DNA from: Candidatus Tanganyikabacteria bacterium
GTDB lineage: Bacteria; Cyanobacteriota; Sericytochromatia; S15B-MN24; VGJW01
Assembly (NCBI GenBank): GCA_016867265.1
Contig: VGJW01000006.1
Span: 1-64,000, forward strand
Length of the DNA: 64,000 nucleotides
Reading direction: 5' to 3'
Positions within the stretch are counted from its first letter, which is position 1. Every line of letters starts with the position of its first letter. The translations under genes were made by a program, and so were the position numbers. Positions 1-64,000 of the stretch are shown here, piece by piece. The notes beneath the pieces are model-generated. The model was not told the DNA's origin, ran no database searches, and saw only the letters and a list, made by a program, of their open reading frames with translations.

Positions 1-93
1 GCCCCTTCCTGCGACCACGCGCAGCCCACTCACCCTCGCCCGCCACCGCAGCCTGCCCGGGCGACATCCGCAGCACGCCGGCGTGTTCGCCAT
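1..93 (-). CDS. partial gene start running off the left edge, unknown
   Basis: An ATG on the minus strand at 93 is preceded at a good distance by an AAGGGGAGG ribosome binding site, and the frame stays open for 31 codons to the window edge. The visible peptide starts MANTPACCGC and is rich in Arg and Cys; I do not recognise it. It would follow the DUF2330 gene on the same strand after a 73-base gap. The Shine-Dalgarno match is the main support. The alternative is that this is only intergenic sequence. Confidence 0.35.
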   Translation of the reverse strand, partial: MANTPACCGCRPGRLRWRARVSGLRVVAGRG

Positions 94-166
94 ATGTGCC
101 TCCCCTTAGGGGGCTGACGGGGGGATGCCCCACCTCCAGAGGAAGGCCCGTTGGCGAGGCAGCCGC

Positions 167-2071
167 CTAACGCTGCCGACGCCGCCGTCTCAACCGCATG
201 GCGGCCACGATCCCGAAGGACAGCCCCCAGAAAGCACCCTCCCGGTCTGCCGCACGCGTATCCATCGCCGTGCGCACAGGGTTGCTGCATGCACAACCGG
301 GGACCGCAGCAAGGGCCGGGGAAGCACCGGAGACCGTCGCGCCCTGCCCACCGCCCCCGCCTGAGGCCGTGTTTCCGGCACCCCCGGGCGTCCCACCGGG
401 CGTGGTGGGGCCGAGAGGCAGCGCAGGCGTCGTGCCGATGGTCTTCCCGGCCTGCCAGTCGGCCAATGCCGCCCGGATGACGGGGCCACGGTCGGAGACC
501 AAGGTTGGCGTCGCTGCATCCTCGTCGAGCATCTCGATGACAGCCGCCGCCGGAATCTCGGCGATGGGGGGCAGGCTGCCCGAGCGCGTCGTGAAGACGG
601 TGCCGTCCTCGAGCTTGATCCGGATGCTGTAGTTCATATCCTGGCAGACGGGGGTCGCCTCGGCGCGCCTCAAGTTGTTGACCTGAGGCAGCCTGGGGTT
701 GAACCCGAAGACCGGGTCTTCCGTCATCTCGTCAGCGGACATGGTCGTGTAGAGCCGCGTCACCCATGGCGCGCGACCGGCGAGATCCGCCGCTTCCCTC
801 ATGGGCTTCGCGAACATCGCGTCGATGTCTGCCGAGAACGAGGCCGCGTCCAGCACGGCAAGGTCGAGTCCGGGATCCGGATCCGGTGCCACGTTGCTGG
901 CATCCGGCCCGGGGAAGGGGACCGGCCCGAAGAACCCGCGGCCATTGTTGAGCAGGGTCCACGCCTCGCTCGCCGCTTGCGGGTTCAGGTGACGGTCGAT
1001 GATGCCCTGCAGCGCGATGCCCACGGGGTAGCCCTGGTCCCGGACGGCCTCGATGGCAGCACGGGCTGACTTGGCCGACGCAATCCCGGCAGGACTGTAT
1101 TGGCTGGCGCGATTGGCCAGCAGGGTCACGAGGCCCGCACTGCCGGTGGCCAACTCGGTCACGAACCCTCGGCCACCGGCCTCGTTCATCGACTTGTTGA
1201 CCACATCGTTGTAGTTGGGCGTGGGCAAGCTGGGTGTTCCGCCGGGGAAGGAACCGCCAAAGTTGGGCGAGGCACCGACCCAATCCAGCAAGGTCTCATT
1301 CAGGCGAACGTGGCGGTAGTTACGCGGTATGGCGCGGCCGGGCCCGAAGGCATACAGGATGATCGGCATGTCCGGTTGGGCTGCAATCGCGGTCAGGCGG
1401 ATAGGCACGCACGGGTTCTGCTCGTCGAGCTTCAGGCGGATGGGCTGCAGGTCGCCTGTGGTCTTGCCTTCCAGCAGCTTGAGCGCGAGGAAGACGAACT
1501 TGCCGTCGATATAGGTCCGGGCCTTGTCGTCGAAGTCGGCCGGCACGTTGTAGCCGTTGTCCTTGAGCCACTGCTCCAGTTCGCCGGCATCGGTCGAGGA
1601 CAGCAGCGTGAAGTCGTAGTTGCCGACGATGCCCTTCTCCACGATGGTGACGGCGGACCCCGATTCGCCCGCGGCCGTATTGGGCGCGATCGCGAACACC
1701 GGTTGGGCCCGGTCCTCCATCATGAGGGGGCAGTTGCCTTCGGCCTGCTTCCAGTCCAGCTGGTAGCGGGGCATCGTGTTCCGGCCCAGCAGACTGAAGA
1801 CCTCGTCCGAGCTGACACCATAGGCCAGGGGCTTGCGGGCCAGCGGCACGACCCACGAAAAGTCCTTCGCCTGGCCCGTGAACTGGATCTGGATGGTGGC
1901 GTCGACGTGGTCGCCGTCCGTCACGAACAGGATCTTCTCGCCCGCCTGATCGACCGGCTGCGTCCTGCAGAAGAAGCCGCCGCAAGCCTCGGCGGGCAGG
2001 GGCAGACCCGCGAGGACCAAGCCTGCAGCAAGGGCCGAGGCTGCGAAGCGCTGTCGGGTGGGACGGACCAT
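167..2071 (-). CDS. DUF2330 secreted protein with MYXO-CTERM-like C-terminal anchor
   Basis: A 634-residue exported protein. Residues 1-29 are a signal peptide, and the mature part begins CGGFFC, the typical opening of DUF2330 proteins. The body is a long beta-rich domain (motifs such as FVTDGDHVDATIQIQF and FSWVVPLARKP). A Gly/Thr/Pro-rich linker precedes the tail: a GCAC cysteine motif, a short hydrophobic stretch (GAFWGLSFGIVAA) and an Arg-rich end (RLRRRRRQR). That tripartite layout resembles MYXO-CTERM sorting tails, so surface display is likely; this is inference. The start at 2071 has a GGAGGAG site 8 bases upstream; the open frame continues far upstream but is antisense to hpd. The gene is divergent from hpd. 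Biochemical function of the family is not established. Confidence 0.85.
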   Translation of the reverse strand: MVRPTRQRFAASALAAGLVLAGLPLPAEACGGFFCRTQPVDQAGEKILFVTDGDHVDATIQIQFTGQAKDFSWVVPLARKPLAYGVSSDEVFSLLGRNTMPRYQLDWKQAEGNCPLMMEDRAQPVFAIAPNTAAGESGSAVTIVEKGIVGNYDFTLLSSTDAGELEQWLKDNGYNVPADFDDKARTYIDGKFVFLALKLLEGKTTGDLQPIRLKLDEQNPCVPIRLTAIAAQPDMPIILYAFGPGRAIPRNYRHVRLNETLLDWVGASPNFGGSFPGGTPSLPTPNYNDVVNKSMNEAGGRGFVTELATGSAGLVTLLANRASQYSPAGIASAKSARAAIEAVRDQGYPVGIALQGIIDRHLNPQAASEAWTLLNNGRGFFGPVPFPGPDASNVAPDPDPGLDLAVLDAASFSADIDAMFAKPMREAADLAGRAPWVTRLYTTMSADEMTEDPVFGFNPRLPQVNNLRRAEATPVCQDMNYSIRIKLEDGTVFTTRSGSLPPIAEIPAAAVIEMLDEDAATPTLVSDRGPVIRAALADWQAGKTIGTTPALPLGPTTPGGTPGGAGNTASGGGGGQGATVSGASPALAAVPGCACSNPVRTAMDTRAADREGAFWGLSFGIVAAMRLRRRRRQR

Positions 2072-2155
2072 GGCGCGAACTCCTCCGTAACAAGGGAACC
2101 ATACCCGCCACGAGGCTGTTCCGCCTTGCCGCGCCTGCGTGCCCATGCCACGATC

Positions 2156-3289
2156 ATGGCCATGGATACGCTCGTGGACACGATGAATGCCGGCACCGGC
2201 CCCGCACCCGAAATCGAGATCATGGGCACGGACCATATCGAGTTCTGGGTCGGCAATGCCCGTCAGGCCGCCTACTATTACCAGCGGGCCTTCGGGTTCG
2301 ACCTCGTGGCTTACGCGGGGCCCGAGACCGGCCTGCGTGATCGTGCCTCGTATGTCCTGCAGCAGGGCAAGGTCCGGTTCGTGCTGACGACGGGCCTGTC
2401 CCCCGACCATCCGGTGGTCAGGCATCAGGCCCTGCACGGGGATGGCGTCAGGGACGTGGCCCTCTGGGTGACGGATGCCCGCAAGGCGTTCGCCACGGCC
2501 GTGGCACGCGGCGCCACGGTGGTCCACGAACCCGAGGTTCGTGCCGATGCCGACGGCGAGGTGGTCGTGGCCGCCATCGCGGCCGCGGGGGACACGATCC
2601 ACAGCCTGGTCCAGCGGGATGGCTACGCCGGCGCCTTCCTGCCCGGTTTCCAGCCCGCGCGTGGGCTGGGCCAGATGGATGCCGGTCTGCGCTACGTGGA
2701 CCATGTCGTGACGAATGTCGAGGACGGTCGGATGGTCGCCTGGCAGCAGCACTACGAGAAGGTCTTCGGGTTCCGGTTCTTTGCGAATTTCGACGACAAG
2801 GACATCTCCACCGAGTTCTCGGCCTTGCGGTCGGTGGTCGTGGCCAACCACAACGAGCGCATCAAGATGCCCATCAACGAGCCCGCCGAGGGTCGTCGTC
2901 GTTCCCAGATCCAGGAGTACCTCGACTTCTACCAAGGTCCTGGCGTCCAGCACATCGCGCTTGCGACGGACGACATCGTCGCGACCGTACGGACCCTGCG
3001 CGGGAACGGTGTCGCTTTCCAGTACACCCCGGACAGCTACTACAACGCCATTGCCGACCGCCTGCCCGGCGTCGCCGAGGACGTCGAAGAGCTCAAGGCC
3101 ATGGGTATCTTGGTGGATCGCGATGACAAGGGCTACATGCTGCAGTTGTTCACCAAGCCCGTCGAAGACCGGCCGACCCTGTTCTTCGAGATCATCCAGC
3201 GCCGGGGATCGACGTCCTTCGGCAAAGGCAACTTCAAGGCGCTCTTCGAGTCGATCGAACGCGACCAGGCTGCGCGCGGCAACCTGTAG
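2156..3289 (+). CDS. hpd: 4-hydroxyphenylpyruvate dioxygenase
   Basis: Converts 4-hydroxyphenylpyruvate to homogentisate using Fe(II) and O2 in tyrosine breakdown (and in quinone/tocopherol routes where those exist). The 377-residue product has two vicinal-oxygen-chelate domains. The iron triad is visible: His183 (RYVDHVV), His266 (GVQHIALA) and Glu345 (LFFEIIQ). The C-terminal SFGKGNFKALFESIER segment is the family's closing helix region. It looks most like actinobacterial-type HPPDs. Start choice is uncertain: ATG at 2156, 2162 or 2183, none with a strong ribosome binding site. Other tyrosine-pathway genes are absent here. It is divergent from the DUF2330 gene and convergent with alaS. Confidence 0.95.
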   Translation: MAMDTLVDTMNAGTGPAPEIEIMGTDHIEFWVGNARQAAYYYQRAFGFDLVAYAGPETGLRDRASYVLQQGKVRFVLTTGLSPDHPVVRHQALHGDGVRDVALWVTDARKAFATAVARGATVVHEPEVRADADGEVVVAAIAAAGDTIHSLVQRDGYAGAFLPGFQPARGLGQMDAGLRYVDHVVTNVEDGRMVAWQQHYEKVFGFRFFANFDDKDISTEFSALRSVVVANHNERIKMPINEPAEGRRRSQIQEYLDFYQGPGVQHIALATDDIVATVRTLRGNGVAFQYTPDSYYNAIADRLPGVAEDVEELKAMGILVDRDDKGYMLQLFTKPVEDRPTLFFEIIQRRGSTSFGKGNFKALFESIERDQAARGNL

Positions 3290-3299
3290 CCTTCCGTCA

Positions 3300-3342
3300 C
3301 GCGCCAAGGGCCGGGGGGACGATGTCTCCCGGCCCTTGCGCG
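3300..3342. terminator. hairpin between hpd and alaS
   Basis: A 15-base-pair GC-rich stem with a single-base bulge (CGCG-CAAGGGCCGGG arms at 3300-3315 and 3328-3342) lies between the convergent stop codons, so it can serve both genes. It lacks a clear T-run on either side. Confidence 0.6.
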
Positions 3343-3350
3343 TCGGTTCG

Positions 3351-5939
3351 TCAGGCCCTTGCAGCCGCCAGTCTGTCGGCCAGTTGCTCCGCAAACGTTG
3401 CCAAGGCACCGTCGAGGCGCTCGACGTCACCGCCCCCACCCTGCCCCGCATCGGACTTTCCGCCGCCCTTGCCACCGATCAGGCCGAGGACCTTGCCTAG
3501 GTCCTGACCCGCGTGGACACCGGCAGCGACGGCAGCCGCGTTGGCGACCATGACGGCCTGGATGCGTGATGCAGAGACACCTGCCAGCAGGACCACCCGG
3601 GGTTCGGTCCCCTTGGCGAGGTCCGACGCGGACGTCCGCAGGGCCGCCCCGTCCGTATCATCCAGTCGGGCCGAGAGTACCTGCATGCCGGCGACCGGCA
3701 CGAAGGATGACGCCAGTCCGGCCGCCCGACTGATGGCCAGGCGCCCACGCAGGTCCGAAGCCTCATCCTCGGCCGCGCGGACCTGGTCCCGCAACCTCTG
3801 GACCCTGTCGGGCAGGGCGTCTACCGTGACCTTGAAGTCCTCGCGCAGGCGATCGACGACCTCGGCGTGCTGGCGCACCCATTCGAGCGCCGCAAGGCCT
3901 GCCACGGCACGAATGCGGCGCACACCCGCGGCAATCCCCTTCTCTTCGGTGATCTTCAAGAAGCCGATTTCACCTGTCGAGGTCGCGTGCGTTCCCCCGC
4001 ACAACTCGGTCGAGAGGCCCGGGACCTCGACGACACGCACCCGGTCACCATACTTCTCGCCGAACATGGCCACGGCACCCTTGGCCCTGGCCTCTTCCAT
4101 CGCCATCTCGGCCTTGTTGACGCCTCGCGCCGTCAGGATGGCCCTGTTGACCCAGTCCTCGACGGCCACGAGTTCATCGGGCGTCAACCCCCTGTTCCAT
4201 TGGAAGTCGAACCGCAACTCGTCCGGGCCGACGTAGGAGCCGGCCTGGGAAGCCGTAGGGCCCAGGACGGTGTGCAAGGCCGCGTGCAAAAGGTGCGTCG
4301 CCGTGTGGTGACGCACAGTGGCCTTGCGTCGGTCCGAATCGACCTGAACCGTGACGCGTGCTCCGGCCTCCGGCAAGGCATCCGAAGGCACGACATGGTG
4401 GATGAAGACCTCGCCCTGCTTCTGCGTATCCACGACCCGGAGCCCGGCAATCAGGCCCTGGTCACCGACCTGGCCACCGCCCTCGGCATAGCAGGTGGTC
4501 CTGTCCAGGATGATGATGGCCGTGTCGTCGGTGCGCAGGACCTCGAGTACCCTGGCCTCGCATGCATCCTGCTCGTAGCCCAGGAACTGCGTCGCCGGAT
4601 GCTGGCCGATGGCGAGCCCGCCGAAGGACACGCCGGCACGCGCGTGCGCCTCCCGGGCCCTTTGGCGCTGCGCGTCCATGGCGGATTCGAACCCCGTCCG
4701 GTCCACGCCAAGGCCGCGCTCGGCAGCCAGTTCTTCCGTCAGTTCGACCGGGAACCCGTAGGTGTCGAAGAGTTCGAAGGCCGTCGCCCCGGGAAGGACC
4801 TTGCTCTCCAGACGGCTTACGGCCTTCTCGAACAGTTGCAGGCCCCTGTCCAGGGTCGCGCCGAAGCGTGCCTCTTCCGCCTCGAGGACCTCGAGGATGA
4901 CGGCCTGCTTCTCGCGCAACTCACTGTAGTGGTGACCGTATGCCGCGATGACGCGCGCGGCGAGATCGCCCACGAAGGCACCCTGGATCCCCAGCTGCCT
5001 GCCGTGGCGAATGGCACGTCGCAGCACCCGGCGCAGGACGTAGCCGCGCCCCTCGTTGCCCGGCACCACGCCGTCCGCAACAAGGAAAGTTGCCGCCCGC
5101 GCATGGTCGGCAATGCGGCGGAAGGCGACACCCATCTCGCCGCCAAGGTCCACCGCCCGACCGGCCCGATCGGCAACGGCCGTCATCAGGGGCATCAGGA
5201 GGTCGGTCTCGTAATTGCTCGAGACGCCCTGGATCACGCTGGCGATGCGCTCGAGGCCCATGCCGGTGTCGATGTTCCGTGCCGGCAGATCCCGCAATGT
5301 GCCGTCCGGCAAGCGCTCGTACTGCATGAAGACCAGGTTCCATACCTCGAGGAATCGACCCCGGTCGCTTTCCTCTTCAAAGGTCTCGGCCGATACAGGC
5401 TGGTCGGGAGCGTGGTCGTAGTAGATCTCCGAGCAGGGGCCACAGGGGCCGGTGGGTCCGGCGGCCCAAAAGTTCGTGTCATCGCCCAGCCGGACGATGC
5501 GATCGAGGGGAATGCCGCACGCCTGATGCCAGATCGACTCTGCCTCGTCGTCGTCCTTGTAGACCGTGACCCACAGGCGCTCCCGCGGCAGGCCCAGTTC
5601 ATCGATCAGGAACTGCCAGGCCCAGGGAATCACCTCGGCCTTGAAGTAGTCACCAAAGCTGAAATTGCCCAGCATCTCAAAGAACGTGTGGTGACGTGCG
5701 GTCCTGCCGACCTGGTCGAGATCGGTGGTCCGGAAGCACTTCTGGATGGAAGCAAGACGTGTCGCCGGTGGTGTCTCGAGTGCCATGAAGTACGGCTTGA
5801 AGGGCATCATCCCCGCTGTCGTCAGCAGCACGGTGGGGTCCTTGTGGGGCACCAGGGAGGCGCTCGGCACCGTCCTGTGCGCACGCGCCTCGAAGTAGGC
5901 GATGAACTTGTCGCGGATTTCAGCGGCGCTCAGGGCCAT
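3351..5939 (-). CDS. alaS: alanine--tRNA ligase
   Basis: Charges tRNA-Ala in the cytoplasm. The 862-residue length is standard. In order: class II catalytic core (FIAYFEARAHRTVPSASLVP, then FFEMLGNFSFGDYFK), tRNA-recognition region, the editing domain with zinc ligands in TATHLLHAALH and ELCGGTHATSTGEIGF, and a C-terminal DHHA1-like domain ending in a Gly-rich GLIGGKGGGKSDAGQGGG segment. The start at 5939 is fixed by a GGAGGGG site 8 bases upstream; a longer in-frame version (ATG/GTG near 5984) has no such site. It is divergent from the small charged protein at 6037 and convergent with hpd. Confidence 0.97.
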   Translation of the reverse strand: MALSAAEIRDKFIAYFEARAHRTVPSASLVPHKDPTVLLTTAGMMPFKPYFMALETPPATRLASIQKCFRTTDLDQVGRTARHHTFFEMLGNFSFGDYFKAEVIPWAWQFLIDELGLPRERLWVTVYKDDDEAESIWHQACGIPLDRIVRLGDDTNFWAAGPTGPCGPCSEIYYDHAPDQPVSAETFEEESDRGRFLEVWNLVFMQYERLPDGTLRDLPARNIDTGMGLERIASVIQGVSSNYETDLLMPLMTAVADRAGRAVDLGGEMGVAFRRIADHARAATFLVADGVVPGNEGRGYVLRRVLRRAIRHGRQLGIQGAFVGDLAARVIAAYGHHYSELREKQAVILEVLEAEEARFGATLDRGLQLFEKAVSRLESKVLPGATAFELFDTYGFPVELTEELAAERGLGVDRTGFESAMDAQRQRAREAHARAGVSFGGLAIGQHPATQFLGYEQDACEARVLEVLRTDDTAIIILDRTTCYAEGGGQVGDQGLIAGLRVVDTQKQGEVFIHHVVPSDALPEAGARVTVQVDSDRRKATVRHHTATHLLHAALHTVLGPTASQAGSYVGPDELRFDFQWNRGLTPDELVAVEDWVNRAILTARGVNKAEMAMEEARAKGAVAMFGEKYGDRVRVVEVPGLSTELCGGTHATSTGEIGFLKITEEKGIAAGVRRIRAVAGLAALEWVRQHAEVVDRLREDFKVTVDALPDRVQRLRDQVRAAEDEASDLRGRLAISRAAGLASSFVPVAGMQVLSARLDDTDGAALRTSASDLAKGTEPRVVLLAGVSASRIQAVMVANAAAVAAGVHAGQDLGKVLGLIGGKGGGKSDAGQGGGGDVERLDGALATFAEQLADRLAAARA

Positions 5940-6036
5940 CAGGCATCCCCTCCGTAAAGGCTCCCCATGGTACCAGAGCACCATGGGCCCCTCCCGCGGC
6001 CAATTCCGGGTAGTATGGCAATAGGTTGTTCCTGCG

Positions 6037-6417
6037 ATGCAAGTACGTGCCGACCGACCGGACCAACCGGTAGTTGCCCCCCAGCGGCAACTGCCGGGCC
6101 AGCCTCGCTACGGCACGGACGAGGCCAGACGCCTCGAACGTCGCAAGCTGCTCGAGCAGGACAAGCGCGACGTCCAGGAACGCGATGTTCGCGAAGCAAG
6201 GGTCCGTGAGCGCCGCGACATCGAGGCGACCAAGCGAGCGGAGGAGGCGCGAATCGTCGCCATCGAGGAGCGCGCCGCGCGCACCCGCGAGACTCCCGAC
6301 CCCGGTCCGGCCTACCTGGTCTCGCTGTCCACGCCCGCAAGCGAACCCCTGCGGGCGCGCTTGCAGCGAGAAGAGCAGCAGTCTCCGCTGGGTCGCCAGA
6401 TCGACATGTACGCCTGA
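6037..6417 (+). CDS. small highly charged coiled-coil protein, unknown
   Basis: 126 residues with no family I recognise. The middle (about residues 30-90) is almost entirely Arg/Glu/Lys/Asp/Ala with heptad-like spacing, for example LERRKLLEQDKRDVQERD, so a long helical coiled coil is expected. The C-terminal part (PGPAYLVSLST) is less charged. There is no signal peptide or membrane segment. A TAGTAT box at 6011-6016 fits a -10 element with a leader of about 15 bases. It is divergent from alaS. It resembles in composition the tail of the protein at 12836-13294. Confidence 0.6.
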   Translation: MQVRADRPDQPVVAPQRQLPGQPRYGTDEARRLERRKLLEQDKRDVQERDVREARVRERRDIEATKRAEEARIVAIEERAARTRETPDPGPAYLVSLSTPASEPLRARLQREEQQSPLGRQIDMYA

Positions 6418-6432
6418 GCCCAAGAGGCTCAG
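6414..6432. terminator. short hairpin spanning two convergent stop codons
   Basis: CTGAGCC, a CAAGA loop and GGCTCAG form a perfect 7-bp stem that contains both the TGA of the plus gene and the TGA of the minus gene. It is short and lacks a T-run, so it is a weak or accessory terminator. Confidence 0.4.
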
Positions 6433-7139
6433 AAGCTTCTGGCGAGGGCGCCGTCGACGTCCGAGTGGTCGTACTTGTTGCCGTACCAACGGACGAAGCC
6501 GTTGAGACCCAGCAGGTAGGTATGGAAGCCGAACTGCTTCATCTCTGCGTAGGCCTTGTCGAAGCTCCAGCCCTGCATGCGAACACGGTAGGCAAGTGCC
6601 ATCGTCCCGGTGCGGTCACGGCCCTGCATGCAGTGGAAATAGGTCTTACCCCCGTCGGCGTGGCGGACCATGCCGAGGAACCGGTCGACCTTGGCCTCGC
6701 CGGGCGGGATGAAGAGGCCCATCGGCAGGCTTGTAAAGCGCATGCCGGCGCCCTCGACCATGCTTTTCTCGTTGGCGACGACCTTCTTGTCGTTCTCGAG
6801 AGAAATGACGTGGACCACGCCCCGCTCCTTGAGCAACTGGACACCGCGCGCCGTGGGACGCGCCCCGCGCAGCAGGTGGGCATCGACCTCTCCGACATTG
6901 CCGAGATCATCAGGGGGCGGCGACGGCCACAGGCTGTCGGCCTGCACCTCGCCCAGAGGACGGTCCGTGAGATCCTCGGAATCGAGCCTCGCAAGCTCCT
7001 GCTGGCGAGGCGCGGACATCGTCGCCATGCCCTGCTGCTGGACATTGGCCCGGGCAGCAAGGGAGGGCGCCTGAGCCTGGCCGCAGGCCGTCAAGGTCGC
7101 GGCCAGCGTCAGCATCAAGGCTTGGCGGTTCAGCGTCAT
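6429..7139 (-). CDS. putative tyrosine/dual-specificity phosphatase lipoprotein
   Basis: A 236-residue predicted lipoprotein: Arg in the n-region, hydrophobic core, and LTAC lipobox with Cys19. The cytosine-loop motif HCMQGRDRTG at 169-178 is the C-x5-R signature of the protein tyrosine/dual-specificity phosphatase superfamily, with Cys170 as nucleophile and Arg176 for phosphate binding. The upstream part (HLLRGARPTARGVQLLKERG) matches the usual start of this fold in bacterial tyrosine-phosphatase-like proteins. It would act outside the cytoplasmic membrane, so substrates could be phosphoproteins, phytate-like inositol phosphates or other phosphoesters; the sequence does not decide. A GAGGAAG site precedes the ATG at 7139. 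Confidence 0.85.
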   Translation of the reverse strand: MTLNRQALMLTLAATLTACGQAQAPSLAARANVQQQGMATMSAPRQQELARLDSEDLTDRPLGEVQADSLWPSPPPDDLGNVGEVDAHLLRGARPTARGVQLLKERGVVHVISLENDKKVVANEKSMVEGAGMRFTSLPMGLFIPPGEAKVDRFLGMVRHADGGKTYFHCMQGRDRTGTMALAYRVRMQGWSFDKAYAEMKQFGFHTYLLGLNGFVRWYGNKYDHSDVDGALARSF

Positions 7140-7219
7140 GGAAGCTTCCTCAAGGGGGACGTCATGCTTGTCGCCATTCGGAGCACCAAGCTTGCGTCAA
7201 TATGAGGTTAAGGGGCAGG

Positions 7220-9229
7220 TCAGCGATCCGTGAAGCGTGGATGCTTGTCCCCGCGCAGGAAGGCCGAGACGCCGACCATCCGGTCGTGCGTCTCCATGAC
7301 CTTCACGAACTGGGCAACCTCCGTGTCCAACGCTTCGTCCAGGGGTTGCTCGATACCGACGCGGACGGCGTCCAGGACAGCCTTGAGGGCCAGCTTGCCC
7401 CGCCCTGCCACGACCCGCGCCATCTCCAGGGCAGTCGCCTCGAGGGCCTCATCCGGGACGACCTTGTTGACCAAGCCAATCCTCGATGCCTCATCCGCCG
7501 GGATGTGCGACCCGGAGAGCGTCAATTCGAGCGCCCGCGCCGTACCCACGAGGCGTGCGAGGCGTTGCGTCCCCCCGAACCCTGGGATGATGCCCAGCGT
7601 GACTTCGGGCAGGCCGATCATGGCAGAGGCCGAAGCCAACCGGATGTGGCAGGCGAGGGCGAGCTCGAGGCCTCCGCCCAGACACCAGCCGTTGATGGCC
7701 GCGATGACGGGCACGGGTGCCTTCCAGATGCCCCGGAAGATCTCGTGGGCCCGCTTCAGCAAGCGTTCTGTCGCGGCGGCGTCTTCGAGCCGCCCGATTT
7801 CCTTGATGTCCGCCCCTGCCACGAAGAAGCCGGGCTTGCCCTGGCCCGTGAGGACGATGGCCTTGACCTCGGCCATGGCCACGACCGTCCGGAAAGCAGC
7901 CTCGATGGCCTCCAGCATCGGGGTCGACAGCACGTTGGCCGGCGGCTGGCACAGGCCAAGGATCGCCACGCCGTCCTCAATACGCGTCTTGACCAGTTCA
8001 CGTGGCTTGGGGGGCGCAGGTGGAGGCACCATGCCCGGGCCTCCCTGGCCCGTCCGCCCTTCGGCCAAGGCACGCCTTAGCGACTCAGGCACGCCGAAGC
8101 GGCTGCCCAGGGTGCCCAGTGCTTCCAGGTCGCGTACCACCGACGCGACACCTCGGGCGTCGACCCAAGCCATCGGGCCGGGCTCGAGCCCCGTGCCCAG
8201 TTTCATGGCGAGGTCGATGTCCGTCACGGCCACGAGGCCCTCATCGAGCATGCGGCCCGCTTCGGCGACGACGGCGAGCATCAGCCTGTCGAACGAGCAC
8301 GGACCGATCTTCTCGGGTGCGCCGAGCGCGTCGAGCGTCTGCGCGACCCAGGCATCGTCGTTACCGTCGTAGTTCCTGAAGCCCTTGCCCCGCTTCTGGC
8401 CGAACCGACCCGCCTCGACCATGCGATCGAGCAGGCGGTTGCGCGGGAATGAGTCCCCGAAAGCGGCCTCGAGGGTGTCCAGCACATGGACGCATACCTC
8501 GACCCCGACGAGATCGGCGAGGGTGAAGGGACCCATCGGAAAGCCCCGGGTCGCCGCCATGACCTCGATGGCCTCGAAGGCATCCGGTCCGTGTTCCTCG
8601 AGCATCATCACGGCTTCGTTCATGAAGCTCAGCAGCAGTCGGTTGACGAGGAACCCGGCAGCGTCCGAACCAATCCGGACGGCCTGCTTGCCGATGGCCT
8701 TGCAGAAGGCCATACCGGCCTCCATGGTCGTCGCGGCAACTTCAGGATGGGCGATGACCTCGACCAGAGCCATCACTGGTGCGGGGTTGAAGAAGTGCAA
8801 GCCCAGGACTTGACCTGGCCGCGCGGTCGCCGCAGCCAAGCTGCGGATGGGCAGAGCGCTGGTGTTGGATGCGATCAAGGCATCAGGCGCAAGGATGCCA
8901 TCGAGGGCCCGAAAGACCTCAAGCTTGATCTCGAGCCGCTCGGTGACGGCCTCGATGACCAACTGGGCCGACGCCAGACCCTGCAGGTCGGCAACGCCCC
9001 GGATCCGCGCCGCCGCTTCCTCGGCCGCCGCGGCATCCAGCTGGCCCTTCTTGACCTTGCGGGCAAACAGCTCCTGCGCCTGCCGGACACCCTTCTCGCG
9101 CATCTCGTCCGAAGCGTCCGCCAGCAGGACCTGGAAGCCCGCTGCCGCACAGACATGGGCAATGCCGGACCCCATCGCGCCCCCGCCGACGATTCCGATG
9201 GTTTCCATGCCGATGGCGGCGACTTCCAT
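7220..9229 (-). CDS. 3-hydroxyacyl-CoA dehydrogenase / enoyl-CoA hydratase fusion
   Basis: A bifunctional beta-oxidation enzyme of 669 residues: hydration of 2-enoyl-CoA and NAD-dependent oxidation of (S)-3-hydroxyacyl-CoA. The N-terminal Rossmann motif GGGAMGSGIA, a first dehydrogenase C-terminal domain (FLVNRLLLSFMNEA) and a second, degenerate copy reach to about residue 400. The crotonase domain fills 413-669 with both catalytic glutamates in context (NGWCLGGGLELAL and GLPEVTLGIIPGFGG). The domain order is dehydrogenase first, the reverse of E. coli FadB and like archaeal fusions. The start at 9229 has a GAGGAGG site; a longer in-frame start lacks one. An acyl-CoA dehydrogenase lies separately at 40323. 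No thiolase is in the window. Confidence 0.93.
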   Translation of the reverse strand: MEVAAIGMETIGIVGGGAMGSGIAHVCAAAGFQVLLADASDEMREKGVRQAQELFARKVKKGQLDAAAAEEAAARIRGVADLQGLASAQLVIEAVTERLEIKLEVFRALDGILAPDALIASNTSALPIRSLAAATARPGQVLGLHFFNPAPVMALVEVIAHPEVAATTMEAGMAFCKAIGKQAVRIGSDAAGFLVNRLLLSFMNEAVMMLEEHGPDAFEAIEVMAATRGFPMGPFTLADLVGVEVCVHVLDTLEAAFGDSFPRNRLLDRMVEAGRFGQKRGKGFRNYDGNDDAWVAQTLDALGAPEKIGPCSFDRLMLAVVAEAGRMLDEGLVAVTDIDLAMKLGTGLEPGPMAWVDARGVASVVRDLEALGTLGSRFGVPESLRRALAEGRTGQGGPGMVPPPAPPKPRELVKTRIEDGVAILGLCQPPANVLSTPMLEAIEAAFRTVVAMAEVKAIVLTGQGKPGFFVAGADIKEIGRLEDAAATERLLKRAHEIFRGIWKAPVPVIAAINGWCLGGGLELALACHIRLASASAMIGLPEVTLGIIPGFGGTQRLARLVGTARALELTLSGSHIPADEASRIGLVNKVVPDEALEATALEMARVVAGRGKLALKAVLDAVRVGIEQPLDEALDTEVAQFVKVMETHDRMVGVSAFLRGDKHPRFTDR

Positions 9230-9357
9230 GAACGACCTCCTCGTCGGACCGGGCAGGCGGCGTGCGCCCGCGCGGTACCATCCCACGCCCCCCCCGCAGC
9301 GTCAAGACGTTTGCACGGCCATGTCGTATCGCTTATCCTTGTGCGCCGGAGGCTACC

Positions 9358-10098
9358 GTGACCCGAATCGATGGCAGAAGACCCGACCAGCTCCGTGAAA
9401 TCCGCTTCACCCGCGGTTTCACCCGGTATGCGGAGGGCTCGGTGTTGTCCGAGTTCGGCAACACCCGTGTCCTGTGCAATGCCTCCGTGCAGGACAGGGT
9501 CCCGGCGTGGAGTCGGGATCAGCGCCCCGGCGAGGGATGGATCACGGCCGAATACGCGATGCTGCCCCGGGCGACGCATGACCGCTCAGGTCGCGAGCGC
9601 GACGGCAAGGTAGGCGGACGTACCCAGGAGATCCAGCGCCTGATCGGGCGCTCCCTTCGCATGTCGCTTGACCTCGCCGCCCTTGGCGAGCGCACGATCA
9701 CCCTCGACTGCGATGTCCTGCAGGCCGATGGTGGAACGCGCACCGCCGCGATCACGGGTGCGTGGATCGCGCTTCACGATGCCCTTTCGTGGATGGTGGG
9801 CCAGGGCATGCTCAAGGCCCTGCCGGCCCTGCAACCCATCGCCGCCATCTCCGTGGGCCTGTTCCGTGGCGATCCGGTCCTGGACCTGTGCTACCACGAA
9901 GACCGCGAGGCCGGCGTCGACGGGACGGTCGTGATGACGGGTGATGGCCGGCTCATCGAAGTGGGTTTCACGGCCGAGGGCCGTCCGATGGGCCGTGAAG
10001 AGATGGATACCCTGCTCGGTCTGGCCCATGGTGGCTTGGTAACCCTGTGGGCCATGCAGCGTGCCGCCCTTGAAACCGGACTTGGGGGTCCTCGTTGA
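9358..10098 (+). CDS. rph: ribonuclease PH
   Basis: Phosphate-dependent 3'-5' exoribonuclease that trims tRNA 3' ends. The 246-residue protein is collinear with the family: N-terminal [32 protein letters not shown], the basic [19 protein letters not shown] segment and a C-terminal [19 protein letters not shown] region. The GTG start at 9358 has a CCGGAGG site; the frame is open upstream but without a ribosome binding site. A TATCCT box at 9334-9339 could be its -10 element. It is divergent from the beta-oxidation fusion and translationally coupled to the glycosyltransferase that follows. Confidence 0.96.
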
Positions 10099-12785
10099 GC
10101 AGCCTCTGGCAAGGCCTTTCCCTCAGGGCCTTTTTCCCGCGGTTGCCGGCAGCCCTCGTGGCCTTCGCCGTCCTGCTGCGCCTCGTCCTGATGGTATGGG
10201 CTCCGGGGTTCGAGGCCGACGTCAGGACCTTCCATGCCTGGGCCTACAAACTGGCCCACGAGGGTCCGTGGCACTTCTACGAAACCATCTGGTGCGACTA
10301 CACGCCGGCGTACCTGTATGTGCTCGGCATCATCGGGCTGGTGGACGCGCTGCTGCAGGGCCTCCTCGGTGGGAACGCAGTGGGTCCCCTCGTGACCCGC
10401 GTCCTTGTCAAACTGCCGGGCGTCGTGGCCGACTTCGTGACGCTGGCGGCCTTCCTTCGGCTGACGGACGGTCGCATCGGTCCGCGCGCCCGCACTTGGC
10501 TGGCATCCGCCTGGCTGCTCTCGCCCTTGAGTTGGGGCGTCTCGGCTTTCTGGGGCCAGATGGACGCCGTCCTGCTCGCAACCGTGGCGTGGGGGTGGGT
10601 CGCCCGTCGCGAGGGCAGGCTCGAGACCTCGATGCTGATCCTGGCCGTGGCCGGCCTGGTCAAGCCCCAGGCCGTGTTCGTGGCGCCCATGCTGCTTCTG
10701 GCGGGTGGCCCTGCGGCCTCACTGTCGCGGTGGTTCAAGGCGGTGGCTCGCGGGGCCGCCCTGGGCTATGCGCTGATGCTTCCGTTCACGATGCTGGACA
10801 AGGCCCACGGAGGCTTGGTCGGCCCATTCGTCTTCCTGCGTGAGAAGCTTGCGGCGACGGCCGCGACCTATCCGCACAGCTCCGTGAATGCGTTCAACCT
10901 GTGGGCGGCCACGGGCATGTGGCAGCCCGACAGTCGCAAGCTTCTGGGCATCCCGCACGCGGCGTGGGGCATCGTGCTCGTCTCCATCGTGCTGGGCATC
11001 CTCGTCTGGAAGGTCATCGAGGCGGGCAAGCAGCTCTCCTTGCCGCGCGCCGACCTGTTGATGGCCCTCGTTCCGCTCGCGTGCTTCCTGCTGACGACGC
11101 GTATGCACGAGCGCTATATCTTCCTGGGGCTGGGCTTGCTGACCGTGGCCGCGGCCGTCAATACCCGGATCCGTCTCCACTGGGCCATCTTGACGGCCGT
11201 CGCCACCGCCAATCTCGCCTATGCCTTCGGCCTGTATCACCCGCCCGCGGCGTGGTGGGGTGCGGTACGGGAGCTGTTCGAGTCCGGCCTGATCCTGGTG
11301 GCCGTCTTGTTGGCGATGTTCGCCTTCGGGGACCTTCTTGGCAGGGTCCTGCTGCCGGCCGATGCTCCTCCCCGCAGGCTGCTGCATCACGCGATGCTGG
11401 CGATGGGCCTGCGCAAGGTCCGTCGCGGCCCCGAGGTCCTGATGCCGGCTCGTGAACCCTGGGGGCCCGTGGATACGCGCTGGCTCGTCGGCCTCGCTGC
11501 GGGCTTCTTGGCCCTTGGGACTGTTCGCCTCGGCCTGCCCAATGAGCAGATCTTCGACGAGGTCTACCACGCCCGGACGGCAAAGGAGTTCATCGGTGGG
11601 GTCGAGCCCTACGAGTGGACCCACCCTCATCTTGGAAAGCTGGCCATCGCCGGTGCTCTCCTGCTCACGGGCACCCCGGATGCTTGGGGCTGGCGGGTTG
11701 CGAGTCTGCTGGCGGGCGCAGCCACGCTGGGCGTCGTCTATGCGATGAGCCGGCAGATGTTCGGTCAGCGCCGGGTGGCTGTCCTTGCCACCTCGCTGCT
11801 GGCGATGGATGGCATCTTCTTCGTGCAGAGCAGGGTCGCCATGACCAACATCTTCGTCGTGCTCTTCATGTGCCTGGGTGCTTGGGCGCTGTGGCAGAAG
11901 GCCCTGCGCAGCCCTGTCCGGCTCTGGCTGCCGGACCAGCCGGAGCGTTCGGCCGTCGTCGCCTTGTCCGGGCCCGGGAGGATGGGTGCGTTTCTGGCGG
12001 CAGAGGGCCCACTCCTGCTCTGGGGCCTCGCCATGGGGGCCGCCGTGGCCAGCCGTTGGTCCGCCATCTATGCCTGGGGCATCGGGGTGTTCCTGCTGCT
12101 GTTCGAGGCCATCCGCTACCGCAGGGTAGGCGACCCGGACGGTCTGGGGTCGCGCCTGGCCCTCCGCCTCGTGGTCTTTGCCGGCGTGGTCCCGGTTCTC
12201 GTCTATGTCCTGAGCTACGTCCCCTGGTTCGTACAGCACCCCGAGCACACGCTGCGCGACCTCTGGGAACTGCAGGGCCGGATGTACCGGTATCACGCCG
12301 AGATGACGGCCAGCCACAACTACCAGTCTTCGTGGTGGACGTGGCCCTTGATGTACCGGCCGACCTGGTACTGGTTCAAGGACTTCAAGGACGGCACGAT
12401 CGGCGGTATTGTCGCCATCGGCAACCCGGCCATCTGGTGGGCCTACCTCCCCGTGGTTCTCGGTGCGACCTGGGTGGCCTTCCGCCGCCTCGACTGGCGG
12501 TTCGGCCTGCCGGCAGCCTTCGCGCTCGGCCTGTGGCTGGCGTGGGGCGTCGAACCCAGGGCGCTCGTCTTCATGCACTACATGTTCGAGGCCATCCCCT
12601 TCACCTGCATCCTGCTGGCCTTCATCCTCGACAGGCTCTGGCGCCATCAGCGGACGGCGTTTCTGCCGCCTGTCTACCTGGTAATTGTCGCCGGCCTGTT
12701 CGTCTTCTTCTATCCGCTGTTGGCGGGCTGGCCAATTCCTTGGCGGTATTACCACATGCACATCTGGTTCCCGAAGTGGCTTTAG
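10095..12785 (+). CDS. double GT-C glycosyltransferase: GT87-like domain fused to PMT domain
   Basis: An 896-residue polytopic membrane protein. The N-terminal half (about 1-430) is a GT-C polyprenyl-phosphate-sugar transferase: an early acidic loop ([13 protein letters not shown]), [12 protein letters not shown], and the [10 protein letters not shown] and VKPQAVF motifs typical of GT87-type enzymes. The C-terminal half (about 455-896) is a protein O-mannosyltransferase (GT39) domain with [14 protein letters not shown] near residue 487, [11 protein letters not shown] and [18 protein letters not shown]. Expected role: transfer of a lipid-linked sugar (probably mannose) to protein or glycolipid on the outer face of the membrane. 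It starts with TTG in a 4-base overlap with the rph stop codon, so translation is coupled. Bacterial PMTs are usually about 500 residues, so this is a fusion. Confidence 0.88.
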
Positions 12786-12818
12786 GGCCGCTGACGTCAG
12801 CTTGAGGCCCCTCGGGGG

Positions 12819-12824
12819 TATAAC
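12819..12824 (+). promoter_or_regulatory. -10-like box TATAAC before the 12836 gene
   Basis: TATAAC ends 11 bases before the ATG at 12836, giving a predicted leader of only about 5 bases and no ribosome binding site. No good -35 element is visible. Confidence 0.4.
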
Positions 12825-12835
12825 TGACAACAGAG

Positions 12836-13294
12836 ATGCACGCCGATGAACTTCGCCCAAGCGGCGCCCCTGTCCAAGGGCGGCCGGCAGGTCGGCTCCG
12901 GGCTTTGACGCGGGCCTTGGCCGGTCTCACGGATTGGCTGCCCCAGCGTTATGCCAGCGGGCTTGACCTGCAGGCCCCGACCAAGCCTGAGGCGGGGCAG
13001 GGCAGCGGTTTCATGGGGGCCCTGCAGCGCATCGGGCGGACGTTGCGGGAGGCGCTGGTGCGGCCTTTCCAGAGCTTGGCCGATTGGGCTGGCAAGCTGG
13101 CGCAGATGGTGGTTGCGCGCTTCTTCTCGCGGCTCGAGGCCCAGCGTGAAGAGGACCGCGAGCGTGAACGGGCCGTTCTGCCCGATCAACTGCGTGAGCA
13201 AGCCGCTCGAGTTCGCGAGCGCGACAGACAACGCATGCTGGCCGAGCAGGTCAGCGAGGCCCGGCGCCGGGAGCGTGAGGCGCCGTTCCGGTGA
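12836..13294 (+). CDS. uncharacterised 152-residue protein with charged C-terminal helix
   Basis: I do not recognise a family. The N-terminal half is mixed, with possible amphipathic stretches (LTRALAGLTDWLPQRY, FQSLADWAGKLAQMVVARFF). The last 50 residues are a continuous Arg/Glu-rich helix (EEDRERERAVLPDQLREQ). There is no signal peptide. It overlaps the next gene by 4 bases (GTGA), so the two are co-translated and probably work together. An ATG so close to a -10 box suggests a nearly leaderless mRNA. Confidence 0.6.
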   Translation: MHADELRPSGAPVQGRPAGRLRALTRALAGLTDWLPQRYASGLDLQAPTKPEAGQGSGFMGALQRIGRTLREALVRPFQSLADWAGKLAQMVVARFFSRLEAQREEDRERERAVLPDQLREQAARVRERDRQRMLAEQVSEARRREREAPFR

Positions 13295-13797
13295 CACTCG
13301 CGGTTGCGCCCTATGGTGACTTGCAGCAGCTTGGAGAGGCCGTTCTGACGTGGTTGGGCGTGGGTCTCGGGGTCCTTGCCGGCTGGGTCCTGCTGCTGCT
13401 CGCGCGCACGATGCAGCGCCTGCCGGAAGCAGTGGATCGCGTGGAGCGGGTCCTCGAGCGCGTGACGCGCGAGGCAGAGGCCTTGGAAGGCGTAGGCGGC
13501 CACGTCCGCGAGGCCGGTGCCCGACTGGGAGATGCTGCCGGTGATCTGGCCCGGGTCACCGGGGCCGCTGCCGATACGACCCGCAGGATTCAGGAGCGCG
13601 TTGCCGAGCCGATCATCGACGGCGTCGTCGTGGCAGGCCAAAAGGCCTTCGTCCGAGGCCGAATCGTGGCCGCAGGAATCGGAGCTGCAGGCCGCAGCCT
13701 GATGGCGCGGGTCAGGGGAAAACGGATAGAACCACGGGTCCCCATTGTGTCCACGCCCGTGGTCCCAGAATCACCGCCCCCACCACAGCGGCCGTAA
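13291..13797 (+). CDS. membrane-anchored protein with DUF948-like helical region
   Basis: 168 residues, GTG start inside the stop of the preceding gene. One N-terminal transmembrane helix (WLGVGLGVLAGWVLLLLA, about residues 21-38) is followed by a long helical segment of Val/Glu/Arg/Ala repeats (AVDRVERVLERVTREAEALE), the architecture of DUF948 proteins, and a Pro-rich tail (VPESPPPPQRP). The function of such proteins is not established. Its last 86 bases overlap dgkA on the opposite strand. Confidence 0.6.
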   Translation: MTLAVAPYGDLQQLGEAVLTWLGVGLGVLAGWVLLLLARTMQRLPEAVDRVERVLERVTREAEALEGVGGHVREAGARLGDAAGDLARVTGAAADTTRRIQERVAEPIIDGVVVAGQKAFVRGRIVAAGIGAAGRSLMARVRGKRIEPRVPIVSTPVVPESPPPPQRP

Positions 13798-14107
13798 GGG
13801 CAGAGGCGAGCACCGCACCTGCGGCAACGTCCTTGGCGGCCTTGGCAAGGGGATGTCGGTCGCGCGTCGCGAGGTCCACCGCGTTCTCGATGGCGGTGTT
13901 GAGCATCTCACACGCCACCACGCCCGTACAGACGAGCAGGATGATGGCCATCTCGATGGCGGGACAGGCGAGGGCCAGGCCGGCGGAGACCGCAACCGCC
14001 GTGGCGACCACGTGCACCCTGAAATTCCGTTGTGTCCGCCACATGAACGCCAACCCGGCCCCGGCAAAACGAAAGCTGGAAAGGAAGCCGTCGGCACGGA
14101 ACCTCAT
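13712..14107 (-). CDS. dgkA: diacylglycerol/undecaprenol kinase
   Basis: A 131-residue membrane kinase of the DgkA family. It phosphorylates undecaprenol (the usual role when found beside ybeY and pgpH) or diacylglycerol. The signature EMLNTAIENAVDLAT carries the catalytic Glu and Asn/Asp ligands, and HPLAKAAKDVAAGAV is the second conserved helix. Three membrane helices are expected. It overlaps ybeY by 4 bases at its start and is the last gene of the long minus-strand operon. It runs 86 bases into the convergent membrane protein gene. Confidence 0.92.
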   Translation of the reverse strand: MRFRADGFLSSFRFAGAGLAFMWRTQRNFRVHVVATAVAVSAGLALACPAIEMAIILLVCTGVVACEMLNTAIENAVDLATRDRHPLAKAAKDVAAGAVLASALTAAVVGAVILGPRAWTQWGPVVLSVFP

Positions 14108-14613
14108 GCGGTCTCCATGCTGAGACCCCAGTCATCCATGATCTGCCGCTGACGGGCTCTCATGCGGGCCTCGTCCTCGGGCTCCTCGTGGTCATCACCC
14201 ATCAGGTGCAACAGACCGTGGGCAAGCAGGAAGCCGAACTCCCGATCCAGGCCGTGACCGTAGGTTGCAGCCTGCCGCGCACACGTTTCCAACGAAACGA
14301 CCAGGTCACCGAGCAACAGGGGACCGGGGTCCCGCTCCACGGTACCTGACAGGATGCCTTCGAGGTCAGCCTTGTCGTACATGGGGAAGGACAGGACATC
14401 CGTCGGTCGATCGAGGCCCCGATGGTCCCGATTGATGGCCTGCATGGCCTCATCGGATACGACTCTGATGGCCAGCACCGTATCGGGGGGCAAGGCCAGC
14501 TGCACCATCGCCTGGCAGAGGCGTCGGCCCCAGACCTCCGTATCGAGGTCCGGGGCCGGGACTTCAGGCTCGAGTTGAACCTCCAAGGCGCCTCCTGTCC
14601 TCTCGCCGTGCAC
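14104..14613 (-). CDS. ybeY: endoribonuclease YbeY (rRNA maturation factor)
   Basis: A 169-residue YbeY with the zinc motif HGLLHLMGDDH (His-x3-His-x5-His) near residue 131. It takes part in 16S rRNA 3'-end maturation and 70S ribosome quality control. TDVLSFPMYD is the other conserved segment. The GTG start at 14613 has a GGGAGGAG site and lies 50 bases inside the end of the PgpH-like gene, so the two are coupled. The order pgpH-ybeY-dgkA is common in Firmicutes and Cyanobacteria. Confidence 0.95.
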   Translation of the reverse strand: MHGERTGGALEVQLEPEVPAPDLDTEVWGRRLCQAMVQLALPPDTVLAIRVVSDEAMQAINRDHRGLDRPTDVLSFPMYDKADLEGILSGTVERDPGPLLLGDLVVSLETCARQAATYGHGLDREFGFLLAHGLLHLMGDDHEEPEDEARMRARQRQIMDDWGLSMETA

Positions 14614-16054
14614 GCTCCTCCCGCTCCAGCAACTGGTCGGGGTATTCGATGCGCTGGTGATAGAGCCCCTGAAGAATCCGGTTGAAGACGCCGATGATGA
14701 CCTCGATTTCAGCCAGTGTCAGCGGTGCCTCGGACAACTCGCCCTCGTCGACCCGCTTCTGGACGATCCTGCGGATGGTGGCCTCGATCTGCTCGGGTGA
14801 AGGCCGGGTAAGGGTCCGGCAGGTGGCTTCCACGCCATCCGCCAGCATCACGATGGCCGTCTCCTTGGTGGTGGGGCGTGGCCCCGGATAGCGGAAGTGC
14901 TCCTCGAGGACCTCTTCGCCACCCTCGGCTTCCTTGGCCTGGTGGAAGAAGTAGGAGACCAGAGAGCACCCGTGGTGCGTCGGGATGAAGGCCGCGACCT
15001 GCTCGGGCAGGCGATGTTCACGCGCCAGTTCGATGCCTTCACGGACGTGTGCCGTGATGACAAGGGCGGAAAGCCTTGGGGATATCTGGTCATGCTGGTT
15101 GGGCATGCCCTGCTGGTTCTCGATGAAGAAGTATGGGCGCTTGGTCTTGCCGACATCGTGGTAGTAGGCGCCCACGCGCACCAGCAAGGGATCGGCACCG
15201 ACCGCCTCGGCCGCCGCCTCTCCCAGGTTGCCCACCAAGATGCTGTGATGGTAGGTGCCCGGTGCTTTGAGGAGCAGGGTCCTCAGCAGAGGCTGTGCGG
15301 GGTTCGCCAGTTCCAGCAGGGTGAAGGGCGTCACGATGCCCGAAAGCTTCTCCAGATAGGGCAGGACGCCCACGGCAAGGACGACGGCCATGGGCCCGGA
15401 GAGGGCGGCATGAACCGCCGACAACCCCGCATCATCAAGGCCACGGCCGCGAAGCAGCATCATGAGCAAGGTCGAGACGGCCATGACTGCCGCGACCCTG
15501 AAGCCCGCCCGGCCAACATCCCAGCGCTCGCGGACACGACGCAGCGCATGCAAGGCGGCCCAACTGCCCAAGCTGCCGATGATGAGCACGTCGGCTCCCT
15601 GGGCAGGTAGTGCCTGAAGCAGCAGGCCCCACGCCAGCACGGCGGCCAGCGCAATTCGCTGGTTCAGGAACAGCGACACCATGATCGCGGCCGCCGGCAG
15701 GGGCGTGACCAGGGTCGGGGCGCCCAGATGGGACAGGACGGCCACCAAGCCGAAGACACCGACCGTCAAGGCGCCGAGCAGTCCGTATCGGGCGTGCGTA
15801 TGCTGGATGGCCGGTTCGTGGGTTCTCAGGACATGAACGAATCCGGCGCCGGTGCACGTCACGGCCAGCAGCAACGCGGCGGGCACGAGCAGCGACGCAG
15901 TTCCCCCGGCGAAGGCAGGCCACCACGACGGGACGCCCGACAGCATCAGGCCCCAGACGACCAAGGCGACCAGCGCGGCAAACCCGCCCGGACCGCCGAC
16001 CAGCCGGAACGGACGGGAAATCTGCACTTCATGCTCGTGCGCAATCTCAGCCAT
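14564..16054 (-). CDS. PgpH-type HD-domain phosphohydrolase lacking the HDED ectodomain
   Basis: 496 residues. About seven membrane helices (roughly residues 25-230) lead into a cytoplasmic HD domain: His-His at 269-270 (TYHHSILV), His299-Asp300 (AYYHDVGKTKRP), the TAHVREG segment, FIPTHHG and VMLADGVEAT. Family members hydrolyse c-di-AMP. Full-length PgpH proteins are usually 700-800 residues because an extracytoplasmic 7TMR-HDED domain precedes the helices. Here only about 20 residues precede the first helix, so the sensor is missing. All metal-binding residues appear intact. It sits between rpsU and ybeY in the operon. Confidence 0.88.
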   Translation of the reverse strand: MAEIAHEHEVQISRPFRLVGGPGGFAALVALVVWGLMLSGVPSWWPAFAGGTASLLVPAALLLAVTCTGAGFVHVLRTHEPAIQHTHARYGLLGALTVGVFGLVAVLSHLGAPTLVTPLPAAAIMVSLFLNQRIALAAVLAWGLLLQALPAQGADVLIIGSLGSWAALHALRRVRERWDVGRAGFRVAAVMAVSTLLMMLLRGRGLDDAGLSAVHAALSGPMAVVLAVGVLPYLEKLSGIVTPFTLLELANPAQPLLRTLLLKAPGTYHHSILVGNLGEAAAEAVGADPLLVRVGAYYHDVGKTKRPYFFIENQQGMPNQHDQISPRLSALVITAHVREGIELAREHRLPEQVAAFIPTHHGCSLVSYFFHQAKEAEGGEEVLEEHFRYPGPRPTTKETAIVMLADGVEATCRTLTRPSPEQIEATIRRIVQKRVDEGELSEAPLTLAEIEVIIGVFNRILQGLYHQRIEYPDQLLEREERARREDRRRLGGSTRA

Positions 16055-16096
16055 GGCGGCACCCCCAGTTTCGATTATAGCCGTGACCGCCCCAAA

Positions 16097-16136
16097 GTGG
16101 CCGGGCGCCTTTCCCGCAGGAAAGACGCTCGGCCAC
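16097..16136 (-). terminator. hairpin with short T-run after rpsU
   Basis: An 18-bp stem (arms 16097-16114 and 16119-16136, one A-C mismatch and one G-U pair) with a 4-base loop follows the rpsU stop and ends in TTTGGGG on the minus strand. It lies inside the operon, so it probably lowers rather than ends transcription into pgpH. Confidence 0.7.
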
Positions 16137-16144
16137 GAACCGAA

Positions 16145-16318
16145 TCAGGAGCGGCGCTTGCGCGCGGCCTCGGACTTGCGCTTGCGGCGGACGCTGGGCT
16201 TCTCGTAGCGCTCGCGGCGCTTGATTTCGGAGAGAATGCCGGCCTTCTGGATTTTCTTCTTGAAACGCTTGAGCGCCGATTCGATGCTCTCGCCTTCCGT
16301 AACCCGGATTTCAGCCAT
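16145..16318 (-). CDS. rpsU: 30S ribosomal protein S21
   Basis: 57 residues, very basic, full length for S21: [19 protein letters not shown] at the N-terminus, a central [18 protein letters not shown] and an Arg/Lys-rich tail ([15 protein letters not shown]). It binds the 30S platform near the anti-Shine-Dalgarno end of 16S rRNA. A GAGAGGGGGTGAG site precedes the ATG at 16318. The upstream gap (16319-16399) is unusually A/T-rich for this genome and may hold an internal promoter. A hairpin follows the stop. Confidence 0.96.
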
Positions 16319-16399
16319 GTGGACTCACCCCCTCTCAACGGCAAAATACTCGTAAATGAGCTTGTATGGTAGCGCGGAATCCGGTGGCAGGCAAGCCTT

Positions 16400-16732
16400 C
16401 TAGCCGGGTGGCCACTGCAAGGGACGGCCGGCCATCAGATGGAAGTGCAAGTGGAAGACGGACTGTCCGGCACCAGCGCCCTGATTGGCGACCAACCGAT
16501 AGGCATGGTCCACGCCCAGCAGTCGGGCCGTCTCCTGGACGGTCGTGACGAGACCTGCGGCAACTTCGGGGGGCATATCCTGAAAGCCGCTGCAATGGGT
16601 CACTGGGACGACGAGGACGTGCGTCGGGGCCTGCGGCGACCTGTCGGCGAAGGCGACGCCGGACTCCGTGCGATGCACGATGCTGGCGGGCAGATCGCCG
16701 GCCACGATACGGCAAAAGAGGCAATCGTCCAC
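16400..16732 (-). CDS. HIT family nucleotide hydrolase/transferase
   Basis: 110 residues, GTG start. The histidine-triad motif SVFHLHFHLMAG near the C-terminus and the N-terminal CLFCRIVAGDLP segment are those of the HinT/PKCI branch, which hydrolyses adenosine phosphoramidates such as aminoacyl-AMP. Placement just upstream of rpsU is seen in several bacterial phyla. It follows the small secreted protein by 12 bases. Confidence 0.92.
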   Translation of the reverse strand: MDDCLFCRIVAGDLPASIVHRTESGVAFADRSPQAPTHVLVVPVTHCSGFQDMPPEVAAGLVTTVQETARLLGVDHAYRLVANQGAGAGQSVFHLHFHLMAGRPLQWPPG

Positions 16733-16744
16733 GGCCTGAAGGTC

Positions 16745-16948
16745 CTAGCGGAATCGCGGGGCTTCGATATGGCTGGCCCCGGATGGCTGGGATCCCGGAA
16801 CACCGAGCCGAACCTGAATCCCGCCGATAGGCAGGACGGCGGGTGTGGGGGAGGGTGTCGGCGTCGGGGCCGGGCGGGGTCCCGCCCAGGCCGGCTGGGT
16901 CCAGGCAAGGGCCAGCAAGAGGCCGACCGTCAGGAATCCGTGGGTCAT
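16745..16948 (-). CDS. small secreted Pro/Thr-rich protein
   Basis: 67 residues: a clear signal peptide (FLTVGLLLALAWTQPAWA, cleavage after AWA) and a mature part that begins with a Pro/Thr repeat (RPAPTPTPSPTPAVLP) and ends in a short apolar segment (IGGIQVRLGVPG). I do not recognise it. Its ATG overlaps the stop of the anti-sigma gene (ATGA), so it is co-translated and may feed information to the anti-sigma factor or be anchored outside. That is inference from position only. Confidence 0.65.
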   Translation of the reverse strand: MTHGFLTVGLLLALAWTQPAWAGPRPAPTPTPSPTPAVLPIGGIQVRLGVPGSQPSGASHIEAPRFR

Positions 16949-17643
16949 GCGTCACCTCCCTGGTGCGCGGGCTTAAGCGTCTGTCCGGGTTGCGTCACGG
17001 GCAGGACGATATGGGTCTCGCGAATGGAACGATCCTTGCGGACGACCGCCGTAATCTCCCAGCGACCGGGTTGCAGGGCGCGCACGGCGATGGGGACGAC
17101 CGTCCTGCCCTTGCGCAGCTCACCCTGCCAAGTCACGTGGGTCTCGACGACATCGTGGCCCTTGGCATCGACGAAGCGCAGGCCTTCCGGCAGGCGGACA
17201 TCGAAGGTCACGTCCCGAACATCCTCCTGGACCTCGAAGGCGACTTGGACCGCGACATCCTGACCAACCGGCACGGCCTTGGCTTCGAGGATGATGCCGG
17301 GATCCGGCGCACGCCAGAGGAAGAAGGTCAGCGCGGCCGCGCTGACGGCGCCGAGGGCGAGGGAAGGCCAGTTCAGACCGTCACGCAACCGGCGGTGCCA
17401 AGGCCGTACCGGCAAGGGCTCGGCGGCCAGCGCAAGGTGGAAGCGCTGGCGGAAGTCATCGGGCAACGATGGAGTCGGCATCAAGCGCACCTGCTCCTGA
17501 AGGGCACGCAGCTCGGCCAGATGGCCGCGACACGATCCGCACGACGCGACATGGCCCTCGACCTCGACCTCCTCGGGGCTCCCGAGGCTGCCTGACCCAT
17601 CCATCCACGTCGCAAGGAGCGGCTCAGCCTGTCGGCAATCCAT
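16945..17643 (-). CDS. zinc-finger anti-sigma factor, membrane-spanning
   Basis: 232 residues. The N-terminal zf-HC2 domain has the His-x3-Cys-x2-Cys core HVASCGSC near residues 31-38. One transmembrane helix follows (WPSLALGAVSAAALTFFLW, about 91-109). The outside part is beta-rich (VRDVTFDVRLPEGLRFVD) and looks like an immunoglobulin-type fold. It should bind and hold the ECF sigma factor encoded just upstream, with which it overlaps by 20 bases, and release it on an envelope signal. Confidence 0.88.
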   Translation of the reverse strand: MDCRQAEPLLATWMDGSGSLGSPEEVEVEGHVASCGSCRGHLAELRALQEQVRLMPTPSLPDDFRQRFHLALAAEPLPVRPWHRRLRDGLNWPSLALGAVSAAALTFFLWRAPDPGIILEAKAVPVGQDVAVQVAFEVQEDVRDVTFDVRLPEGLRFVDAKGHDVVETHVTWQGELRKGRTVVPIAVRALQPGRWEITAVVRKDRSIRETHIVLPVTQPGQTLKPAHQGGDA

Positions 17644-18217
17644 CGGTCCTGCCTTCCAGCCACGACGACCAGCGATCCTTGCGATCGAGAAGGGTCTGTC
17701 GCAGGCTTTCCCTTGCCCGATTGAGCCGGGACTTCACCGTGCCGAGGTTCAGATCGAGCATCGTGGCGATCTCCTGGTAGTCGTAACCCTCGAGATCGTA
17801 GAGCAGCAGGGGGCCGCGCAGCTTGTCGGAGAGGGCGTCGACGGCCTCACGGACCACTTCGCCCAGTTGCTTGTCCTCGAGCTGCTTCTCGAGCCCGCCC
17901 CCTGCGCGCTCCGGAACCTGGTCCGTCGGCTCCTCGTGCCGCCTGGAAGCCTTCTTGAACTCATCGAGGACCGTGTTGCGCACGATACGGCAGAGCCAAC
18001 CATGGACGTCGCTCGTGCCGCGGAAGGAACCGAGGGCACGATAGGCCTTGAGCAGCGCATCCTGCAGGACATCAGCGGCATCATCGGGATTCCCCGCAAG
18101 GGAGTGGGCCAGGGCGTACAGGCGATCAAGCGACGGGTCGACGAGGATCTCGAAGGCTCGCTTGTCCCCGTCCAGGGCTCGGCGCACCAGGTGCATCTGC
18201 TCTGGGGTGGCGGGCAC
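17624..18217 (-). CDS. ECF-type RNA polymerase sigma factor
   Basis: 197 residues from the GTG at 18217, which has a GAGGA site 8 bases upstream; an ATG at 18274 would add 19 residues. Region 2 (RLYALAHSLAGNPDDAADVLQDALLKAY and the SDVHGWLCRIVRNTV segment) and region 4 (LYDLEGYDYQEIATMLDLNLGTVKSRLNRARE, helix-turn-helix for the -35 element) are complete, with only a short linker between. It heads the minus-strand operon with the anti-sigma factor, a small secreted protein and translation genes. It is divergent from ebfC. Confidence 0.93.
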   Translation of the reverse strand: MPATPEQMHLVRRALDGDKRAFEILVDPSLDRLYALAHSLAGNPDDAADVLQDALLKAYRALGSFRGTSDVHGWLCRIVRNTVLDEFKKASRRHEEPTDQVPERAGGGLEKQLEDKQLGEVVREAVDALSDKLRGPLLLYDLEGYDYQEIATMLDLNLGTVKSRLNRARESLRQTLLDRKDRWSSWLEGRTDGLPTG

Positions 18218-18284
18218 GAAGAGAGTCCTCAGCTGGCTTGACGAGGCAGGGCCCCATCGGGTTCCCTTCATCATACCCCCGGTC

Positions 18285-18293
18285 TGCTACCAT
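18285..18293 (+). promoter_or_regulatory. extended -10 element TGCTACCAT before ebfC
   Basis: TG-C-TACCAT matches the extended -10 pattern TGnTANNNT. The same shape recurs elsewhere in the window (26634, 49412, 55798). No clear -35 element. Confidence 0.5.
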
Positions 18294-18318
18294 GGGCCCG
18301 ACAAAGGGGGTGTGGGCC

Positions 18319-18672
18319 GTGGGCAAGATGCAGAGCGGATTTCCCGGGGGCATGGGGGGCATGGATCTGGGTCGCGTGATGCGTCAGGCCCAGAAGATGC
18401 AGGAGGACCTCCAGAAGGCTCAGGAAGGCCTGAAGGCGATCCGCATCGAGGGGTCGGCCGGCGGGGGTGCCGTCACGGTGATGGTCGACGGACATCGGGA
18501 TGTCGTGGCCGTTTCCATTCGCCCCGATGCTGTCGATGCCGATGACGTCGAGACCCTCGAGGATCTCGTCCTCGGGGCGCTGCGGGATGCGCAGGCCAAG
18601 GCCCGGCAGGAAGCGGAGCAGCGGCTTGGTGGCATCGCCGGTGCCATGGGTGGCATGCCCGGTCTCTTCTAG
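18319..18672 (+). CDS. ebfC: YbaB/EbfC nucleoid-associated protein
   Basis: 117 residues. Gly/Met-rich N-terminus (GGMGGMDLGRVMRQAQKMQ), the helical QEDLQKAQEGLKAIRIEGSAGGG and VTVMVDGHRDVVAVSI segments, and a C-terminal helix: the normal YbaB fold. It binds DNA as a dimer and is usually encoded with recR. Start choice: GTG at 18319 has a GGGGG stretch upstream; ATG 18292 and GTG 18310 are alternatives, but 18292 lies inside the predicted -10 element. Confidence 0.92.
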   Translation: MGKMQSGFPGGMGGMDLGRVMRQAQKMQEDLQKAQEGLKAIRIEGSAGGGAVTVMVDGHRDVVAVSIRPDAVDADDVETLEDLVLGALRDAQAKARQEAEQRLGGIAGAMGGMPGLF

Positions 18673-18681
18673 GCTGCCTCC

Positions 18682-19281
18682 TTGCCACTTCCCGGGCCCC
18701 TGCAGGATCTGGTGGCCGAGTTCCAGCGGCTGCCCGGCATCGGGCACAAGAGCGCCCAGCGCCTCGGTCTTCACCTCATGGCCCAGCCGGTCGAGGCCAT
18801 CGAGCGGCTGGCCTCGGTTCTGGTTTCAGCGCGGCGCGCGCTCAGCAGGTGCTCGGTCTGCCACGACCTTGCCGACGGCGCTATCTGCCGAATCTGTGCC
18901 GATCCGGCAAGGGATGGCGGCCTCTTGGCCGTAGTGTCCGGCACCCGTGAGGTGCTGGCTCTGGAGCGCACCCGCGAGTTCAAGGGTCGCTACCATGTCC
19001 TTGGCGGCCTGCTTTCACCCTTGGATGGCATTGGCCCCGAGCAACTCAATATTCGCACGCTGCTCGAGCGCCTGCGGGATCCGGCCTTGCGGGAAGTCCT
19101 GCTTGCGTTGGAACCGACCGTCGAGGGTGAGGCCACGACCCTCTATCTGTCCCGGCTCCTCGTGCCCATGGGGCTGACATGCACCCGTCTCGCTTCCGGC
19201 CTGTCGGCGGGCGCCGAGTTGGACATCGTCGACGAAGTCACGCTCGCGCGTGCATTCGAGGGGCGTCGACCTATTGCCTGA
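18682..19281 (+). CDS. recR: recombination protein RecR
   Basis: 199 residues, TTG start 9 bases after ebfC. Helix-hairpin-helix (LPGIGHKSAQRLGLHL), zinc finger Cys57-Cys60-Cys69-Cys72 (CSVCHDLADGAICRIC), Toprim domain (LAVVSGTREVLALERT, LEPTVEGEATTLYL) and C-terminal Walker-B-like region are all present. It works with RecF/RecO in gap repair; recO is at 60733. Its 3' end overlaps the convergent membrane protein gene by 11 bases. Confidence 0.95.
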   Translation: MPLPGPLQDLVAEFQRLPGIGHKSAQRLGLHLMAQPVEAIERLASVLVSARRALSRCSVCHDLADGAICRICADPARDGGLLAVVSGTREVLALERTREFKGRYHVLGGLLSPLDGIGPEQLNIRTLLERLRDPALREVLLALEPTVEGEATTLYLSRLLVPMGLTCTRLASGLSAGAELDIVDEVTLARAFEGRRPIA

Positions 19282-19963
19282 TGGCGCGCTTGCGGCGGTC
19301 ATGACGGTGTAGGTCCACGGCGAGGACGAGGAGGCGCAAGCCAAGCGCCCAGACCGCCCACAGGACCCCGAAGCCTTGCGTGACCAGAGGCAATGGAGCA
19401 AGCATCAGCAGGAGGAGACACGGGCGGATCAGGAGCCACAGGCGCCCACCGGGCATCTGTCGCGCCCGGCCATCAGGCGGGGCCGAGGTGGACCAGACGT
19501 ACCCGATGACTTCGGGCACTCCAACGAAGACGGCGACCAGCCCAAGGCTCCTGAAGCCCGAGGTAATCAGGTTCCAGCCCGGTACCACGCCCTCGCCCAG
19601 CAACCCCAGCCACGACACGAGGTAGAGTCCCCCCCCGAGCACGGCGACCAAGGCCGCCAAGCCGACCGCCTCACGCAGGATCCTGCCCAAGTGGCGCCTC
19701 GGCGGGCTGTCTCTCCACGGTGAATGTCCATAGGCACTGAACAAGTCCATCAGGATCCACGCAGCGGGCAGCACCAGGCCCGGCAGCAGCACCCTGCCGG
19801 GCAGGTGCTGCGAGACGAGCGCGGTCAGGACGCCTGGAAGCCCTGCGTCCCCCACGTTCATGGCGCGCAGCAAGCCGACCTCGAAAGGCAGCAGGGCGCC
19901 AAGCGCCCATCCGTGGACGGCCAGCGCCAGGCCCCAGCGCCCTTGCTCAGGGGCGTCCTGCAC
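19271..19963 (-). CDS. polytopic membrane protein, unknown
   Basis: 230 residues with about five to six hydrophobic helices (for example LALAVHGWALGALLPFEVGL, AVGLAALVAVLGGGLYLVSW, WLLIRPCLLLLMLAPLPL). No family signature that I recognise. The GTG start at 19963 follows the lysS stop by 7 bases and has AGAGAAG upstream, so it is the second gene of a lysS operon. An upstream continuation of the frame exists but runs antisense through nothing conserved and inside lysS. Confidence 0.7.
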   Translation of the reverse strand: MQDAPEQGRWGLALAVHGWALGALLPFEVGLLRAMNVGDAGLPGVLTALVSQHLPGRVLLPGLVLPAAWILMDLFSAYGHSPWRDSPPRRHLGRILREAVGLAALVAVLGGGLYLVSWLGLLGEGVVPGWNLITSGFRSLGLVAVFVGVPEVIGYVWSTSAPPDGRARQMPGGRLWLLIRPCLLLLMLAPLPLVTQGFGVLWAVWALGLRLLVLAVDLHRHDRRKRAIRQ

Positions 19964-19970
19964 GTCTTCT

Positions 19971-21485
19971 CTAGGCCCTTGGGCGCAGCAGAGGGAAGAG
20001 AATGACGTCGCGGATGGATGCCGCATCGCACAGCAGCATCGCGAGGCGATCGATGCCGATCCCGAGACCGCCGGTGGGGGGCATCCCCTGCTCGAGGGCA
20101 CCGAGGTAATCTTCATCGACGGCATGGGCCTCTTCGTCCCCCGATGCCTTGGCGGCGGCCTGCGCCTCGAAGCGACCCCGCTGATCCAGGGGGTCGTTGA
20201 GCTCGCTGAAGGCGTTGGCAAGTTCACGTCCCAGAATGAAGACCTCGAATCGCTCCGTCAGGCTGGGGTCGTCACGATGCCGCTTTGCCAGCGGGGAGAC
20301 CTCGACCGGGAAGTCCGTGATGAAGACGGGATCGAGCAACCTGCTGTCGAAACAGTCGAAGAGCGCCGCCAGCACCGAACCTGGCGTCACCTCACGGGGA
20401 ACCGTGCCGCCCTGAGCCACCAGAATCCGCAGACGGGCATCCAGGTCCAGCGCGTCGGGATCGTGGCCCATCTCGCGCAGGAACAGGTCCACCTGGGCCT
20501 GCATCGTCCGCCTCGGCCAAGGGGGAGTCAGGTCCAGGAAGCCCGTCGGATGCTGTTGGCAGGGGATGCGTGTACCGCCACAGGCTTCCGTTGCGGCGGC
20601 CGCCACAAGGCGTTCGGTCAATGTCATCATATCCGAATAGTCCGCATAGGCTTGGTAGACCTCGATCATGGTGAACTCCGGGTTGTGCCGGGTCGAGATT
20701 CCTTCGTTTCGGAAACTTCGATTGATCTCGTAGACGCGCTCCAGGCCACCGACGACGAGACGCTTCAGGTACAGCTCGGGCGAGATGCGCAGGTGGAGCT
20801 CGAGATCGAGGGCCTGGTGGTGCGTCAGGAAAGGCCGCGCTGCCGCACCGCCCGGGATGGCGTGCAACATCGGGGTCTCGACCTCGAGGAAGCCCTCGGC
20901 ATCGAGGACACGCCGGATGGCAGAGACCGCCCGCGACCGCTTGATGAAGGCTTCTCGCACCTCAGGGTTGGTGATCAGGTCGAGGTGCCGGGCCCGATAG
21001 CGGACCTCGACATCCGTCAGACCGTGCCACTTTTCGGGCAGGGGCCGCAGGGCCTTGGCAAGCATGGTCCAGGAGGACGGCTGGACGGAAAGTTCCCCAC
21101 GACGTGTCCGCCGGACATGACCTTCGACACCCAGAATATCGCCAAGGTCGACCCACTCCGTCAGCCTGCGGAAGGCCTCTTCACCAAGGCCACCAAGGTC
21201 GGCAAAAATCTGAATGCGCCCGTGCGTGCCGTCGACCAGGTCCATGAAGCACAACTTGCCCGAGGTGCGGCGGCTGACGATGCGACCGGCAAGGCGCACG
21301 ATGTCCGTCGTGTCCTCTCCGGCGGGCAAGTTCGCGTAACGGTCGTGCAGGCCAGCGGTGGTCGCCGTCGGGCGAAACTCGGGCGGGTAGGCCTGGATGC
21401 CCGCATCCTGCATCGAGGCGAGTTTGTCCAGGCGGACGCGCTCCTGCTCGGACCGCTCTAAGGTTGGGCGATGCACCGTATCCAT
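19971..21485 (-). CDS. lysS: lysine--tRNA ligase, class II
   Basis: 504 residues. An N-terminal OB-fold anticodon-binding domain (DIVRLAGRIVSRRTSGKLCFMDL) is followed by the class II core: motif 1 (FLEVETPMLHAIPGGAAARPF), motif 2 (FRNEGISTRHNPEFTMIEVYQAY) and motif 3 (GLGIGIDRLAMLLCDAASIRD). It charges tRNA-Lys. The ATG at 21485 lacks a ribosome binding site; a TATCAT box ends 6 bases upstream, which points to a leaderless message. Confidence 0.97.
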   Translation of the reverse strand: MDTVHRPTLERSEQERVRLDKLASMQDAGIQAYPPEFRPTATTAGLHDRYANLPAGEDTTDIVRLAGRIVSRRTSGKLCFMDLVDGTHGRIQIFADLGGLGEEAFRRLTEWVDLGDILGVEGHVRRTRRGELSVQPSSWTMLAKALRPLPEKWHGLTDVEVRYRARHLDLITNPEVREAFIKRSRAVSAIRRVLDAEGFLEVETPMLHAIPGGAAARPFLTHHQALDLELHLRISPELYLKRLVVGGLERVYEINRSFRNEGISTRHNPEFTMIEVYQAYADYSDMMTLTERLVAAAATEACGGTRIPCQQHPTGFLDLTPPWPRRTMQAQVDLFLREMGHDPDALDLDARLRILVAQGGTVPREVTPGSVLAALFDCFDSRLLDPVFITDFPVEVSPLAKRHRDDPSLTERFEVFILGRELANAFSELNDPLDQRGRFEAQAAAKASGDEEAHAVDEDYLGALEQGMPPTGGLGIGIDRLAMLLCDAASIRDVILFPLLRPRA

Positions 21486-21491
21486 GGCGAC

Positions 21492-21521
21492 ATGATAGGC
21501 ATGGCAGCAAGGCTAGGCAAA
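21492..21521 (-). promoter_or_regulatory. lysS promoter, leaderless layout
   Basis: On the minus strand TTTGCC (21521-21516), an 18-base spacer and TATCAT (21497-21492). Six bases separate the -10 box from the lysS ATG, so transcription should start at or next to the A of the start codon. Confidence 0.6.
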
Positions 21522-21556
21522 CACCCGCCGGTACCCGATGGATAGGGTGGGCCTGC

Positions 21557-22240
21557 CTACGGAACCAGGACCCGGGACTTCACGCCGGGCCGGGCACCGA
21601 TCCATCCGAGCAGCGAGAGGACCCCGGGCGTGACGCCGGGACAGACGCCGTGAACGCCATAGGGCGTCAGCAACTGCCGCGTGGTGTAGGTGACGGCCGA
21701 TAGCGCGCTCCCTTGGTTGACCAGCAAGGAATAGTAGTAGAACAGTGCATCGGGTGCCTTGATTAAGAGCGGACTGAGTCCCCCGATCGTGTGGTAGTAG
21801 GGCAGGTAGAGTCCGAAGTGGTTGTTGACGCCGAGAAAGTACATCCGGTTGAAGATACCGGGCTCGATCCCGAAGGGCAGGCCCTCGAAAGCCGGGGCCC
21901 GTGCGGAGCCCGCGAAGAAGGGCTGGTAGAGATCGATCCAGCGCGCACCGCCGAACCCGGGGGTCGGAAATACGCTCAGGATGCCGGCACCTTCCGTGAC
22001 GACGGCCGGAATGCCCGAGACAAGGGCGTCCAGGCGTGGCAGGGCCATGGCGCCTGCCATGCGGGGGACCCGCGAAATGGGCATCTGTAAGCCAGGAGCC
22101 TTGTCCCCGGGAACGGCCTGCTCGGCGGGCTGCACGGCGTGGGTTGTCCGATCGGTCCGGGCAGCCGGGGTCCCGACCCCGCAACCCGCAAGCAGCCCGA
22201 GCAGCACCGTGCCATGGGCCAGGGGCTGGACGCGACGTAT
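21557..22240 (-). CDS. predicted lipoprotein, apparently AUA-initiated
   Basis: 227 residues if translation starts at ATA (22238-22240). That codon lies 8 bases after a perfect GGAGGAG site (22249-22255), and only from there does a full lipoprotein signal appear: RR n-region, HGTVLLGLLAGC with a canonical LAGC lipobox at Cys20. The nearest in-frame ordinary start is GTG at 22207, which would remove the positively charged n-region. The mature protein is apolar and aromatic (FFAGSARAPAFEGLPFG, NRMYFLGVNNHFGLYLPYYH) and I do not recognise a family. A sequencing error at the start codon is an alternative. Confidence 0.65.
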   Translation of the reverse strand: MRRVQPLAHGTVLLGLLAGCGVGTPAARTDRTTHAVQPAEQAVPGDKAPGLQMPISRVPRMAGAMALPRLDALVSGIPAVVTEGAGILSVFPTPGFGGARWIDLYQPFFAGSARAPAFEGLPFGIEPGIFNRMYFLGVNNHFGLYLPYYHTIGGLSPLLIKAPDALFYYYSLLVNQGSALSAVTYTTRQLLTPYGVHGVCPGVTPGVLSLLGWIGARPGVKSRVLVP

Positions 22241-22454
22241 CGATGGACTCCTCCGCCGGACGGGAGCATCACCGGTCCGGCCCTGCAGCCCAGGCGGACG
22301 GACGGATGAGGGGCAATGCCCCCAAGCACGCCGTGCCGGGGCATGTGTGCATTGCAGGGCCGTGCGTGGCCTGCGGCGGCTTTCGGGCCCGACACTCGCA
22401 GCCATGGCACTCGTTCGGGCGCAACATTCCCGTTGTCTCCAGACGCGCCGGGAC
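22241..22454. other. intergenic stretch, no gene seen
   Basis: About 210 bases between the lipoprotein gene and the ycf23 terminator. Both strands are open in several frames, as expected at this GC content, but no frame has a convincing start or conserved protein. I see no tRNA or known riboswitch. It should hold the lipoprotein promoter and leader. Confidence 0.4.
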
Positions 22455-22498
22455 CCAAGACAAAGGGGCCCGACCACGCGATCGCGTGGCTGGGCCCC
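22455..22498 (-). terminator. terminator after ycf23
   Basis: A 17-bp stem (GGGGCCC...CCACGCGA arms, 22465-22481 and 22482-22498, two adjacent mismatches) is followed on the minus strand by TTTGTCTT. It lies 10 bases after the ycf23 stop. Confidence 0.75.
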
Positions 22499-22507
22499 CA
22501 TTTGACA

Positions 22508-23254
22508 TCAGGCCTGCAGGCGAAGCCCCTTGCCGGGCACGCCGACACGCTCCATGGCCTGCCGCAGCTGGCGGAGCAACAAGGCACCCTCTGCAACGGA
22601 ACCGGTTGCCCGGAGGGCACGGCCGATACCGATACCACAGGCACCGGACGCAAGCGCGTGCGGGGCACTCTGGGCATCCACGCCGCCTGCGAGGAACACC
22701 GGAATCTCGACGATGCCGGCAACGGCCGAGACGACCTGAAGGGCATCGGCCATGGCGCGAAGGGAGCCGGCGAGGCCACCCTCAGGGTAGGCCATGATGC
22801 CTTCGACCTGCAGCACGGAGGCTCCTGCGGCCTGAAGTTGCACGGCGAGGTCGATGGACTCGGCCAGCGAGGCGCGACCGGGCAGCGTAACGCACACCGG
22901 GGTACCGGGGCGCGCCAGCGCGACCGTACGGCGCGTCCACTCCAGGATCTCTTGCGTCGTGGGTTCCTCGCCTGCCCGGTAGAGGGCGTCATAATTGCCG
23001 ATCTCCAGAACGTCGGCGCCGGATGCGACCAGGACCTCAGGAACCACGGAGGAGGCAAAGATGGTCAACCCGGGTGCAGCATCGCGGGCCTCGCGCACCA
23101 GATCGGGGTCCGCTGCCACGTCCAGGGCATCGGCGCCACCTTCTGCTGCTGCAAGGCCCGTCGCACGGACGATGTCCTTGTCGAAACAATCGATGCCGCT
23201 GATGGCCTTGAGGAAGCGACGGGACACGAGTGCGGCGTTGAGTGATTCGAGCAT
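22508..23254 (-). CDS. ycf23: Ycf23/DUF561 TIM-barrel protein
   Basis: 248 residues, collinear with Ycf23: the N-terminal RRFLKAISGIDCFDKDIV, AAEGGADALDVAADPDLV, GADVLEIGNYDALYRAG and a C-terminal phosphate-binding-type segment GACGIGIGRALRA. I know the family chiefly from cyanobacteria and algal plastid genomes; its reaction is not established, and the fold is a TIM barrel with a likely phosphate or flavin site. It is monocistronic as far as can be seen. This gene is the best taxonomic marker in the window. Confidence 0.88.
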   Translation of the reverse strand: MLESLNAALVSRRFLKAISGIDCFDKDIVRATGLAAAEGGADALDVAADPDLVREARDAAPGLTIFASSVVPEVLVASGADVLEIGNYDALYRAGEEPTTQEILEWTRRTVALARPGTPVCVTLPGRASLAESIDLAVQLQAAGASVLQVEGIMAYPEGGLAGSLRAMADALQVVSAVAGIVEIPVFLAGGVDAQSAPHALASGACGIGIGRALRATGSVAEGALLLRQLRQAMERVGVPGKGLRLQA

Positions 23255-23299
23255 GGGCCTTCCTGGCGTGTCGGGACCCTGCGGTCCAAGTGGATGGCG

Positions 23300-23815
23300 T
23301 CATTCTACCCGTGGCGCGGGCGGTTCCTGCAAGGGGTCTTCCCACGACCCGAAGGTCTCCGACGTATCCTCGACACCGGGTTCCTCGCCTCGGGCGACGG
23401 GAAGGTCGGCGCGCGGCCGAGCGGGCTCCGAGTCACCGTGGACAGGATGCACGACGCCGTCGCGCAACTTGCCGGTCCATCGCTGCGGGGCTGTTTGCCA
23501 GAGGTCGTCCAGCGAGGGCCACAAGGTGCCGTCCTCGGGCTCGTAGGCGAGGATGGCACCGCATTCATCGGAGAAGTGGACGTCGGCGACCACGCCATCC
23601 CTGCCCTGCCGGGTGTCTGTCAGCAAGGCCCCGAGTACGTCAGCCCCCTGCAGCAGGGCGTCGGTGACCATGCCGGTTTCGAGCCCTGCCGTCGTCTCGG
23701 GCAGGCCCTGACATTCGAGCGCCGAACTTGCCGCGCGACGGAACTGGGCGAGGCTTTCGCCATCAGGACCGCAGATGCCTTGCCCCTCGTAGCCCCGGAA
23801 AGACCAGCACGACAT
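23300..23815 (-). CDS. uncharacterised protein with possible PRC-barrel-like segment
   Basis: 171 residues from the ATG at 23815, which has a CCGGAGG site; an upstream in-frame start at 23863 lacks one. The central VVADVHFSDECGAILAYEPEDG resembles the repeating pattern of PRC-barrel domains (VxDVxFDxxxGxVxxYEL), and GMVTDALLQGADVLGALLTD could be an earlier strand pair. The tail is acidic and Pro-rich. No signal peptide. The PRC assignment is tentative. Confidence 0.6.
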   Translation of the reverse strand: MSCWSFRGYEGQGICGPDGESLAQFRRAASSALECQGLPETTAGLETGMVTDALLQGADVLGALLTDTRQGRDGVVADVHFSDECGAILAYEPEDGTLWPSLDDLWQTAPQRWTGKLRDGVVHPVHGDSEPARPRADLPVARGEEPGVEDTSETFGSWEDPLQEPPAPRVE

Positions 23816-23874
23816 GACGTGCCCTCCGGAGGCATCGTGTCCCTGGGGCACCATCGTGCACAAGCCCTGCCGGG

Positions 23875-24351
23875 CTACATCGGCATGAAGTCCGTGCCAC
23901 CGGTCCCGGTGCGCTGGACGCCGGTCACCTTCTTGATCAGGCCGAACAAACGGTTCAGGTCCATCCGCAGTGCAATTTCGCGGCCCTCCAGCTCATCCGC
24001 GGCGTCGCCCTCGACCTCTCCTGTAGCGGCCAACGCCGCCCTGGCCTGCTGGAGCGCATGGAGCTGAGCCTGGACATATTCGCGCTCGGTCGTGATCAAC
24101 TTGTACATGTAGGTGGGCTGTCTGAACTCGGGAATCAGGTCCGGCGACGACTCCCACGCCGAAATGAGATAGCGACGCTCCTCGCTCTCCTTCTGCAGCT
24201 CCTCGATGTCCGGCGGTGGTGGAGAGCCAAGCCTGTCTCGCCGCGGACCTTGCTGGCCGGCAGGCCGCGGAGCCACACGGCCAGCGCGATCAGGGACGGG
24301 CTTACCCAGCCAGCCCTGCATCCGATCCCAGAAACTGTCAGACATCCCCAT
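23875..24351 (-). CDS. uncharacterised 158-residue protein
   Basis: No recognised family. The N-terminus (SFWDRMQGWLGKPVPDRAG) is followed by a basic/Pro-rich linker and then a helical region (IEELQKESEERRYLISAW, REYVQAQLHALQQARAAL) suggesting a coiled coil. The end is GTGGTDFMPM. Start could be 24351 or 24345 (MSDSFWD). It is encoded 59 bases upstream of the PRC-like gene and may share its transcript. Confidence 0.6.
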   Translation of the reverse strand: MGMSDSFWDRMQGWLGKPVPDRAGRVAPRPAGQQGPRRDRLGSPPPPDIEELQKESEERRYLISAWESSPDLIPEFRQPTYMYKLITTEREYVQAQLHALQQARAALAATGEVEGDAADELEGREIALRMDLNRLFGLIKKVTGVQRTGTGGTDFMPM

Positions 24352-24412
24352 TCATGTTGGCCGATGGGTCGACCCTTTGCCAAGCACCCCGCAGGCATGT
24401 TCGCCCAAATGA

Positions 24413-24447
24413 GTCATCCCCCCGGACCAGCGGCCCGGAGGGATGAC
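24413..24447 (-). terminator. hairpin after the 24458 gene
   Basis: GTCATCCC-CCCGG and its complement (24413-24425 and 24435-24447, one mismatch) form a 13-bp stem 10 bases past the stop, followed by TCATTTGG on the minus strand. Confidence 0.65.
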
Positions 24448-24457
24448 ACTTTTGCAA

Positions 24458-25126
24458 CTAGCGGAAGTTAGCGCGATTTTCCTGAGAGAACTCGACCAGG
24501 CTCTGGCCGAGGTCGCCGATGGCCCCCAGTGCCGTACGACCGGCGAGGCGACCAGCATTGCGGACGCCGCGCACCGTTGTCAGCGTTGCGTCGACGGCGA
24601 AGTCGCCGACGGCCTCGGCCCCACGAACGGCCGCCCGACCCACGGCGACGGTGCCGTCCACGACGGCCTCGCCAACCACCCGGCTGCCGGCAACGACAGG
24701 AAGGTCGCTGATAGCGGCGCTGGCCCGACGAGCCTCTTCCTGCTTGATCCGGGCTGCGGCGGACTTCCAGCGGCCTTCCGAGTCATAAGGCAGATCAAGA
24801 ATACGGTCGTAGGAGCTCACGATCTGGCGGCCCTTGATGAACGCCAGCTCTCCGACCAGGGGCACGACGGTCAACTCGGCCAAGCCGTGCAGGAACCTGC
24901 CCACCTTGCCGGCGCCGCTCGTGAACTTGCTGAGCAGATGCTCTCCCACCGTCCGGGTGGGCTCGGGGCGAACAGCCAGATCTCGCCGCGGTAATACGGC
25001 GATGTCTCGACCGGGCGATGCAGGCCTTGCTGCAGCAGCCCCTTCAGCAAGGATGGACGAGAGGTCACGGCGGACCGAGCCGACGGGGGCAATACCGTTA
25101 GGCTTGCGGACTGCGAGATGCGACAT
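24458..25126 (-). CDS. uncharacterised protein with Ala/Gly/Val repeat helix
   Basis: 222 residues from the ATG at 25126 (GGGAG site upstream; an in-frame start at 25159 exists). The N-terminal 70 residues are Arg/Ala/Pro-rich and probably disordered. The middle has hydrophobic stretches (FLHGLAELTVVPLVGELAFI). The last 80 residues form an amphipathic Ala/Gly/Val pattern (VGEAVVDGTVAVGRAAVRG). No known domain. A TTAGCCTGAT motif lies about 80 bases upstream. Confidence 0.6.
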   Translation of the reverse strand: MSHLAVRKPNGIAPVGSVRRDLSSILAEGAAAARPASPGRDIAVLPRRDLAVRPEPTRTVGEHLLSKFTSGAGKVGRFLHGLAELTVVPLVGELAFIKGRQIVSSYDRILDLPYDSEGRWKSAAARIKQEEARRASAAISDLPVVAGSRVVGEAVVDGTVAVGRAAVRGAEAVGDFAVDATLTTVRGVRNAGRLAGRTALGAIGDLGQSLVEFSQENRANFR

Positions 25127-25245
25127 TCTAGGTCTCCCTTTCCTGAGCAGGATGGCCAAGTTTTCTGTCGGCCTTCACGGCGGCGACTCGGTAAACATCA
25201 GGCTAATAGGAAGGAAAGCTTCATCGTCCGATTCGCTGCGGTCCT

Positions 25246-25275
25246 TTGCGCACGACCGCAGCGGGGAGCTATGAT
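25246..25275 (+). promoter_or_regulatory. sigma-70-like promoter
   Basis: TTGCGC (25246-25251), an 18-base spacer and TATGAT (25270-25275) precede the small acidic protein gene. Confidence 0.55.
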
Positions 25276-25335
25276 GCGCTGGTGAAGGGCGCTTGGCGTC
25301 CCATCCGAGCCCGTTGTCCTGAAAGGTCGTGCCCG

Positions 25336-25728
25336 TTGCGACGTGAACTCGAGAAGTTCGAGAACCCCGAGGTGGTGACCGAGTACCGTCGGCGCTACGG
25401 CGATCCGCTCGAGGAAGTCGAGCCCGGTGAGCTCATGGAGTTAATGGAGTCGCTGTGGGCCTCGCGGACCGGTGCCTATGCCCAGCTGCGTGAAGACCTG
25501 CGGCGTGACAAGGTCGATCCGTGGGGCACCCGCATCAAGCTGACCGAGACCTACTTCCGGAACCAGTACTTCAGGATCAACAAGCTGGACGCCGAGAAGG
25601 ACCGGAGCAAGATCCTTGATATCGAGGATTTCATCGATTACCTCGTCTTCGCCAAGATCCGCGAGCATCAGGAGGCGGAGGAGCAGGAAGCCCGCTTCAT
25701 CCGCGACCGGCACACGCCCCGATTCTGA
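25336..25728 (+). CDS. uncharacterised acidic 130-residue protein
   Basis: I chose the TTG at 25336, 9 bases after a GAAAGG site and about 55 bases after the predicted transcription start; GTG at 25282 would be leaderless and add 18 residues. The protein is helical and charged: FENPEVVTEYRRRYGDPLEE, GELMELMESLWASRTGAY, and ILDIEDFIDYLVFAKIREHQ. No known family, no signal peptide. A strong bidirectional terminator follows. Confidence 0.65.
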   Translation: MRRELEKFENPEVVTEYRRRYGDPLEEVEPGELMELMESLWASRTGAYAQLREDLRRDKVDPWGTRIKLTETYFRNQYFRINKLDAEKDRSKILDIEDFIDYLVFAKIREHQEAEEQEARFIRDRHTPRF

Positions 25729-25742
25729 AGCCAGCTGTAGAA

Positions 25743-25778
25743 GGAAGCCCCGGTGGTCCGAAGACCACCGGGGCTTTC
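25743..25778. terminator. bidirectional terminator
   Basis: A perfect 14-bp stem (AAGCCCCGGTGGTC / GACCACCGGGGCTT) with a CGAA tetraloop, flanked by short A and T tracts, sits between two convergent genes. Confidence 0.85.
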
Positions 25779-25791
25779 CACATTGGGAGCC

Positions 25792-26502
25792 TCAGGGCTT
25801 GGGAGCCGAGATGACCTCGCCGCTGCCGGCATTGAGGACATATTTGCCCTGAGCGTAGTGACCCTTGTAGGTCACAGCCACATAGGCGGGGAACCACTCG
25901 ACCGTCAGGTCCGGCTTCCGCTTGGGCAGCGGGCTGAAGTAGACGCTCGAGGAATCGAAGCCCTGGGCACCGGCGCGCAGGCCCGCCTTGAGCAGGAATT
26001 CCCGCACGTTTTTGATCTGGTCGAGGGAGGCGATGCCGCCGACGGGCTCGCCCTGCATGGCCTTCATCTGGATGAACTGGAGGCTCTTGACCTTGCCCCA
26101 GTCGTAAACGCCAATCTTGCCGTCGCGGACAATGACCTCAAGGACGCTGGCGAAGGACTTGGGCGGGGTGAACAGCATCGATACCGTGACGTCCTTGCGA
26201 TTGCCGAGATCGGCCGTCAGGTTGTCAACGGCATACTCGAGCATCGGCCCTGCACCCTGGGCGCGCCCGAGGTCATGGGCGGTCTGGACCAAGTTCGACA
26301 GGTCGGCCGCAACCTCGGCCGCCGTCATGTCCCGCACCATCAGGACCTTCTTCCAAGCAGGGATGGCGGGGGGGGCGGTACGGGCCATGACGGTCGCCTG
26401 ACCTTGAGAGGCCACAGGGGCCATGGCGGTTCCACAACCGGTGGCGGTGGCCGCGAGGACCAAGGCCAACGCGGGAAGGCAGCGCATCGTCAACAGGGAC
26501 AT
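25792..26502 (-). CDS. predicted lipoprotein, unknown function
   Basis: 236 residues. Signal peptide CLPALALVLAATATGC with the acylated cysteine at about 23. The mature protein has an N-terminal helical part (AAEVAADLSNLVQTAHDLG) and a beta-rich C-terminal half ending in WFPAYVAVTYKGHYAQGKYVLNAGSGEV. I do not recognise a family. The upstream region is AT-rich for this genome and contains a plausible promoter (TTGATC, 18-base spacer, TTAGAT on the minus strand) and an AGTGTTAACTTGAT motif shared with the kelch lipoprotein. Confidence 0.75.
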   Translation of the reverse strand: MSLLTMRCLPALALVLAATATGCGTAMAPVASQGQATVMARTAPPAIPAWKKVLMVRDMTAAEVAADLSNLVQTAHDLGRAQGAGPMLEYAVDNLTADLGNRKDVTVSMLFTPPKSFASVLEVIVRDGKIGVYDWGKVKSLQFIQMKAMQGEPVGGIASLDQIKNVREFLLKAGLRAGAQGFDSSSVYFSPLPKRKPDLTVEWFPAYVAVTYKGHYAQGKYVLNAGSGEVISAPKP

Positions 26503-26633
26503 GGCGGGGTCCTTTTCCGAAAGTTCGGGTGCGGGGGCTCTGAAAGAAAAGATCTAAAACGAAAGATAACACCAAGATCAAGTTAACACTAGTTGAAAGG
26601 ATGGCCTGGGTCAAGCCCCCCGGCCGAGGTGCG

Positions 26634-26642
26634 TGCTAGAAT
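26634..26642 (+). promoter_or_regulatory. extended -10 element TGCTAGAAT before tatA
   Basis: Matches TGnTANNNT. The predicted leader of about 33 bases contains GAGAGG, so tatA is not leaderless. Confidence 0.5.
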
Positions 26643-26681
26643 TCGAGTGACGTCTTTCAGAGAGGCTTTCCGTAACTACCT

Positions 26682-26879
26682 ATGGTGTCCACGACATCGG
26701 CAATCGTCATCGGTGCTGTCGCGCTTCTTTTGGTGGGTCCGCGCAAGCTGCCCGAGCTGGCGCGTGGCCTCGGCAAGGCGATGGGGGAGTTCCGCAAGGG
26801 CGTGCAGGGTATGGATGACCCTGAGGGGCGAGCCAATCCCCCGGCGGAGCCGCCTGCCGACTCCGCCCCCAAAGCATGA
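26682..26879 (+). CDS. tatA: Sec-independent translocase component TatA/TatE
   Basis: 65 residues. One N-terminal membrane helix (STTSAIVIGAVALLLVGP), the hinge VGPRKLPELARGLGKAMGEF with the conserved Gly-Pro and amphipathic helix, and a Pro/Ala-rich tail. It forms the pore subunit of the twin-arginine export system. tatC is not in the window. It is followed by the transporter gene at 26971. Confidence 0.93.
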   Translation: MVSTTSAIVIGAVALLLVGPRKLPELARGLGKAMGEFRKGVQGMDDPEGRANPPAEPPADSAPKA

Positions 26880-26970
26880 CGGTTGTCTGTTTCGGGTACG
26901 CTAGACCACACCTGATGTCATCCGACCCCGGCCATAGTCCCGTGCCCTCCGATACGGGGGGCTTGTCCCG

Positions 26971-28320
26971 TTGACCACGTACAGTGCGAGCTTGCCTCCC
27001 TTGATGGAGGCTACGGTTCCCTTGGGTCCCATCCCCGCCGGCCCCGCCGTTTTGATTCTGGTCGTCTGCCTGCTGGGCGTCGCCTTCTTCAGCTCGTCCG
27101 AGGCGGCCATTCTGAGCGTGAACCGTATCCGGGTGCGGAATCTGGCCGAGAAGGGCGATCCGCGCGCCGTGGCCTTGCAGCGACTCCGCGAGCAGCATGA
27201 CAGCCTGCTCGGGACCATCCTGCTGCTCGAGAACTTCCTGATCATCATTGCCTCGTCGGTGTGGACCGTCGTGTCGGCGAAGTGGCTGGAAGCGGGTGGC
27301 ATGGCTTCTCCGGCGGGCCTGCTGGGCGCCTCGCTCCTGATGACCCTGATCATCGTCCTGCTGGCGGAGATTACGCCCAAGACCTTTGCTGCCTCCTACG
27401 CCGAGGCATGGAGCCTCAAGGTCAGTCGCGTGGTTCTGGCCTGCGTCTGGTTCTCCGGCCCCGTGGTGAAGGGGTTCACGTTCTGCAGCAACGCCCTTAT
27501 CGGTATGTTCCGCAAGCTGCTCGACCTGAGTCCTGAGTCGGCGACCCCCTTTGTTACGGATGACGAGATTCGGATGCTGGCGGATGTCGGCCACGAAGAG
27601 GGCACCATCGATACGGATGAGAACGAGATGATCCACGGCGTGCTCGAACTGGGCGACACGACCGTTCGCGAGATCATGGTGCCCCGCATCGACATGAACT
27701 GCCTCTCGGCGGATGTCACGCTCGAGGAAGCCCTGCAGATGGTGATTAGCTCGGGCCACAGCAGGATTCCGGTTTACCGGGACACCAGCGACAATATTGT
27801 CGGCATTCTCTACGTGAAGGACTTGCTCAGCCTGCTTGCCCGAGTCGACCGCCCCCGCAGCCTTCCCAGCGCGTATGTGCGCCCGGCGACCTACATCCCG
27901 GAGAGCAAGCGTGTCGACGACCTCCTGACGGACATGAGGCGCATGAAGATTCACATGGCCGTCGTCATGGACGAATATGGCGGTACAGCTGGCCTGGTCA
28001 CGATTGAAGATATCCTTGAGGAGATTGTCGGCGACATACAGGACGAGTTCGATACCGAGGAGGATCTGCCCGTCAAGCATCAGGAGGATGGTTCCATCCT
28101 GGTGGACGGTCGCCTGCCGATCTATGAGGTCAACGACCTGCTCGGTTCGGACCTGCCGACTGCCGACTTCGACACCATCGGCGGCTTCGTGGTCGGGCAA
28201 CTTGGTCGGGCTCCCGTGCGTGGCGAAGAAGTGCGCTTCGATACGCTGCGCCTGATTGCCGATGCCGTGGAGGCGCGCCGCCTCGTTCGCGTGCAAATCA
28301 TTCGGGTATCCACCACGTGA
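26971..28320 (+). CDS. CorC/HlyC-CNNM family transporter with CBS domains
   Basis: 449 residues. A DUF21 membrane domain of about four helices ([52 protein letters not shown]), two CBS domains ([19 protein letters not shown]..., [20 protein letters not shown]) and a C-terminal CorC_HlyC domain ([18 protein letters not shown]). Members are linked to Mg2+/Co2+ efflux or homeostasis. The TTG start at 26971 follows a GGGGGG stretch; ATG 27004 is possible. The stop overlaps the pyrG GTG by 4 bases. Confidence 0.9.
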
Positions 28321-29963
28321 CACCGGGCCATGAACGGGCCACCCGGTACATCTTTGTCACGGGTGGCGTCGTCTCTAGTATCGGCAAGGGTATCGTCGCC
28401 GCCAGCCTGGGACGGTTGCTCAACCAGCGTGGCTTTGCTGTTCGCATTCTGAAGCTCGACCCCTACATCAACGTCGACCCGGGGACTATGAGTCCCTATC
28501 AGCACGGCGAGGTCTTTGTCACCGAGGACGGTGCCGAGACGGATCTCGACCTCGGGCACTACGAACGGTTCGTGGACGTGCCACATTCGCGCGAGAACAG
28601 CGCGACGGCAGGTAGCATCTACCTCGAGGTCATCAGCAAGGAGCGTCGGGGCGACTATCTGTCGGGTACCGTGCAGGTCATTCCCCACGTGACCAATGAA
28701 ATCAAGGACCGCATCCACAAGGTTGGCAGCAAGGCAGAAGTCGCGATTGTCGAAATCGGCGGGACGGTCGGAGACATCGAGAGTTTGCCCTTCCTCGAGG
28801 CCATTCGCCAGTTCCGCAAGGATGTTGGCCGCGACCACGTGCTGTATCTCCACGTGACACTCGTGCCGATGCTCAAGGCCGCCGGCGAGATGAAGACCAA
28901 GCCGACCCAGCACTCCGTCAAGGAATTGCGGAGCCTGGGCATCCAGCCCGATATTCTGGTCTGCAGAGCTGAACGCAACATGTCGGCCAGTGTCCGGGAG
29001 AAGCTGGCCTTGTTCTGTGATATCGACAAGGAAGCCGTCATCCACTCAAGAGATGCGCGAAGCATCTACGAAGTACCCCAGTTGCTCGAACGAGAGGGCT
29101 TGGCCGATCAGGTCATGGTGCGCCTTCGGCTCGAACGGCGTCCGGGTGGCGTGGCTCCGGTTTGGCCCGAGGTCCTCACGGGCGAGCGCAAGGCGAGTCG
29201 TGAAGTCCGGATCGCCATCGTGGGCAAGTACGTCAAGCTGGCCGATGCGTACTTGTCCGTCCTCGAGTCGTTGCGCCACGCGGCAGCGTCCCTCGATGCC
29301 GACCTTGATGTCGTGTGGGTGGCTGCCGAGCACCTCGAAGACGGTAGTGAAGGTCTGGACAAGCTGGGAAATGTCGACGGCATCCTCGTTCCGGGTGGCT
29401 TCGGTGCGCGGGGCATCGAGGGCAAGATCAGCGCTGCGCGTCTTGCGCGGCAGCACCGCATTCCTTATCTGGGGCTCTGTCTGGGGATGCAGGTGGCCGT
29501 CATTGCCTTCGCGAGGGATGTCTGCGGCCTGGACGGGGCGCATTCGACGGAGTTCGATCCTTCGACCCCCTATCCCATCATCGACATCCTGCCCGAGCAG
29601 AAGGGTGTCGAGGACAAGGGGGGCACCATGCGGCTTGGGAGCTACCCCTGCGTCTTGCAGGACGGCACACAGGCTGCCGAGGCCTATGGTGCGACCAGCA
29701 TCAGCGAGCGCCACAGGCACCGCTTCGAGGTCAATCCGCACTTCGTGGCAAGGCTTCAGGGCGCTGGCCTCGTGGTTTCCGGTACGCTGCCCGAGCGTGG
29801 CTTGGTCGAGGTGATTGAGTGGCCGGATCATCCTTGGTACGTGGCTTGCCAGTTCCATCCCGAATTCCAGAGTCGTCCGGGGCGTCCGCATCCGCTCTTC
29901 AAGGGGTTCGTGGCAGCCTCATTGGATAGGGCCGGACAGCGCCAGCCGGCGGAGGTGGTTTGA
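28317..29963 (+). CDS. pyrG: CTP synthase
   Basis: 548 residues, GTG start. The N-terminal synthetase domain begins [17 protein letters not shown] (P-loop) with [19 protein letters not shown] and YLHVTLVP. The glutaminase domain has the nucleophile in LGLCLGMQ and the catalytic His/Glu in CQFHPEF. It makes CTP from UTP, glutamine and ATP. It is coupled to the transporter gene upstream and to cdd downstream (TGATG), forming a pyrimidine pair. Confidence 0.97.
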
Positions 29964-30367
29964 TGACTGCCCCATTTGATGCAGCGCAACTGCTCGACGC
30001 GGCCCGCGAGGCCCGGGTCCACGCCCACGCGCCTTACAGCAACTTTCCTGTGGGTGCGGCCCTGCTGCTCGCGGATGGCCGTGTCGTCCGGGGTGTCAAC
30101 GTCGAGAACAGGACCTTCGGACTGACGCTGTGCGCGGAGCGTACGGCGGTGGCCTCGGCCGTGGCTGCGGGTGATCGCGGCTTCGTGGCCATCGCCATCT
30201 CGGCTTCGCATGCATCGCCCTGCCCGCCTTGTGGGGCGTGTCGTCAAGTCATGGCCGAGTTCGCGCCCGATCTGCCAGTGGTCCTCGAGGGCGTCGATGG
30301 TGAGCCCGTCGTGACGCATCTGGGTATCTTGCTGCCCATGCAATTCGACTTGCCGCCGAGGCCTTGA
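29963..30367 (+). CDS. cdd: cytidine deaminase
   Basis: 134 residues from ATG 29963, with GGAGG 7 bases upstream. Zinc ligands and catalytic residues are in NVENRTFGLTLCAERTAV (Cys-Ala-Glu) and PCPPCGACRQVMAEF (Cys-x2-Cys). The tetrameric type is expected from the length. It deaminates cytidine and deoxycytidine to uridine forms. It shares one base with the pyrG stop and its stop overlaps era by 4 bases. Confidence 0.94.
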   Translation: MTAPFDAAQLLDAAREARVHAHAPYSNFPVGAALLLADGRVVRGVNVENRTFGLTLCAERTAVASAVAAGDRGFVAIAISASHASPCPPCGACRQVMAEFAPDLPVVLEGVDGEPVVTHLGILLPMQFDLPPRP

Positions 30368-31251
30368 ATCGATTGCGCTGCGGGACACTGGCCGTCGTCG
30401 GGCGGCCGAACGTGGGCAAGAGCACGCTCGTGAACCGGCTTTCCGGGCAGAAAGTCGCCATCGTTTCCAATCGCCCCCAGACGACGCGGCATCGCATCCG
30501 TGGCATCTGGCACGGCGAGGATGCCCAGTTGATTCTCGTCGATACGCCGGGCATCCATCGGCCCCTGCATCCCCTTGGTGAGCAGTTGGTCCTCGAAGCT
30601 GAGCGCGCCCTCACCGAGGTTGACGCCATTCTCCTGATTGTCGACGGAACGGAAGAACTCGGGCCGGGCGATCGCCACGTCGTCGCGCGAGCGCTCGCCT
30701 CGGGCAGACCCATCGTCCTTGCCGTCAACAAGTTGGACCGGGCTGGTCCCCGAGGTGGCTTTGCCGATGCCTATGCGGCGCTCGCCGACTTTCGCGCCGT
30801 CCACGTCATCTCGGCCCAGCGCGGTACGGGTGTCCGGGCTCTGGTGCGGTCTCTGGTCGGCCTGATGCCCGAGGGACCGGCGCTGTTCCCGGACGATGTA
30901 GTCACGGACCAGACGCTGCGCCAACTGGCGGGGGAGCTGGTTCGGGAACAGCTGATGCGCCAGTTGTCCGACGAGTTGCCGCATGCCATAGCCGTCAGCG
31001 TTGAGCGCTTCGACGAGTCGGACCCGGCCCTGACCCGCATCGAGGCCACGATTCACGTTGAACGGGACAGCCAGAAGGGCATTGTCATTGGCAAGGGGGC
31101 CGAGCGGCTCAAGACGGTCGGCATCCACGCCCGAGAAGCCATCGAGCAGCAAACCGGCACGCGTGTTCACCTTGCCCTCAGAGTCAAGGTCTTGCCGAAC
31201 TGGCGGCGCGATGCCGCCATGCTGAAGCGGCTCGGCTATATCGTCGACTAG
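30364..31251 (+). CDS. era: GTPase Era
   Basis: 295 residues, TTG start overlapping the cdd stop. GTPase motifs: G1 GRPNVGKS at 13-20, G2 region RPQTTRHRIRG, G3 DTPG at 60-63, G4 NKLD at 122-125 and ISAQRGTG as G5. The C-terminal KH domain includes IHVERDSQKGIVIGKGAERL. It assists 30S assembly by binding the 16S 3' end. Its function ties to YbeY and S21, encoded elsewhere in the window. It is convergent with the nuclease gene (4-base overlap). Confidence 0.97.
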   Translation: MNRLRCGTLAVVGRPNVGKSTLVNRLSGQKVAIVSNRPQTTRHRIRGIWHGEDAQLILVDTPGIHRPLHPLGEQLVLEAERALTEVDAILLIVDGTEELGPGDRHVVARALASGRPIVLAVNKLDRAGPRGGFADAYAALADFRAVHVISAQRGTGVRALVRSLVGLMPEGPALFPDDVVTDQTLRQLAGELVREQLMRQLSDELPHAIAVSVERFDESDPALTRIEATIHVERDSQKGIVIGKGAERLKTVGIHAREAIEQQTGTRVHLALRVKVLPNWRRDAAMLKRLGYIVD

Positions 31252-32216
31252 GCCCCGGACAGGTCTGGCCAAGCCAGCAGGTTGTCCTCGGCATAGTGAT
31301 CGCTGACGCGCTCCGCATCCGGTGAACCCGGCAAGCTCAGGTCCTTGCCGAGGTAGTACCGGCTCCCTGAAGGCTTCAGGCCGTCCACGAGGACCCAGTC
31401 GATGTTCTTGCGACGACCGGGGGGCGCAGCAGGACCCGCATCGACCATATTTTCCAGAAGACGACTCCGGATGGCCGCATCAGCATCACCCTGTCGCCCG
31501 CCTGTGGCCTGGTCGGCAGTGTGCGTGTTCAGGTCTCCTGCAAGGACGACGGGCCCGTGCGCCTTGGCGCGCCGGACAATCTTGGCCAGGTCCTCTGCCT
31601 GGCGCTTGCGCATCTCGGGATCGAGGGACAGGTGCGTGTTGATGACGGTCAGGGTCCTTCCCGATTGACGATCCCGCAGTCGCAGTTCGTTATAGCCCCT
31701 TGGCTCGACCCATTGCAGGGCATTGGGCTTGTAGCCGTCCTTGACCGTCGCCCACAGTGACGCCAGGACGCCTCGGACATGGCTGCCCTTGAAGGTCCTG
31801 AACTTGTCCGACAGGACCTCATAACGCTCGGGGATGACCACGAGGTTCCCCTGCCACGGCCTGAGCCGATCAAAGCTGAGATGCAAGCGGCCTGCCGTAT
31901 CCAGCTCCTTGAGCCGGTCAACCTGGTCGGGGCCGACCTCCTGCAGACAAAGGATGGCGGCATCGGCTTTGCCTGCCAATGCCTCCCGGTAGAAGGGGAG
32001 GTCGGGAAAGGCCGCCTGCGGGGTCTTGATCCGGGAGTTGCCGACGGCCGTGTTGAAAGTGATGATCCGGACGGGCTGAGGCTGTCCCTGCCATGCATCG
32101 GCCTTCAGGGCAGTGCCATCGGCTTCCGGGCGCTCCTGGGAAGGGCCGGGACGACCGAGGGCGCGGGGGGCTGCCTCACGGATCTTCATGGATGAATCGT
32201 GCCCGGAAAGGGTCAT
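31248..32216 (-). CDS. endonuclease/exonuclease/phosphatase family protein
   Basis: 322 residues, ATG overlapping the recQ stop (ATGA). The EEP fold is shown by RIITFNTAVGN, LCLQEVGPDQ (metal-binding Glu), TVINTHLSLDPE, VVLAGDLNTH (catalytic Asp/Asn) and the late VSDHYAEDN. There is no signal peptide, so a cytoplasmic Mg-dependent nuclease or phosphodiesterase is expected. Coupling with recQ favours a DNA-processing role; the N-terminal 40 residues look disordered. Confidence 0.85.
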   Translation of the reverse strand: MTLSGHDSSMKIREAAPRALGRPGPSQERPEADGTALKADAWQGQPQPVRIITFNTAVGNSRIKTPQAAFPDLPFYREALAGKADAAILCLQEVGPDQVDRLKELDTAGRLHLSFDRLRPWQGNLVVIPERYEVLSDKFRTFKGSHVRGVLASLWATVKDGYKPNALQWVEPRGYNELRLRDRQSGRTLTVINTHLSLDPEMRKRQAEDLAKIVRRAKAHGPVVLAGDLNTHTADQATGGRQGDADAAIRSRLLENMVDAGPAAPPGRRKNIDWVLVDGLKPSGSRYYLGKDLSLPGSPDAERVSDHYAEDNLLAWPDLSGA

Positions 32217-34039
32217 CGACTTGCGGGTAGGCCAGCACTTCTGCGTTCCAGCAAGGGAAGAAGATCCGGGGCATAGCGGGCCGCCCTCCGGGCTCCCACG
32301 CCACGAATGCGCGCAAGCGCTTCCTCCGTCGCAGGCCTCGTGACGGCCATCTCCTGCAGAGAGGCATCTCCCATGATGCAGTAGGCCGGCTGGCCTGCCT
32401 CTTGGGCGCGTTGTCTTCGCCACGTTCGAAGCACGAGAAAGAGTTCCTTGTCATGGGGACCGAGCTCGCTGCCCCCGCCTGCCCTGCCTGCGGCAAAAGC
32501 GAGACGGGGGCGCTGGGGTACGCCGAGTGGGACCTCCCTCTCGCCCGCAAGGACATCGCGCGCCGAAGCGGACACCGTCAGGGTCGCGTATTCCGGATGG
32601 ACCTTGACCAGACCATGGCCAATCAACTGGTCCAGCCAGTCCCGGATATGGTCCACCGGTTCTTCCCTGAGCAGGCCATGAACGGGCAGCTTGTCGAAGC
32701 CCTTGTCGATCAGTGCTTGCGGGCGCTTTCCCGACAGCACGTCGGCCACCATCTGGGCGCCGTGGGGTGGACGGACGCGACCGACGCCTGACAGCAACTT
32801 CTGGGCCAACGGCCCGCTTTCCGGGTGAATGGCGTGCTCGCCCAAGCAAACGTCGCACCTGCCGCAGGCGACCTCGGGCGCATCCTGTCCGAAGTAGCGC
32901 AGAAGGACGTCCTGACGACACGTGAGGGTCCTGCTGTAGCGAACCATGGCCTTCAACTGGTTCATTTGGTGCTGGACGAACATGGGGTCTTCACCCGTGA
33001 GCATGCGCTGCCACGTGACGATGTCCGATGCGTTGTGCAATAAGACGCACTCGGCGTCCAGCCTGTCGCGGCCCGCCCGGCCAGCTTCTTGGACATACTG
33101 CTCGAGCGATTTCGGCATGCCGGCATGGATGACGAATCGCACGTCTCCACGGTCGATGCCCATCCCGAAGGCGACGGTTGCCACGACGAGATCGAGGCGC
33201 TCCGCACGAAAGTCCTGCAGAATCTGGCGCCGTATGGCCGGCTCCATGCCGGCGTGGTAGGCGCGGGCCTGATGGCCTCGCTTTCGCAGGCTCTCGGCGA
33301 TTCGTTCCACCTGCTTGCGCGTCGGAGCATAGACGAGACCAGCCTCGCCGCGATGCCGCTGGATTACTTCCTCAATTTGCGCCGTGGTGTCGTGCCTGTA
33401 GGCGACGCGAAACATCAAGTTGGGTCGATGCAAGCTACCGACGACCACGGTCGGGTCACGAAGGGCCAAGCTGGCGACAATGTCCTGCTGGACCTGTGCC
33501 GTAGCCGTGGCCGTGAAGGCATGGATGGGCTTGCCGGGTGCCAACTCGCGCAGGACCGAAAGGTTCCTGTAGGCCTCGCGGTAATCATGGCCCCACTGGC
33601 TGATGCAATGCGCCTCGTCGATGACGCCATAGGCCACGGGCAGCGCGCTCAGGAACTGACGCATCCCCGAATGGGCCAGCGCTTCGGGCGAGAGGTAGAG
33701 CAAGCGCAGGTTGCCTGCCCGCGCTTCGTGGGCCACGGCACGCCTGTCGTCCGGCGCCATGTCGCTGTGCAGGGCCGCGGCAGCGACACCCATGGCCTGC
33801 AGGTGCCCGACTTGGTCTTGCATCAACGCGACGAGCGGCGAGATGACCAAGGCCAACTGGTTCCGTGCCACGGCGGGCAGTTGGTAGCAAAGGGACTTGC
33901 CGCCCCCCGTCGGCAAGACGACCAGGCTGTCACGCCCGTCGAGGACAGGCTGGATGGCCGGAACCTGGTGGGGAAGCAGGTCCGTGAAGCCCCAGTGGAT
34001 CTGCAGGGGCTCTCGCAGGGCGTCGAGGACCTGCTGCAC
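32213..34039 (-). CDS. recQ: ATP-dependent DNA helicase RecQ
   Basis: 608 residues, GTG start with an AGAAAGG site. Walker A PTGGGKS at 43-49, DEAH at 141-144, motif VI QEAGRAGRD, the RecQ-C-terminal zinc-binding cysteines (CGRCDVC near residue 400), a winged-helix region, and a C-terminal HRDC domain (EEALARIRGVGARRAARYAPDL). It unwinds duplex DNA 3'-5' in recombination repair. The nuclease downstream overlaps by 4 bases. The preceding gene on this strand is the RRM protein. Confidence 0.95.
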   Translation of the reverse strand: MQQVLDALREPLQIHWGFTDLLPHQVPAIQPVLDGRDSLVVLPTGGGKSLCYQLPAVARNQLALVISPLVALMQDQVGHLQAMGVAAAALHSDMAPDDRRAVAHEARAGNLRLLYLSPEALAHSGMRQFLSALPVAYGVIDEAHCISQWGHDYREAYRNLSVLRELAPGKPIHAFTATATAQVQQDIVASLALRDPTVVVGSLHRPNLMFRVAYRHDTTAQIEEVIQRHRGEAGLVYAPTRKQVERIAESLRKRGHQARAYHAGMEPAIRRQILQDFRAERLDLVVATVAFGMGIDRGDVRFVIHAGMPKSLEQYVQEAGRAGRDRLDAECVLLHNASDIVTWQRMLTGEDPMFVQHQMNQLKAMVRYSRTLTCRQDVLLRYFGQDAPEVACGRCDVCLGEHAIHPESGPLAQKLLSGVGRVRPPHGAQMVADVLSGKRPQALIDKGFDKLPVHGLLREEPVDHIRDWLDQLIGHGLVKVHPEYATLTVSASARDVLAGEREVPLGVPQRPRLAFAAGRAGGGSELGPHDKELFLVLRTWRRQRAQEAGQPAYCIMGDASLQEMAVTRPATEEALARIRGVGARRAARYAPDLLPLLERRSAGLPASR

Positions 34040-34083
34040 GATGCGGAACCTTTCTGTGGGCAGGAGAGGCGGACTGAAAGCGT

Positions 34084-34116
34084 GACGCCCCCGGCCCCCA
34101 CGGGGCCAGAGGCGTC
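34084..34116 (-). terminator. hairpin after the RRM protein gene
   Basis: Two-part stem: GACGCC/GGCGTC outer and GGCCCC/GGGGCC inner around a CAC loop, separated by an internal loop. It lies 16 bases past the stop. Confidence 0.65.
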
Positions 34117-34132
34117 AAGCAGGCTTCAGGGC

Positions 34133-34414
34133 CTAGTAGCGGGGGCCACGCTCCGAACGAGGACCACCCTTGGGCTCGGAAATCCGAACCAGGATGGGAC
34201 GTCCCAGCAGGTTGCTGTCGGACAGCTGGCTAATCGCGGCCTGAGCCAGATCGGCCGAAGCCATCTCGACGAAGCCGAAGCCACGCGAACGCTGGGTCTC
34301 ACGGTCAAGCACGACACGCGCGCTGACCACTTCGCCAACCTGGGAAAAGTGGGAATGGAGGTCGGCATCGCCGACACGGTAAGCCAAGTTGGCCACGAAC
34401 AACTGGGTAGACAA
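34133..34414 (-). CDS. single-RRM RNA-binding protein (cyanobacterial Rbp type)
   Basis: 93 residues from a TTG at 34414 preceded by GAGGTG; a longer ATG-initiated frame (34516) encodes a non-conserved stretch. RNP2 is LFVANLAY and RNP1 is RGFGFVEM. The fold is a single RNA-recognition motif with a short basic tail (EPKGGPRSERGPRY), as in the cold-inducible Rbp proteins of cyanobacteria. It should act in the cytoplasm on mRNA. The leader of about 100-150 bases could carry temperature-responsive structure. Confidence 0.9.
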   Translation of the reverse strand: MSTQLFVANLAYRVGDADLHSHFSQVGEVVSARVVLDRETQRSRGFGFVEMASADLAQAAISQLSDSNLLGRPILVRISEPKGGPRSERGPRY

Positions 34415-34567
34415 GGTGACACCTCGGATGGGTCGGTTGGGGGACACGGAGCGCCTGACAAGTCCGGAGGCGTCCTTCACCGAGCAACCACCGTCACCTG
34501 TGTCATGGTGCGACACGTACTCTAGAGTAACACGTCCGGTAAGACCGTTGCAACGATCACGTTCGAA

Positions 34568-35515
34568 TCAGGGCAGAAAGGACGTCACGGGCGTGGTCCA
34601 GACTGTACCGGACGGACGACCGGACGCATCCGAACCACCCAGAACGACCAGCCGCTCACCTAGGCGGGCGGCAACAGGGTGGTTCCTCGCCTCGGGCAGC
34701 AATGACTGGCGCGACCAAGACCGGGTCGCGAGGTCGAACCTGTCGACGGCCGCGGACGGACCGCCGGCATCCCGGCCTCCCACCGCAAGGACGAAGTTGC
34801 CGTAGGCCACGAAGGTCGCCCCGAGCCGCGGAGTCGGCATGGGTGCCGTTTCAGTCCAGATACCGGTTGTCGGCTCGAGCAGCCAGCAGCGGCCATCCGC
34901 CACGCCGGCGCCGGCGTGGCCGCCTGCCAGCAACAAGCGGGCGCCGACCTGCACGAGGCCTGCCCCGCTGCGCGCCTGGGGCAGGGGACGCGCCATCGCC
35001 CACTGGCGCTTGAGTCCGTCGAAGATATCCACGCGACTGCTTGCACCCAGGACGTTCTCGCCGCCTGCCAGCCACACGGTGTGACCGTAGGAGCCGATTG
35101 CTGCGTCCGAGCGGCCCTCAGGTGCGGCGGGCATTTCTTCCCAGCGGTTGGTCTCGAGATCGAGCCGTACGGCCGTCCCCCCTGTACCCGTTGAGACGGC
35201 CAGCAACTTGAGTGCGGGCATCGCCACAAGGACGGGTGCCTGCAGGCCGGGGGTCGGGTTCGGCAGGGTCGCCCAAATCGCGGGCAGCGCCAAGATGCGA
35301 CCCGAGGACGCCCCTGCGTCGAGCACGACCAACCGGGTGCCGACTGCCGCTCCCGCACCCGGCTGGAAGCCTGCCGGGAGCTGCGTAGTCACCCAGGAGG
35401 ATTCGGCCCGGGTCGCCCGCACCGAGGTCGAGGCCACGCCCGGTCCCGGCGCCTGGGCACAGGCTGCGAGCGAACCCGCAAGAACGAGGGCCGAAATGGG
35501 ATGCCTGCGTGACAT
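34568..35515 (-). CDS. kelch-repeat lipoprotein
   Basis: 315 residues. Lipoprotein signal with LAAC lipobox at Cys19. The mature protein is a run of kelch repeats, each with a Gly-Gly pair and spaced Tyr/Trp: WLAGGENVLGASSRVDIFD, LLLAGGHAGAGVADG, LAVGGRDAGGPSAAVDRFD, VVLGGSDASGR. A five- to six-bladed beta-propeller anchored to a membrane is expected. Ligand unknown. The ATG has a GGAGGT site. An AGTGTTAACCTGAT motif lies upstream. Confidence 0.88.
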   Translation of the reverse strand: MSRRHPISALVLAGSLAACAQAPGPGVASTSVRATRAESSWVTTQLPAGFQPGAGAAVGTRLVVLDAGASSGRILALPAIWATLPNPTPGLQAPVLVAMPALKLLAVSTGTGGTAVRLDLETNRWEEMPAAPEGRSDAAIGSYGHTVWLAGGENVLGASSRVDIFDGLKRQWAMARPLPQARSGAGLVQVGARLLLAGGHAGAGVADGRCWLLEPTTGIWTETAPMPTPRLGATFVAYGNFVLAVGGRDAGGPSAAVDRFDLATRSWSRQSLLPEARNHPVAARLGERLVVLGGSDASGRPSGTVWTTPVTSFLP

Positions 35516-35575
35516 GGGGGACCTCCTAGCCAGATTGTTGCCATCAGGTTAACACTTGCCTAATGTCTTGTGAAG

Positions 35576-36319
35576 TCAGCCCTCCCTCAGGACACCCGGA
35601 AGGGCCGACCTGGCCAGCCCGGAGGGAAACGAGGGGCGCTGCCTGCTGAAATGCTCCCGCAGCACGATGGCATCGAGCCATGGTGCTGCATACAGGCTCC
35701 ACCACCCCGATTGCCTGCGTGCCTGATGGACCGCCGGGCCCGGCTCGACGCGTGCCCGGTAGCTCATCAGGATGCGAAACCCCTCGAGCATGCGCCCGAA
35801 GGACCAGACCCGCTCGGGATGGAATCGCGCGGAATCAGGCAGGGGTCTGGCCAAGAGGATGTCCCGGCGAAATGCGGCATTGGCCCGGTTCAGTCCGTAT
35901 TCCGGCTCTCTGGCCGCTTCCTTCAGCGTCATGACCTGCTGGGGACACCGCACGGACAGGCGGGCCGGAACGAAGTCCGCACCCCCGACTGCTGCGACCC
36001 GCTCGTCACGGAAGGATGCCAGCAGGCTGCGGAGCCAACTCCTCTCCCAAAGCTGCACGCCGGTGTCCAGCGTGACGAGATGGGGCCCGCTAGCGAGCCG
36101 GGCCGCAAGATTGAGACGCACTGCGACATCAAGCGAGGGTGCGACATGGAGATTGCGACTCGGGGCTTCCTTCCCGTTGCCAAGACGGTCCCGGCGCCGC
36201 TCGGGAGACAGGATCAGCACGTCGACGTCCCGGTGCGTCTGGTCGTAGATGGCCTCGGGCAGACGGTCAAGTAATCTGCTGTCCGGCACGTCGAGCACGA
36301 TGGTGGCGATGGATTCCAA
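35576..36319 (-). CDS. glycosyltransferase family 2-like protein
   Basis: 247 residues from TTG 36319, 8 bases after GGAGG. The start (IATIVLDVPDSRLLDRLPEAI, QTHRDVDVLILSP) and the middle (LVTLDTGVQLWERSWLRSLLAS, VGGADFVPARL) follow the GT-A pattern of GT2 enzymes, but the classic DxD is replaced by LDTGV, so activity is uncertain. No membrane helix. It lies 99 bases downstream of the hydrolase gene in the same direction. Confidence 0.6.
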   Translation of the reverse strand: MESIATIVLDVPDSRLLDRLPEAIYDQTHRDVDVLILSPERRRDRLGNGKEAPSRNLHVAPSLDVAVRLNLAARLASGPHLVTLDTGVQLWERSWLRSLLASFRDERVAAVGGADFVPARLSVRCPQQVMTLKEAAREPEYGLNRANAAFRRDILLARPLPDSARFHPERVWSFGRMLEGFRILMSYRARVEPGPAVHQARRQSGWWSLYAAPWLDAIVLREHFSRQRPSFPSGLARSALPGVLREG

Positions 36320-36418
36320 GCGGATGACCTCCGCCCAGCAGCCTAGCCTCGCCGGAGCCCCATGCAATCGGGCGCCACACACAGGACAGGTTGGCCGAGC
36401 GGTCCCTCGACGCGGGCC

Positions 36419-37372
36419 TCAGGCCCAGGTCTGGATCAGGCGTGCAGCGGCGCCTTCGGCCCACCTGTCGGTCGTGACACTGGGTCCGAAGGTCACGGGG
36501 GCCGCCATCCAGAAGCCCCCATGCCCACCGTGCGGTTGCAGGATCAGTTTCACGTGACCAGGCAAATTTTCCGGGGGAGGCACGAAGGGATCGTCGGCCG
36601 CGTGGATCAGGAAGGCAGGCACCTTGAGGCGGTCGAGGGCGTATCTGGGCGATGCCAGCGTGTAGTAGGCCTGCGCGTCACGCTGGCCGGCCAGACGAGC
36701 CGTCACGTCGTCATCGAATCGTGTCAGGCTCGAGGCAGCCCGGCCCAGCCTGGCGACCTCCTCCCACCGCTGCGGGTCACGCCGGGCAGCCGCTTCGAGC
36801 CTGCGCTTCATTGAGGCGAGGAACCAGCGTTCGTAGATGCGATTTCCGGGGAGGGCAAGGGCCCGCGCAGCCACGCCCATATCGACAGGCGCTGAAATCG
36901 TCACCACTCCTCGGACCAGAGGCAGGGCCGCTTCGCCCATCTCGGACAACCATCTCAGGGCCACGGCGCCACCAAGGCTCAGGCCCGTCAGGAACACCGG
37001 CAATCCCGGCAATCTCCTGGAGACCCAGCCAACCGCCGCCTCGAGGTCATGCCAGCGCAGCGCGTGGTACAAGGTCCCCGCCGTCAGGCGTGAGGCCCCG
37101 CAGCCCAACCAGTCGAGACGCAAGGACGCAAAACCCGCCTGATGGGCAAGCAGGCTGATGCCCCTCATATGCCCGGATGCGGCCTCGGCCTCGAGGCCGT
37201 GCAAGTGGATGACGACGCCCCTTGCGGAGCCACTCGGGGCACCATGCCAGTACCCGGACAGGACTTCCCCATCCCGGGAAGGCACGAGGACCGGTTCAGA
37301 CGCCGAGTGCCATGCAGCGGCGTCAGGCAGGCCACGACGCGGCAGGAATTCCGGCAGGATGGTCTGGGCCAT
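36419..37372 (-). CDS. alpha/beta hydrolase, YheT-like
   Basis: 317 residues. Oxyanion region VVIHLHGLEAEA, nucleophile elbow TGLSLGGAVAL (Ser), acid HAADDPFVPP (Asp) and PHGGHGGF (His) give a full catalytic triad in the YheT/EMB8 order. An esterase or lipase on a small hydrophobic ester is likely. The ATG at 37372 has a GGAGG only 1-2 bases upstream, closer than usual, so the true start may differ. It follows htpG by 47 bases. Confidence 0.82.
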   Translation of the reverse strand: MAQTILPEFLPRRGLPDAAAWHSASEPVLVPSRDGEVLSGYWHGAPSGSARGVVIHLHGLEAEAASGHMRGISLLAHQAGFASLRLDWLGCGASRLTAGTLYHALRWHDLEAAVGWVSRRLPGLPVFLTGLSLGGAVALRWLSEMGEAALPLVRGVVTISAPVDMGVAARALALPGNRIYERWFLASMKRRLEAAARRDPQRWEEVARLGRAASSLTRFDDDVTARLAGQRDAQAYYTLASPRYALDRLKVPAFLIHAADDPFVPPPENLPGHVKLILQPHGGHGGFWMAAPVTFGPSVTTDRWAEGAAARLIQTWA

Positions 37373-37419
37373 TCCTCCTGCAAAGCCCGGGAGCGGCCGA
37401 AAATCCGGCAGGTCGGGGA

Positions 37420-39234
37420 TCAGCGGATCAGGTCCTGGGCGCGCTTGATGAAGGCCTGCAGATCGTATGGGGGCAGGTCGCCGACTGCGAGTCGTGCGAG
37501 GTCGTAGACGTGACGACAAAGCTTCTGACCCGTCTCGGCCTGGGCGTCGAGCGCGCGCTGCACCAGCGGATGGTCGCGGTTGACCAGCAGCGTGCGCTCC
37601 TGTCCTGCCCTGTCGTCCTGCCCCCAAAGGGAGGCGAACTGCTGCATCCTGCGCCCTTCCTCGTCGGACACCAGCAGCGCGCTGACTTCGGCCGCGTCGA
37701 GGCTGACCACCTTCACGCCGGGGGCCGCTTCACCCAAAGCCCCCTGGAACAGCTCGGCAATCCGGACATCCCGCGTCTTGCCCTCGGCGTCGACGACCCC
37801 GGCGTCCTCGGTCTCCCGGGCGAGCAGGTCCCCGAGGACGGCATCCGCCCGTACCCAGCGCCGCTCCGGATTCTTGCCTTCCAGGAACTGGATGAAGTGG
37901 ACGTCGAAGGGGCCTTCGAGGTGGACGGCATGGATGCCCTTGTCCTCGAGAAGTGAGCGCGTGGTGCCCTTGAGGTCCTCCCCCAGCACATAGACCAGCT
38001 TGCCCTGGGTTTTCTCTCCGTACTGCCCGAGCCAGTCCTGCGGGGAAAGCCACGTCCCGTCCGTGGTGCGGAAAAGCAAGACGTCCTTGCAAGCCTCGTA
38101 GAAACGCTCGTCCTCCATGAAGCCGAACTTGATGAAAGGATGGATGTCGGCCCAGGCAGCCTCGAAGGCCGCACGATCGTCCTTGTGCAGACTGACGAGA
38201 CGATCTGCGACCTTTCGGACGATGTGCTGGGCGATCTTGCGGACATACGGATCGTTCTGCAGCGCACTGCGCGACACGTTCAGTGGCAGGTCCGGGCAGT
38301 CGATCATCCCCTTCAGGATGGTCAGGAACTTGGGGATGACCGCCTCGCTGTGATCGGCAACGAAGACCTGGTTGCAGTACAACTGGACCTCGCCCTTCGA
38401 CACGTCCAACTCGTGGCGCAAACGCGGGAAGTAGAGGATGCCCTGCAGCCTGAAGGGATAGTCGGTGTTCAGATGGACCCAGAACAAAGGGTCGCCCTGG
38501 AACGGGAAGGCCTTGTCGTAGAAGGCCTTGTAGTCCTCGTCTGCGAGGCCCTGCGGGCTGCGTGTCCACAAGGGTGCCTGGTGGTTGATCTCCTTGCCGC
38601 CGACGCGGATGGGCAGGGGCAGGTAATTGGCATACCTCCTGACGAGATGGGCAAGGCGAATCTCCTCGAGGAACTCGCCGGATACGTCATCGAGGTGGAG
38701 CACGACATCCGTCCCCCTTGTCGCCCGGGGCTCAGGGCCCATCTCGAAGGTCATGCCGCCGTCCGAGACCCACCGCGTCCCGGCCCCGTCCGGCTCGAGG
38801 ATGCCGCGGGAGTGGACCTCGACCTTGCGTGCCACCATGAACGCGCTGTAGAAGCCAAGACCGAAGTGGCCGATGATGCCTTGCCCATCCCCCCGCAACT
38901 CGTACTTCTCGACGAAAGCCTGCGCACCCGAGAAAGCCACCTGCGTCAGGTAGTTCCGGATTTCGTCGGCGGTCATCCCGATGCCCTCGTCCCGGATCGT
39001 GACGGTCCCGGCGTCCTTGTCGAACAGGATGTCGATGGCGAGCGACCCCAGATCCCCAAGGCCCTCGACGAGGGCCACGTGACGGGCCTTGGTGGTGGCG
39101 TCAAAGGCGTTGGCGACCAGTTCGCGAAGGAATATCTCCTTCTCTGAGTAAAGCCACTTCTTGATGATGGGCAGCAGGTTCTCGGCGTGGATGGAGAGAC
39201 GCCCCTGCTCCATGGGAACGGAATCATTGCTCAT
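37420..39234 (-). CDS. htpG: chaperone protein HtpG (Hsp90)
   Basis: 604 residues from ATG 39234 (GTG 39240 is an alternative). N-terminal GHKL ATPase domain: FLRELVANAFDATTK (Asn and Asp for ATP/Mg, with Phe in place of the usual Ser), DEGIGMT, GIIGHFGLGFYSAFMV. Middle domain VFVADHSEAVIPKFL and LNVSRSALQNDPYVRKI, then a C-terminal dimer domain. No ribosome binding site precedes the ATG. It is divergent from the pterin dehydratase gene. Confidence 0.96.
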   Translation of the reverse strand: MSNDSVPMEQGRLSIHAENLLPIIKKWLYSEKEIFLRELVANAFDATTKARHVALVEGLGDLGSLAIDILFDKDAGTVTIRDEGIGMTADEIRNYLTQVAFSGAQAFVEKYELRGDGQGIIGHFGLGFYSAFMVARKVEVHSRGILEPDGAGTRWVSDGGMTFEMGPEPRATRGTDVVLHLDDVSGEFLEEIRLAHLVRRYANYLPLPIRVGGKEINHQAPLWTRSPQGLADEDYKAFYDKAFPFQGDPLFWVHLNTDYPFRLQGILYFPRLRHELDVSKGEVQLYCNQVFVADHSEAVIPKFLTILKGMIDCPDLPLNVSRSALQNDPYVRKIAQHIVRKVADRLVSLHKDDRAAFEAAWADIHPFIKFGFMEDERFYEACKDVLLFRTTDGTWLSPQDWLGQYGEKTQGKLVYVLGEDLKGTTRSLLEDKGIHAVHLEGPFDVHFIQFLEGKNPERRWVRADAVLGDLLARETEDAGVVDAEGKTRDVRIAELFQGALGEAAPGVKVVSLDAAEVSALLVSDEEGRRMQQFASLWGQDDRAGQERTLLVNRDHPLVQRALDAQAETGQKLCRHVYDLARLAVGDLPPYDLQAFIKRAQDLIR

Positions 39235-39245
39235 GGCCACTCATC

Positions 39246-39251
39246 TACACT
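39246..39251 (+). promoter_or_regulatory. -10-like TACACT before the pterin dehydratase gene
   Basis: TACACT with a predicted leader of about 28 bases that includes a GGGGGG stretch before the ATG at 39286. Confidence 0.4.
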
Positions 39252-39285
39252 GTCGGGGCACTGCAAATCAAGCGGGGGGCAGACC

Positions 39286-39555
39286 ATGACGACGGAATTC
39301 GAAGCGCTCTGTGCACGCCATCCAGGCTGGACCTGCACGGGGACGGAGCTGGTCAGGACGTGGGATTGCCGGGATGCCGAGGAAGCCGTGCGCCTGCTGC
39401 AGCGCATCATCGCCCTGTCGATGGAGCAGGATCATCATCCCGAACTCACATGGACCTACAGGCGCATCCACCTCCGGCTCACCACCCACGAAGAAGGGGG
39501 CCTCGGCCCGCGGGATGTCCGCTGGGTCGAGGCCCTCGAGCGCACCGGCGGCTAA
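39286..39555 (+). CDS. 4a-hydroxytetrahydrobiopterin dehydratase
   Basis: 89 residues, standard for pterin-4a-carbinolamine dehydratase. The active-site histidines are in MEQDHHPELTWTYRRI and the late LRLTTHEEGGLGPRD. It regenerates tetrahydropterin after aromatic hydroxylation, which would complement hpd in tyrosine metabolism, but no phenylalanine hydroxylase is present here. Its stop overlaps the convergent glutaredoxin gene by 4 bases. Confidence 0.92.
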   Translation: MTTEFEALCARHPGWTCTGTELVRTWDCRDAEEAVRLLQRIIALSMEQDHHPELTWTYRRIHLRLTTHEEGGLGPRDVRWVEALERTGG

Positions 39556-39932
39556 CCGAAGGTCCGCTTCAGCAACTCCTGCAGTTCGCCCTTCTCTTCC
39601 ATGGGTCCGAGAATGTCGGTGTCCCCGTAGAACTGCCCGTCGATGAAGACTTTGGGCAAGGTTCGCCAGTTGGTCATGTCCGAGAGGACCTGGCGCTTGT
39701 CCATGTCCCGAAGGACGTCGACGATGGCGAACGGGTGGCCGTACTTGGCGAAGAATTCCTTGGTCTCGACCGTGAAACCGCACATCGGTTGCTCCATGGT
39801 TCCCTTGCCGTAGACAAGGATGCGGTTGGCCGCGATTTCCGACTCGATCTCGGCCTTGATGGCCGCCACGTCACGCACCGGGGCGGAATCACCCGTGACG
39901 GTGGGCACCCCCACGATCGGCATCTCATTCAT
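39552..39932 (-). CDS. grxD: monothiol glutaredoxin with CGFT site
   Basis: 126 residues from ATG 39932, 9 bases after AAGGAG. The Grx4-type features are KGTMEQPMCGFTVETKEF (monothiol Cys, CGFT instead of the usual CGFS), TNWRTLPKVFIDGQFYGDTD (cis-Pro and glutathione contacts). It carries [2Fe-2S] clusters in trafficking. It is directly downstream of bolA, its usual partner. Confidence 0.93.
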   Translation of the reverse strand: MNEMPIVGVPTVTGDSAPVRDVAAIKAEIESEIAANRILVYGKGTMEQPMCGFTVETKEFFAKYGHPFAIVDVLRDMDKRQVLSDMTNWRTLPKVFIDGQFYGDTDILGPMEEKGELQELLKRTFG

Positions 39933-39957
39933 TCTCGGCATCTCCTTCAGGGGTGGT

Positions 39958-40197
39958 TCAGCGGACCGAACGCGTTTCGGCGCGAATTTCGAGGGCGTGG
40001 ATGCGGCCGTCGTCCATGGGCTCCTTCAAGGCTGCCTGCACCTTGCGGTGCCGATCCAGCAGGCCTACGCCCTCGAACGCATCCGTGGCGATGAAGAGCG
40101 TGAAGTGGTCCAAGGTGCCGCGGTTGTCGACAATCCGGATGTCCGCGTCCGGAAAGGCCTGAATCAGGTAGGCGCGAAAGGTCTCGATGGCTATCAT
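39958..40197 (-). CDS. bolA: BolA family protein
   Basis: 79 residues from the ATG at 40197; longer in-frame starts at 40203 and 40209 fall within or beside the -10 box. The class-specific region DHFTLFIATDAFEGVGLLDRH and a C-terminal DGRIHALEIRAET are clear. BolA proteins form cluster-bridged heterodimers with monothiol glutaredoxins, and the two genes form an operon here with a 25-base gap. Confidence 0.93.
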   Translation of the reverse strand: MIAIETFRAYLIQAFPDADIRIVDNRGTLDHFTLFIATDAFEGVGLLDRHRKVQAALKEPMDDGRIHALEIRAETRSVR

Positions 40198-40204
40198 TTC
40201 CATG

Positions 40205-40234
40205 ATCAAATCAGGCCGCGTGAGCAGGTGTCAA
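40205..40234 (-). promoter_or_regulatory. bolA promoter, leaderless layout
   Basis: A perfect TTGACA -35 (40234-40229), an 18-base spacer and TTTGAT (40210-40205). Seven bases separate the -10 from the ATG at 40197. Confidence 0.65.
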
Positions 40235-40246
40235 TCGCCCGCACCG

Positions 40247-40277
40247 TTGGACGATCAACCGCGGGCGCCGCTATCAT
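40247..40277 (+). promoter_or_regulatory. acyl-CoA dehydrogenase promoter
   Basis: TTGGAC (40247-40252), 19-base spacer, TATCAT (40272-40277). The leader of about 40 bases carries a CCGGAGG site. Confidence 0.5.
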
Positions 40278-40322
40278 GGGGCCTTAAGACCCTTTGACTA
40301 GGCCTTGCCGGAGGATGTTGCC

Positions 40323-41498
40323 ATGAGCCCTGCGACGATGGTGTCGCCAACTGCAGCGAACCCCTACGCTCTCTCGGAGGATCACTTGGCCCTCCGCGAG
40401 ATGGTCCGGGCCTTCGCGGAGCGCGAGGTCAGGCCCCTTGCGGCGCACATCGATGAAACCGAGACCTACCCGCGCGAGACCTTTTCGAAGCTAGCCGAAC
40501 TCGGCCTGATGGGCCTGCCTTGGCCCGAGGATCTGGGCGGTGCAGACGCGGACACCCTTTCCTATGCCATCGCCGTGGAAGAGCTGGGACGGGTCTGCGG
40601 TTCTACCGGCTTGTCCTTTGCCGCGCACGTTTCGCTGGGTACCGGTCCCATCGTGGCGTTCGGGACCGATGACCAGAAGCGACGCTACGTGCCTCAACTG
40701 TGTGATGGCACGAGCGTGGGTTCCTGGGCCCTGACTGAGCCGCAGGCCGGCTCGGATGCGGCCCGCCAGTTGACGACGGCCGTCCGGGACGGTGACCACT
40801 ATGTTCTTAACGGCACCAAGCAATTCATCACCAATGCCAACTGGTCCGAGGCCTGCATCATCATGGCCATGACGGACAAGAGCCAGGGCAACCACGGTGT
40901 CTCGAGCTTCATCGTGCCGACCGACACGCCGGGCTTCTCCGTCGGCAAGCTTGAGAAGAAGATGGGGATGCGCGGTTCGCCGACGTGCGAGGTCATCCTG
41001 CAGGAATGTCGGATCCCGGCGTCGCTTCTGCTGGACAAAGAAGGCACCGGCTTCAAGCAGGCCATGAAGACCTTGGATGGTGGCCGCATTTCCATCGGGG
41101 CGCTGGCGCTCGGCATTGCCCAGGGTGCCTTCGAGGAGGCCCTCGCCTACGCCAAGGACCGCGTGGCTTTCGGTCAGAACATCGGCAAGCACCAGCTCGT
41201 CAGCGCGATGCTGGCAGACATGTCCGTCCAACTCGAGGCCGCGCGGCTGCTGGTCTACCAGGCGGCGCGACTGAAGGACGCCGGCCAGCCTCACACGTTG
41301 GCGGGTGCCCAGGCCAAGCTCTTCGCCAGTGAGGCCGCGATGCGGATCACGACGGATGCCGTCCAGGTGCTGGGGGGCTACGGTTACACCCGGGATTTCC
41401 CCGTCGAGCGCATGATGCGCGATGCCAAGCTGTGCGAGATCGGCGAAGGCACGAGCCAGATTCAGCGGGTGGTCATCGCCCGGCGCCTCGGCGTCTGA
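40323..41498 (+). CDS. acyl-CoA dehydrogenase
   Basis: 391 residues from ATG 40323, 8 bases after GGAGG. FAD/acyl-CoA motifs: [61 protein letters not shown]. The catalytic base Glu is in [19 protein letters not shown], the position used by short/medium-chain enzymes. It performs the first step of beta-oxidation, feeding the bifunctional enzyme at 7220. Monocistronic with a strong terminator. Confidence 0.95.
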
Positions 41499-41508
41499 TC
41501 GAGAGCTC

Positions 41509-41550
41509 AAGCGGGGCCGAAGTCGAGGCTTTGGCCCTGCTTGCGTTTTT
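41509..41550 (+). terminator. intrinsic terminator of the acyl-CoA dehydrogenase gene
   Basis: A 14-bp stem with G-U pairs (41509-41522 and 41529-41542) is followed by GCG and a run of five T at 41546-41550, just before the convergent gpsA stop. Confidence 0.8.
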
Positions 41551-42575
41551 CAACCCACGCGGCTGTAGACGGACTCTGCCTCATAGGGATTGCGGTTGAT
41601 GGCCATCAGGTCCGCAAGGGCCGCCTCGGGAGAGATGCCCTCGAACAACAACCGATGGACGGCCTCGACAATCGGCATGTAAATCCCCATCTGACCGGCG
41701 CGGGCGTGGACGAGTTGCGTCGTGCGCACGCCTTCTGCCACCTGGCACCTGCCCTGGGTAATGGTCTCGAGGGATTGCCCCTGCGCCAGCGCCACCCCGA
41801 CCCGGTAGTTGCGGGAGAGTGGCGAGAAGGCCGTCGCAACGAGGTCGCCGACACCGGACAGGCCCTGGAAGGTCTCGATCTCCGCACCCTCTGCCAACCC
41901 GAAGCGCGTCATCTCCGCAAGACCGCGGGTCACCAGCATGGCCATGGTGTTCATGCCGAAGCCCAGGCCGTGGGAGACGCCTGCCGCGATCGCGACGACG
42001 TTCTTCAAGACCCCGCCCCATTCGGTACCGACCACGTCCCGGCTGGCATAAACCCGAAATCGTGGCCCGACCAAGGCCTCACGACCCACCTCGACGACCT
42101 CGGCGTAGCGCGAGGCGATGACGGTGGCTGCCGGGTGACCCGTGGCGATTTCGCCGGCCAGATTGGGACCGGACAGTACGCCAATCCGCCGACATGTCGT
42201 CTCCTCACGCAGGACTTCGGACATGCGCGTGCACCCTTCGCCCTCGAGGCCCTTGGTCGCGTGGATAAGGATGCGGTCGCCATCGACATGGCCCGCCATC
42301 GCACGCGCCACGTCGCGCAAACCCTTCGAGGGCACGACGACGAAGATGGTCCGGCAGGGGGCGAGGACCTCGCTCAGGTCCGCCGAGGCCTGGACCCCGG
42401 CACCGAGGCTGGCCTCGGGCAAGTACTTCGGATTCCGGCGCTCCTCGTTGACCTGCCTCGCCAGGTCGGAATTGCGGACCCAGATCCGCACGGGGCGGTC
42501 CTCCCGGCCCAGCAAGTGGGCAATGGCCGTTCCCCAGCTGCCGCCGCCCACGACGGCCACGGGCTCACGTCCCAA
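41550..42575 (-). CDS. gpsA: glycerol-3-phosphate dehydrogenase [NAD(P)+]
   Basis: 341 residues, TTG start with GGAGGAGG upstream. The N-terminal Rossmann motif is GGGSWGTAIAHLL; HATKGLEGEG, LSGPNLAGEIATG and GTEWGGVLKNVVAIAAG are the family's conserved blocks, the last holding the catalytic Lys. It reduces dihydroxyacetone phosphate to sn-glycerol 3-phosphate, the substrate of the acyltransferase encoded just upstream, with which it overlaps by 11 bases. Confidence 0.96.
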   Translation of the reverse strand: MGREPVAVVGGGSWGTAIAHLLGREDRPVRIWVRNSDLARQVNEERRNPKYLPEASLGAGVQASADLSEVLAPCRTIFVVVPSKGLRDVARAMAGHVDGDRILIHATKGLEGEGCTRMSEVLREETTCRRIGVLSGPNLAGEIATGHPAATVIASRYAEVVEVGREALVGPRFRVYASRDVVGTEWGGVLKNVVAIAAGVSHGLGFGMNTMAMLVTRGLAEMTRFGLAEGAEIETFQGLSGVGDLVATAFSPLSRNYRVGVALAQGQSLETITQGRCQVAEGVRTTQLVHARAGQMGIYMPIVEAVHRLLFEGISPEAALADLMAINRNPYEAESVYSRVG

Positions 42576-44199
42576 TCTTCACCTCCTCCGCGACAGTACG
42601 CCGCAAGGCTTCGGGGAGCGGGTCAAGGGCGTGTCCTGTCAGGCGATTGCGGTAGTAAAGCAACAGCTTGGGGTCGTCGACCATCAGATCCGGACCTGAG
42701 CGTGCGAGTGCCGCCCGCTGGTGATACATGCCGAAGCTCGCGAGCGCCGCAGCGAGGAGGGCTTCGGCCGTACCGGTCCGGATCCGATGCCCCAGACCAA
42801 TCCCGCCGGCCTCGGCAATGCGATGAAGACAAGCCCTGTGGTGTTCGACAGCCTCGAGCACCTGGGCCTCCGAGAGGACGGCGCCTTGCCCCAGACGCAG
42901 CAGGCCATAGAGGTCCGCACCGGGAAACCGAGCCTCGAGCAACCGCCAGACGGCATGCGCCACGACCTGCGTGACGGTGGCGATGGTGTTGCGATGAAAG
43001 GCATCCACGATGGAACGGCCCAGTTCCTCGGTGTATTCGTGGTCACGCTGGGTGTCCTCGCAAGGTTGGCCGCGCCGGCAGAGATAGGCACGCGTGTCGA
43101 CCCGACGACCGTGCCCGTCGTGGCTGTTCCCCTCACAGTCGACCTGGTGGCCCCAAAGGTCCATCGGCTCCCCGAACTGAACGACCATGGACGCATCCAG
43201 GTTCATCACTTGCCTGCCGTAGCTGAAGACGCGCCCGATTCGGCTCGATTCATCATCCTCGATGATGTAGCGGTGCTGGCCCTCCCGCTTCAGCTGGTCC
43301 TCGATGAGCGTCTCGGCCTCCAGCACGATCTGGTAGTTCAGGGTGCAGGGCACGATCCAGATGCCCGGACGCGAGGCACCCGCCTGCAATCGCCGGGTCG
43401 CGGCGCTGTAGGCGGTGCCCAGAAGGCCCAGCTTCAGGCGTCGCTCGACCTCGCCGCTGCGCGACCGTGTTCCGCCCGGAAAGAACAGGCTGTGGTAGCC
43501 GCGTTCGATCAGGATCTGGCTGTAGGTCTTGAGCACTTCCTTGTAGAGCGAGAAGCGCAGGCGCCTGTCGACGCGATACGCTCCGAGGTTGTGCATGAAG
43601 TAACTGATGAAAGGATTGAAGAAAAGGTTCTTGCCGGCTCCGTAGGTAAAAGGCGGCAGATCCTGCGTCAGCAGGGAAAAACCGATGGCGAGGCTGTCCA
43701 GGTTGGAGAGGTGGGTCGGCACCAGAATCAGGGTTCCCTGGTTTGCGAGGGCCCTGATGCGGTCGATGGGCCCTTGGACACGGATGCGCTCCCTGGCGGT
43801 GGACAGGTTCAGCAGGCGTGACCAGTTGAACTGCGGGCGCCACAGAAAGGAAAGCGCCGGAGGAACGACCCGAGTGGCAAAGCCATAGACGCGAGGGTCG
43901 AAGTTGCCCACGACATCGCGGGCGTAGTGCCAAACCAGACGTGCCAGCTCGGTCTCGAGTCCCGTGGCGTCCAGCCGGCCGATGCGCCTGTAGAGGTCCC
44001 GCCAGTGGCCGAAGGCCTTGCCACCGGTCTGTCCCGCCTCTTCGATGCGCGTGATTTCCGTGAAGGCCGCATCATTCAGATCCAGGCGCAGGCGATCCGG
44101 ATTGCGGCCGTGGGCGACGAGACGCCTCTGGACGACCTCCTGCAGGATGGCGTCGCGCTCCTGGTTGAAGGCAAAGATGCGGCCGTGGGTCGTGAACAT
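42565..44199 (-). CDS. plsB: glycerol-3-phosphate acyltransferase, PlsB-like
   Basis: 544 residues. Acyltransferase motif I HLSNLD at 163-168 (HX4D), motif III FFPGGTRSRSG at 239-249 (Gly where many homologues have Glu, as in PlsB's GGRSRTG), motif IV IWIVPCTLNYQIV. It adds the first acyl chain to glycerol 3-phosphate. It is shorter than E. coli PlsB (about 800). The ATG at 44199 has no ribosome binding site and a TACACT box 7 bases upstream. Coupled with gpsA. Confidence 0.9.
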   Translation of the reverse strand: MFTTHGRIFAFNQERDAILQEVVQRRLVAHGRNPDRLRLDLNDAAFTEITRIEEAGQTGGKAFGHWRDLYRRIGRLDATGLETELARLVWHYARDVVGNFDPRVYGFATRVVPPALSFLWRPQFNWSRLLNLSTARERIRVQGPIDRIRALANQGTLILVPTHLSNLDSLAIGFSLLTQDLPPFTYGAGKNLFFNPFISYFMHNLGAYRVDRRLRFSLYKEVLKTYSQILIERGYHSLFFPGGTRSRSGEVERRLKLGLLGTAYSAATRRLQAGASRPGIWIVPCTLNYQIVLEAETLIEDQLKREGQHRYIIEDDESSRIGRVFSYGRQVMNLDASMVVQFGEPMDLWGHQVDCEGNSHDGHGRRVDTRAYLCRRGQPCEDTQRDHEYTEELGRSIVDAFHRNTIATVTQVVAHAVWRLLEARFPGADLYGLLRLGQGAVLSEAQVLEAVEHHRACLHRIAEAGGIGLGHRIRTGTAEALLAAALASFGMYHQRAALARSGPDLMVDDPKLLLYYRNRLTGHALDPLPEALRRTVAEEVKIGT

Positions 44200-44206
44200 C
44201 GGGTCA

Positions 44207-44212
44207 AGTGTA
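44207..44212 (-). promoter_or_regulatory. plsB -10 box, leaderless layout
   Basis: TACACT on the minus strand, 7 bases from the plsB ATG. No clear -35 element. Confidence 0.5.
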
Positions 44213-44330
44213 CCCGTCGGGACCCTGTCCCGGCCGTAAAGGCTTCGTGAAAGAATGCATGCTTAGTCGGGCACGGGGCATAGCTCATGAGTGCAGGTTG
44301 TCCGGCGACCACACCGGAGGAAGGTTGCAG

Positions 44331-44612
44331 ATGGCATCCATAGACAGGATTTCCGGTCCCGGCCAAGGGCTATCCGGGACCACGCAGTCCGGACCCAGCG
44401 TGCCCAGCTTTGGCGACATCAAGATGGACCGCAATACGGTCCTGCCTAGCTTTGACGATCCGGTGCGTGTCGCCGAGGCCGAGTCCTCCAAGGTCACGCT
44501 GCCGGTCGCGCCGGCAAGTCCCGTCACCATCATCCAGGACAAGCCGCCGGCCAAGCCCCTCGGCGAGACCCGCTTCGCCATCACCTCGGGACCGCCGCAA
44601 GGCGACCCCTGA
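44331..44612 (+). CDS. small Ser/Pro/Gly-rich protein, unknown
   Basis: 93 residues from ATG 44331 after GGAGGAAGG. Low-complexity composition: SGPGQGLSGTTQSGPSVPSF, then KVTLPVAPASPVTIIQDKPP. No signal peptide, no recognised domain; probably disordered. It ends 6 bases before the VWD-like protein gene, so both are likely one transcript and may interact. Confidence 0.55.
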   Translation: MASIDRISGPGQGLSGTTQSGPSVPSFGDIKMDRNTVLPSFDDPVRVAEAESSKVTLPVAPASPVTIIQDKPPAKPLGETRFAITSGPPQGDP

Positions 44613-44618
44613 CTGGAG

Positions 44619-45470
44619 ATGTGCGGTGGCGCCGTGGGCGCTGCCACCATCTCCGGTCCGCAGGGTTCCTTCCCCGTCAGCATCGACGGCAAGTACACGC
44701 TGCTTGAAAATCGAGACAACGTGCGCAATTTCCTGATGGAAGGCACGTTCGTCAACAAGGAGCTGCGGTCCGTCACCATGCAGTTCGGAGGCAAGGGCGA
44801 TTTCCAAGGGTCCGACGTTTACCACTACGACAAGATCAACTACACCAACGACAATCGGCTGTTCGTCAACGGGGTAGAGGTCACGGGCGACATGACCACG
44901 CCGCTCGGGACCAAGATCTCCAAGAATGGGGATCAGGTCGTCATCACGACGCCCGACGGCGACACGATGAAGATGTACCAGAGCTTCTGCGAGCCCCCGA
45001 CCATCAACATCGAGGGTGACCTGTCGAAGGATCGGCCGCAGGGCGCGATGCGGGGCTTGGTCGGCACCTTCGACGACAGCATTCCCGACGGCACGCCGCC
45101 CCTCGGCACCGGCCTGTTCACGCCGGGATCGGGTGGCGGGGCGGGCGACCCAGGGTGGGACACCTTCTGGTCGTCCTGGAATGCCCGAGAGAACGCCAAG
45201 CGTCAGGAGGACAAGCAGGCCGATGAGGCGGCGCGCGATGCCGACGTCAAGAAGGTCGCCGACCTGACGGACAAGATCGGCGATGCTTCCCTCGAGGCCG
45301 GTCGCAAGGCCAGCACTATGGCCCCGCCGGAAGTCGATCCGACGACCGGAGAGGTCAAGCCGCCCACCATCAAGGCAGCCGTGGTTCCCTCCACGACTCC
45401 CGCATCAGGGGGCTCGGGGACTGCCGGGACGGGCAGCGGTCCGTCAGCTGGTGCGGGTGGAGGAGGGTGA
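44619..45470 (+). CDS. protein with von Willebrand factor D-like domain
   Basis: 283 residues. Residues 2 to about 165 follow the VWD pattern: CGGAVGAATISGPQGSFPVS with IDGKYTLLEN, strand-rich LRSVTMQFGGKGDF, VVITTPDGDTMKMYQ, and the closing RGLVGTFDD, comparable to GLCGNFDG in VWD but without its Cys. A Gly-rich hinge leads to a charged helix (WNARENAKRQEDKQADEAA) and a Ser/Gly/Pro tail. No signal peptide is visible, which is odd for a domain that is usually extracellular. The family call is tentative. Confidence 0.6.
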   Translation: MCGGAVGAATISGPQGSFPVSIDGKYTLLENRDNVRNFLMEGTFVNKELRSVTMQFGGKGDFQGSDVYHYDKINYTNDNRLFVNGVEVTGDMTTPLGTKISKNGDQVVITTPDGDTMKMYQSFCEPPTINIEGDLSKDRPQGAMRGLVGTFDDSIPDGTPPLGTGLFTPGSGGGAGDPGWDTFWSSWNARENAKRQEDKQADEAARDADVKKVADLTDKIGDASLEAGRKASTMAPPEVDPTTGEVKPPTIKAAVVPSTTPASGGSGTAGTGSGPSAGAGGGG

Positions 45471-45473
45471 ACG

Positions 45474-46325
45474 TTGGCCTCTGAACGTTATGACGAGCTT
45501 GCGGAGACCCTGCGGGGTCTCCGTGACCGCTGGGAGGCCGTGCTCGGGGACTGGCGCGCCACGGGCCGGCTTGACCTTCAAGGGTGTCGCGGGATCGTCG
45601 ACGGTATAGCCATCTGCGTTCCGGGTGAACCGACGACGGCGGCGGCCTGCTTGCGCGTCAGCGGTCCTTACGCGGTGGCCCACGCAGTCAACATGACGGG
45701 CCTGGCCATCGCCGCAGGCAAGGCCACGGGTCTGTTCGGACAGGAGCTTCGGGACCTTGGCCTTGCGGCTCTCCTGCACGATCTGGGCAAGGAAGTTCCC
45801 GAGGGTCACCCTGAGGCGCAGGCACTTCTCGTGGCAGACGACCACGGACTCGTTGCCGAGCGGTTGCTTGCCGACGCAGGTGTCGCTCTGCCGGTCGAGG
45901 TGGTCGTGGGTATCCGAGACCACCACGAGCGCACGGGACGACAGGGCCCCGGAGGGCGGGAACCGTCTTTCCTGGCCGCGATCGTGGGCTTCTGCGATGT
46001 CGTGGACTCGCGCCTGACCCCCCACTTCGCCCGGGGTGCAACAGCTCCCGACCACGCCTTGAAGCTTGCGCTGATGGTGGGCGATTGCTTCCCCAAGGCC
46101 GTAGTCAAGGGCGTGGTCGACAGCTTCTCAGCCTACCCCCCGGGTGCATCGGTCCTGCTCAGCGACCATCGACGCGGTGTGGTGGTGCAGGACAGGCGTC
46201 AGGACTGCACGCGGCCCGTCGTCGAGGCTGAGGGCGAGCTTGTGGACCTCGCGGAAGCAGGCCTTCACGTCATCGATCTGGTTCGGGTTGCCGGCGAGGC
46301 CTTGCCTGTCCGGGCCACCGCCTGA
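45474..46325 (+). CDS. HD-GYP-type phosphodiesterase with degenerate GYP
   Basis: 283 residues, TTG start after GGAGGAGGG. The metal ligands of an HD-GYP domain are in place: His in YAVAHAVNMTG, HD in ALLHDLGKEVPEGHP, His in DDHGLVAERL, His-His in RDHHERTGRQGP and Asp in FCDVVDSRL. The GYP element itself reads QGPGG. The closing strand AYPPGASVLLSDHRRGVVV and TRPVV is typical of the family. It may hydrolyse a cyclic dinucleotide. It follows the VWD-like gene by 3 bases. Confidence 0.8.
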   Translation: MASERYDELAETLRGLRDRWEAVLGDWRATGRLDLQGCRGIVDGIAICVPGEPTTAAACLRVSGPYAVAHAVNMTGLAIAAGKATGLFGQELRDLGLAALLHDLGKEVPEGHPEAQALLVADDHGLVAERLLADAGVALPVEVVVGIRDHHERTGRQGPGGREPSFLAAIVGFCDVVDSRLTPHFARGATAPDHALKLALMVGDCFPKAVVKGVVDSFSAYPPGASVLLSDHRRGVVVQDRRQDCTRPVVEAEGELVDLAEAGLHVIDLVRVAGEALPVRATA

Positions 46326-46328
46326 CGC

Positions 46329-46334
46329 TAGAAT
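46329..46334 (+). promoter_or_regulatory. galM -10 box, leaderless layout
   Basis: TAGAAT (in CGCTAGAAT) ends 5 bases before the ATG at 46340. Confidence 0.55.
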
Positions 46335-46339
46335 GGGGC

Positions 46340-47251
46340 ATGGCCCTGTCGACTTCCGAGGCCCTCGGTCGGGAAAGCTTCCTGCTAGAGGGATTTGGCT
46401 TGTGCCTCGAAGTCGTTCCTGCCGAGGGGGGCCGAATCGTCCGTCTCGAGGCCCATGGTCACGCGTGGCTCTGGAGCAACCCGTCGCTCCAGCCCCCCAA
46501 CCGTGTCGATGAGCCCGGTTCGTACGTGGCGGCCCACGACGATGGCGGGTGGGACGAAATCTTCCCGAACCTTTCTCCGAGACAGTGCGATGACGGCCAG
46601 GCGTGGCCAGACCATGGCGAGTTGTGGGGACGAGCATGGGACGTCGTGCGAAGCAACCGGGAGAGCCTTGCGCTCGCCGTCGTCTCGAAGTTGCTGCCTG
46701 TCCGACTTGAGCGGTCCATCCGGCTGCTGTCACCGGGCAAGGTGGCCTTGACCTACATGGTCGACAATCTTTCGGACACAGAACTGGCCTTCACGTGGGC
46801 GGCCCATCCCCTGCTTGCCGTATCCCCCGGTGCGCGTCTGCACGTGAAGGAACCGCTGGCCTGGTGGCCCGAGGCAACGGGGACAAGCCTGCCCCAGGCC
46901 CTTCTCGACGGCGTGATGCCCGGTCGCGAGGCTGGTGTGGCGTGCAAGGCCTTCGCCCCGGCACCTGCCGATGGCCAACTGACCGTCCTTGATGATGGCC
47001 ACGCCCTGTGCTTCCGCTGGGACCCTGCACGAATCCCCCACGTCGGTCTCTGGATGAATGCGGGTGGCTGGTCGGGCGTGCCGGGCGCTCCGCCTTATCA
47101 CAACCTTGCCGTGGAGCCCTGCATCGGCCCTTCTGATGATTTCGAGCGTGCTTGCGCCCTCGCTCCCGAGGCGACGATGCTGGCTCCTCGAGAGACCCGG
47201 ACCTGGTGGCTGGACCTCGAATTCCCGATTTCCTCGGAGGCCTGTACATGA
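46340..47251 (+). CDS. galM: aldose 1-epimerase family protein
   Basis: 303 residues. Conserved features of the GalM-like fold: EVVPAEGGRIVRLEAHG, the DDGGWDEIFPNLSP segment, WPDHGELWGRAWDV (His), FTWAAHPLLAV (His) and a C-terminal HNLAVEPCIGPSDD carrying the catalytic Glu. It should interconvert alpha and beta anomers of a hexose, here galactose by context. It opens the gal operon; the next small gene overlaps its stop by 4 bases. Confidence 0.88.
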   Translation: MALSTSEALGRESFLLEGFGLCLEVVPAEGGRIVRLEAHGHAWLWSNPSLQPPNRVDEPGSYVAAHDDGGWDEIFPNLSPRQCDDGQAWPDHGELWGRAWDVVRSNRESLALAVVSKLLPVRLERSIRLLSPGKVALTYMVDNLSDTELAFTWAAHPLLAVSPGARLHVKEPLAWWPEATGTSLPQALLDGVMPGREAGVACKAFAPAPADGQLTVLDDGHALCFRWDPARIPHVGLWMNAGGWSGVPGAPPYHNLAVEPCIGPSDDFERACALAPEATMLAPRETRTWWLDLEFPISSEACT

Positions 47252-47430
47252 GCGAACCCCTTGCTGCCGACAACGGGGGAGTCCCGGCCCCTGCTCCGTC
47301 CGGCATGGATGCGGCAGCCGCGCTTTCGGACCTCCTCGTGCGGCGCACCGTGCGCCTTGAGGACGGGCGCAGTCTGACCTACTACGACTTCGTGGCGGCC
47401 ACGGATGCCGCAGCCCCTTCGGAGGGCTGA
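47248..47430 (+). CDS. 60-residue protein in the gal operon, unknown
   Basis: ATGA overlap with galM, GGAGG upstream, and galT follows after 2 bases. The sequence has an Ala/Pro-rich start and a more ordered end (SDLLVRRTVRLEDGRSLTYYDF). No recognised family. Its position strongly suggests a real, co-translated protein. Confidence 0.65.
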   Translation: MSEPLAADNGGVPAPAPSGMDAAAALSDLLVRRTVRLEDGRSLTYYDFVAATDAAAPSEG

Positions 47431-47432
47431 GG

Positions 47433-48410
47433 ATGTCCGAGCGACGCTGGCATCCGATGCTCGGGGAGTGGGTCATCACCGCCACCCACCGCCAGGACCG
47501 GACCTTCCTGCCCCCGGCCGATTACTGCCCCCTTTGTCCGACGAGCCCCGGCGGGTTTCCGACCGAGGTACCCGAGGCCGACTATCGCTTTGTCGTATTC
47601 GACAACAAGTTCCCCAGCATGCGGTCGCCGGCGCCCGTTCCCGAGGTCGAGGGGAATGTCCTGCACCCGATTGCGCCCGCCGATGGCCACTGTGAAGTCG
47701 TGCTCTACACACCCCGTCATGAAGGGAGCCTCGGGGCCCTTCCGATCGGTGACCTCGTCAGGCTCATCAGGGTCTGGACCGACCGCTACCTCGAACTGGG
47801 CGCACGCCCGGGCATTGCCTGTGTTTTCATCTTCGAGAATCGCGGGGAGGCCATCGGCGTCACCATCCATCACCCGCACGGGCAAATCTATGCGTTCCCC
47901 TTCGTGCCGCCCAAGATCGAACGGGAACGAGATCAGGCCGCCGCGCATTTTGCACGGACGGGACGCTGCCTGATGTGCGACATCGTCGCCGACGAGCGCA
48001 CGGATGGCAGGCGACTCGTGGTCGAGGGGGAGCACTTCGTGGCGTTCATCCCGTTTTTTGCCCGCTACCCCTACGAGACCTACCTCGTCAGCAAGCAGCA
48101 TCGCGCCTCGCTTGCCGACCTAACGGAATCGGAGGTCACGGACCTTGCCCGCGTCCTGAAGGACCTGCTCGGACGCTTCGACGGACTGTGGCAGATTCCT
48201 TTCCCCTACATGATGGTCATGCATCAGGCCCCGGTCCGAACGGACGAGGCCCCCGGGGACCACCTGCATTTCGAGTTCTATCCCCCGATGCGGACGCCAC
48301 AAAAGCTCAAGTTTCTGGCCGGATGCGAGTCCGGCGCAGGCACTTACATCAACGACACCCTGCCCGAGGTCAAGGCCGCCGAACTCAGGTCCGTCCGACT
48401 GGAGCCGTAG
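47433..48410 (+). CDS. galT: galactose-1-phosphate uridylyltransferase
   Basis: 325 residues. The catalytic His lies in the HIT-like motif TIHHPHGQIYAFPFVPP; zinc-type cysteines in DYCPLCPTSP and RCLMCD; C-terminal half with HFVAFIPFFARYPYETYLV and GDHLHFEFYPP. It swaps UMP between UDP-glucose and galactose 1-phosphate in the Leloir pathway, after galK (50047). SD CGGAGGG upstream. Its 3' end overlaps the opposing galT-like gene by 26 bases. Confidence 0.95.
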   Translation: MSERRWHPMLGEWVITATHRQDRTFLPPADYCPLCPTSPGGFPTEVPEADYRFVVFDNKFPSMRSPAPVPEVEGNVLHPIAPADGHCEVVLYTPRHEGSLGALPIGDLVRLIRVWTDRYLELGARPGIACVFIFENRGEAIGVTIHHPHGQIYAFPFVPPKIERERDQAAAHFARTGRCLMCDIVADERTDGRRLVVEGEHFVAFIPFFARYPYETYLVSKQHRASLADLTESEVTDLARVLKDLLGRFDGLWQIPFPYMMVMHQAPVRTDEAPGDHLHFEFYPPMRTPQKLKFLAGCESGAGTYINDTLPEVKAAELRSVRLEP

Positions 48411-49377
48411 CGTCCCACGCGGCGCGATACAGATCCGCCGCGGCCTCCGGAGGAACCGGCTCCAGCTTCCAGCCTGTCGCCAACTCCCAGCCGCCCGTCA
48501 CGTCCTGTCTGGGGACCACATGGGCGTGCCAGTGAAAGGGATCGCTGCCCGCAAGGCATTGGTGAATCCACATGTTGGTCGCGGCACCGGGGCTCGTGGC
48601 CTCGATGAGCCGGTCTACCCGTGCCTGAATAGCAGCCCATCCCTCGACCCGGACACCGGACATGTTGGCAGCGCAGGTTTCCGGCACCAGCAGCAGTTCC
48701 ATCGGATGACTGCCCGCCCAAGGTGCCAGCAAAACGAAGCCGTGCCCTCTGGCAATCTGTCGTCCCCCGGCCGCCTCGGCCTCGACGACGGCACAGAGCA
48801 GACATCCTCCGTGGCGCTGACGGTGGTCGCGGAACCGCTCCTTCTCGGCCAGCAGCGTCGGAGGCTCGTCCCACGAAGCCACGAGTTGGCTGTGGGGGTG
48901 CGGCTGTGACGCGCCAGCCATGGCTCCCTGATTGCGGAAGACGGCAACGTGCGCGAAGCCCATCGCGGCGAGTGCCCCAAGGCGTTCGGCCTGTCCGCGC
49001 ATGGCCGCCTCGAGGTGGCGCGCGGGCATCCAGCCGATCCTTGCATGATGGTCCGGTCCCTCGATGAGTACCTCGGCCCTGCCCGGCAGTCGATGACGCT
49101 GCAGCAAGGTGTCCGGCGAAGGAGGCGGGGCCACAACGCCCCCCGGCGGATCGAGGCTAGCAAAGCGGTTGCGCACGACCCGGGCAATCCAGCCGGCCTG
49201 ACCCTCTTCCCTCCAGATGCCCGTATCCGGCTCTTCACGGCCCGGACAGAACGGACAGGCCTCGGCCGGGGGGGGAGGAGGCGGGGGAGGCAGGCGAAGG
49301 ACCCTCGGGCGGGTGCTACGTTCACCGGCCACGGCGACCCACTGGCCGCTCAAGGGGTCCCTGCGACGCTCGGACAT
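48385..49377 (-). CDS. second GalT-like nucleotidylyltransferase
   Basis: 330 residues from ATG 49377. It has the same architecture as GalT: RRRDPLSGQWVAVAGERS at the start, zinc-type CPFCPG and CLLC pairs, and the active-site AGASQPHPHSQLVASWDEP. A run of eight Pro interrupts the N-terminal part. A C-terminal FHWHAHVVPR replaces GalT's LHFEFYPP. It could use another sugar 1-phosphate (ADP-glucose phosphorylase-like) or be a true second GalT. A TACAGT box 7 bases before the ATG suggests a leaderless mRNA. Confidence 0.85.
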   Translation of the reverse strand: MSERRRDPLSGQWVAVAGERSTRPRVLRLPPPPPPPPAEACPFCPGREEPDTGIWREEGQAGWIARVVRNRFASLDPPGGVVAPPPSPDTLLQRHRLPGRAEVLIEGPDHHARIGWMPARHLEAAMRGQAERLGALAAMGFAHVAVFRNQGAMAGASQPHPHSQLVASWDEPPTLLAEKERFRDHRQRHGGCLLCAVVEAEAAGGRQIARGHGFVLLAPWAGSHPMELLLVPETCAANMSGVRVEGWAAIQARVDRLIEATSPGAATNMWIHQCLAGSDPFHWHAHVVPRQDVTGGWELATGWKLEPVPPEAAADLYRAAWDATAPVGRT

Positions 49378-49384
49378 ACGCTTC

Positions 49385-49390
49385 ACTGTA
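49385..49390 (-). promoter_or_regulatory. -10 box of the second galT-like gene, leaderless layout
   Basis: TACAGT on the minus strand, 7 bases from the ATG at 49377. Confidence 0.5.
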
Positions 49391-49411
49391 CCGGAACAGG
49401 AAGGCGTCGCG

Positions 49412-49420
49412 TGCTAGGAT
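49412..49420 (+). promoter_or_regulatory. extended -10 TGCTAGGAT, leaderless layout
   Basis: The element ends 6 bases before the ATG at 49427; galK follows in the same transcript. Confidence 0.6.
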
Positions 49421-49426
49421 CACCGC

Positions 49427-50050
49427 ATGTTCGGTCTCGATGCGCCCTTGGCCCTCGCCCCCCTGAGCACCCTCGCACCGACCCTCGACCATCCTGCCGC
49501 GGAGGGCATGCCGGCAGGCATCCACGAGATGGCCGTTGTCAGCGAGCCCGCAGGTGCGCCCGGGCTTGGTCGCCGACTGCTCTCCTGGCGCACGGGTCTG
49601 GACGGCGGTGTCGAGGTGACAGCTGGGCTCCGCCTGCCCGATGGGCTCGAAACCACCGTTCCGATGGCTGGCCTTCAGCTGGGAGGGGGCTACAGTGTCA
49701 TTCCCGGCCTCTATAGGGTGTATGGGGATGTCGTCGTCGGTGGGGAGATGCGACCGGAGGGTCAGGACTGGCGTATCTGGCAGGTCCTCGAGCTGGTCAC
49801 CCCGTGGGGGACGCCCCGACTGGCACAGGGGTGGCTGGCAGGCCGTGTCAGGGTCTTGGCGGCCTACGATGCCACGGTACTGCCCGGCGTGGTGCTCAGC
49901 GGGAACACGGCCTGGCAGGGCGACGCCGGCTTCTCGGCTGCGTTGGGCAGTCGCTGGCGCTTCGCCGGGGATCTGGCCTTGGTCGCGGGACTGCTGGTCA
50001 ATCAGGAACGCCAGCTTTCGGCCACGGCCGGTCTGGGTTGCCGCCTGTGA
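49427..50050 (+). CDS. uncharacterised beta-rich protein upstream of galK
   Basis: 207 residues. Alternating hydrophobic/polar strands with Gly turns (GVEVTAGLRLPDGLETTVPM, RVYGDVVVGGEMRPEG, LSATAGLGCRL at the end) suggest a beta-barrel or beta-sandwich. No obvious signal peptide, so an outer-membrane barrel is only one option. I do not recognise a family. Its stop overlaps the galK GTG by 4 bases, placing it in the galactose module. Confidence 0.6.
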   Translation: MFGLDAPLALAPLSTLAPTLDHPAAEGMPAGIHEMAVVSEPAGAPGLGRRLLSWRTGLDGGVEVTAGLRLPDGLETTVPMAGLQLGGGYSVIPGLYRVYGDVVVGGEMRPEGQDWRIWQVLELVTPWGTPRLAQGWLAGRVRVLAAYDATVLPGVVLSGNTAWQGDAGFSAALGSRWRFAGDLALVAGLLVNQERQLSATAGLGCRL

Positions 50051-51207
50051 GGCTTCCCGTCGATCCCGTTGCCGATGCGTGCGCAGGCTTTCGCGAACGT
50101 TTCGGTGAAGATCCGGCTTGGGTCAGCCGTGCTCCCGGTCGCTTCAACATCATTGGCGAACATGTCGATTACCACGGTGGCCTCGTCTTGCCCGTGGCCA
50201 TCGATCGCGTGGTCTCGGCCTGCCTGACACCGGGCCCCGGCGACATCTGGGACGTCCTTGCGACTGTCCCGGGTGACGATTCAGATCTGGGCGACGACGC
50301 CATGGGCTGGGCCCGCTATGTCCGGGGTTGCCTCCGGGAGGCCCGGCGGAGAGGCTTGCCTGTGGGCGGTGGCCGCATGACGATTTCGGGCAACGTGCCG
50401 CTGGGCGGCGGGCTTTCGAGTTCGGCAGCCCTTGAGATGGCCGTCCTGCGGGTGCTGGATGCCGCCTGGGATTGGCGCATGGGCCCGACCGAGCTTGCCA
50501 TGATGGCCCAGCAGGTCGAAATGGTCGAAGTGGGTGTGGCCTGCGGTGCCATGGATCAGTTGGCCAGCGCCTTGGGCCAGCGGGACCACGCTCTGGCCAT
50601 CGATTGTGCGACGCTGGAGCACCGGCCCGTGGGGCTCGGCCTCGAGGCCACGCATGCCTGGGTCATTCTCGACAGCGGGGTTCCGCGCACATTGGCCGGT
50701 GTCGGCTACAACCAACGGCGCGCAGAAGGCGAGGGTGCCCTCGCGATGCTCAACAGGCTGCTGGCCACCGACCATCGTTGGCTGTCGGCGTGGCAAACTC
50801 TCGATGGGCTGCCACTCGACGCCCTGCCCGAGGTTCTTGCCCGCCGCGTCCGGCATGTCATCACGGAGAATGCCCGGGTCCGTGAGACTGTCGCCGCCCT
50901 GGAGCGCCGGGATGCGGCTGCCGTCGGGCAGTTGCTCAAGGACGCGCACCACTCGCTCGCGGTCGACTACGAAGTCTCCTGCCCGGAGCTTGATCTGCTG
51001 GTGCAGACTGCCGGGGGGTTACCGGGCGTTGAAGGTGCCCGGCTGACAGGAGCCGGCTTCGGGGGCTGTGCCGTCGCCCTGGTACGTCACGAGGCCCTTG
51101 AAGACCTGAGTCGGGCCCTGCCCGGCGTGGCGCGCCAGACCGGCACCGCCGTGACGATGATGGTCTGTGCCACGGCAGAGGGGGCCTCCGTCCGATCGGG
51201 CAAGTAG
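50047..51207 (+). CDS. galK: galactokinase
   Basis: 386 residues, GTG start. GHMP kinase with the galactokinase signature GRFNIIGEHVDYHGG at 31-45, the ATP loop GNVPLGGGLSSSAALE at 115-130, and the C-terminal LTGAGFGGCAVALV. It phosphorylates galactose to galactose 1-phosphate for GalT. The frame is open upstream but antisense/overlapping the preceding gene; the coupled GTG is the natural start. It is convergent with the sugar transporter operon, 3 bases apart. Confidence 0.95.
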   Translation: MRLPVDPVADACAGFRERFGEDPAWVSRAPGRFNIIGEHVDYHGGLVLPVAIDRVVSACLTPGPGDIWDVLATVPGDDSDLGDDAMGWARYVRGCLREARRRGLPVGGGRMTISGNVPLGGGLSSSAALEMAVLRVLDAAWDWRMGPTELAMMAQQVEMVEVGVACGAMDQLASALGQRDHALAIDCATLEHRPVGLGLEATHAWVILDSGVPRTLAGVGYNQRRAEGEGALAMLNRLLATDHRWLSAWQTLDGLPLDALPEVLARRVRHVITENARVRETVAALERRDAAAVGQLLKDAHHSLAVDYEVSCPELDLLVQTAGGLPGVEGARLTGAGFGGCAVALVRHEALEDLSRALPGVARQTGTAVTMMVCATAEGASVRSGK

Positions 51208-51210
51208 GTC

Positions 51211-52113
51211 CTACTTGCGCCGGACGACCTCGACGCCGGTGTCGACGCGATTGGGCACGGCCTTGCCTCCGATTGCGTCCTTGAGCAGGCGCACGGCCAT
51301 CTCGCCCATCCGCTCCGGCCGCTGGGCCACGAGGGCATCGGCCACACCCTGGTCCAGCAGGGTCTTGAGATCAGGCGTGACGTCCATCGACACAAGCCGA
51401 ACCTTGCCTGCCTTGCCCCTGCTGCGAATCGCCTGGCCCGCACCCGGACCCGAGATGGCGTTGTCCGTGAAGAACAGCGCCACTTCAGGGTGGGCTGTCA
51501 GGATGTTCTCCGTGACTTCGACCGCGCGCGCTTTGTCTCCGTTGTCGGGCTGAGCCTCGAGCAGCTTCAGGCGTCCGGCCACTTCACGGGTGAAGCCGTC
51601 GCGACGCTGCTGAAGATTCTGGGCCCCGAGCACGCCGGTCACGATGGCGACCGTGGACCCGGGCCGGACCAGCCGAAGGGCCTGTTGCGCGGCCATGGCC
51701 CCGGCGGCTGCATTGTCCGTCCCCACATAGCTCAGGCGATCCTTGTCCGAGGTGTCGGAGTCCAGGGTCACGACCTTGATGCCCGAGGCCAAGGCCTTGC
51801 GCACGATCCGGTTGAGGGATCGGGCATTGCACGGGGAGACGGCGATGCCATCGACTCCCGACTGGATCAGATTTTCCATGATGGCAATCTGTGAGGCGAC
51901 GTCCGTCTCGGTCGGTGGCCCCTGGTAGGTCACCTTGACGCCTTGGGCCCGTCCTTCGCGCGTGGCCCCCTGGCGCACGGCAGACCAGTACTCGCCGCCG
52001 ATACCCTTGCCCACGACCGCAATGCGAAGGTCACGGGCCTCGGCCATCTGGCCCGGGAACGAAAGCCCGAACAGCGCGAGGGTTGCAAGCAAGGCAAGGC
52101 GGGCGCGTGACAA
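51211..52113 (-). CDS. RbsB-type sugar ABC transporter substrate-binding protein
   Basis: 300 residues from TTG 52113 (AGGAG 8 bases upstream), which gives a neat signal peptide: SRARLALLATLALFGLSFPG then MAEA. The mature protein has the two-lobed periplasmic-binding fold of cluster B: LRIAVVGKGIGGEYWSAV, GVDGIAVSPCNA, VVTLDSDTSDKDRLSYVGTD, VALFFTDNAISGPGA. It should bind a monosaccharide. It is the last gene of the transporter operon and faces galK. Confidence 0.9.
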   Translation of the reverse strand: MSRARLALLATLALFGLSFPGQMAEARDLRIAVVGKGIGGEYWSAVRQGATREGRAQGVKVTYQGPPTETDVASQIAIMENLIQSGVDGIAVSPCNARSLNRIVRKALASGIKVVTLDSDTSDKDRLSYVGTDNAAAGAMAAQQALRLVRPGSTVAIVTGVLGAQNLQQRRDGFTREVAGRLKLLEAQPDNGDKARAVEVTENILTAHPEVALFFTDNAISGPGAGQAIRSRGKAGKVRLVSMDVTPDLKTLLDQGVADALVAQRPERMGEMAVRLLKDAIGGKAVPNRVDTGVEVVRRK

Positions 52114-52168
52114 CGGCGACACTCCTGGTAGCTGGGACGCGGGGGCCTCCATCATAGCCGTTTCCGGC

Positions 52169-53140
52169 CTAGGCCGACCGCCATCGATCGAGCAGCACGG
52201 CCACGACCACCACGACACCGATGACCAGTTGCTGCCAGAAGGCCGACACGTCCATCAGTACCAAGCCGTTGCGCAGGACGCCCATCAGGACGACGCCGAC
52301 CACCGTGCCGCTCATGGAGCCTCGGCCACCCATCAGGGAGGCTCCGCCGATCACGACCGCCGCAATGGCATCGAGTTCGAAGCCTACGCCCGCCGAAGGC
52401 TGGGCGTTGCTGACGCGGCCCAGGAAAATCAGGCCTGCAGCAGCGGAAAGCAGGCCCGAAAGCACGTACAAGGCCGTCTTCCAGGGCCCGATGCGCACGC
52501 CGGATAGTCTGAGGGCCTCCTCGTTGCTGCCCATCGCGCAGGCGTAACGGCCAAGGCGGGTCCACCCCAGCACGAGTCCGCCCAAGGTGGCGATTCCCGC
52601 CCAAAGCAAGACGGACCAAGGCATCCCGGCGATGGACGACGATCCCAAGGCCAAGGCAGCCTCGGGCAAGTCCTCGACGGGCATCCCGTCCGTCAACACG
52701 TTCGCGACCCCCCGGGCGATGCTCATCATGCCGAGCGTCGCGATGAAGGGGGACAGGCCCAGCCCCGAGATCAGCCAACCGTTCACGGCCCCGGCCAGCG
52801 CGCCGGTCGCGAGGCCGATGCACCAGCCCGTGACATGAGACAGGCCGGCTCCGCCCGCGTCGGCAGGTGCCATGGCCAGACCCGCCACGCAGATCGACAG
52901 GGCAAGGACCGACCCGACGGACAGGTCGATGCCGCCCGTCGCGATGACCAGGGTCATGCCGATGGCGATCAGCCCGATATGCGAGGACTGGACCGCGATG
53001 TTGGCGAGATTGTCGATGCTCAGGAAGCGCGGGCTCAAGAGGCTGAAAAGCAGAACGAGCAGCATCAGGGCCACGAGGGGCATCGAGCGCTGGAGCCAGC
53101 TGCCGACGCCTTCGGCGACCTTGTCCGGAACCGTCGTCAC
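52169..53140 (-). CDS. RbsC-type sugar ABC transporter permease
   Basis: 323 residues, GTG start in a 4-base overlap with the ATPase stop. Eight to ten membrane helices; the family block IGMTLVIATGGIDLSVGSVLAL, then LGMMSIARGVANVLTDG, YACAMGSNEEALRLSGV and AVVIGGASLMGGRGSMSGT are all characteristic of BPD_transp_2 permeases for ribose, xylose and galactose. It forms the membrane channel of the importer. Confidence 0.94.
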   Translation of the reverse strand: MTTVPDKVAEGVGSWLQRSMPLVALMLLVLLFSLLSPRFLSIDNLANIAVQSSHIGLIAIGMTLVIATGGIDLSVGSVLALSICVAGLAMAPADAGGAGLSHVTGWCIGLATGALAGAVNGWLISGLGLSPFIATLGMMSIARGVANVLTDGMPVEDLPEAALALGSSSIAGMPWSVLLWAGIATLGGLVLGWTRLGRYACAMGSNEEALRLSGVRIGPWKTALYVLSGLLSAAAGLIFLGRVSNAQPSAGVGFELDAIAAVVIGGASLMGGRGSMSGTVVGVVLMGVLRNGLVLMDVSAFWQQLVIGVVVVVAVLLDRWRSA

Positions 53141-54654
53141 GTTGTTTCCTCCTGGCCCGTCGCCAGTCGCATGACCGCTTCTTGGGTCCGCGCGACTCCC
53201 TCGAGCCAACCCGCCGGCCTCCCCTCGCGCATCACGAGAATCCGGTCGGCGATGCCCAACACCTCCGGCAGATCGCTGGACACCACGACGATGGCCTTGC
53301 CCTGGGCGGCCAATTCTGCCAGCAACTGGTAGATTTCGGCGCGCGCCCCGACGTCGACGCCCCGCGTCGGTTCGTCGAGCAGCAGCACCGGCCCAGACCG
53401 AGCCAGCCAACGACCGAGGACCACCTTCTGCTGGTTGCCACCGGAGAGGCGCCCCACAGCCTGGCTGATGTCCCGACAGCGGATGCGCAGCCGCGTGACG
53501 AGCTCCTTGGCCGTCCGGGCCAAGCTGCCACGGTCGAGCAAGCCCCAACTGGCATGACGCTCCAGCGTGGCCATGGCCAGATTGTCACGGACGGCCATGC
53601 CGAGGGCGAGTCCCTTGTTCTTCCGGTCCTCGGGGACGAGGCCCATGCCGGCCGCGACAGCTCCGGCCGGTCCTGTCACGGCCCGCAACGGCTCGCCTGC
53701 GACACGAACCCGTCCGCGGGCCGGGCGCGCATCGCCATAGAGCAGACGTAGCAGGCGGGTGCGACCCGAGCCCATCAGGCCGGCCACGCCGACAATCTCG
53801 CCCTGACGAACAGCCAGCGAGACCGGGCCGAACCCCGGAGCCTGCAGGTCCTCGACCTCGAGGACGGGCGCCCCGGGCGCAACCTCGCGCCGGGGATACA
53901 AGGTCGCCACATCCCGGCCGACCATGGCGCGGATGAGCACATCGTCAGCGATGTCGGCCAGCAGGCCGCTGGCCACCGAGGCGCCATCCCTGAGCACCGT
54001 CACCCTGTCACCGATTGCCCGCAACTCCGGCATGCGGTGCGAGATGTAGATGAGGGCCTGGCCCTGGGCCTTGAGGTCGCGAATCAGTGCGTGAAGCACC
54101 GCGATCTCGTGGTCGGCCAGCGCCGCGGTCGGCTCGTCCAGCGTGAGCACCCCGCCTCCGGAGCGTTCGAGGCGAAAGAGGGCCTTGGCGATTTCGACCA
54201 GCTGGGCCTGGGCCACACCCAGCGAACGCACGCTCCGGGCCGGATCGAGATCGAGGCCCACCCGTGCCAGCATCCGGCCCGCCTCCACACGCATCCTCCG
54301 GTGGTCGACAAGGCCAAGCCGGTGGGGCTCCCGGCCCAGGAAGAGGTTCTCGGCGACGGATAGATCCCTGACCAGGTTGAACTCCTGGTAGATCGTGACG
54401 ATCCCCGCGGCTTCACAGGCCCCGGGCTGCCCGAAGGGCAGGCTTCTGCCACGCACGAGGATCTCGCCCTCATCCGGGACATGCATGCCCGAGAGGGTCT
54501 TGAGCAAGGTCGACTTGCCGGCACCATTCTCGCCCAGCAGGACGAGCACCTCGCCTGCCCGGACCTCGAGGTCGACCCCAGAAAGCGCCTGGACGGCCCC
54601 GAACGCCTTCTTCAGGCCCCGCACCGAAAGCACGACATCAGGCGCAGTGGTCAT
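53137..54654 (-). CDS. RbsA-type sugar ABC transporter ATPase (two domains)
   Basis: 505 residues with duplicated ATPase halves. First half: Walker A GENGAGKST at 41-49, a shifted signature (RSLGVAQAQLVEIAKAL) and LTLDEPTAAL. Second half: degenerate Walker A GLMGSGRTRLL, signature VGRLSGGNQQKVVLGRWL and LLLDEPTRGVDVG. This asymmetry is normal for CUT2 ATPases. The ATG overlaps the stop of the upstream binding-protein gene (ATGA). Confidence 0.95.
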   Translation of the reverse strand: MTTAPDVVLSVRGLKKAFGAVQALSGVDLEVRAGEVLVLLGENGAGKSTLLKTLSGMHVPDEGEILVRGRSLPFGQPGACEAAGIVTIYQEFNLVRDLSVAENLFLGREPHRLGLVDHRRMRVEAGRMLARVGLDLDPARSVRSLGVAQAQLVEIAKALFRLERSGGGVLTLDEPTAALADHEIAVLHALIRDLKAQGQALIYISHRMPELRAIGDRVTVLRDGASVASGLLADIADDVLIRAMVGRDVATLYPRREVAPGAPVLEVEDLQAPGFGPVSLAVRQGEIVGVAGLMGSGRTRLLRLLYGDARPARGRVRVAGEPLRAVTGPAGAVAAGMGLVPEDRKNKGLALGMAVRDNLAMATLERHASWGLLDRGSLARTAKELVTRLRIRCRDISQAVGRLSGGNQQKVVLGRWLARSGPVLLLDEPTRGVDVGARAEIYQLLAELAAQGKAIVVVSSDLPEVLGIADRILVMREGRPAGWLEGVARTQEAVMRLATGQEETT

Positions 54655-55763
54655 CGGAGGACCTGGAAACGGCCCTCGCGGACCTGCCACAAGGTAAAGC
54701 CTGAACGGTTCAGGTCCCCCCTTGGGTCGAAGTCGATGCGGCCAGTCACGCCAGGGAAGCCCGAGACCGTGCCGACGTGGTGCGCGACCGTCTTGCGCGT
54801 GGCCCCGGGGCCGGACTTGCGAATGGCCTGGATGAGCAAACGGGCAGCGTCATAGGCATGCCCGCTGAACGCACCGGGCTCGCGACCCCGAGCGCGCAGA
54901 CGGTCCTCGAACCGCTTGGCGGTCGGCTCCGGAAAGGTGATCAAGGTGCCCTCGGCCGCTGCCGCACCGGCCAGGCGTATGAACAGGGGATCGCGGACGG
55001 CATCGCCGGCAAACAGGCGCGTCTTGCCACCGCCCACACGGCGCCACTGGCGTGCGAGAGGACCGGCATCCTGGTATTCGGTCCCCAGATAGAGCAAGTC
55101 TGGTCGGAGGCTTCGAATGCGCGCCAGGAGGGGGCTGTGGTCCGTGTCCCCCGAAGTCACGGATTCACGCAGGCGGACCGTGCCCCCCCCTGCTGCGAAG
55201 GCACGGGCGAAGGCATCGGCGAGGCCCTGGCCATAGGCCGCACGATTGTCGAGGACGACGGCCGAGCGACACCCCAGCTTGAGGGCCTCGGTCGCCGCGA
55301 TACGTCCCTGCCGGTCATCTCTCCCGATGACGCGGAAGACCTGCCGCAGCCCACGTTCCGTGATGCGGGGATTCGTCGACATCGTCAGGACGGCGAGGCC
55401 GGCCGGACCGTAGACCTCGGCCGTGACCGGCAGCGTGACGCCACTGTTCCACGGGCCGACGACGCCGAGGACGCCCGAGGCCAGCAGTTGTCGCGCGGCC
55501 AGGACACCCTCCCTCGGGTCCCCCTTGTCGTCGGCGATCCTAAGCCCGATGGCGGGCAATTTGCCCCGCGAGGCGTCCTCTGCGAGGGCCATCCGGACCG
55601 CAGCTTCAAGGTCCTGGCCTTGCTTGGCCAAAGGCCCCGTCATCGGGGCTTGCAGGCCGATAAGGACGGATGGCGCAGGACCGGGCGCTGCCGCGACGGG
55701 GCGAATCAACGCGCCCAAGCCGGCGACAAGGGCAACGAGCATCACCAAGGCGGGTCGGGACAT
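54651..55763 (-). CDS. amino-acid-type (LivJ-like) ABC substrate-binding protein
   Basis: 370 residues from ATG 55763: signal peptide ALVMLVALVAGLGALIRPVAA, then the Peripla_BP_6 fold typical of branched-chain amino-acid binders: VLIGLQAPMTGPLAKQGQDL, LRIADDKGDPREGVLAARQL, VVGPWNSGVTLPV, RVIGRDDRQGRIAATEAL, GHAYDAARLLIQAI. It heads an operon whose other parts are of the sugar CUT2 type. Its ligand is therefore not obvious. A TAGGAT -10 box lies 35 bases upstream; an in-frame ATG at 55799 overlaps that box and is unlikely. Confidence 0.88.
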   Translation of the reverse strand: MSRPALVMLVALVAGLGALIRPVAAAPGPAPSVLIGLQAPMTGPLAKQGQDLEAAVRMALAEDASRGKLPAIGLRIADDKGDPREGVLAARQLLASGVLGVVGPWNSGVTLPVTAEVYGPAGLAVLTMSTNPRITERGLRQVFRVIGRDDRQGRIAATEALKLGCRSAVVLDNRAAYGQGLADAFARAFAAGGGTVRLRESVTSGDTDHSPLLARIRSLRPDLLYLGTEYQDAGPLARQWRRVGGGKTRLFAGDAVRDPLFIRLAGAAAAEGTLITFPEPTAKRFEDRLRARGREPGAFSGHAYDAARLLIQAIRKSGPGATRKTVAHHVGTVSGFPGVTGRIDFDPRGDLNRSGFTLWQVREGRFQVLR

Positions 55764-55797
55764 CGGGACACCCAGTGGGGATGATTGGCGCGCAGTC

Positions 55798-55826
55798 ATC
55801 CTAGCATGGGCGCGACACGCTACACT
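55798..55826. promoter_or_regulatory. divergent promoters between the ABC operon and the 55835 gene
   Basis: Minus strand: extended -10 TGCTAGGAT (55806-55798) for the transporter operon. Plus strand: TACACT (55821-55826) ending 8 bases before the ATG at 55835. The two -10 boxes lie 14 bases apart, so the polymerases would interfere. Confidence 0.55.
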
Positions 55827-55834
55827 TGGGGCGC

Positions 55835-57460
55835 ATGTCCCGTTCCCGAGTGCTCTGGCTGGTCTGGCTGGCCGCATGTCTGTCGGCCCTCCTGGCCTGG
55901 CCGGCGTGCGCTCCCGAGCAGGAGGCGAAGGCGGATGAGGCGCAGGCCAGGCCGCTCGAGGCCGGCGAGGCGGATGCCATATCGCGCAGGGCACGCAGAC
56001 TGCTGCGCCAGGCGCAGGATCGTCTGGCGGCGGCCGGCCCCGGTGTGCGCGGCGTCCACCTGGACTGGGCCGAGCAGCGTCTGGCTGCCGCAGGCTGGGT
56101 GGTGCTTCGCCAGACCTTTCCCGACGACACCCGGCCCGAGCCCGTGATGCAGACCAGCCTGCTTGCCGTCGCCCCCGGCATGCCGGTGCCGCGCCGGGTC
56201 GTGGCCCTCGACCTGTCGGCACCGGAACCCGTGGGGCTGGTCACGCTGTCCGCCCTCGTCGCCGCAGCGACCTGGCTGCCACCCGCCTCGTCGAGCCAGC
56301 CCGTGGCCTGGTGGCTTGCGGGTGGTCGGGAGCGGCGTTCCCTCGGTTTGCGTCGGCCTCCCGAAGCATTGGCAAGGCTGGTCGTCGACCCCGAGGTCTG
56401 GGTCGTCGATGCCTCGGCCGGCTGGCCCGGCAGGGCCTTGGGTCACGTGGGGTGGAGCGGGGGTGACCTTCGGCATCCGGTCCTGCCCGCAGGCCTGCTG
56501 CTGACGCTGAATCGCGCAGGCCTCGGGTCGCCGGCAGCATCGTTCCTTGCCGACGTGACGCCACGGGTACTCGGGATGGGCGGGCTCGAACCCGACGGCC
56601 TGGGCGGCCAGCCCCGGCGGAGTCGCCATCGCCTTGCCCTCGGTGGCCCGGTTCCCACGGAGAGGACCGGAGAGGTCGTCTTGTCGCCCGCGCTCGAGGA
56701 GCGCGCCGCCCAGCTGGCACCCGCCTTGGGGTGGCTGGCATCGGGACAGCCTGCCGATGTACCTGCGGAGGATGGTCGCACCCGACAGCTGCTTGCTGCC
56801 GCGGCGGCCCTGCCGGCGCTTCCCCTGCTGCTTGTCGGTTTGGCCAGTCGCGCACCACGGCCGAGGGCGGTGTCCGGGCGCAGGGCATTTCTCGCGGCTT
56901 GCTTCGGGTTGCCGATCCTCGCCTGCAGCCTGCTGGGCCTTGCGGCGTCACGCAGCGACTGGACTGCCGAGACAGGTCGTCCCGGCGTGGACTGGGTGGC
57001 TGCATCGGGTCAGCCCTTGCTCCTGCTTGCTTTGGTGATGCTCGTTGGTCTGGGTACCCTCGCCCGCCTTGGCGCCCGCTGCAGCCGCTTGCCCGAGGAT
57101 GGGAGACTGGACCCTGCGGGTGCCTTCGCTGGCGCGCTGGGTCACCTTGCCGTCGCGCTCGTGCAACCGTGGGCCGGGCTGCTCGGCACTGGCCCTGTCC
57201 TGCTGGTCTGCGCCGCCACGCACGACAGGGCCACGCGAAGGCCTCTGCTGGCGGGTGTCGTGGTCTGGGCCGTCTGGGTGCTGGTCTGGGGACGCGGAGT
57301 CGGTCTGGATGGCCGAGCCTTCGGGTACGTGCTGAACCGAATCGCCGGGGCCTCCTTGACGGAGCCCGCCATCCTCGGCACCTTGCTTGTGGCCGGGTTG
57401 GCCCTGTCGCGCGCCCTGCTGCCGGTCAGGAGCGCCGGAACACGTCCGGCCGTTCGGTGA
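55835..57460 (+). CDS. membrane protein with possible degenerate M28-peptidase-like domain
   Basis: 541 residues. One N-terminal membrane helix (LWLVWLAACLSALLAWPAC), an extracytoplasmic region to about 320, then five or six helices (LPALPLLLVGLA, RAFLAACFGLPILACSLLGL, LLLLALVMLVGLGTLARL, and others). The outer region is loosely like the start of M28 aminopeptidases (AEQRLAAAGWVVLRQTF, then LLAVAPGMPVPRRVVALDL), but the metal-binding His/Asp/Glu are not visible. Function unknown. The ATG has no ribosome binding site. The end overlaps the cNMP-binding gene by 35 bases. Confidence 0.65.
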   Translation: MSRSRVLWLVWLAACLSALLAWPACAPEQEAKADEAQARPLEAGEADAISRRARRLLRQAQDRLAAAGPGVRGVHLDWAEQRLAAAGWVVLRQTFPDDTRPEPVMQTSLLAVAPGMPVPRRVVALDLSAPEPVGLVTLSALVAAATWLPPASSSQPVAWWLAGGRERRSLGLRRPPEALARLVVDPEVWVVDASAGWPGRALGHVGWSGGDLRHPVLPAGLLLTLNRAGLGSPAASFLADVTPRVLGMGGLEPDGLGGQPRRSRHRLALGGPVPTERTGEVVLSPALEERAAQLAPALGWLASGQPADVPAEDGRTRQLLAAAAALPALPLLLVGLASRAPRPRAVSGRRAFLAACFGLPILACSLLGLAASRSDWTAETGRPGVDWVAASGQPLLLLALVMLVGLGTLARLGARCSRLPEDGRLDPAGAFAGALGHLAVALVQPWAGLLGTGPVLLVCAATHDRATRRPLLAGVVVWAVWVLVWGRGVGLDGRAFGYVLNRIAGASLTEPAILGTLLVAGLALSRALLPVRSAGTRPAVR

Positions 57461-58073
57461 TGTCGCGCTCGGTCAGGCCGCCGGCCGGGGCCTTCTCCGT
57501 GCGCTCCAGACGCGTGACGGGCTGAAAGACGCTGGGTTGGCTGGTCTCGTCGATTTCGCCGATGCCACGCGAGACGACCTTGGTACGGGGCGGCTCGGGG
57601 GGGCTCGGGGGAGCCGTCTGGGCCATCGTCTTGGCCTCAACGACGAACTTGTCCGCGTTGCGAAGCCGCATGCTGATCAGTTGCGCGAGACGCCGCATCA
57701 GCTTGAGCGCCGCCGAGGGCGAGGTGCGGCAGAAAACCTCGAAGGAAGCACGAGCCAGCGACAAGGTCTCGAGCGGAGTTACCGCCGTGACGGTTCCGGA
57801 GCGCGGTTGGCCGTCCACAAAGGACATGTCACCGAAAACCGTTCCCTCCCGAGCCTGTCCAATCGTGAACTGCTGATGGTCCTTGCCGGCCATCGAAACC
57901 CGAATGCCACCCTTGAGCGCAATGAACAGAGCGCCGTCATCCGGTACGCCCTCCGCGAACACGGCCTCGCCCGGCGCGTAGGTCCTCGCCTGCATGACCA
58001 CCACGAGGGACTCGAGGTCTTCCTGCGTGAAGCCTTGGAAAAAGGGGAGCACGGACAGCGACGCGAAGGACAT
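57426..58073 (-). CDS. cyclic-nucleotide-binding domain protein without DNA-binding domain
   Basis: 215 residues. The CNBD spans about residues 5-115: LPFFQGFTQEDLESLVVVM, YAPGEAVFAEGVPDDGALF, REGTVFGDMSFVDGQPRSGTV. The phosphate-cassette GDMSFVDGQPRS has the Arg expected for nucleotide phosphate contact. A helical part (LMRRLAQLISMRLRNADKF) follows, then a Pro-rich disordered tail; there is no helix-turn-helix, so it is not a CRP-type transcription factor by itself. It is the second gene after the TPR gene (5-base gap). Confidence 0.88.
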   Translation of the reverse strand: MSFASLSVLPFFQGFTQEDLESLVVVMQARTYAPGEAVFAEGVPDDGALFIALKGGIRVSMAGKDHQQFTIGQAREGTVFGDMSFVDGQPRSGTVTAVTPLETLSLARASFEVFCRTSPSAALKLMRRLAQLISMRLRNADKFVVEAKTMAQTAPPSPPEPPRTKVVSRGIGEIDETSQPSVFQPVTRLERTEKAPAGGLTERDITERPDVFRRS

Positions 58074-58078
58074 GGGCT

Positions 58079-58687
58079 TCAGAATCCAGGAGGAAGGTCA
58101 GGTGCGGTGGGGACGGTTTCCCCGATAAAGGGCTCGCGTTGTCTCAGGCGGAGCAAGCGCGCATGGGCGAGTCCGGCGGCGGCCAGTTCGAAGCCAGGCG
58201 CCTGATCGAGCGCATCCTCAAAAGCCTGGACAGCCAAGGGGACGCCGCCCATGCGAAGCAGGACCCTGCCCAGATTATAGTGCACAATGTGAGGCTTGGG
58301 CTGTGCAGGCAGCGACAAGGCCAGCCTGAGGACGTCCGCCGCCTCTCCCAGCCTGCCGTCTTCCGCGTAGTAGACGCCCAGATCTGCATGCGCATGCCCT
58401 GAAGCGGGATCCAGCCGAATGGCCTCCTCACCGCAGGAGATAGCCGCCTTGAGGTTGCCCAGCATACAATGGCTCCAAGCGAGCAAGGCCAACGTGTCGG
58501 ACATCGGGTGAAATTCGATACTGCGCCTGTACTGGGCGACGGCCCCGCGCAGCAGGCCCCGGCGCTGGTCATCGTCCTCGCAGGGCAAGGCATCAGCTTG
58601 CAGGCGCCGACCCAGAGCAAGGTAGTCCCTCGCTCTTCTCCGGCGCTCCGCAGCGAACGCGGACTCCAGTCCCGACTCGGTGGCCAT
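58079..58687 (-). CDS. tetratricopeptide-repeat protein
   Basis: 202 residues from ATG 58687 with GAGGG 7 bases upstream. Three to four TPR units are visible: AVAQYRRSIEFHPMSDTLALLAWS, AAISCGEEAIRLDPASGHAHADLG, and AADVLRLALSLPAQPKPHIVHYNLG with AVQAFEDALDQAPGFELAAAGL. No signal peptide. It is a scaffold for protein-protein contacts, most likely with the CNBD protein encoded next. Confidence 0.85.
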   Translation of the reverse strand: MATESGLESAFAAERRRRARDYLALGRRLQADALPCEDDDQRRGLLRGAVAQYRRSIEFHPMSDTLALLAWSHCMLGNLKAAISCGEEAIRLDPASGHAHADLGVYYAEDGRLGEAADVLRLALSLPAQPKPHIVHYNLGRVLLRMGGVPLAVQAFEDALDQAPGFELAAAGLAHARLLRLRQREPFIGETVPTAPDLPPGF

Positions 58688-58696
58688 CGCGGACCC

Positions 58697-58714
58697 TCGT
58701 GACACGTGTCACGA
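58697..58714. promoter_or_regulatory. perfect 18-bp palindrome with CRP-type half-site spacing
   Basis: TCGTGACACGTGTCACGA is identical to its reverse complement. Its core is GTGA-N6-TCAC, the spacing and half-sites of CRP/FNR-family operators (TGTGA-N6-TCACA). It lies 10 bases before the TPR gene's ATG and covers the EamA stop codon. It may be an operator for the TPR-CNBD pair; an RNA hairpin role is the alternative. Confidence 0.55.
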
Positions 58715-59581
58715 CTTTCTTACCCAAAGTTGGTGTCCACCCTCACCCGTCGGCCAGGCCGCGAGGATGATGCCGGCAAGCAGAAGCAGCGCCGCAGGCC
58801 AGCGCCCGGGCACCGGCGGCTCGCCAAAGCCGATGGCCCCCAGCCACATGGCGTGGAGGACTGCCGAGGTCTGGGCCACGGACGCAGGTCCGGCCGGCGC
58901 CAACGCATAACCCGCGGTCATCAGGCCCTGAGCCAGCGTGGCTGCGAGGGCCGCCACCGCCAGCCAGGGCAGGACCGACGGGTCGGGCCAGCCATCGCGC
59001 GCCACGATCACCGCCGGCGAAAGCAGCAGGGAGGCCAGGCCCATGAAGCCCAGGACGACGCCCCAAGTCGGCTCGTCCTTCAGGGCGCGGACCTGCGTGT
59101 AGGCGAGCCCTGCCAGTGCGCCCCCCAAGAGACCCACGAGCGCCTCGGGACGGACATGCCCGAGATCCGGACGCAGGACCCCCAGCACGCCTGCCGACGC
59201 GAGAAGCAGCCCCAGCACGCCCCGCCAACCCGGACGTTCACCCAGTCGCCACCAAGCCAGAAGGGTCGTGAACACGGGGCTGGTGTGGGACCACAGGAGG
59301 GCTTCGGCAAGGGGCAGCCGTCCCAGCGACCAGAAATAGCAACCCATCGCGGCTGTCCCGCTCAAGGCACGCAGGCCCAGGCCCGCCTTGTCCTGAATCT
59401 GCCACCTGAAAGCACCCGTAGCGGCCAACGGAAGCAGCAGCAGGAACGAGCCGAATGAGCGCCAGAACGCCACGGCAAGCATGGGCAGGGCCGAGCCGGC
59501 ATGCTTGCCCGCCGCGGCCATGATCGCGAAGGACAAGGCGGCGCCCGCCATGAGCAACAAGCCCAGGATCCGTGGTGCCAT
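58709..59581 (-). CDS. EamA/DMT family transporter
   Basis: 290 residues with ten hydrophobic helices in two EamA halves (ILGLLLMAGAALSFAIMAAA ... LLLASAGVLGVL; ALVGLLGGALAGLAYTQVRA ... LLLLAGIILAAWP). The first half has the usual FWRSFGSFLLL and SPVFTTLLAWWRLGE motifs. A drug/metabolite exporter; substrate unknown. The ATG at 59581 begins one base after the mutY stop. Confidence 0.9.
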   Translation of the reverse strand: MAPRILGLLLMAGAALSFAIMAAAGKHAGSALPMLAVAFWRSFGSFLLLLPLAATGAFRWQIQDKAGLGLRALSGTAAMGCYFWSLGRLPLAEALLWSHTSPVFTTLLAWWRLGERPGWRGVLGLLLASAGVLGVLRPDLGHVRPEALVGLLGGALAGLAYTQVRALKDEPTWGVVLGFMGLASLLLSPAVIVARDGWPDPSVLPWLAVAALAATLAQGLMTAGYALAPAGPASVAQTSAVLHAMWLGAIGFGEPPVPGRWPAALLLLAGIILAAWPTGEGGHQLWVRKS

Positions 59582-59582
59582 C

Positions 59583-60671
59583 TCAGGATTGCATCGACAA
59601 GGCGTCACGGACTGGTCGCAGCGCTGTCGGCCAGGGCAAGTCGCTCAGTGCTTCCACGGAGACCCAGCGACCTTCCCCGGGCGGATCCCGTTCGGGGTCC
59701 TCCCAGGCCAGGCAATAGACCCAGAAATCCGCATGCAAGTGGGTGAACCGGAACGGGAAGCGTCGCAAGAGGCGCGCCCCGGCTCGGGATGCATCCAGTC
59801 CGGTCTGCAAGATGACCAGCGCCTCGAGGACGGGCGCCGGTGCCAGGTCAGCGCTCCTTGCCGGATGTGCCATATCGATCCATTGGCTGGGGAGCGCGAC
59901 GAGCCCGGCCAAGAGGCCTTCTTCCGGACCCTTGGTAAGCCAGGCGCCCCGGGGCCCCAGCAGGACCAGTTGCACGGACACGACGGATCGGACGCGAATC
60001 TTGCCAGCCTTGACGGGAAGCAGGGCCTGGCTGCCATCTTCGCGTGCCACGCAATCGCCCGCGATCGGACATCCACCGCAGGCCGGGGCGCGAGGCGTGC
60101 AGACCGTCGCCCCCAGCTCCATCAGGGACTCGTTGAAGGGCCCCGCCGCCGCGACGGGGATCAACGGCTGCAGGGATGCCGCGCACCGGTCCCGGGTTCG
60201 TGGCAGGTCGATGGGCTCCCGGCTTCCTTGCCACCGAGACCAGACCCTGAGCACGTTGCCATCCACGGCGGGGACCGCCTCGCCGAAGGCCAGGGAGGCC
60301 ACGGCACCTGCCGTATAGGGGCCGATGCCCGGCAGGGCTTCGAGGGCCTTGGCCGTGCGCGGCAGTTGGCCACCGTGATGATCCATCAGGGCTCGGGCCG
60401 TCCGCTGGAGCATGCGCGCCCGACGATAGTAGCCCAAACCCTCCCACGCCTTCATGACCTCGGCTTCGCCTGCCCTCGCAAGCGCTGCCGGGTCCGGGAA
60501 GGTCGCCATGAACGCCTGCCAGTAGGGGACGACCGTCGCCACCTGCGTCTGCTGCAGCATGACCTCCGACACGAGAATGCCCCAGGGGTCGCCGCAGCCT
60601 CGCCAAGGCATCTCCCGGGCCTGTTGCCGGAACCACGGCAGCAAGCGGTCTGCAAGGTCTGGCAAAGTCAT
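59583..60671 (-). CDS. mutY: A/G-specific adenine glycosylase
   Basis: 362 residues. Catalytic Glu in SEVMLQQTQVATVVPYW, helix-hairpin-helix LPGIGPYTAGAVASLAF with catalytic Asp in VPAVDGNVLRV, and the 4Fe-4S cluster Cys-x6-Cys-x2-Cys-x5-Cys (CTPRAPACGGCPIAGDC). A C-terminal NUDIX-like domain (RGAWLTKGPEEGLLAGLVALP) recognises 8-oxoG. It removes A opposite 8-oxoguanine. The leader from TGCTATGGT is very short. Confidence 0.96.
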   Translation of the reverse strand: MTLPDLADRLLPWFRQQAREMPWRGCGDPWGILVSEVMLQQTQVATVVPYWQAFMATFPDPAALARAGEAEVMKAWEGLGYYRRARMLQRTARALMDHHGGQLPRTAKALEALPGIGPYTAGAVASLAFGEAVPAVDGNVLRVWSRWQGSREPIDLPRTRDRCAASLQPLIPVAAAGPFNESLMELGATVCTPRAPACGGCPIAGDCVAREDGSQALLPVKAGKIRVRSVVSVQLVLLGPRGAWLTKGPEEGLLAGLVALPSQWIDMAHPARSADLAPAPVLEALVILQTGLDASRAGARLLRRFPFRFTHLHADFWVYCLAWEDPERDPPGEGRWVSVEALSDLPWPTALRPVRDALSMQS

Positions 60672-60683
60672 CGCGCGGGCTCA

Positions 60684-60692
60684 ACCATAGCA
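60684..60692 (-). promoter_or_regulatory. mutY extended -10 TGCTATGGT
   Basis: On the minus strand, 12 bases before the mutY ATG; predicted leader of about 6 bases without a ribosome binding site. Confidence 0.45.
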
Positions 60693-60720
60693 CGACCGGG
60701 ACGGGCACCCATGCATGGCG

Positions 60721-60726
60721 TAGGAT
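60721..60726 (+). promoter_or_regulatory. recO -10 box, leaderless layout
   Basis: TAGGAT ends 6 bases before the ATG at 60733. Confidence 0.55.
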
Positions 60727-60732
60727 GGCGTC

Positions 60733-61407
60733 ATGGGCTCGCGCGACGTCGCCGCGATCATCCTCCGCACCCGTCCCTGGGGCGAGCAGGACAAACTCGT
60801 GCAAGCCCTGAGCCGCGAGGAAGGAACGATCTCGGCCGTCGCCAGGGGCGCGGCCAAGCCCGGCAATCGCTGGGGGGGGCGTCTCGAGCCCCTGGGGCGC
60901 CGATACCTGACGCTCGCGGGGGGGAACCGGGGAGGTCCGCCGGTCCTCTCGGGCGTCTCGCCGCGGGAAGCGGGCACTGGTGTCTACCGGAACCTGGAAC
61001 GGATCATGGCCGGGATGGGCATCGCGGAGGCCATCCTTGCCATCTGGCCGGAGGGTTTGCCTCAGGAAGGGCTCTTCGATCGCATCGACGGGTTGCTGGG
61101 CGCGTTGGCCGAGGGTTCCGACGTCGATTGCGTGCTGACGGAGGCCCAGTGGCTGCTTCTTCACGATCTGGGCGAGGCACCTGACCTCGACGTGGCTCGG
61201 CTGCCCGCGGGCTGTGGGCCGAGCGAGCCGCTGGGTCGATGGTTGCGCTGTCCCGCAGGCCCGATGCCCGGAGACGGCAAGGTTCTGGCGACGATCGTGG
61301 CGACCTGGCTGGCAACGGCTGCGGACCGGCCGCTTCGGGGTGAGGCTGTCCGTCGCAGGATTCTCGGGACCGGGCCTGCCGAACCAGAGGCGCCACGGGG
61401 TAGATAG
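60733..61407 (+). CDS. recO: DNA repair protein RecO
   Basis: 224 residues. The OB-fold N-terminus reads AAIILRTRPWGEQDKLVQALS, EEGTISAVARGAAKPGNRWG and RLEPLGRRYL, typical of RecO. The C-terminal helical part lacks the zinc-binding cysteine cluster found in many homologues. It works with RecR (18682). The ATG has no ribosome binding site. The permease gene follows by 4 bases. Confidence 0.9.
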   Translation: MGSRDVAAIILRTRPWGEQDKLVQALSREEGTISAVARGAAKPGNRWGGRLEPLGRRYLTLAGGNRGGPPVLSGVSPREAGTGVYRNLERIMAGMGIAEAILAIWPEGLPQEGLFDRIDGLLGALAEGSDVDCVLTEAQWLLLHDLGEAPDLDVARLPAGCGPSEPLGRWLRCPAGPMPGDGKVLATIVATWLATAADRPLRGEAVRRRILGTGPAEPEAPRGR

Positions 61408-61411
61408 GGGC

Positions 61412-62686
61412 ATGCACGTGCAGCAGTCGGGCGATATCTGGACACGCCGTTTCCACCACGTGGGCACGCTGGCGCTGTGGCTCGGCCTCGCGTGGGTCGG
61501 CCAACTCGCCTTGAGCTACCTCGGGGACACCGTGACCATTCTGGTGGCGGCCCTGCTGCTCGCATACGTGCTGCAGATGGCGGTCGATCCCCTGTCTGGC
61601 CGGATGTCGCGGTTCTCTGCGATCCTCATCGTCCTGCTTGGCGTCGTGACGGTCCTTGTGGCCATCGGCTACCTGTTCGTGCCCCTCGTCGCCCATCAGT
61701 TCCAGGAGTTGGTCAATGCCCTGCCCGGTGCCGTCGGTCGCCTCGAGGTGACGCTGGCAGACGTGCAGCAGGTTCTGGCCAAGCGGCATATCACCGTTCG
61801 CCTCGACCCGTCGACCTGGTTGCTGCCGCGCATCGAGTCCCTGACGAACTGGATCACGGGCAACCTGGGCAGTCTTCTCGCATCCGGCGTCCTGAACCTC
61901 TTCAACCTCGCCATGACCCTCGTCTGTGCCTTCTATCTGATGAAGGACGGGGATCGCCTCTGGGCGGATGCGCGCCCCTTCCTGCCCGAGCGCTGGTGGC
62001 TAAGGCTTGCGGCCCTCGGTCGCGAGATGGACCGCGGTCTCGCGGGCTACTTCAGGGGCCAGCTCATCAATGCATCCATCGTCCTCGTCGCTGCGATGGT
62101 CGCGTTCAATCTGCCGCCGGTGCAGATGCGCTATGGCGTCGTTGCGGCCGCATTCTGGGGCTTGTGCGAGGTCGTGCCGATGTTCGGCAGCTACGTGGGC
62201 ATCGGGACGGCTGTCCTGCTGGCCCTGCTGGAAGGCGGTGGGATCTGGTGGAAGGTGCTTCTCGTGGCCGTCATCATCCAGCAGGTGCGGGACAACCTCA
62301 TTTCTCCCAGGGTCATGGCCCACACCACGGGGCTGCATCCGGTGATCATCGTCCTGGCGATCCTCGCCGGGACGCGTGTGGCGGGCCTGCTCGGGCTGTT
62401 GCTGGCCATCCCGGTGGCCGCCGTGGCGGCTGCCGGGATGCGGGCGTGGGTGGCTTCCGAGGCCACCGTGGACGAAGCGCCCCCTTCTGCTGGCGAGCCG
62501 GCCACGGTATTGCCGCTCACAGGCTTTCTTCCCGGCGAGAGTACCGTCCTGCCGTTGACCCGGCCCTTGCCCGAACTCTCGGAATTGCCTGACGGGCAGC
62601 AAGCGGCACAACCCGCTCAACGACGTCAGAGTCCGGCGCGCACGACCATGCAGTTGCTCGGCCAGTTGCCCGAAGGGCCGACTTAG
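61412..62686 (+). CDS. AI-2E family (PerM-type) permease
   Basis: 424 residues. Pairs of helices flank a soluble segment (about residues 90-165), with the conserved late block YFRGQLINASIVLVAAMVAF, FGSYVGIGTAVLLALLEGGG, IIQQVRDNLISPRVMAHTTGL and HPVIIVLAILAGTRVAGLLGL. The 60-residue tail is Pro/Ser/Leu-rich and contains a near repeat (TVLPLTGFLPGES and TVLPLTRPLPELS). The family includes exporters of small molecules; substrate unknown. Confidence 0.9.
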   Translation: MHVQQSGDIWTRRFHHVGTLALWLGLAWVGQLALSYLGDTVTILVAALLLAYVLQMAVDPLSGRMSRFSAILIVLLGVVTVLVAIGYLFVPLVAHQFQELVNALPGAVGRLEVTLADVQQVLAKRHITVRLDPSTWLLPRIESLTNWITGNLGSLLASGVLNLFNLAMTLVCAFYLMKDGDRLWADARPFLPERWWLRLAALGREMDRGLAGYFRGQLINASIVLVAAMVAFNLPPVQMRYGVVAAAFWGLCEVVPMFGSYVGIGTAVLLALLEGGGIWWKVLLVAVIIQQVRDNLISPRVMAHTTGLHPVIIVLAILAGTRVAGLLGLLLAIPVAAVAAAGMRAWVASEATVDEAPPSAGEPATVLPLTGFLPGESTVLPLTRPLPELSELPDGQQAAQPAQRRQSPARTTMQLLGQLPEGPT

Positions 62687-62711
62687 ACGGCGCTACCCGC
62701 CACCGGCCCGG

Positions 62712-63350
62712 TCAGCCGCGCAGGCTGGCGATGGCGGCCCTGCGGTCAAGCTGGCCGAAGACCGCGCTCCCTGCCACCAGAACGTCCACACCGGCTGCTG
62801 CAAGATCTGCCGCGTTATCCTGCGCAACCCCCCCATCGACCACCGTCAGGACCTCTCGGCCTGCCAGCAGCCCCCGCAAGCGGCGCAAGCGGTCCCAGGT
62901 GGCCGGCAGGAAGGCCTGCCCGCCGAATCCCGGGTTCACGGACATGACGAGGACCTGATCCAGATCGTCACGCAGGTCTACCAACCACTCTAGTGGCGTC
63001 GCAGGACAGACCGCCAGGCCCGCGGCGGCCCCAAGGGCCCGGATTGCCGCAAGCGCACGCTGGACGTGGACGGTCGACTCCGCGTGAATCGTCACACGGT
63101 CTGCCCCGGCCCGGACATAGGCCTCAAGACTGCGTTCGGGGTGCTCGATCATCAGGTGGACATCGAGCGGCAAGCGCGTCAGGGGCCTAAGCGCGGCAAT
63201 CAGGGGCGGGCCGAAGGTCAGATTCGGCACGAAGTGCCCATCCATCACATCGAGGTGGAGCCAGTCGGCACCGGCCTCCTCGACGGCGCGAACCTCGTCG
63301 GCAAGGCGCATGAAGTCAGCAGACAGCAGGGAAGGGGCAATCAGGGTCAT
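62712..63350 (-). CDS. rpe: ribulose-phosphate 3-epimerase
   Basis: 212 residues. TIM barrel: IAPSLLSADFMRLADEV, HLDVMDGHFVPNLTFGP (metal-binding His/Asp), LPLDVHLMIEHPE, LVMSVNPGFGGQAFLP (phosphate loop) and VVDGGVAQDNAADLAAAGVD. It interconverts ribulose and xylulose 5-phosphate in the pentose phosphate pathway. The ATG overlaps the rnc stop by 4 bases, so it follows rnc in the operon. Confidence 0.96.
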   Translation of the reverse strand: MTLIAPSLLSADFMRLADEVRAVEEAGADWLHLDVMDGHFVPNLTFGPPLIAALRPLTRLPLDVHLMIEHPERSLEAYVRAGADRVTIHAESTVHVQRALAAIRALGAAAGLAVCPATPLEWLVDLRDDLDQVLVMSVNPGFGGQAFLPATWDRLRRLRGLLAGREVLTVVDGGVAQDNAADLAAAGVDVLVAGSAVFGQLDRRAAIASLRG

Positions 63351-64000
63351 GGCGTCTGCAGTCGTCCTGTACGGGTCCGCCGGGGGGGGCGGCGCTGTGC
63401 CTGGGAACGGTCCAATCCCTCGAGGGCCCGACGGGCTGCCGCCTGCTCCGCAGCGCGCCGGCTGCCGCCCTCTCCTCGGCCGAGCACGCGTCCATGCAAT
63501 CGGACCTCGACTTCGAACATGTGCTGGGATGCGGAGACCATGACCTCCTGCAAGGTCTGGTACTCGGGCAGGCAGCCATGGCGGCGCTGGCACCATTCCG
63601 CGAGGACGACCTTGGGGTTGTCCGCATCCGGTGCGCCATGGATGATCTCGAGACGGTCCGCCAGGAGGCGTCGGACAAGCACCCGGACGGCCCCTGGCCC
63701 CAATGTGAGCTGGAGCGCACCCACGACGGCCTCGAAGGCACTGGCGGCACTGCTGGGCCGTTCACGCCCTCCCGTACGCTCCTCGCCGCGTCCAAAGCGC
63801 ATGTAGCTCGCAAGGTCGAGGCCCGCGGCGACCTCGGCAAGGACGGCATTGGAGACCATCCTGTGGAGAACCTTGGAGAGCAGACCTTCGGCATCTTCGG
63901 GATAGGTCTCGTAGAGCCACTCGGCGACCAACTGCTTCAGGACGGCGTCCCCGAGGAACTCGAGGCGCTCGTAATGATGACGGTCCGGGTGCTCGGCCGC
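63347..64000 (-). CDS. rnc: ribonuclease III (partial, N-terminus beyond the window)
   Basis: 217 residues visible; only the first part of the protein is cut off by the right edge. The RNase III signature YERLEFLGDAVLKQL is close to the edge, then AFEAVVGALQLTLG with the second acidic cluster degenerate, and a C-terminal double-stranded RNA-binding domain (NPKVVLAEWCQRRHGCLPEYQ, GEGGSRRAAEQAAARRAL). A basic tail follows. It cuts double-stranded RNA in rRNA processing. Confidence 0.92.
   Translation of the reverse strand, partial: AAEHPDRHHYERLEFLGDAVLKQLVAEWLYETYPEDAEGLLSKVLHRMVSNAVLAEVAAGLDLASYMRFGRGEERTGGRERPSSAASAFEAVVGALQLTLGPGAVRVLVRRLLADRLEIIHGAPDADNPKVVLAEWCQRRHGCLPEYQTLQEVMVSASQHMFEVEVRLHGRVLGRGEGGSRRAAEQAAARRALEGLDRSQAQRRPPRRTRTGRLQTP

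Follow-up and report, generated by a model that had tools for sequence, protein, structure and literature searches.

The locus examined here raises the question of whether the DNA between positions 44331 and 45470 holds two genes or one. We analysed a window of 64,000 nucleotides from contig VGJW01000006.1 of a Candidatus Tanganyikabacteria genome (G000) and compared it with G001, a genome of another genus in the same family. The plus strand carries open reading frames at 44331-44612, 44619-45470 and 45474-46325, separated by 6 and 3 bases. These had been described in an earlier note as three genes; the coordinates and the strand were confirmed, but the first two frames are very probably not separate. 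They form one frame, the sole interruption of which is the TGA at 44610-44612, and the 6-base "gap" between them corresponds to two codons, CTG GAG, which are identical between the two genera. Translated across the TGA, the protein reads ...ITSGPPQGDP-[TGA]-LEMCGGAVG.... From these comparisons of sequence, we conclude that 44331-45470 is very probably a single gene for a selenoprotein of 379 residues, in which UGA 44610-44612 is read as selenocysteine (Sec). Its features are as follows.

44316-44324, plus strand: Shine-Dalgarno-like GGAGGAAGG before ATG 44331, read from the sequence; a similar one precedes the G001 start.
44331-45470, plus strand: the proposed selenoprotein gene in full, encoding 379 residues if UGA is read as Sec; a single frame broken by one TGA, as in G001.
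44331-44609, plus strand: N-terminal Ser/Pro-rich stretch, residues 1-93 (the former "small protein"); conservation is poor until about residue 75 but is seen near residue 90.
44601-45080, plus strand: VWD-like domain spanning residues 91-250 and starting ahead of the TGA; aligned with GDPH paralogues by hhalign at 96.7% probability (E 3.7e-10).
44610-44612, plus strand: the UGA proposed to encode Sec94, which hhalign places across from the GDPH His; at the same residue in G001.
44612-44657, plus strand: hairpin from the UGA, a proposed SECIS element with its loop at 44634-44636; -33.3 kcal/mol, z -4.6; G001 retains 18 of the 20 pairs.
44622-44624, plus strand: codon for conserved Cys98.
44988-44990, plus strand: codon for conserved Cys220.

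The G001 orthologue supplies the comparison on which much of this reading depends. There, the TGA falls at the same residue and is followed by an identical CTGGAGATGTGCGGTGG. The two sequences are 52% identical; identity is 8/51 for residues 16-75 versus 14/15 across the TGA (residues 91-105). Cys98 and Cys220, both conserved in G001, are the only cysteines of the product, and Cys98 lies four residues after the proposed Sec94 (UxxxC). Spaced GGAGG sequences stand upstream of the start at 44331 and of the start of the third gene, and likewise in G001. Synonymous-site conservation near the TGA showed no excess over that elsewhere (P 0.29). The protein has a narrow distribution: the only close match among 59 relatives was in G001, and the full-length protein was found in 2 of the 18 class members and in 2 of 386 genomes of the phylum, the same two in each case. 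Scans of genome_contigs and viral_contigs with the orthologues, and of genome_contigs for the GDPH paralogues, gave no matches in these sets, from which the source's own or near genomes may be absent.

The domain relationship bears directly on the nature of the TGA. When a profile of the two orthologues was compared by hhalign with one of three GDPH paralogues, the alignment started at the GDP before the TGA and continued past it, pairing GDP-TGA-LEM with GDPH-VRM, so that residue 94 is matched to the GDPH His. Because this alignment runs through the TGA, the apparent stop lies inside the domain. The relatives carry His at the position aligned to residue 94. A profile of six GDPH relatives matched both orthologues at about 59 bits. 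The GDP motif is missing from one relative, in G003, and only one of two MAFFT alignments set GDP against GDPH. The VWD relationship proposed earlier is thus upheld by profile comparison with the paralogues; the window protein alone gave no Pfam match to PF00094, and its G001 orthologue scored 16.1 bits, below the 22.9 cut-off, while a G001 paralogue (L014) scored 31.5 bits, above it. The profile of the joined protein had no match in the PDB up to E 1, and a single-sequence AlphaFold2 model (pLDDT 37) was too low in confidence for use of its fold. With the frame shared, the CTG GAG spacer identical and the TGA inside the VWD-like domain, the Ser/Pro-rich frame is probably not a gene of its own. 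As a separate observation, G001 encodes at least four GDPH-type VWD-like proteins (L013, L014, L015 and L016), the tails of which are rich in repeats or in Pro/Ala; by reading, they have no obvious export signal, so that VWD proteins of intracellular appearance have expanded in this lineage.

The source genome also contains the machinery for selenocysteine. In G000, selA (C25:7565-8920) adjoins selB (from C25:8959), and tRNA-Sec and selD genes are found on two other contigs.

C25:7565-10788, C11:42536-42628 and C1:190252-191181: Sec-system loci of G000 (L040, L017, L026, L091), comprising the selA-selB region, tRNA-Sec and selD, respectively.

Among 20 genomes, selA and selB exceeded the cut-off in the same seven (G000, G001, G002, G004, G007, G008 and G010), all of them among the 18 class members. 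The same seven gave tRNA-Sec matches of at least 67 bits, and three other genomes passed the Rfam cut-off weakly; out of 10 loci with matches, ARAGORN was given seven and called tRNA-Sec with anticodon UCA at every one. SelD exceeded the cut-off in eight of the 20 genomes. Seven of the eight selD genes, including those of G000 and G001, contain one in-frame TGA, at the Sec position, with a Lys two residues on in all seven; the resulting UxxK is the pattern listed for SelD in the accessible part of PMC9312934. The presence of selA, selB, tRNA-Sec and a TGA-bearing selD suggests that UGA is also read as Sec elsewhere in the source genome. Formate dehydrogenase, taken as a second UGA control, showed no in-frame TGA among the matches listed from 12 genomes. 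In G003, selD (L086, C109) contains an in-frame TGA, and neither selA nor selB exceeds the cut-off; this assembly is 64% complete, so the absence may reflect missing sequence. None of the 18 genomes of the class had PsaA/PsaB, which were found in 20 of the 59 relatives; the phylum is thus most likely Cyanobacteriota and the class, which we take to be Sericytochromatia, non-photosynthetic. As far as the accessible parts of PMC1794560 and PMC9312934 go, the Sec trait had gone undetected in Cyanobacteria; this class has a complete selenocysteine system within a phylum reported there to be without the trait.

A decoding signal would be expected to accompany such a UGA, and both genomes have a hairpin beginning there. 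Folding of 52 bases from the A of the TGA gave -33.3 kcal/mol (z -4.6) for the window sequence versus -26.1 kcal/mol (z -2.1) for that of G001. Of the 20 pairs, G001 retains eighteen, including one that is changed on both sides, and breaks the other two; with two sequences, covariation is uninformative. The loop at 44634-44636 is GUG in the window and GUC in G001; numbered from the U of UGA, its G-U occupies positions 25-26. The bases that matter in E. coli fdhF are U17, G23 and U24 (PMC8659212, in part). We count the loop G-U, set against G23-U24 of fdhF, in favour of the Sec reading; the loop-bulge U17 has no clear counterpart here. The hairpin of selD lies farther from its UGA than does that of the VWD gene. 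Energy alone is not distinctive in this GC-rich window, where the hairpin ranks 6th among 1436 TGAs, 53 of which are flanked on each side by a long open frame. A similar hairpin at TGA 22510, minus strand, was considered and rejected, as this TGA reads as an ordinary stop ahead of a terminator. Elsewhere in the window, a strong hairpin at 41496-41549 (-31.1 kcal/mol) lies where two genes converge, beyond the acyl-CoA dehydrogenase-like gene's stop and short of the point at which the gpsA-like gene ends (both named by reading), and is likely a two-way terminator.

We weighed three other explanations for this arrangement. If the genes were separate, the TGA would be a true stop, the VWD protein would be made from ATG 44619 by termination-reinitiation and the hairpin would tune the coupling. 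Such an arrangement would fit the distance of 6 bases between stop and ATG in both genomes, the use of UGA as a normal stop by other genes of the window and the outcome of the search for a Cys homologue, none of which was found among the 386 phylum genomes or in genome_contigs and viral_contigs; Cys-containing homologues are usual for most selenoprotein families, although not for all (PMC1794560, in part). It does not fit a domain homology that starts before the TGA, a 6-base spacer that is identical between genera or the existence of a Sec system in the genome. Furthermore, ATG 44619 has no spaced Shine-Dalgarno sequence: the only candidate, GGAG, abuts the ATG with zero spacing. We consider separate genes improbable.

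Programmed read-through of the UGA with a standard amino acid, stimulated by the hairpin, would look alike in its in-frame continuation and downstream structure, but the Sec system of this genome is complete and its selD itself contains a UGA, and we judge this explanation very improbable. An assembly error or a decaying gene might be suggested by the fragmentation of G000 and G001, which are both multi-contig (41 and about 510 contigs); the fact that two assemblies, at 52% identity, share the TGA and keep the frame open after it leaves this explanation with next to no credence. The selenoprotein reading, for its part, rests on combined evidence and not on any single item. At the level of sequence it is well supported by the one frame, the conserved TGA, the domain homology on both sides and the Sec machinery; its weak points are that it comes from two genomes, with no Cys homologue, no elevated codon conservation and a G001 hairpin of z -2.1.

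In the proposed mechanism, SelB and tRNA-Sec would decode UGA 44610-44612 as Sec, directed by the hairpin that starts there. The product would be a cytoplasmic protein with a disordered N-terminus followed by a VWD-like domain in which the GDPH motif has become GDP-Sec. We read it as cytoplasmic because neither half has a strongly hydrophobic segment, in keeping with the earlier observation that the VWD protein has no export signal. The further suggestion that a disordered small partner assists export was rejected, since the small frame runs on into the VWD part without a shift and no strongly hydrophobic segment occurs in either half; the evidence favours one UGA-recoded protein, of which the Ser/Pro-rich part would be the N-terminus. 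Sec94 could bond reversibly with Cys98 or Cys220, making the VWD-like domain a redox-active site or sensor, and the chance that the Sec has a redox role seems to us about even.

The predicted protein resembles bacterial selenoproteins in having a UGA inside a conserved domain, a candidate SECIS hairpin directly after it, selABD with tRNA-Sec and a nearby Cys (UxxxC) (PMC9312934, in part). It differs from those tabulated in the accessible part of PMC9312934, where there is no VWD entry and the terms "von Willebrand" and "VWD" are absent, and it departs from the usual selenoprotein families in that no Cys homologue was found and the paralogue residue is His. FCGBP contains VWD domains with a self-cleaving GDPH motif, and substitution of Asn for its His inhibits cleavage (PMC10880436, in part). 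The window protein is like these VWD domains in its domain relationship, in the GDP of GDPH and in having beta-rich relatives in the same lineage; unlike them, it would carry Sec in place of His and has no export segment. By analogy with the Asn substitution, Sec at this position may abolish or alter the self-cleavage chemistry. No VWD selenoprotein, and no report linking Sericytochromatia with selenocysteine, was found in the open-access literature searched, and a term search of the accessible parts of PMC12013277 and PMC5330540 returned nothing bearing on a VWD selenoprotein. If the reading is correct, the gene would define a new selenoprotein family on a domain not usually considered redox-active. 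Since Sec stands where the paralogues have His, not Cys, the usual searches for Cys homologues would miss such a family. Reading the UGA as Sec would also mend an annotation that splits one gene in two.

The third reading frame follows the VWD gene in both genomes, and the two genes are probably co-transcribed.

45474-46325, plus strand: HD-GYP-like protein with a degenerate GYP motif; Pfam HD, ligands invariant in two genomes, PDB relatives.

Its description as an HD-GYP-type protein that keeps the metal ligands and has a degenerate GYP held up. The product exceeds the Pfam HD cut-off (E 1e-7), and the residues that we take to be the HD-GYP metal ligands (H70, H102-D103, H124, H150-H151 and D175), together with K106, are all conserved in the G001 protein. 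The GYP motif is not intact, reading HHERTGRQGPGG in the window and HHERTDGRGPMG in G001. PDB relatives include cyclic-dinucleotide phosphodiesterases (4r8z, 5z7c), which the protein resembles in its HD domain and presumed metal ligands, and from which it differs in the degenerate GYP and in the position of its gene behind that of a proposed VWD-type selenoprotein. Given the retained ligands and these relatives, a role in redox-linked signalling is plausible: the HD-GYP-like neighbour might be the output partner, tying redox or selenium status to cyclic-dinucleotide turnover. A functional link between selenoprotein and HD protein nevertheless seems doubtful to us. It is unlikely, though worth stating, that the two form a selenium- or redox-gated second-messenger module, in which Sec replaces the His of a self-cleaving GDPH in a cytoplasmic VWD domain, Asp-Pro chemistry or a Sec-Cys bond provides a redox switch, and the HD-GYP-like enzyme relays its state as a cyclic-dinucleotide signal.

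Conservation of the gene order, proposed earlier as a check, extends to one second genus: VWD-HD linkage holds in G001 but was found nowhere else in the class and phylum genomes searched. The HD orthologue is likewise confined to G000 and G001, the next match (E 1.7e-36) being another HD protein. Upstream, both genomes carry gpsA and acyltransferase genes (named by reading; 58% and 59% identity), and the downstream neighbours differ (by reading). In the window, two convergent genes that read as GalT-like follow at 47433-48410 (plus strand) and 48385-49386 (minus strand), their ends overlapping by 26 bases, and beyond them lies a galactokinase-like gene.
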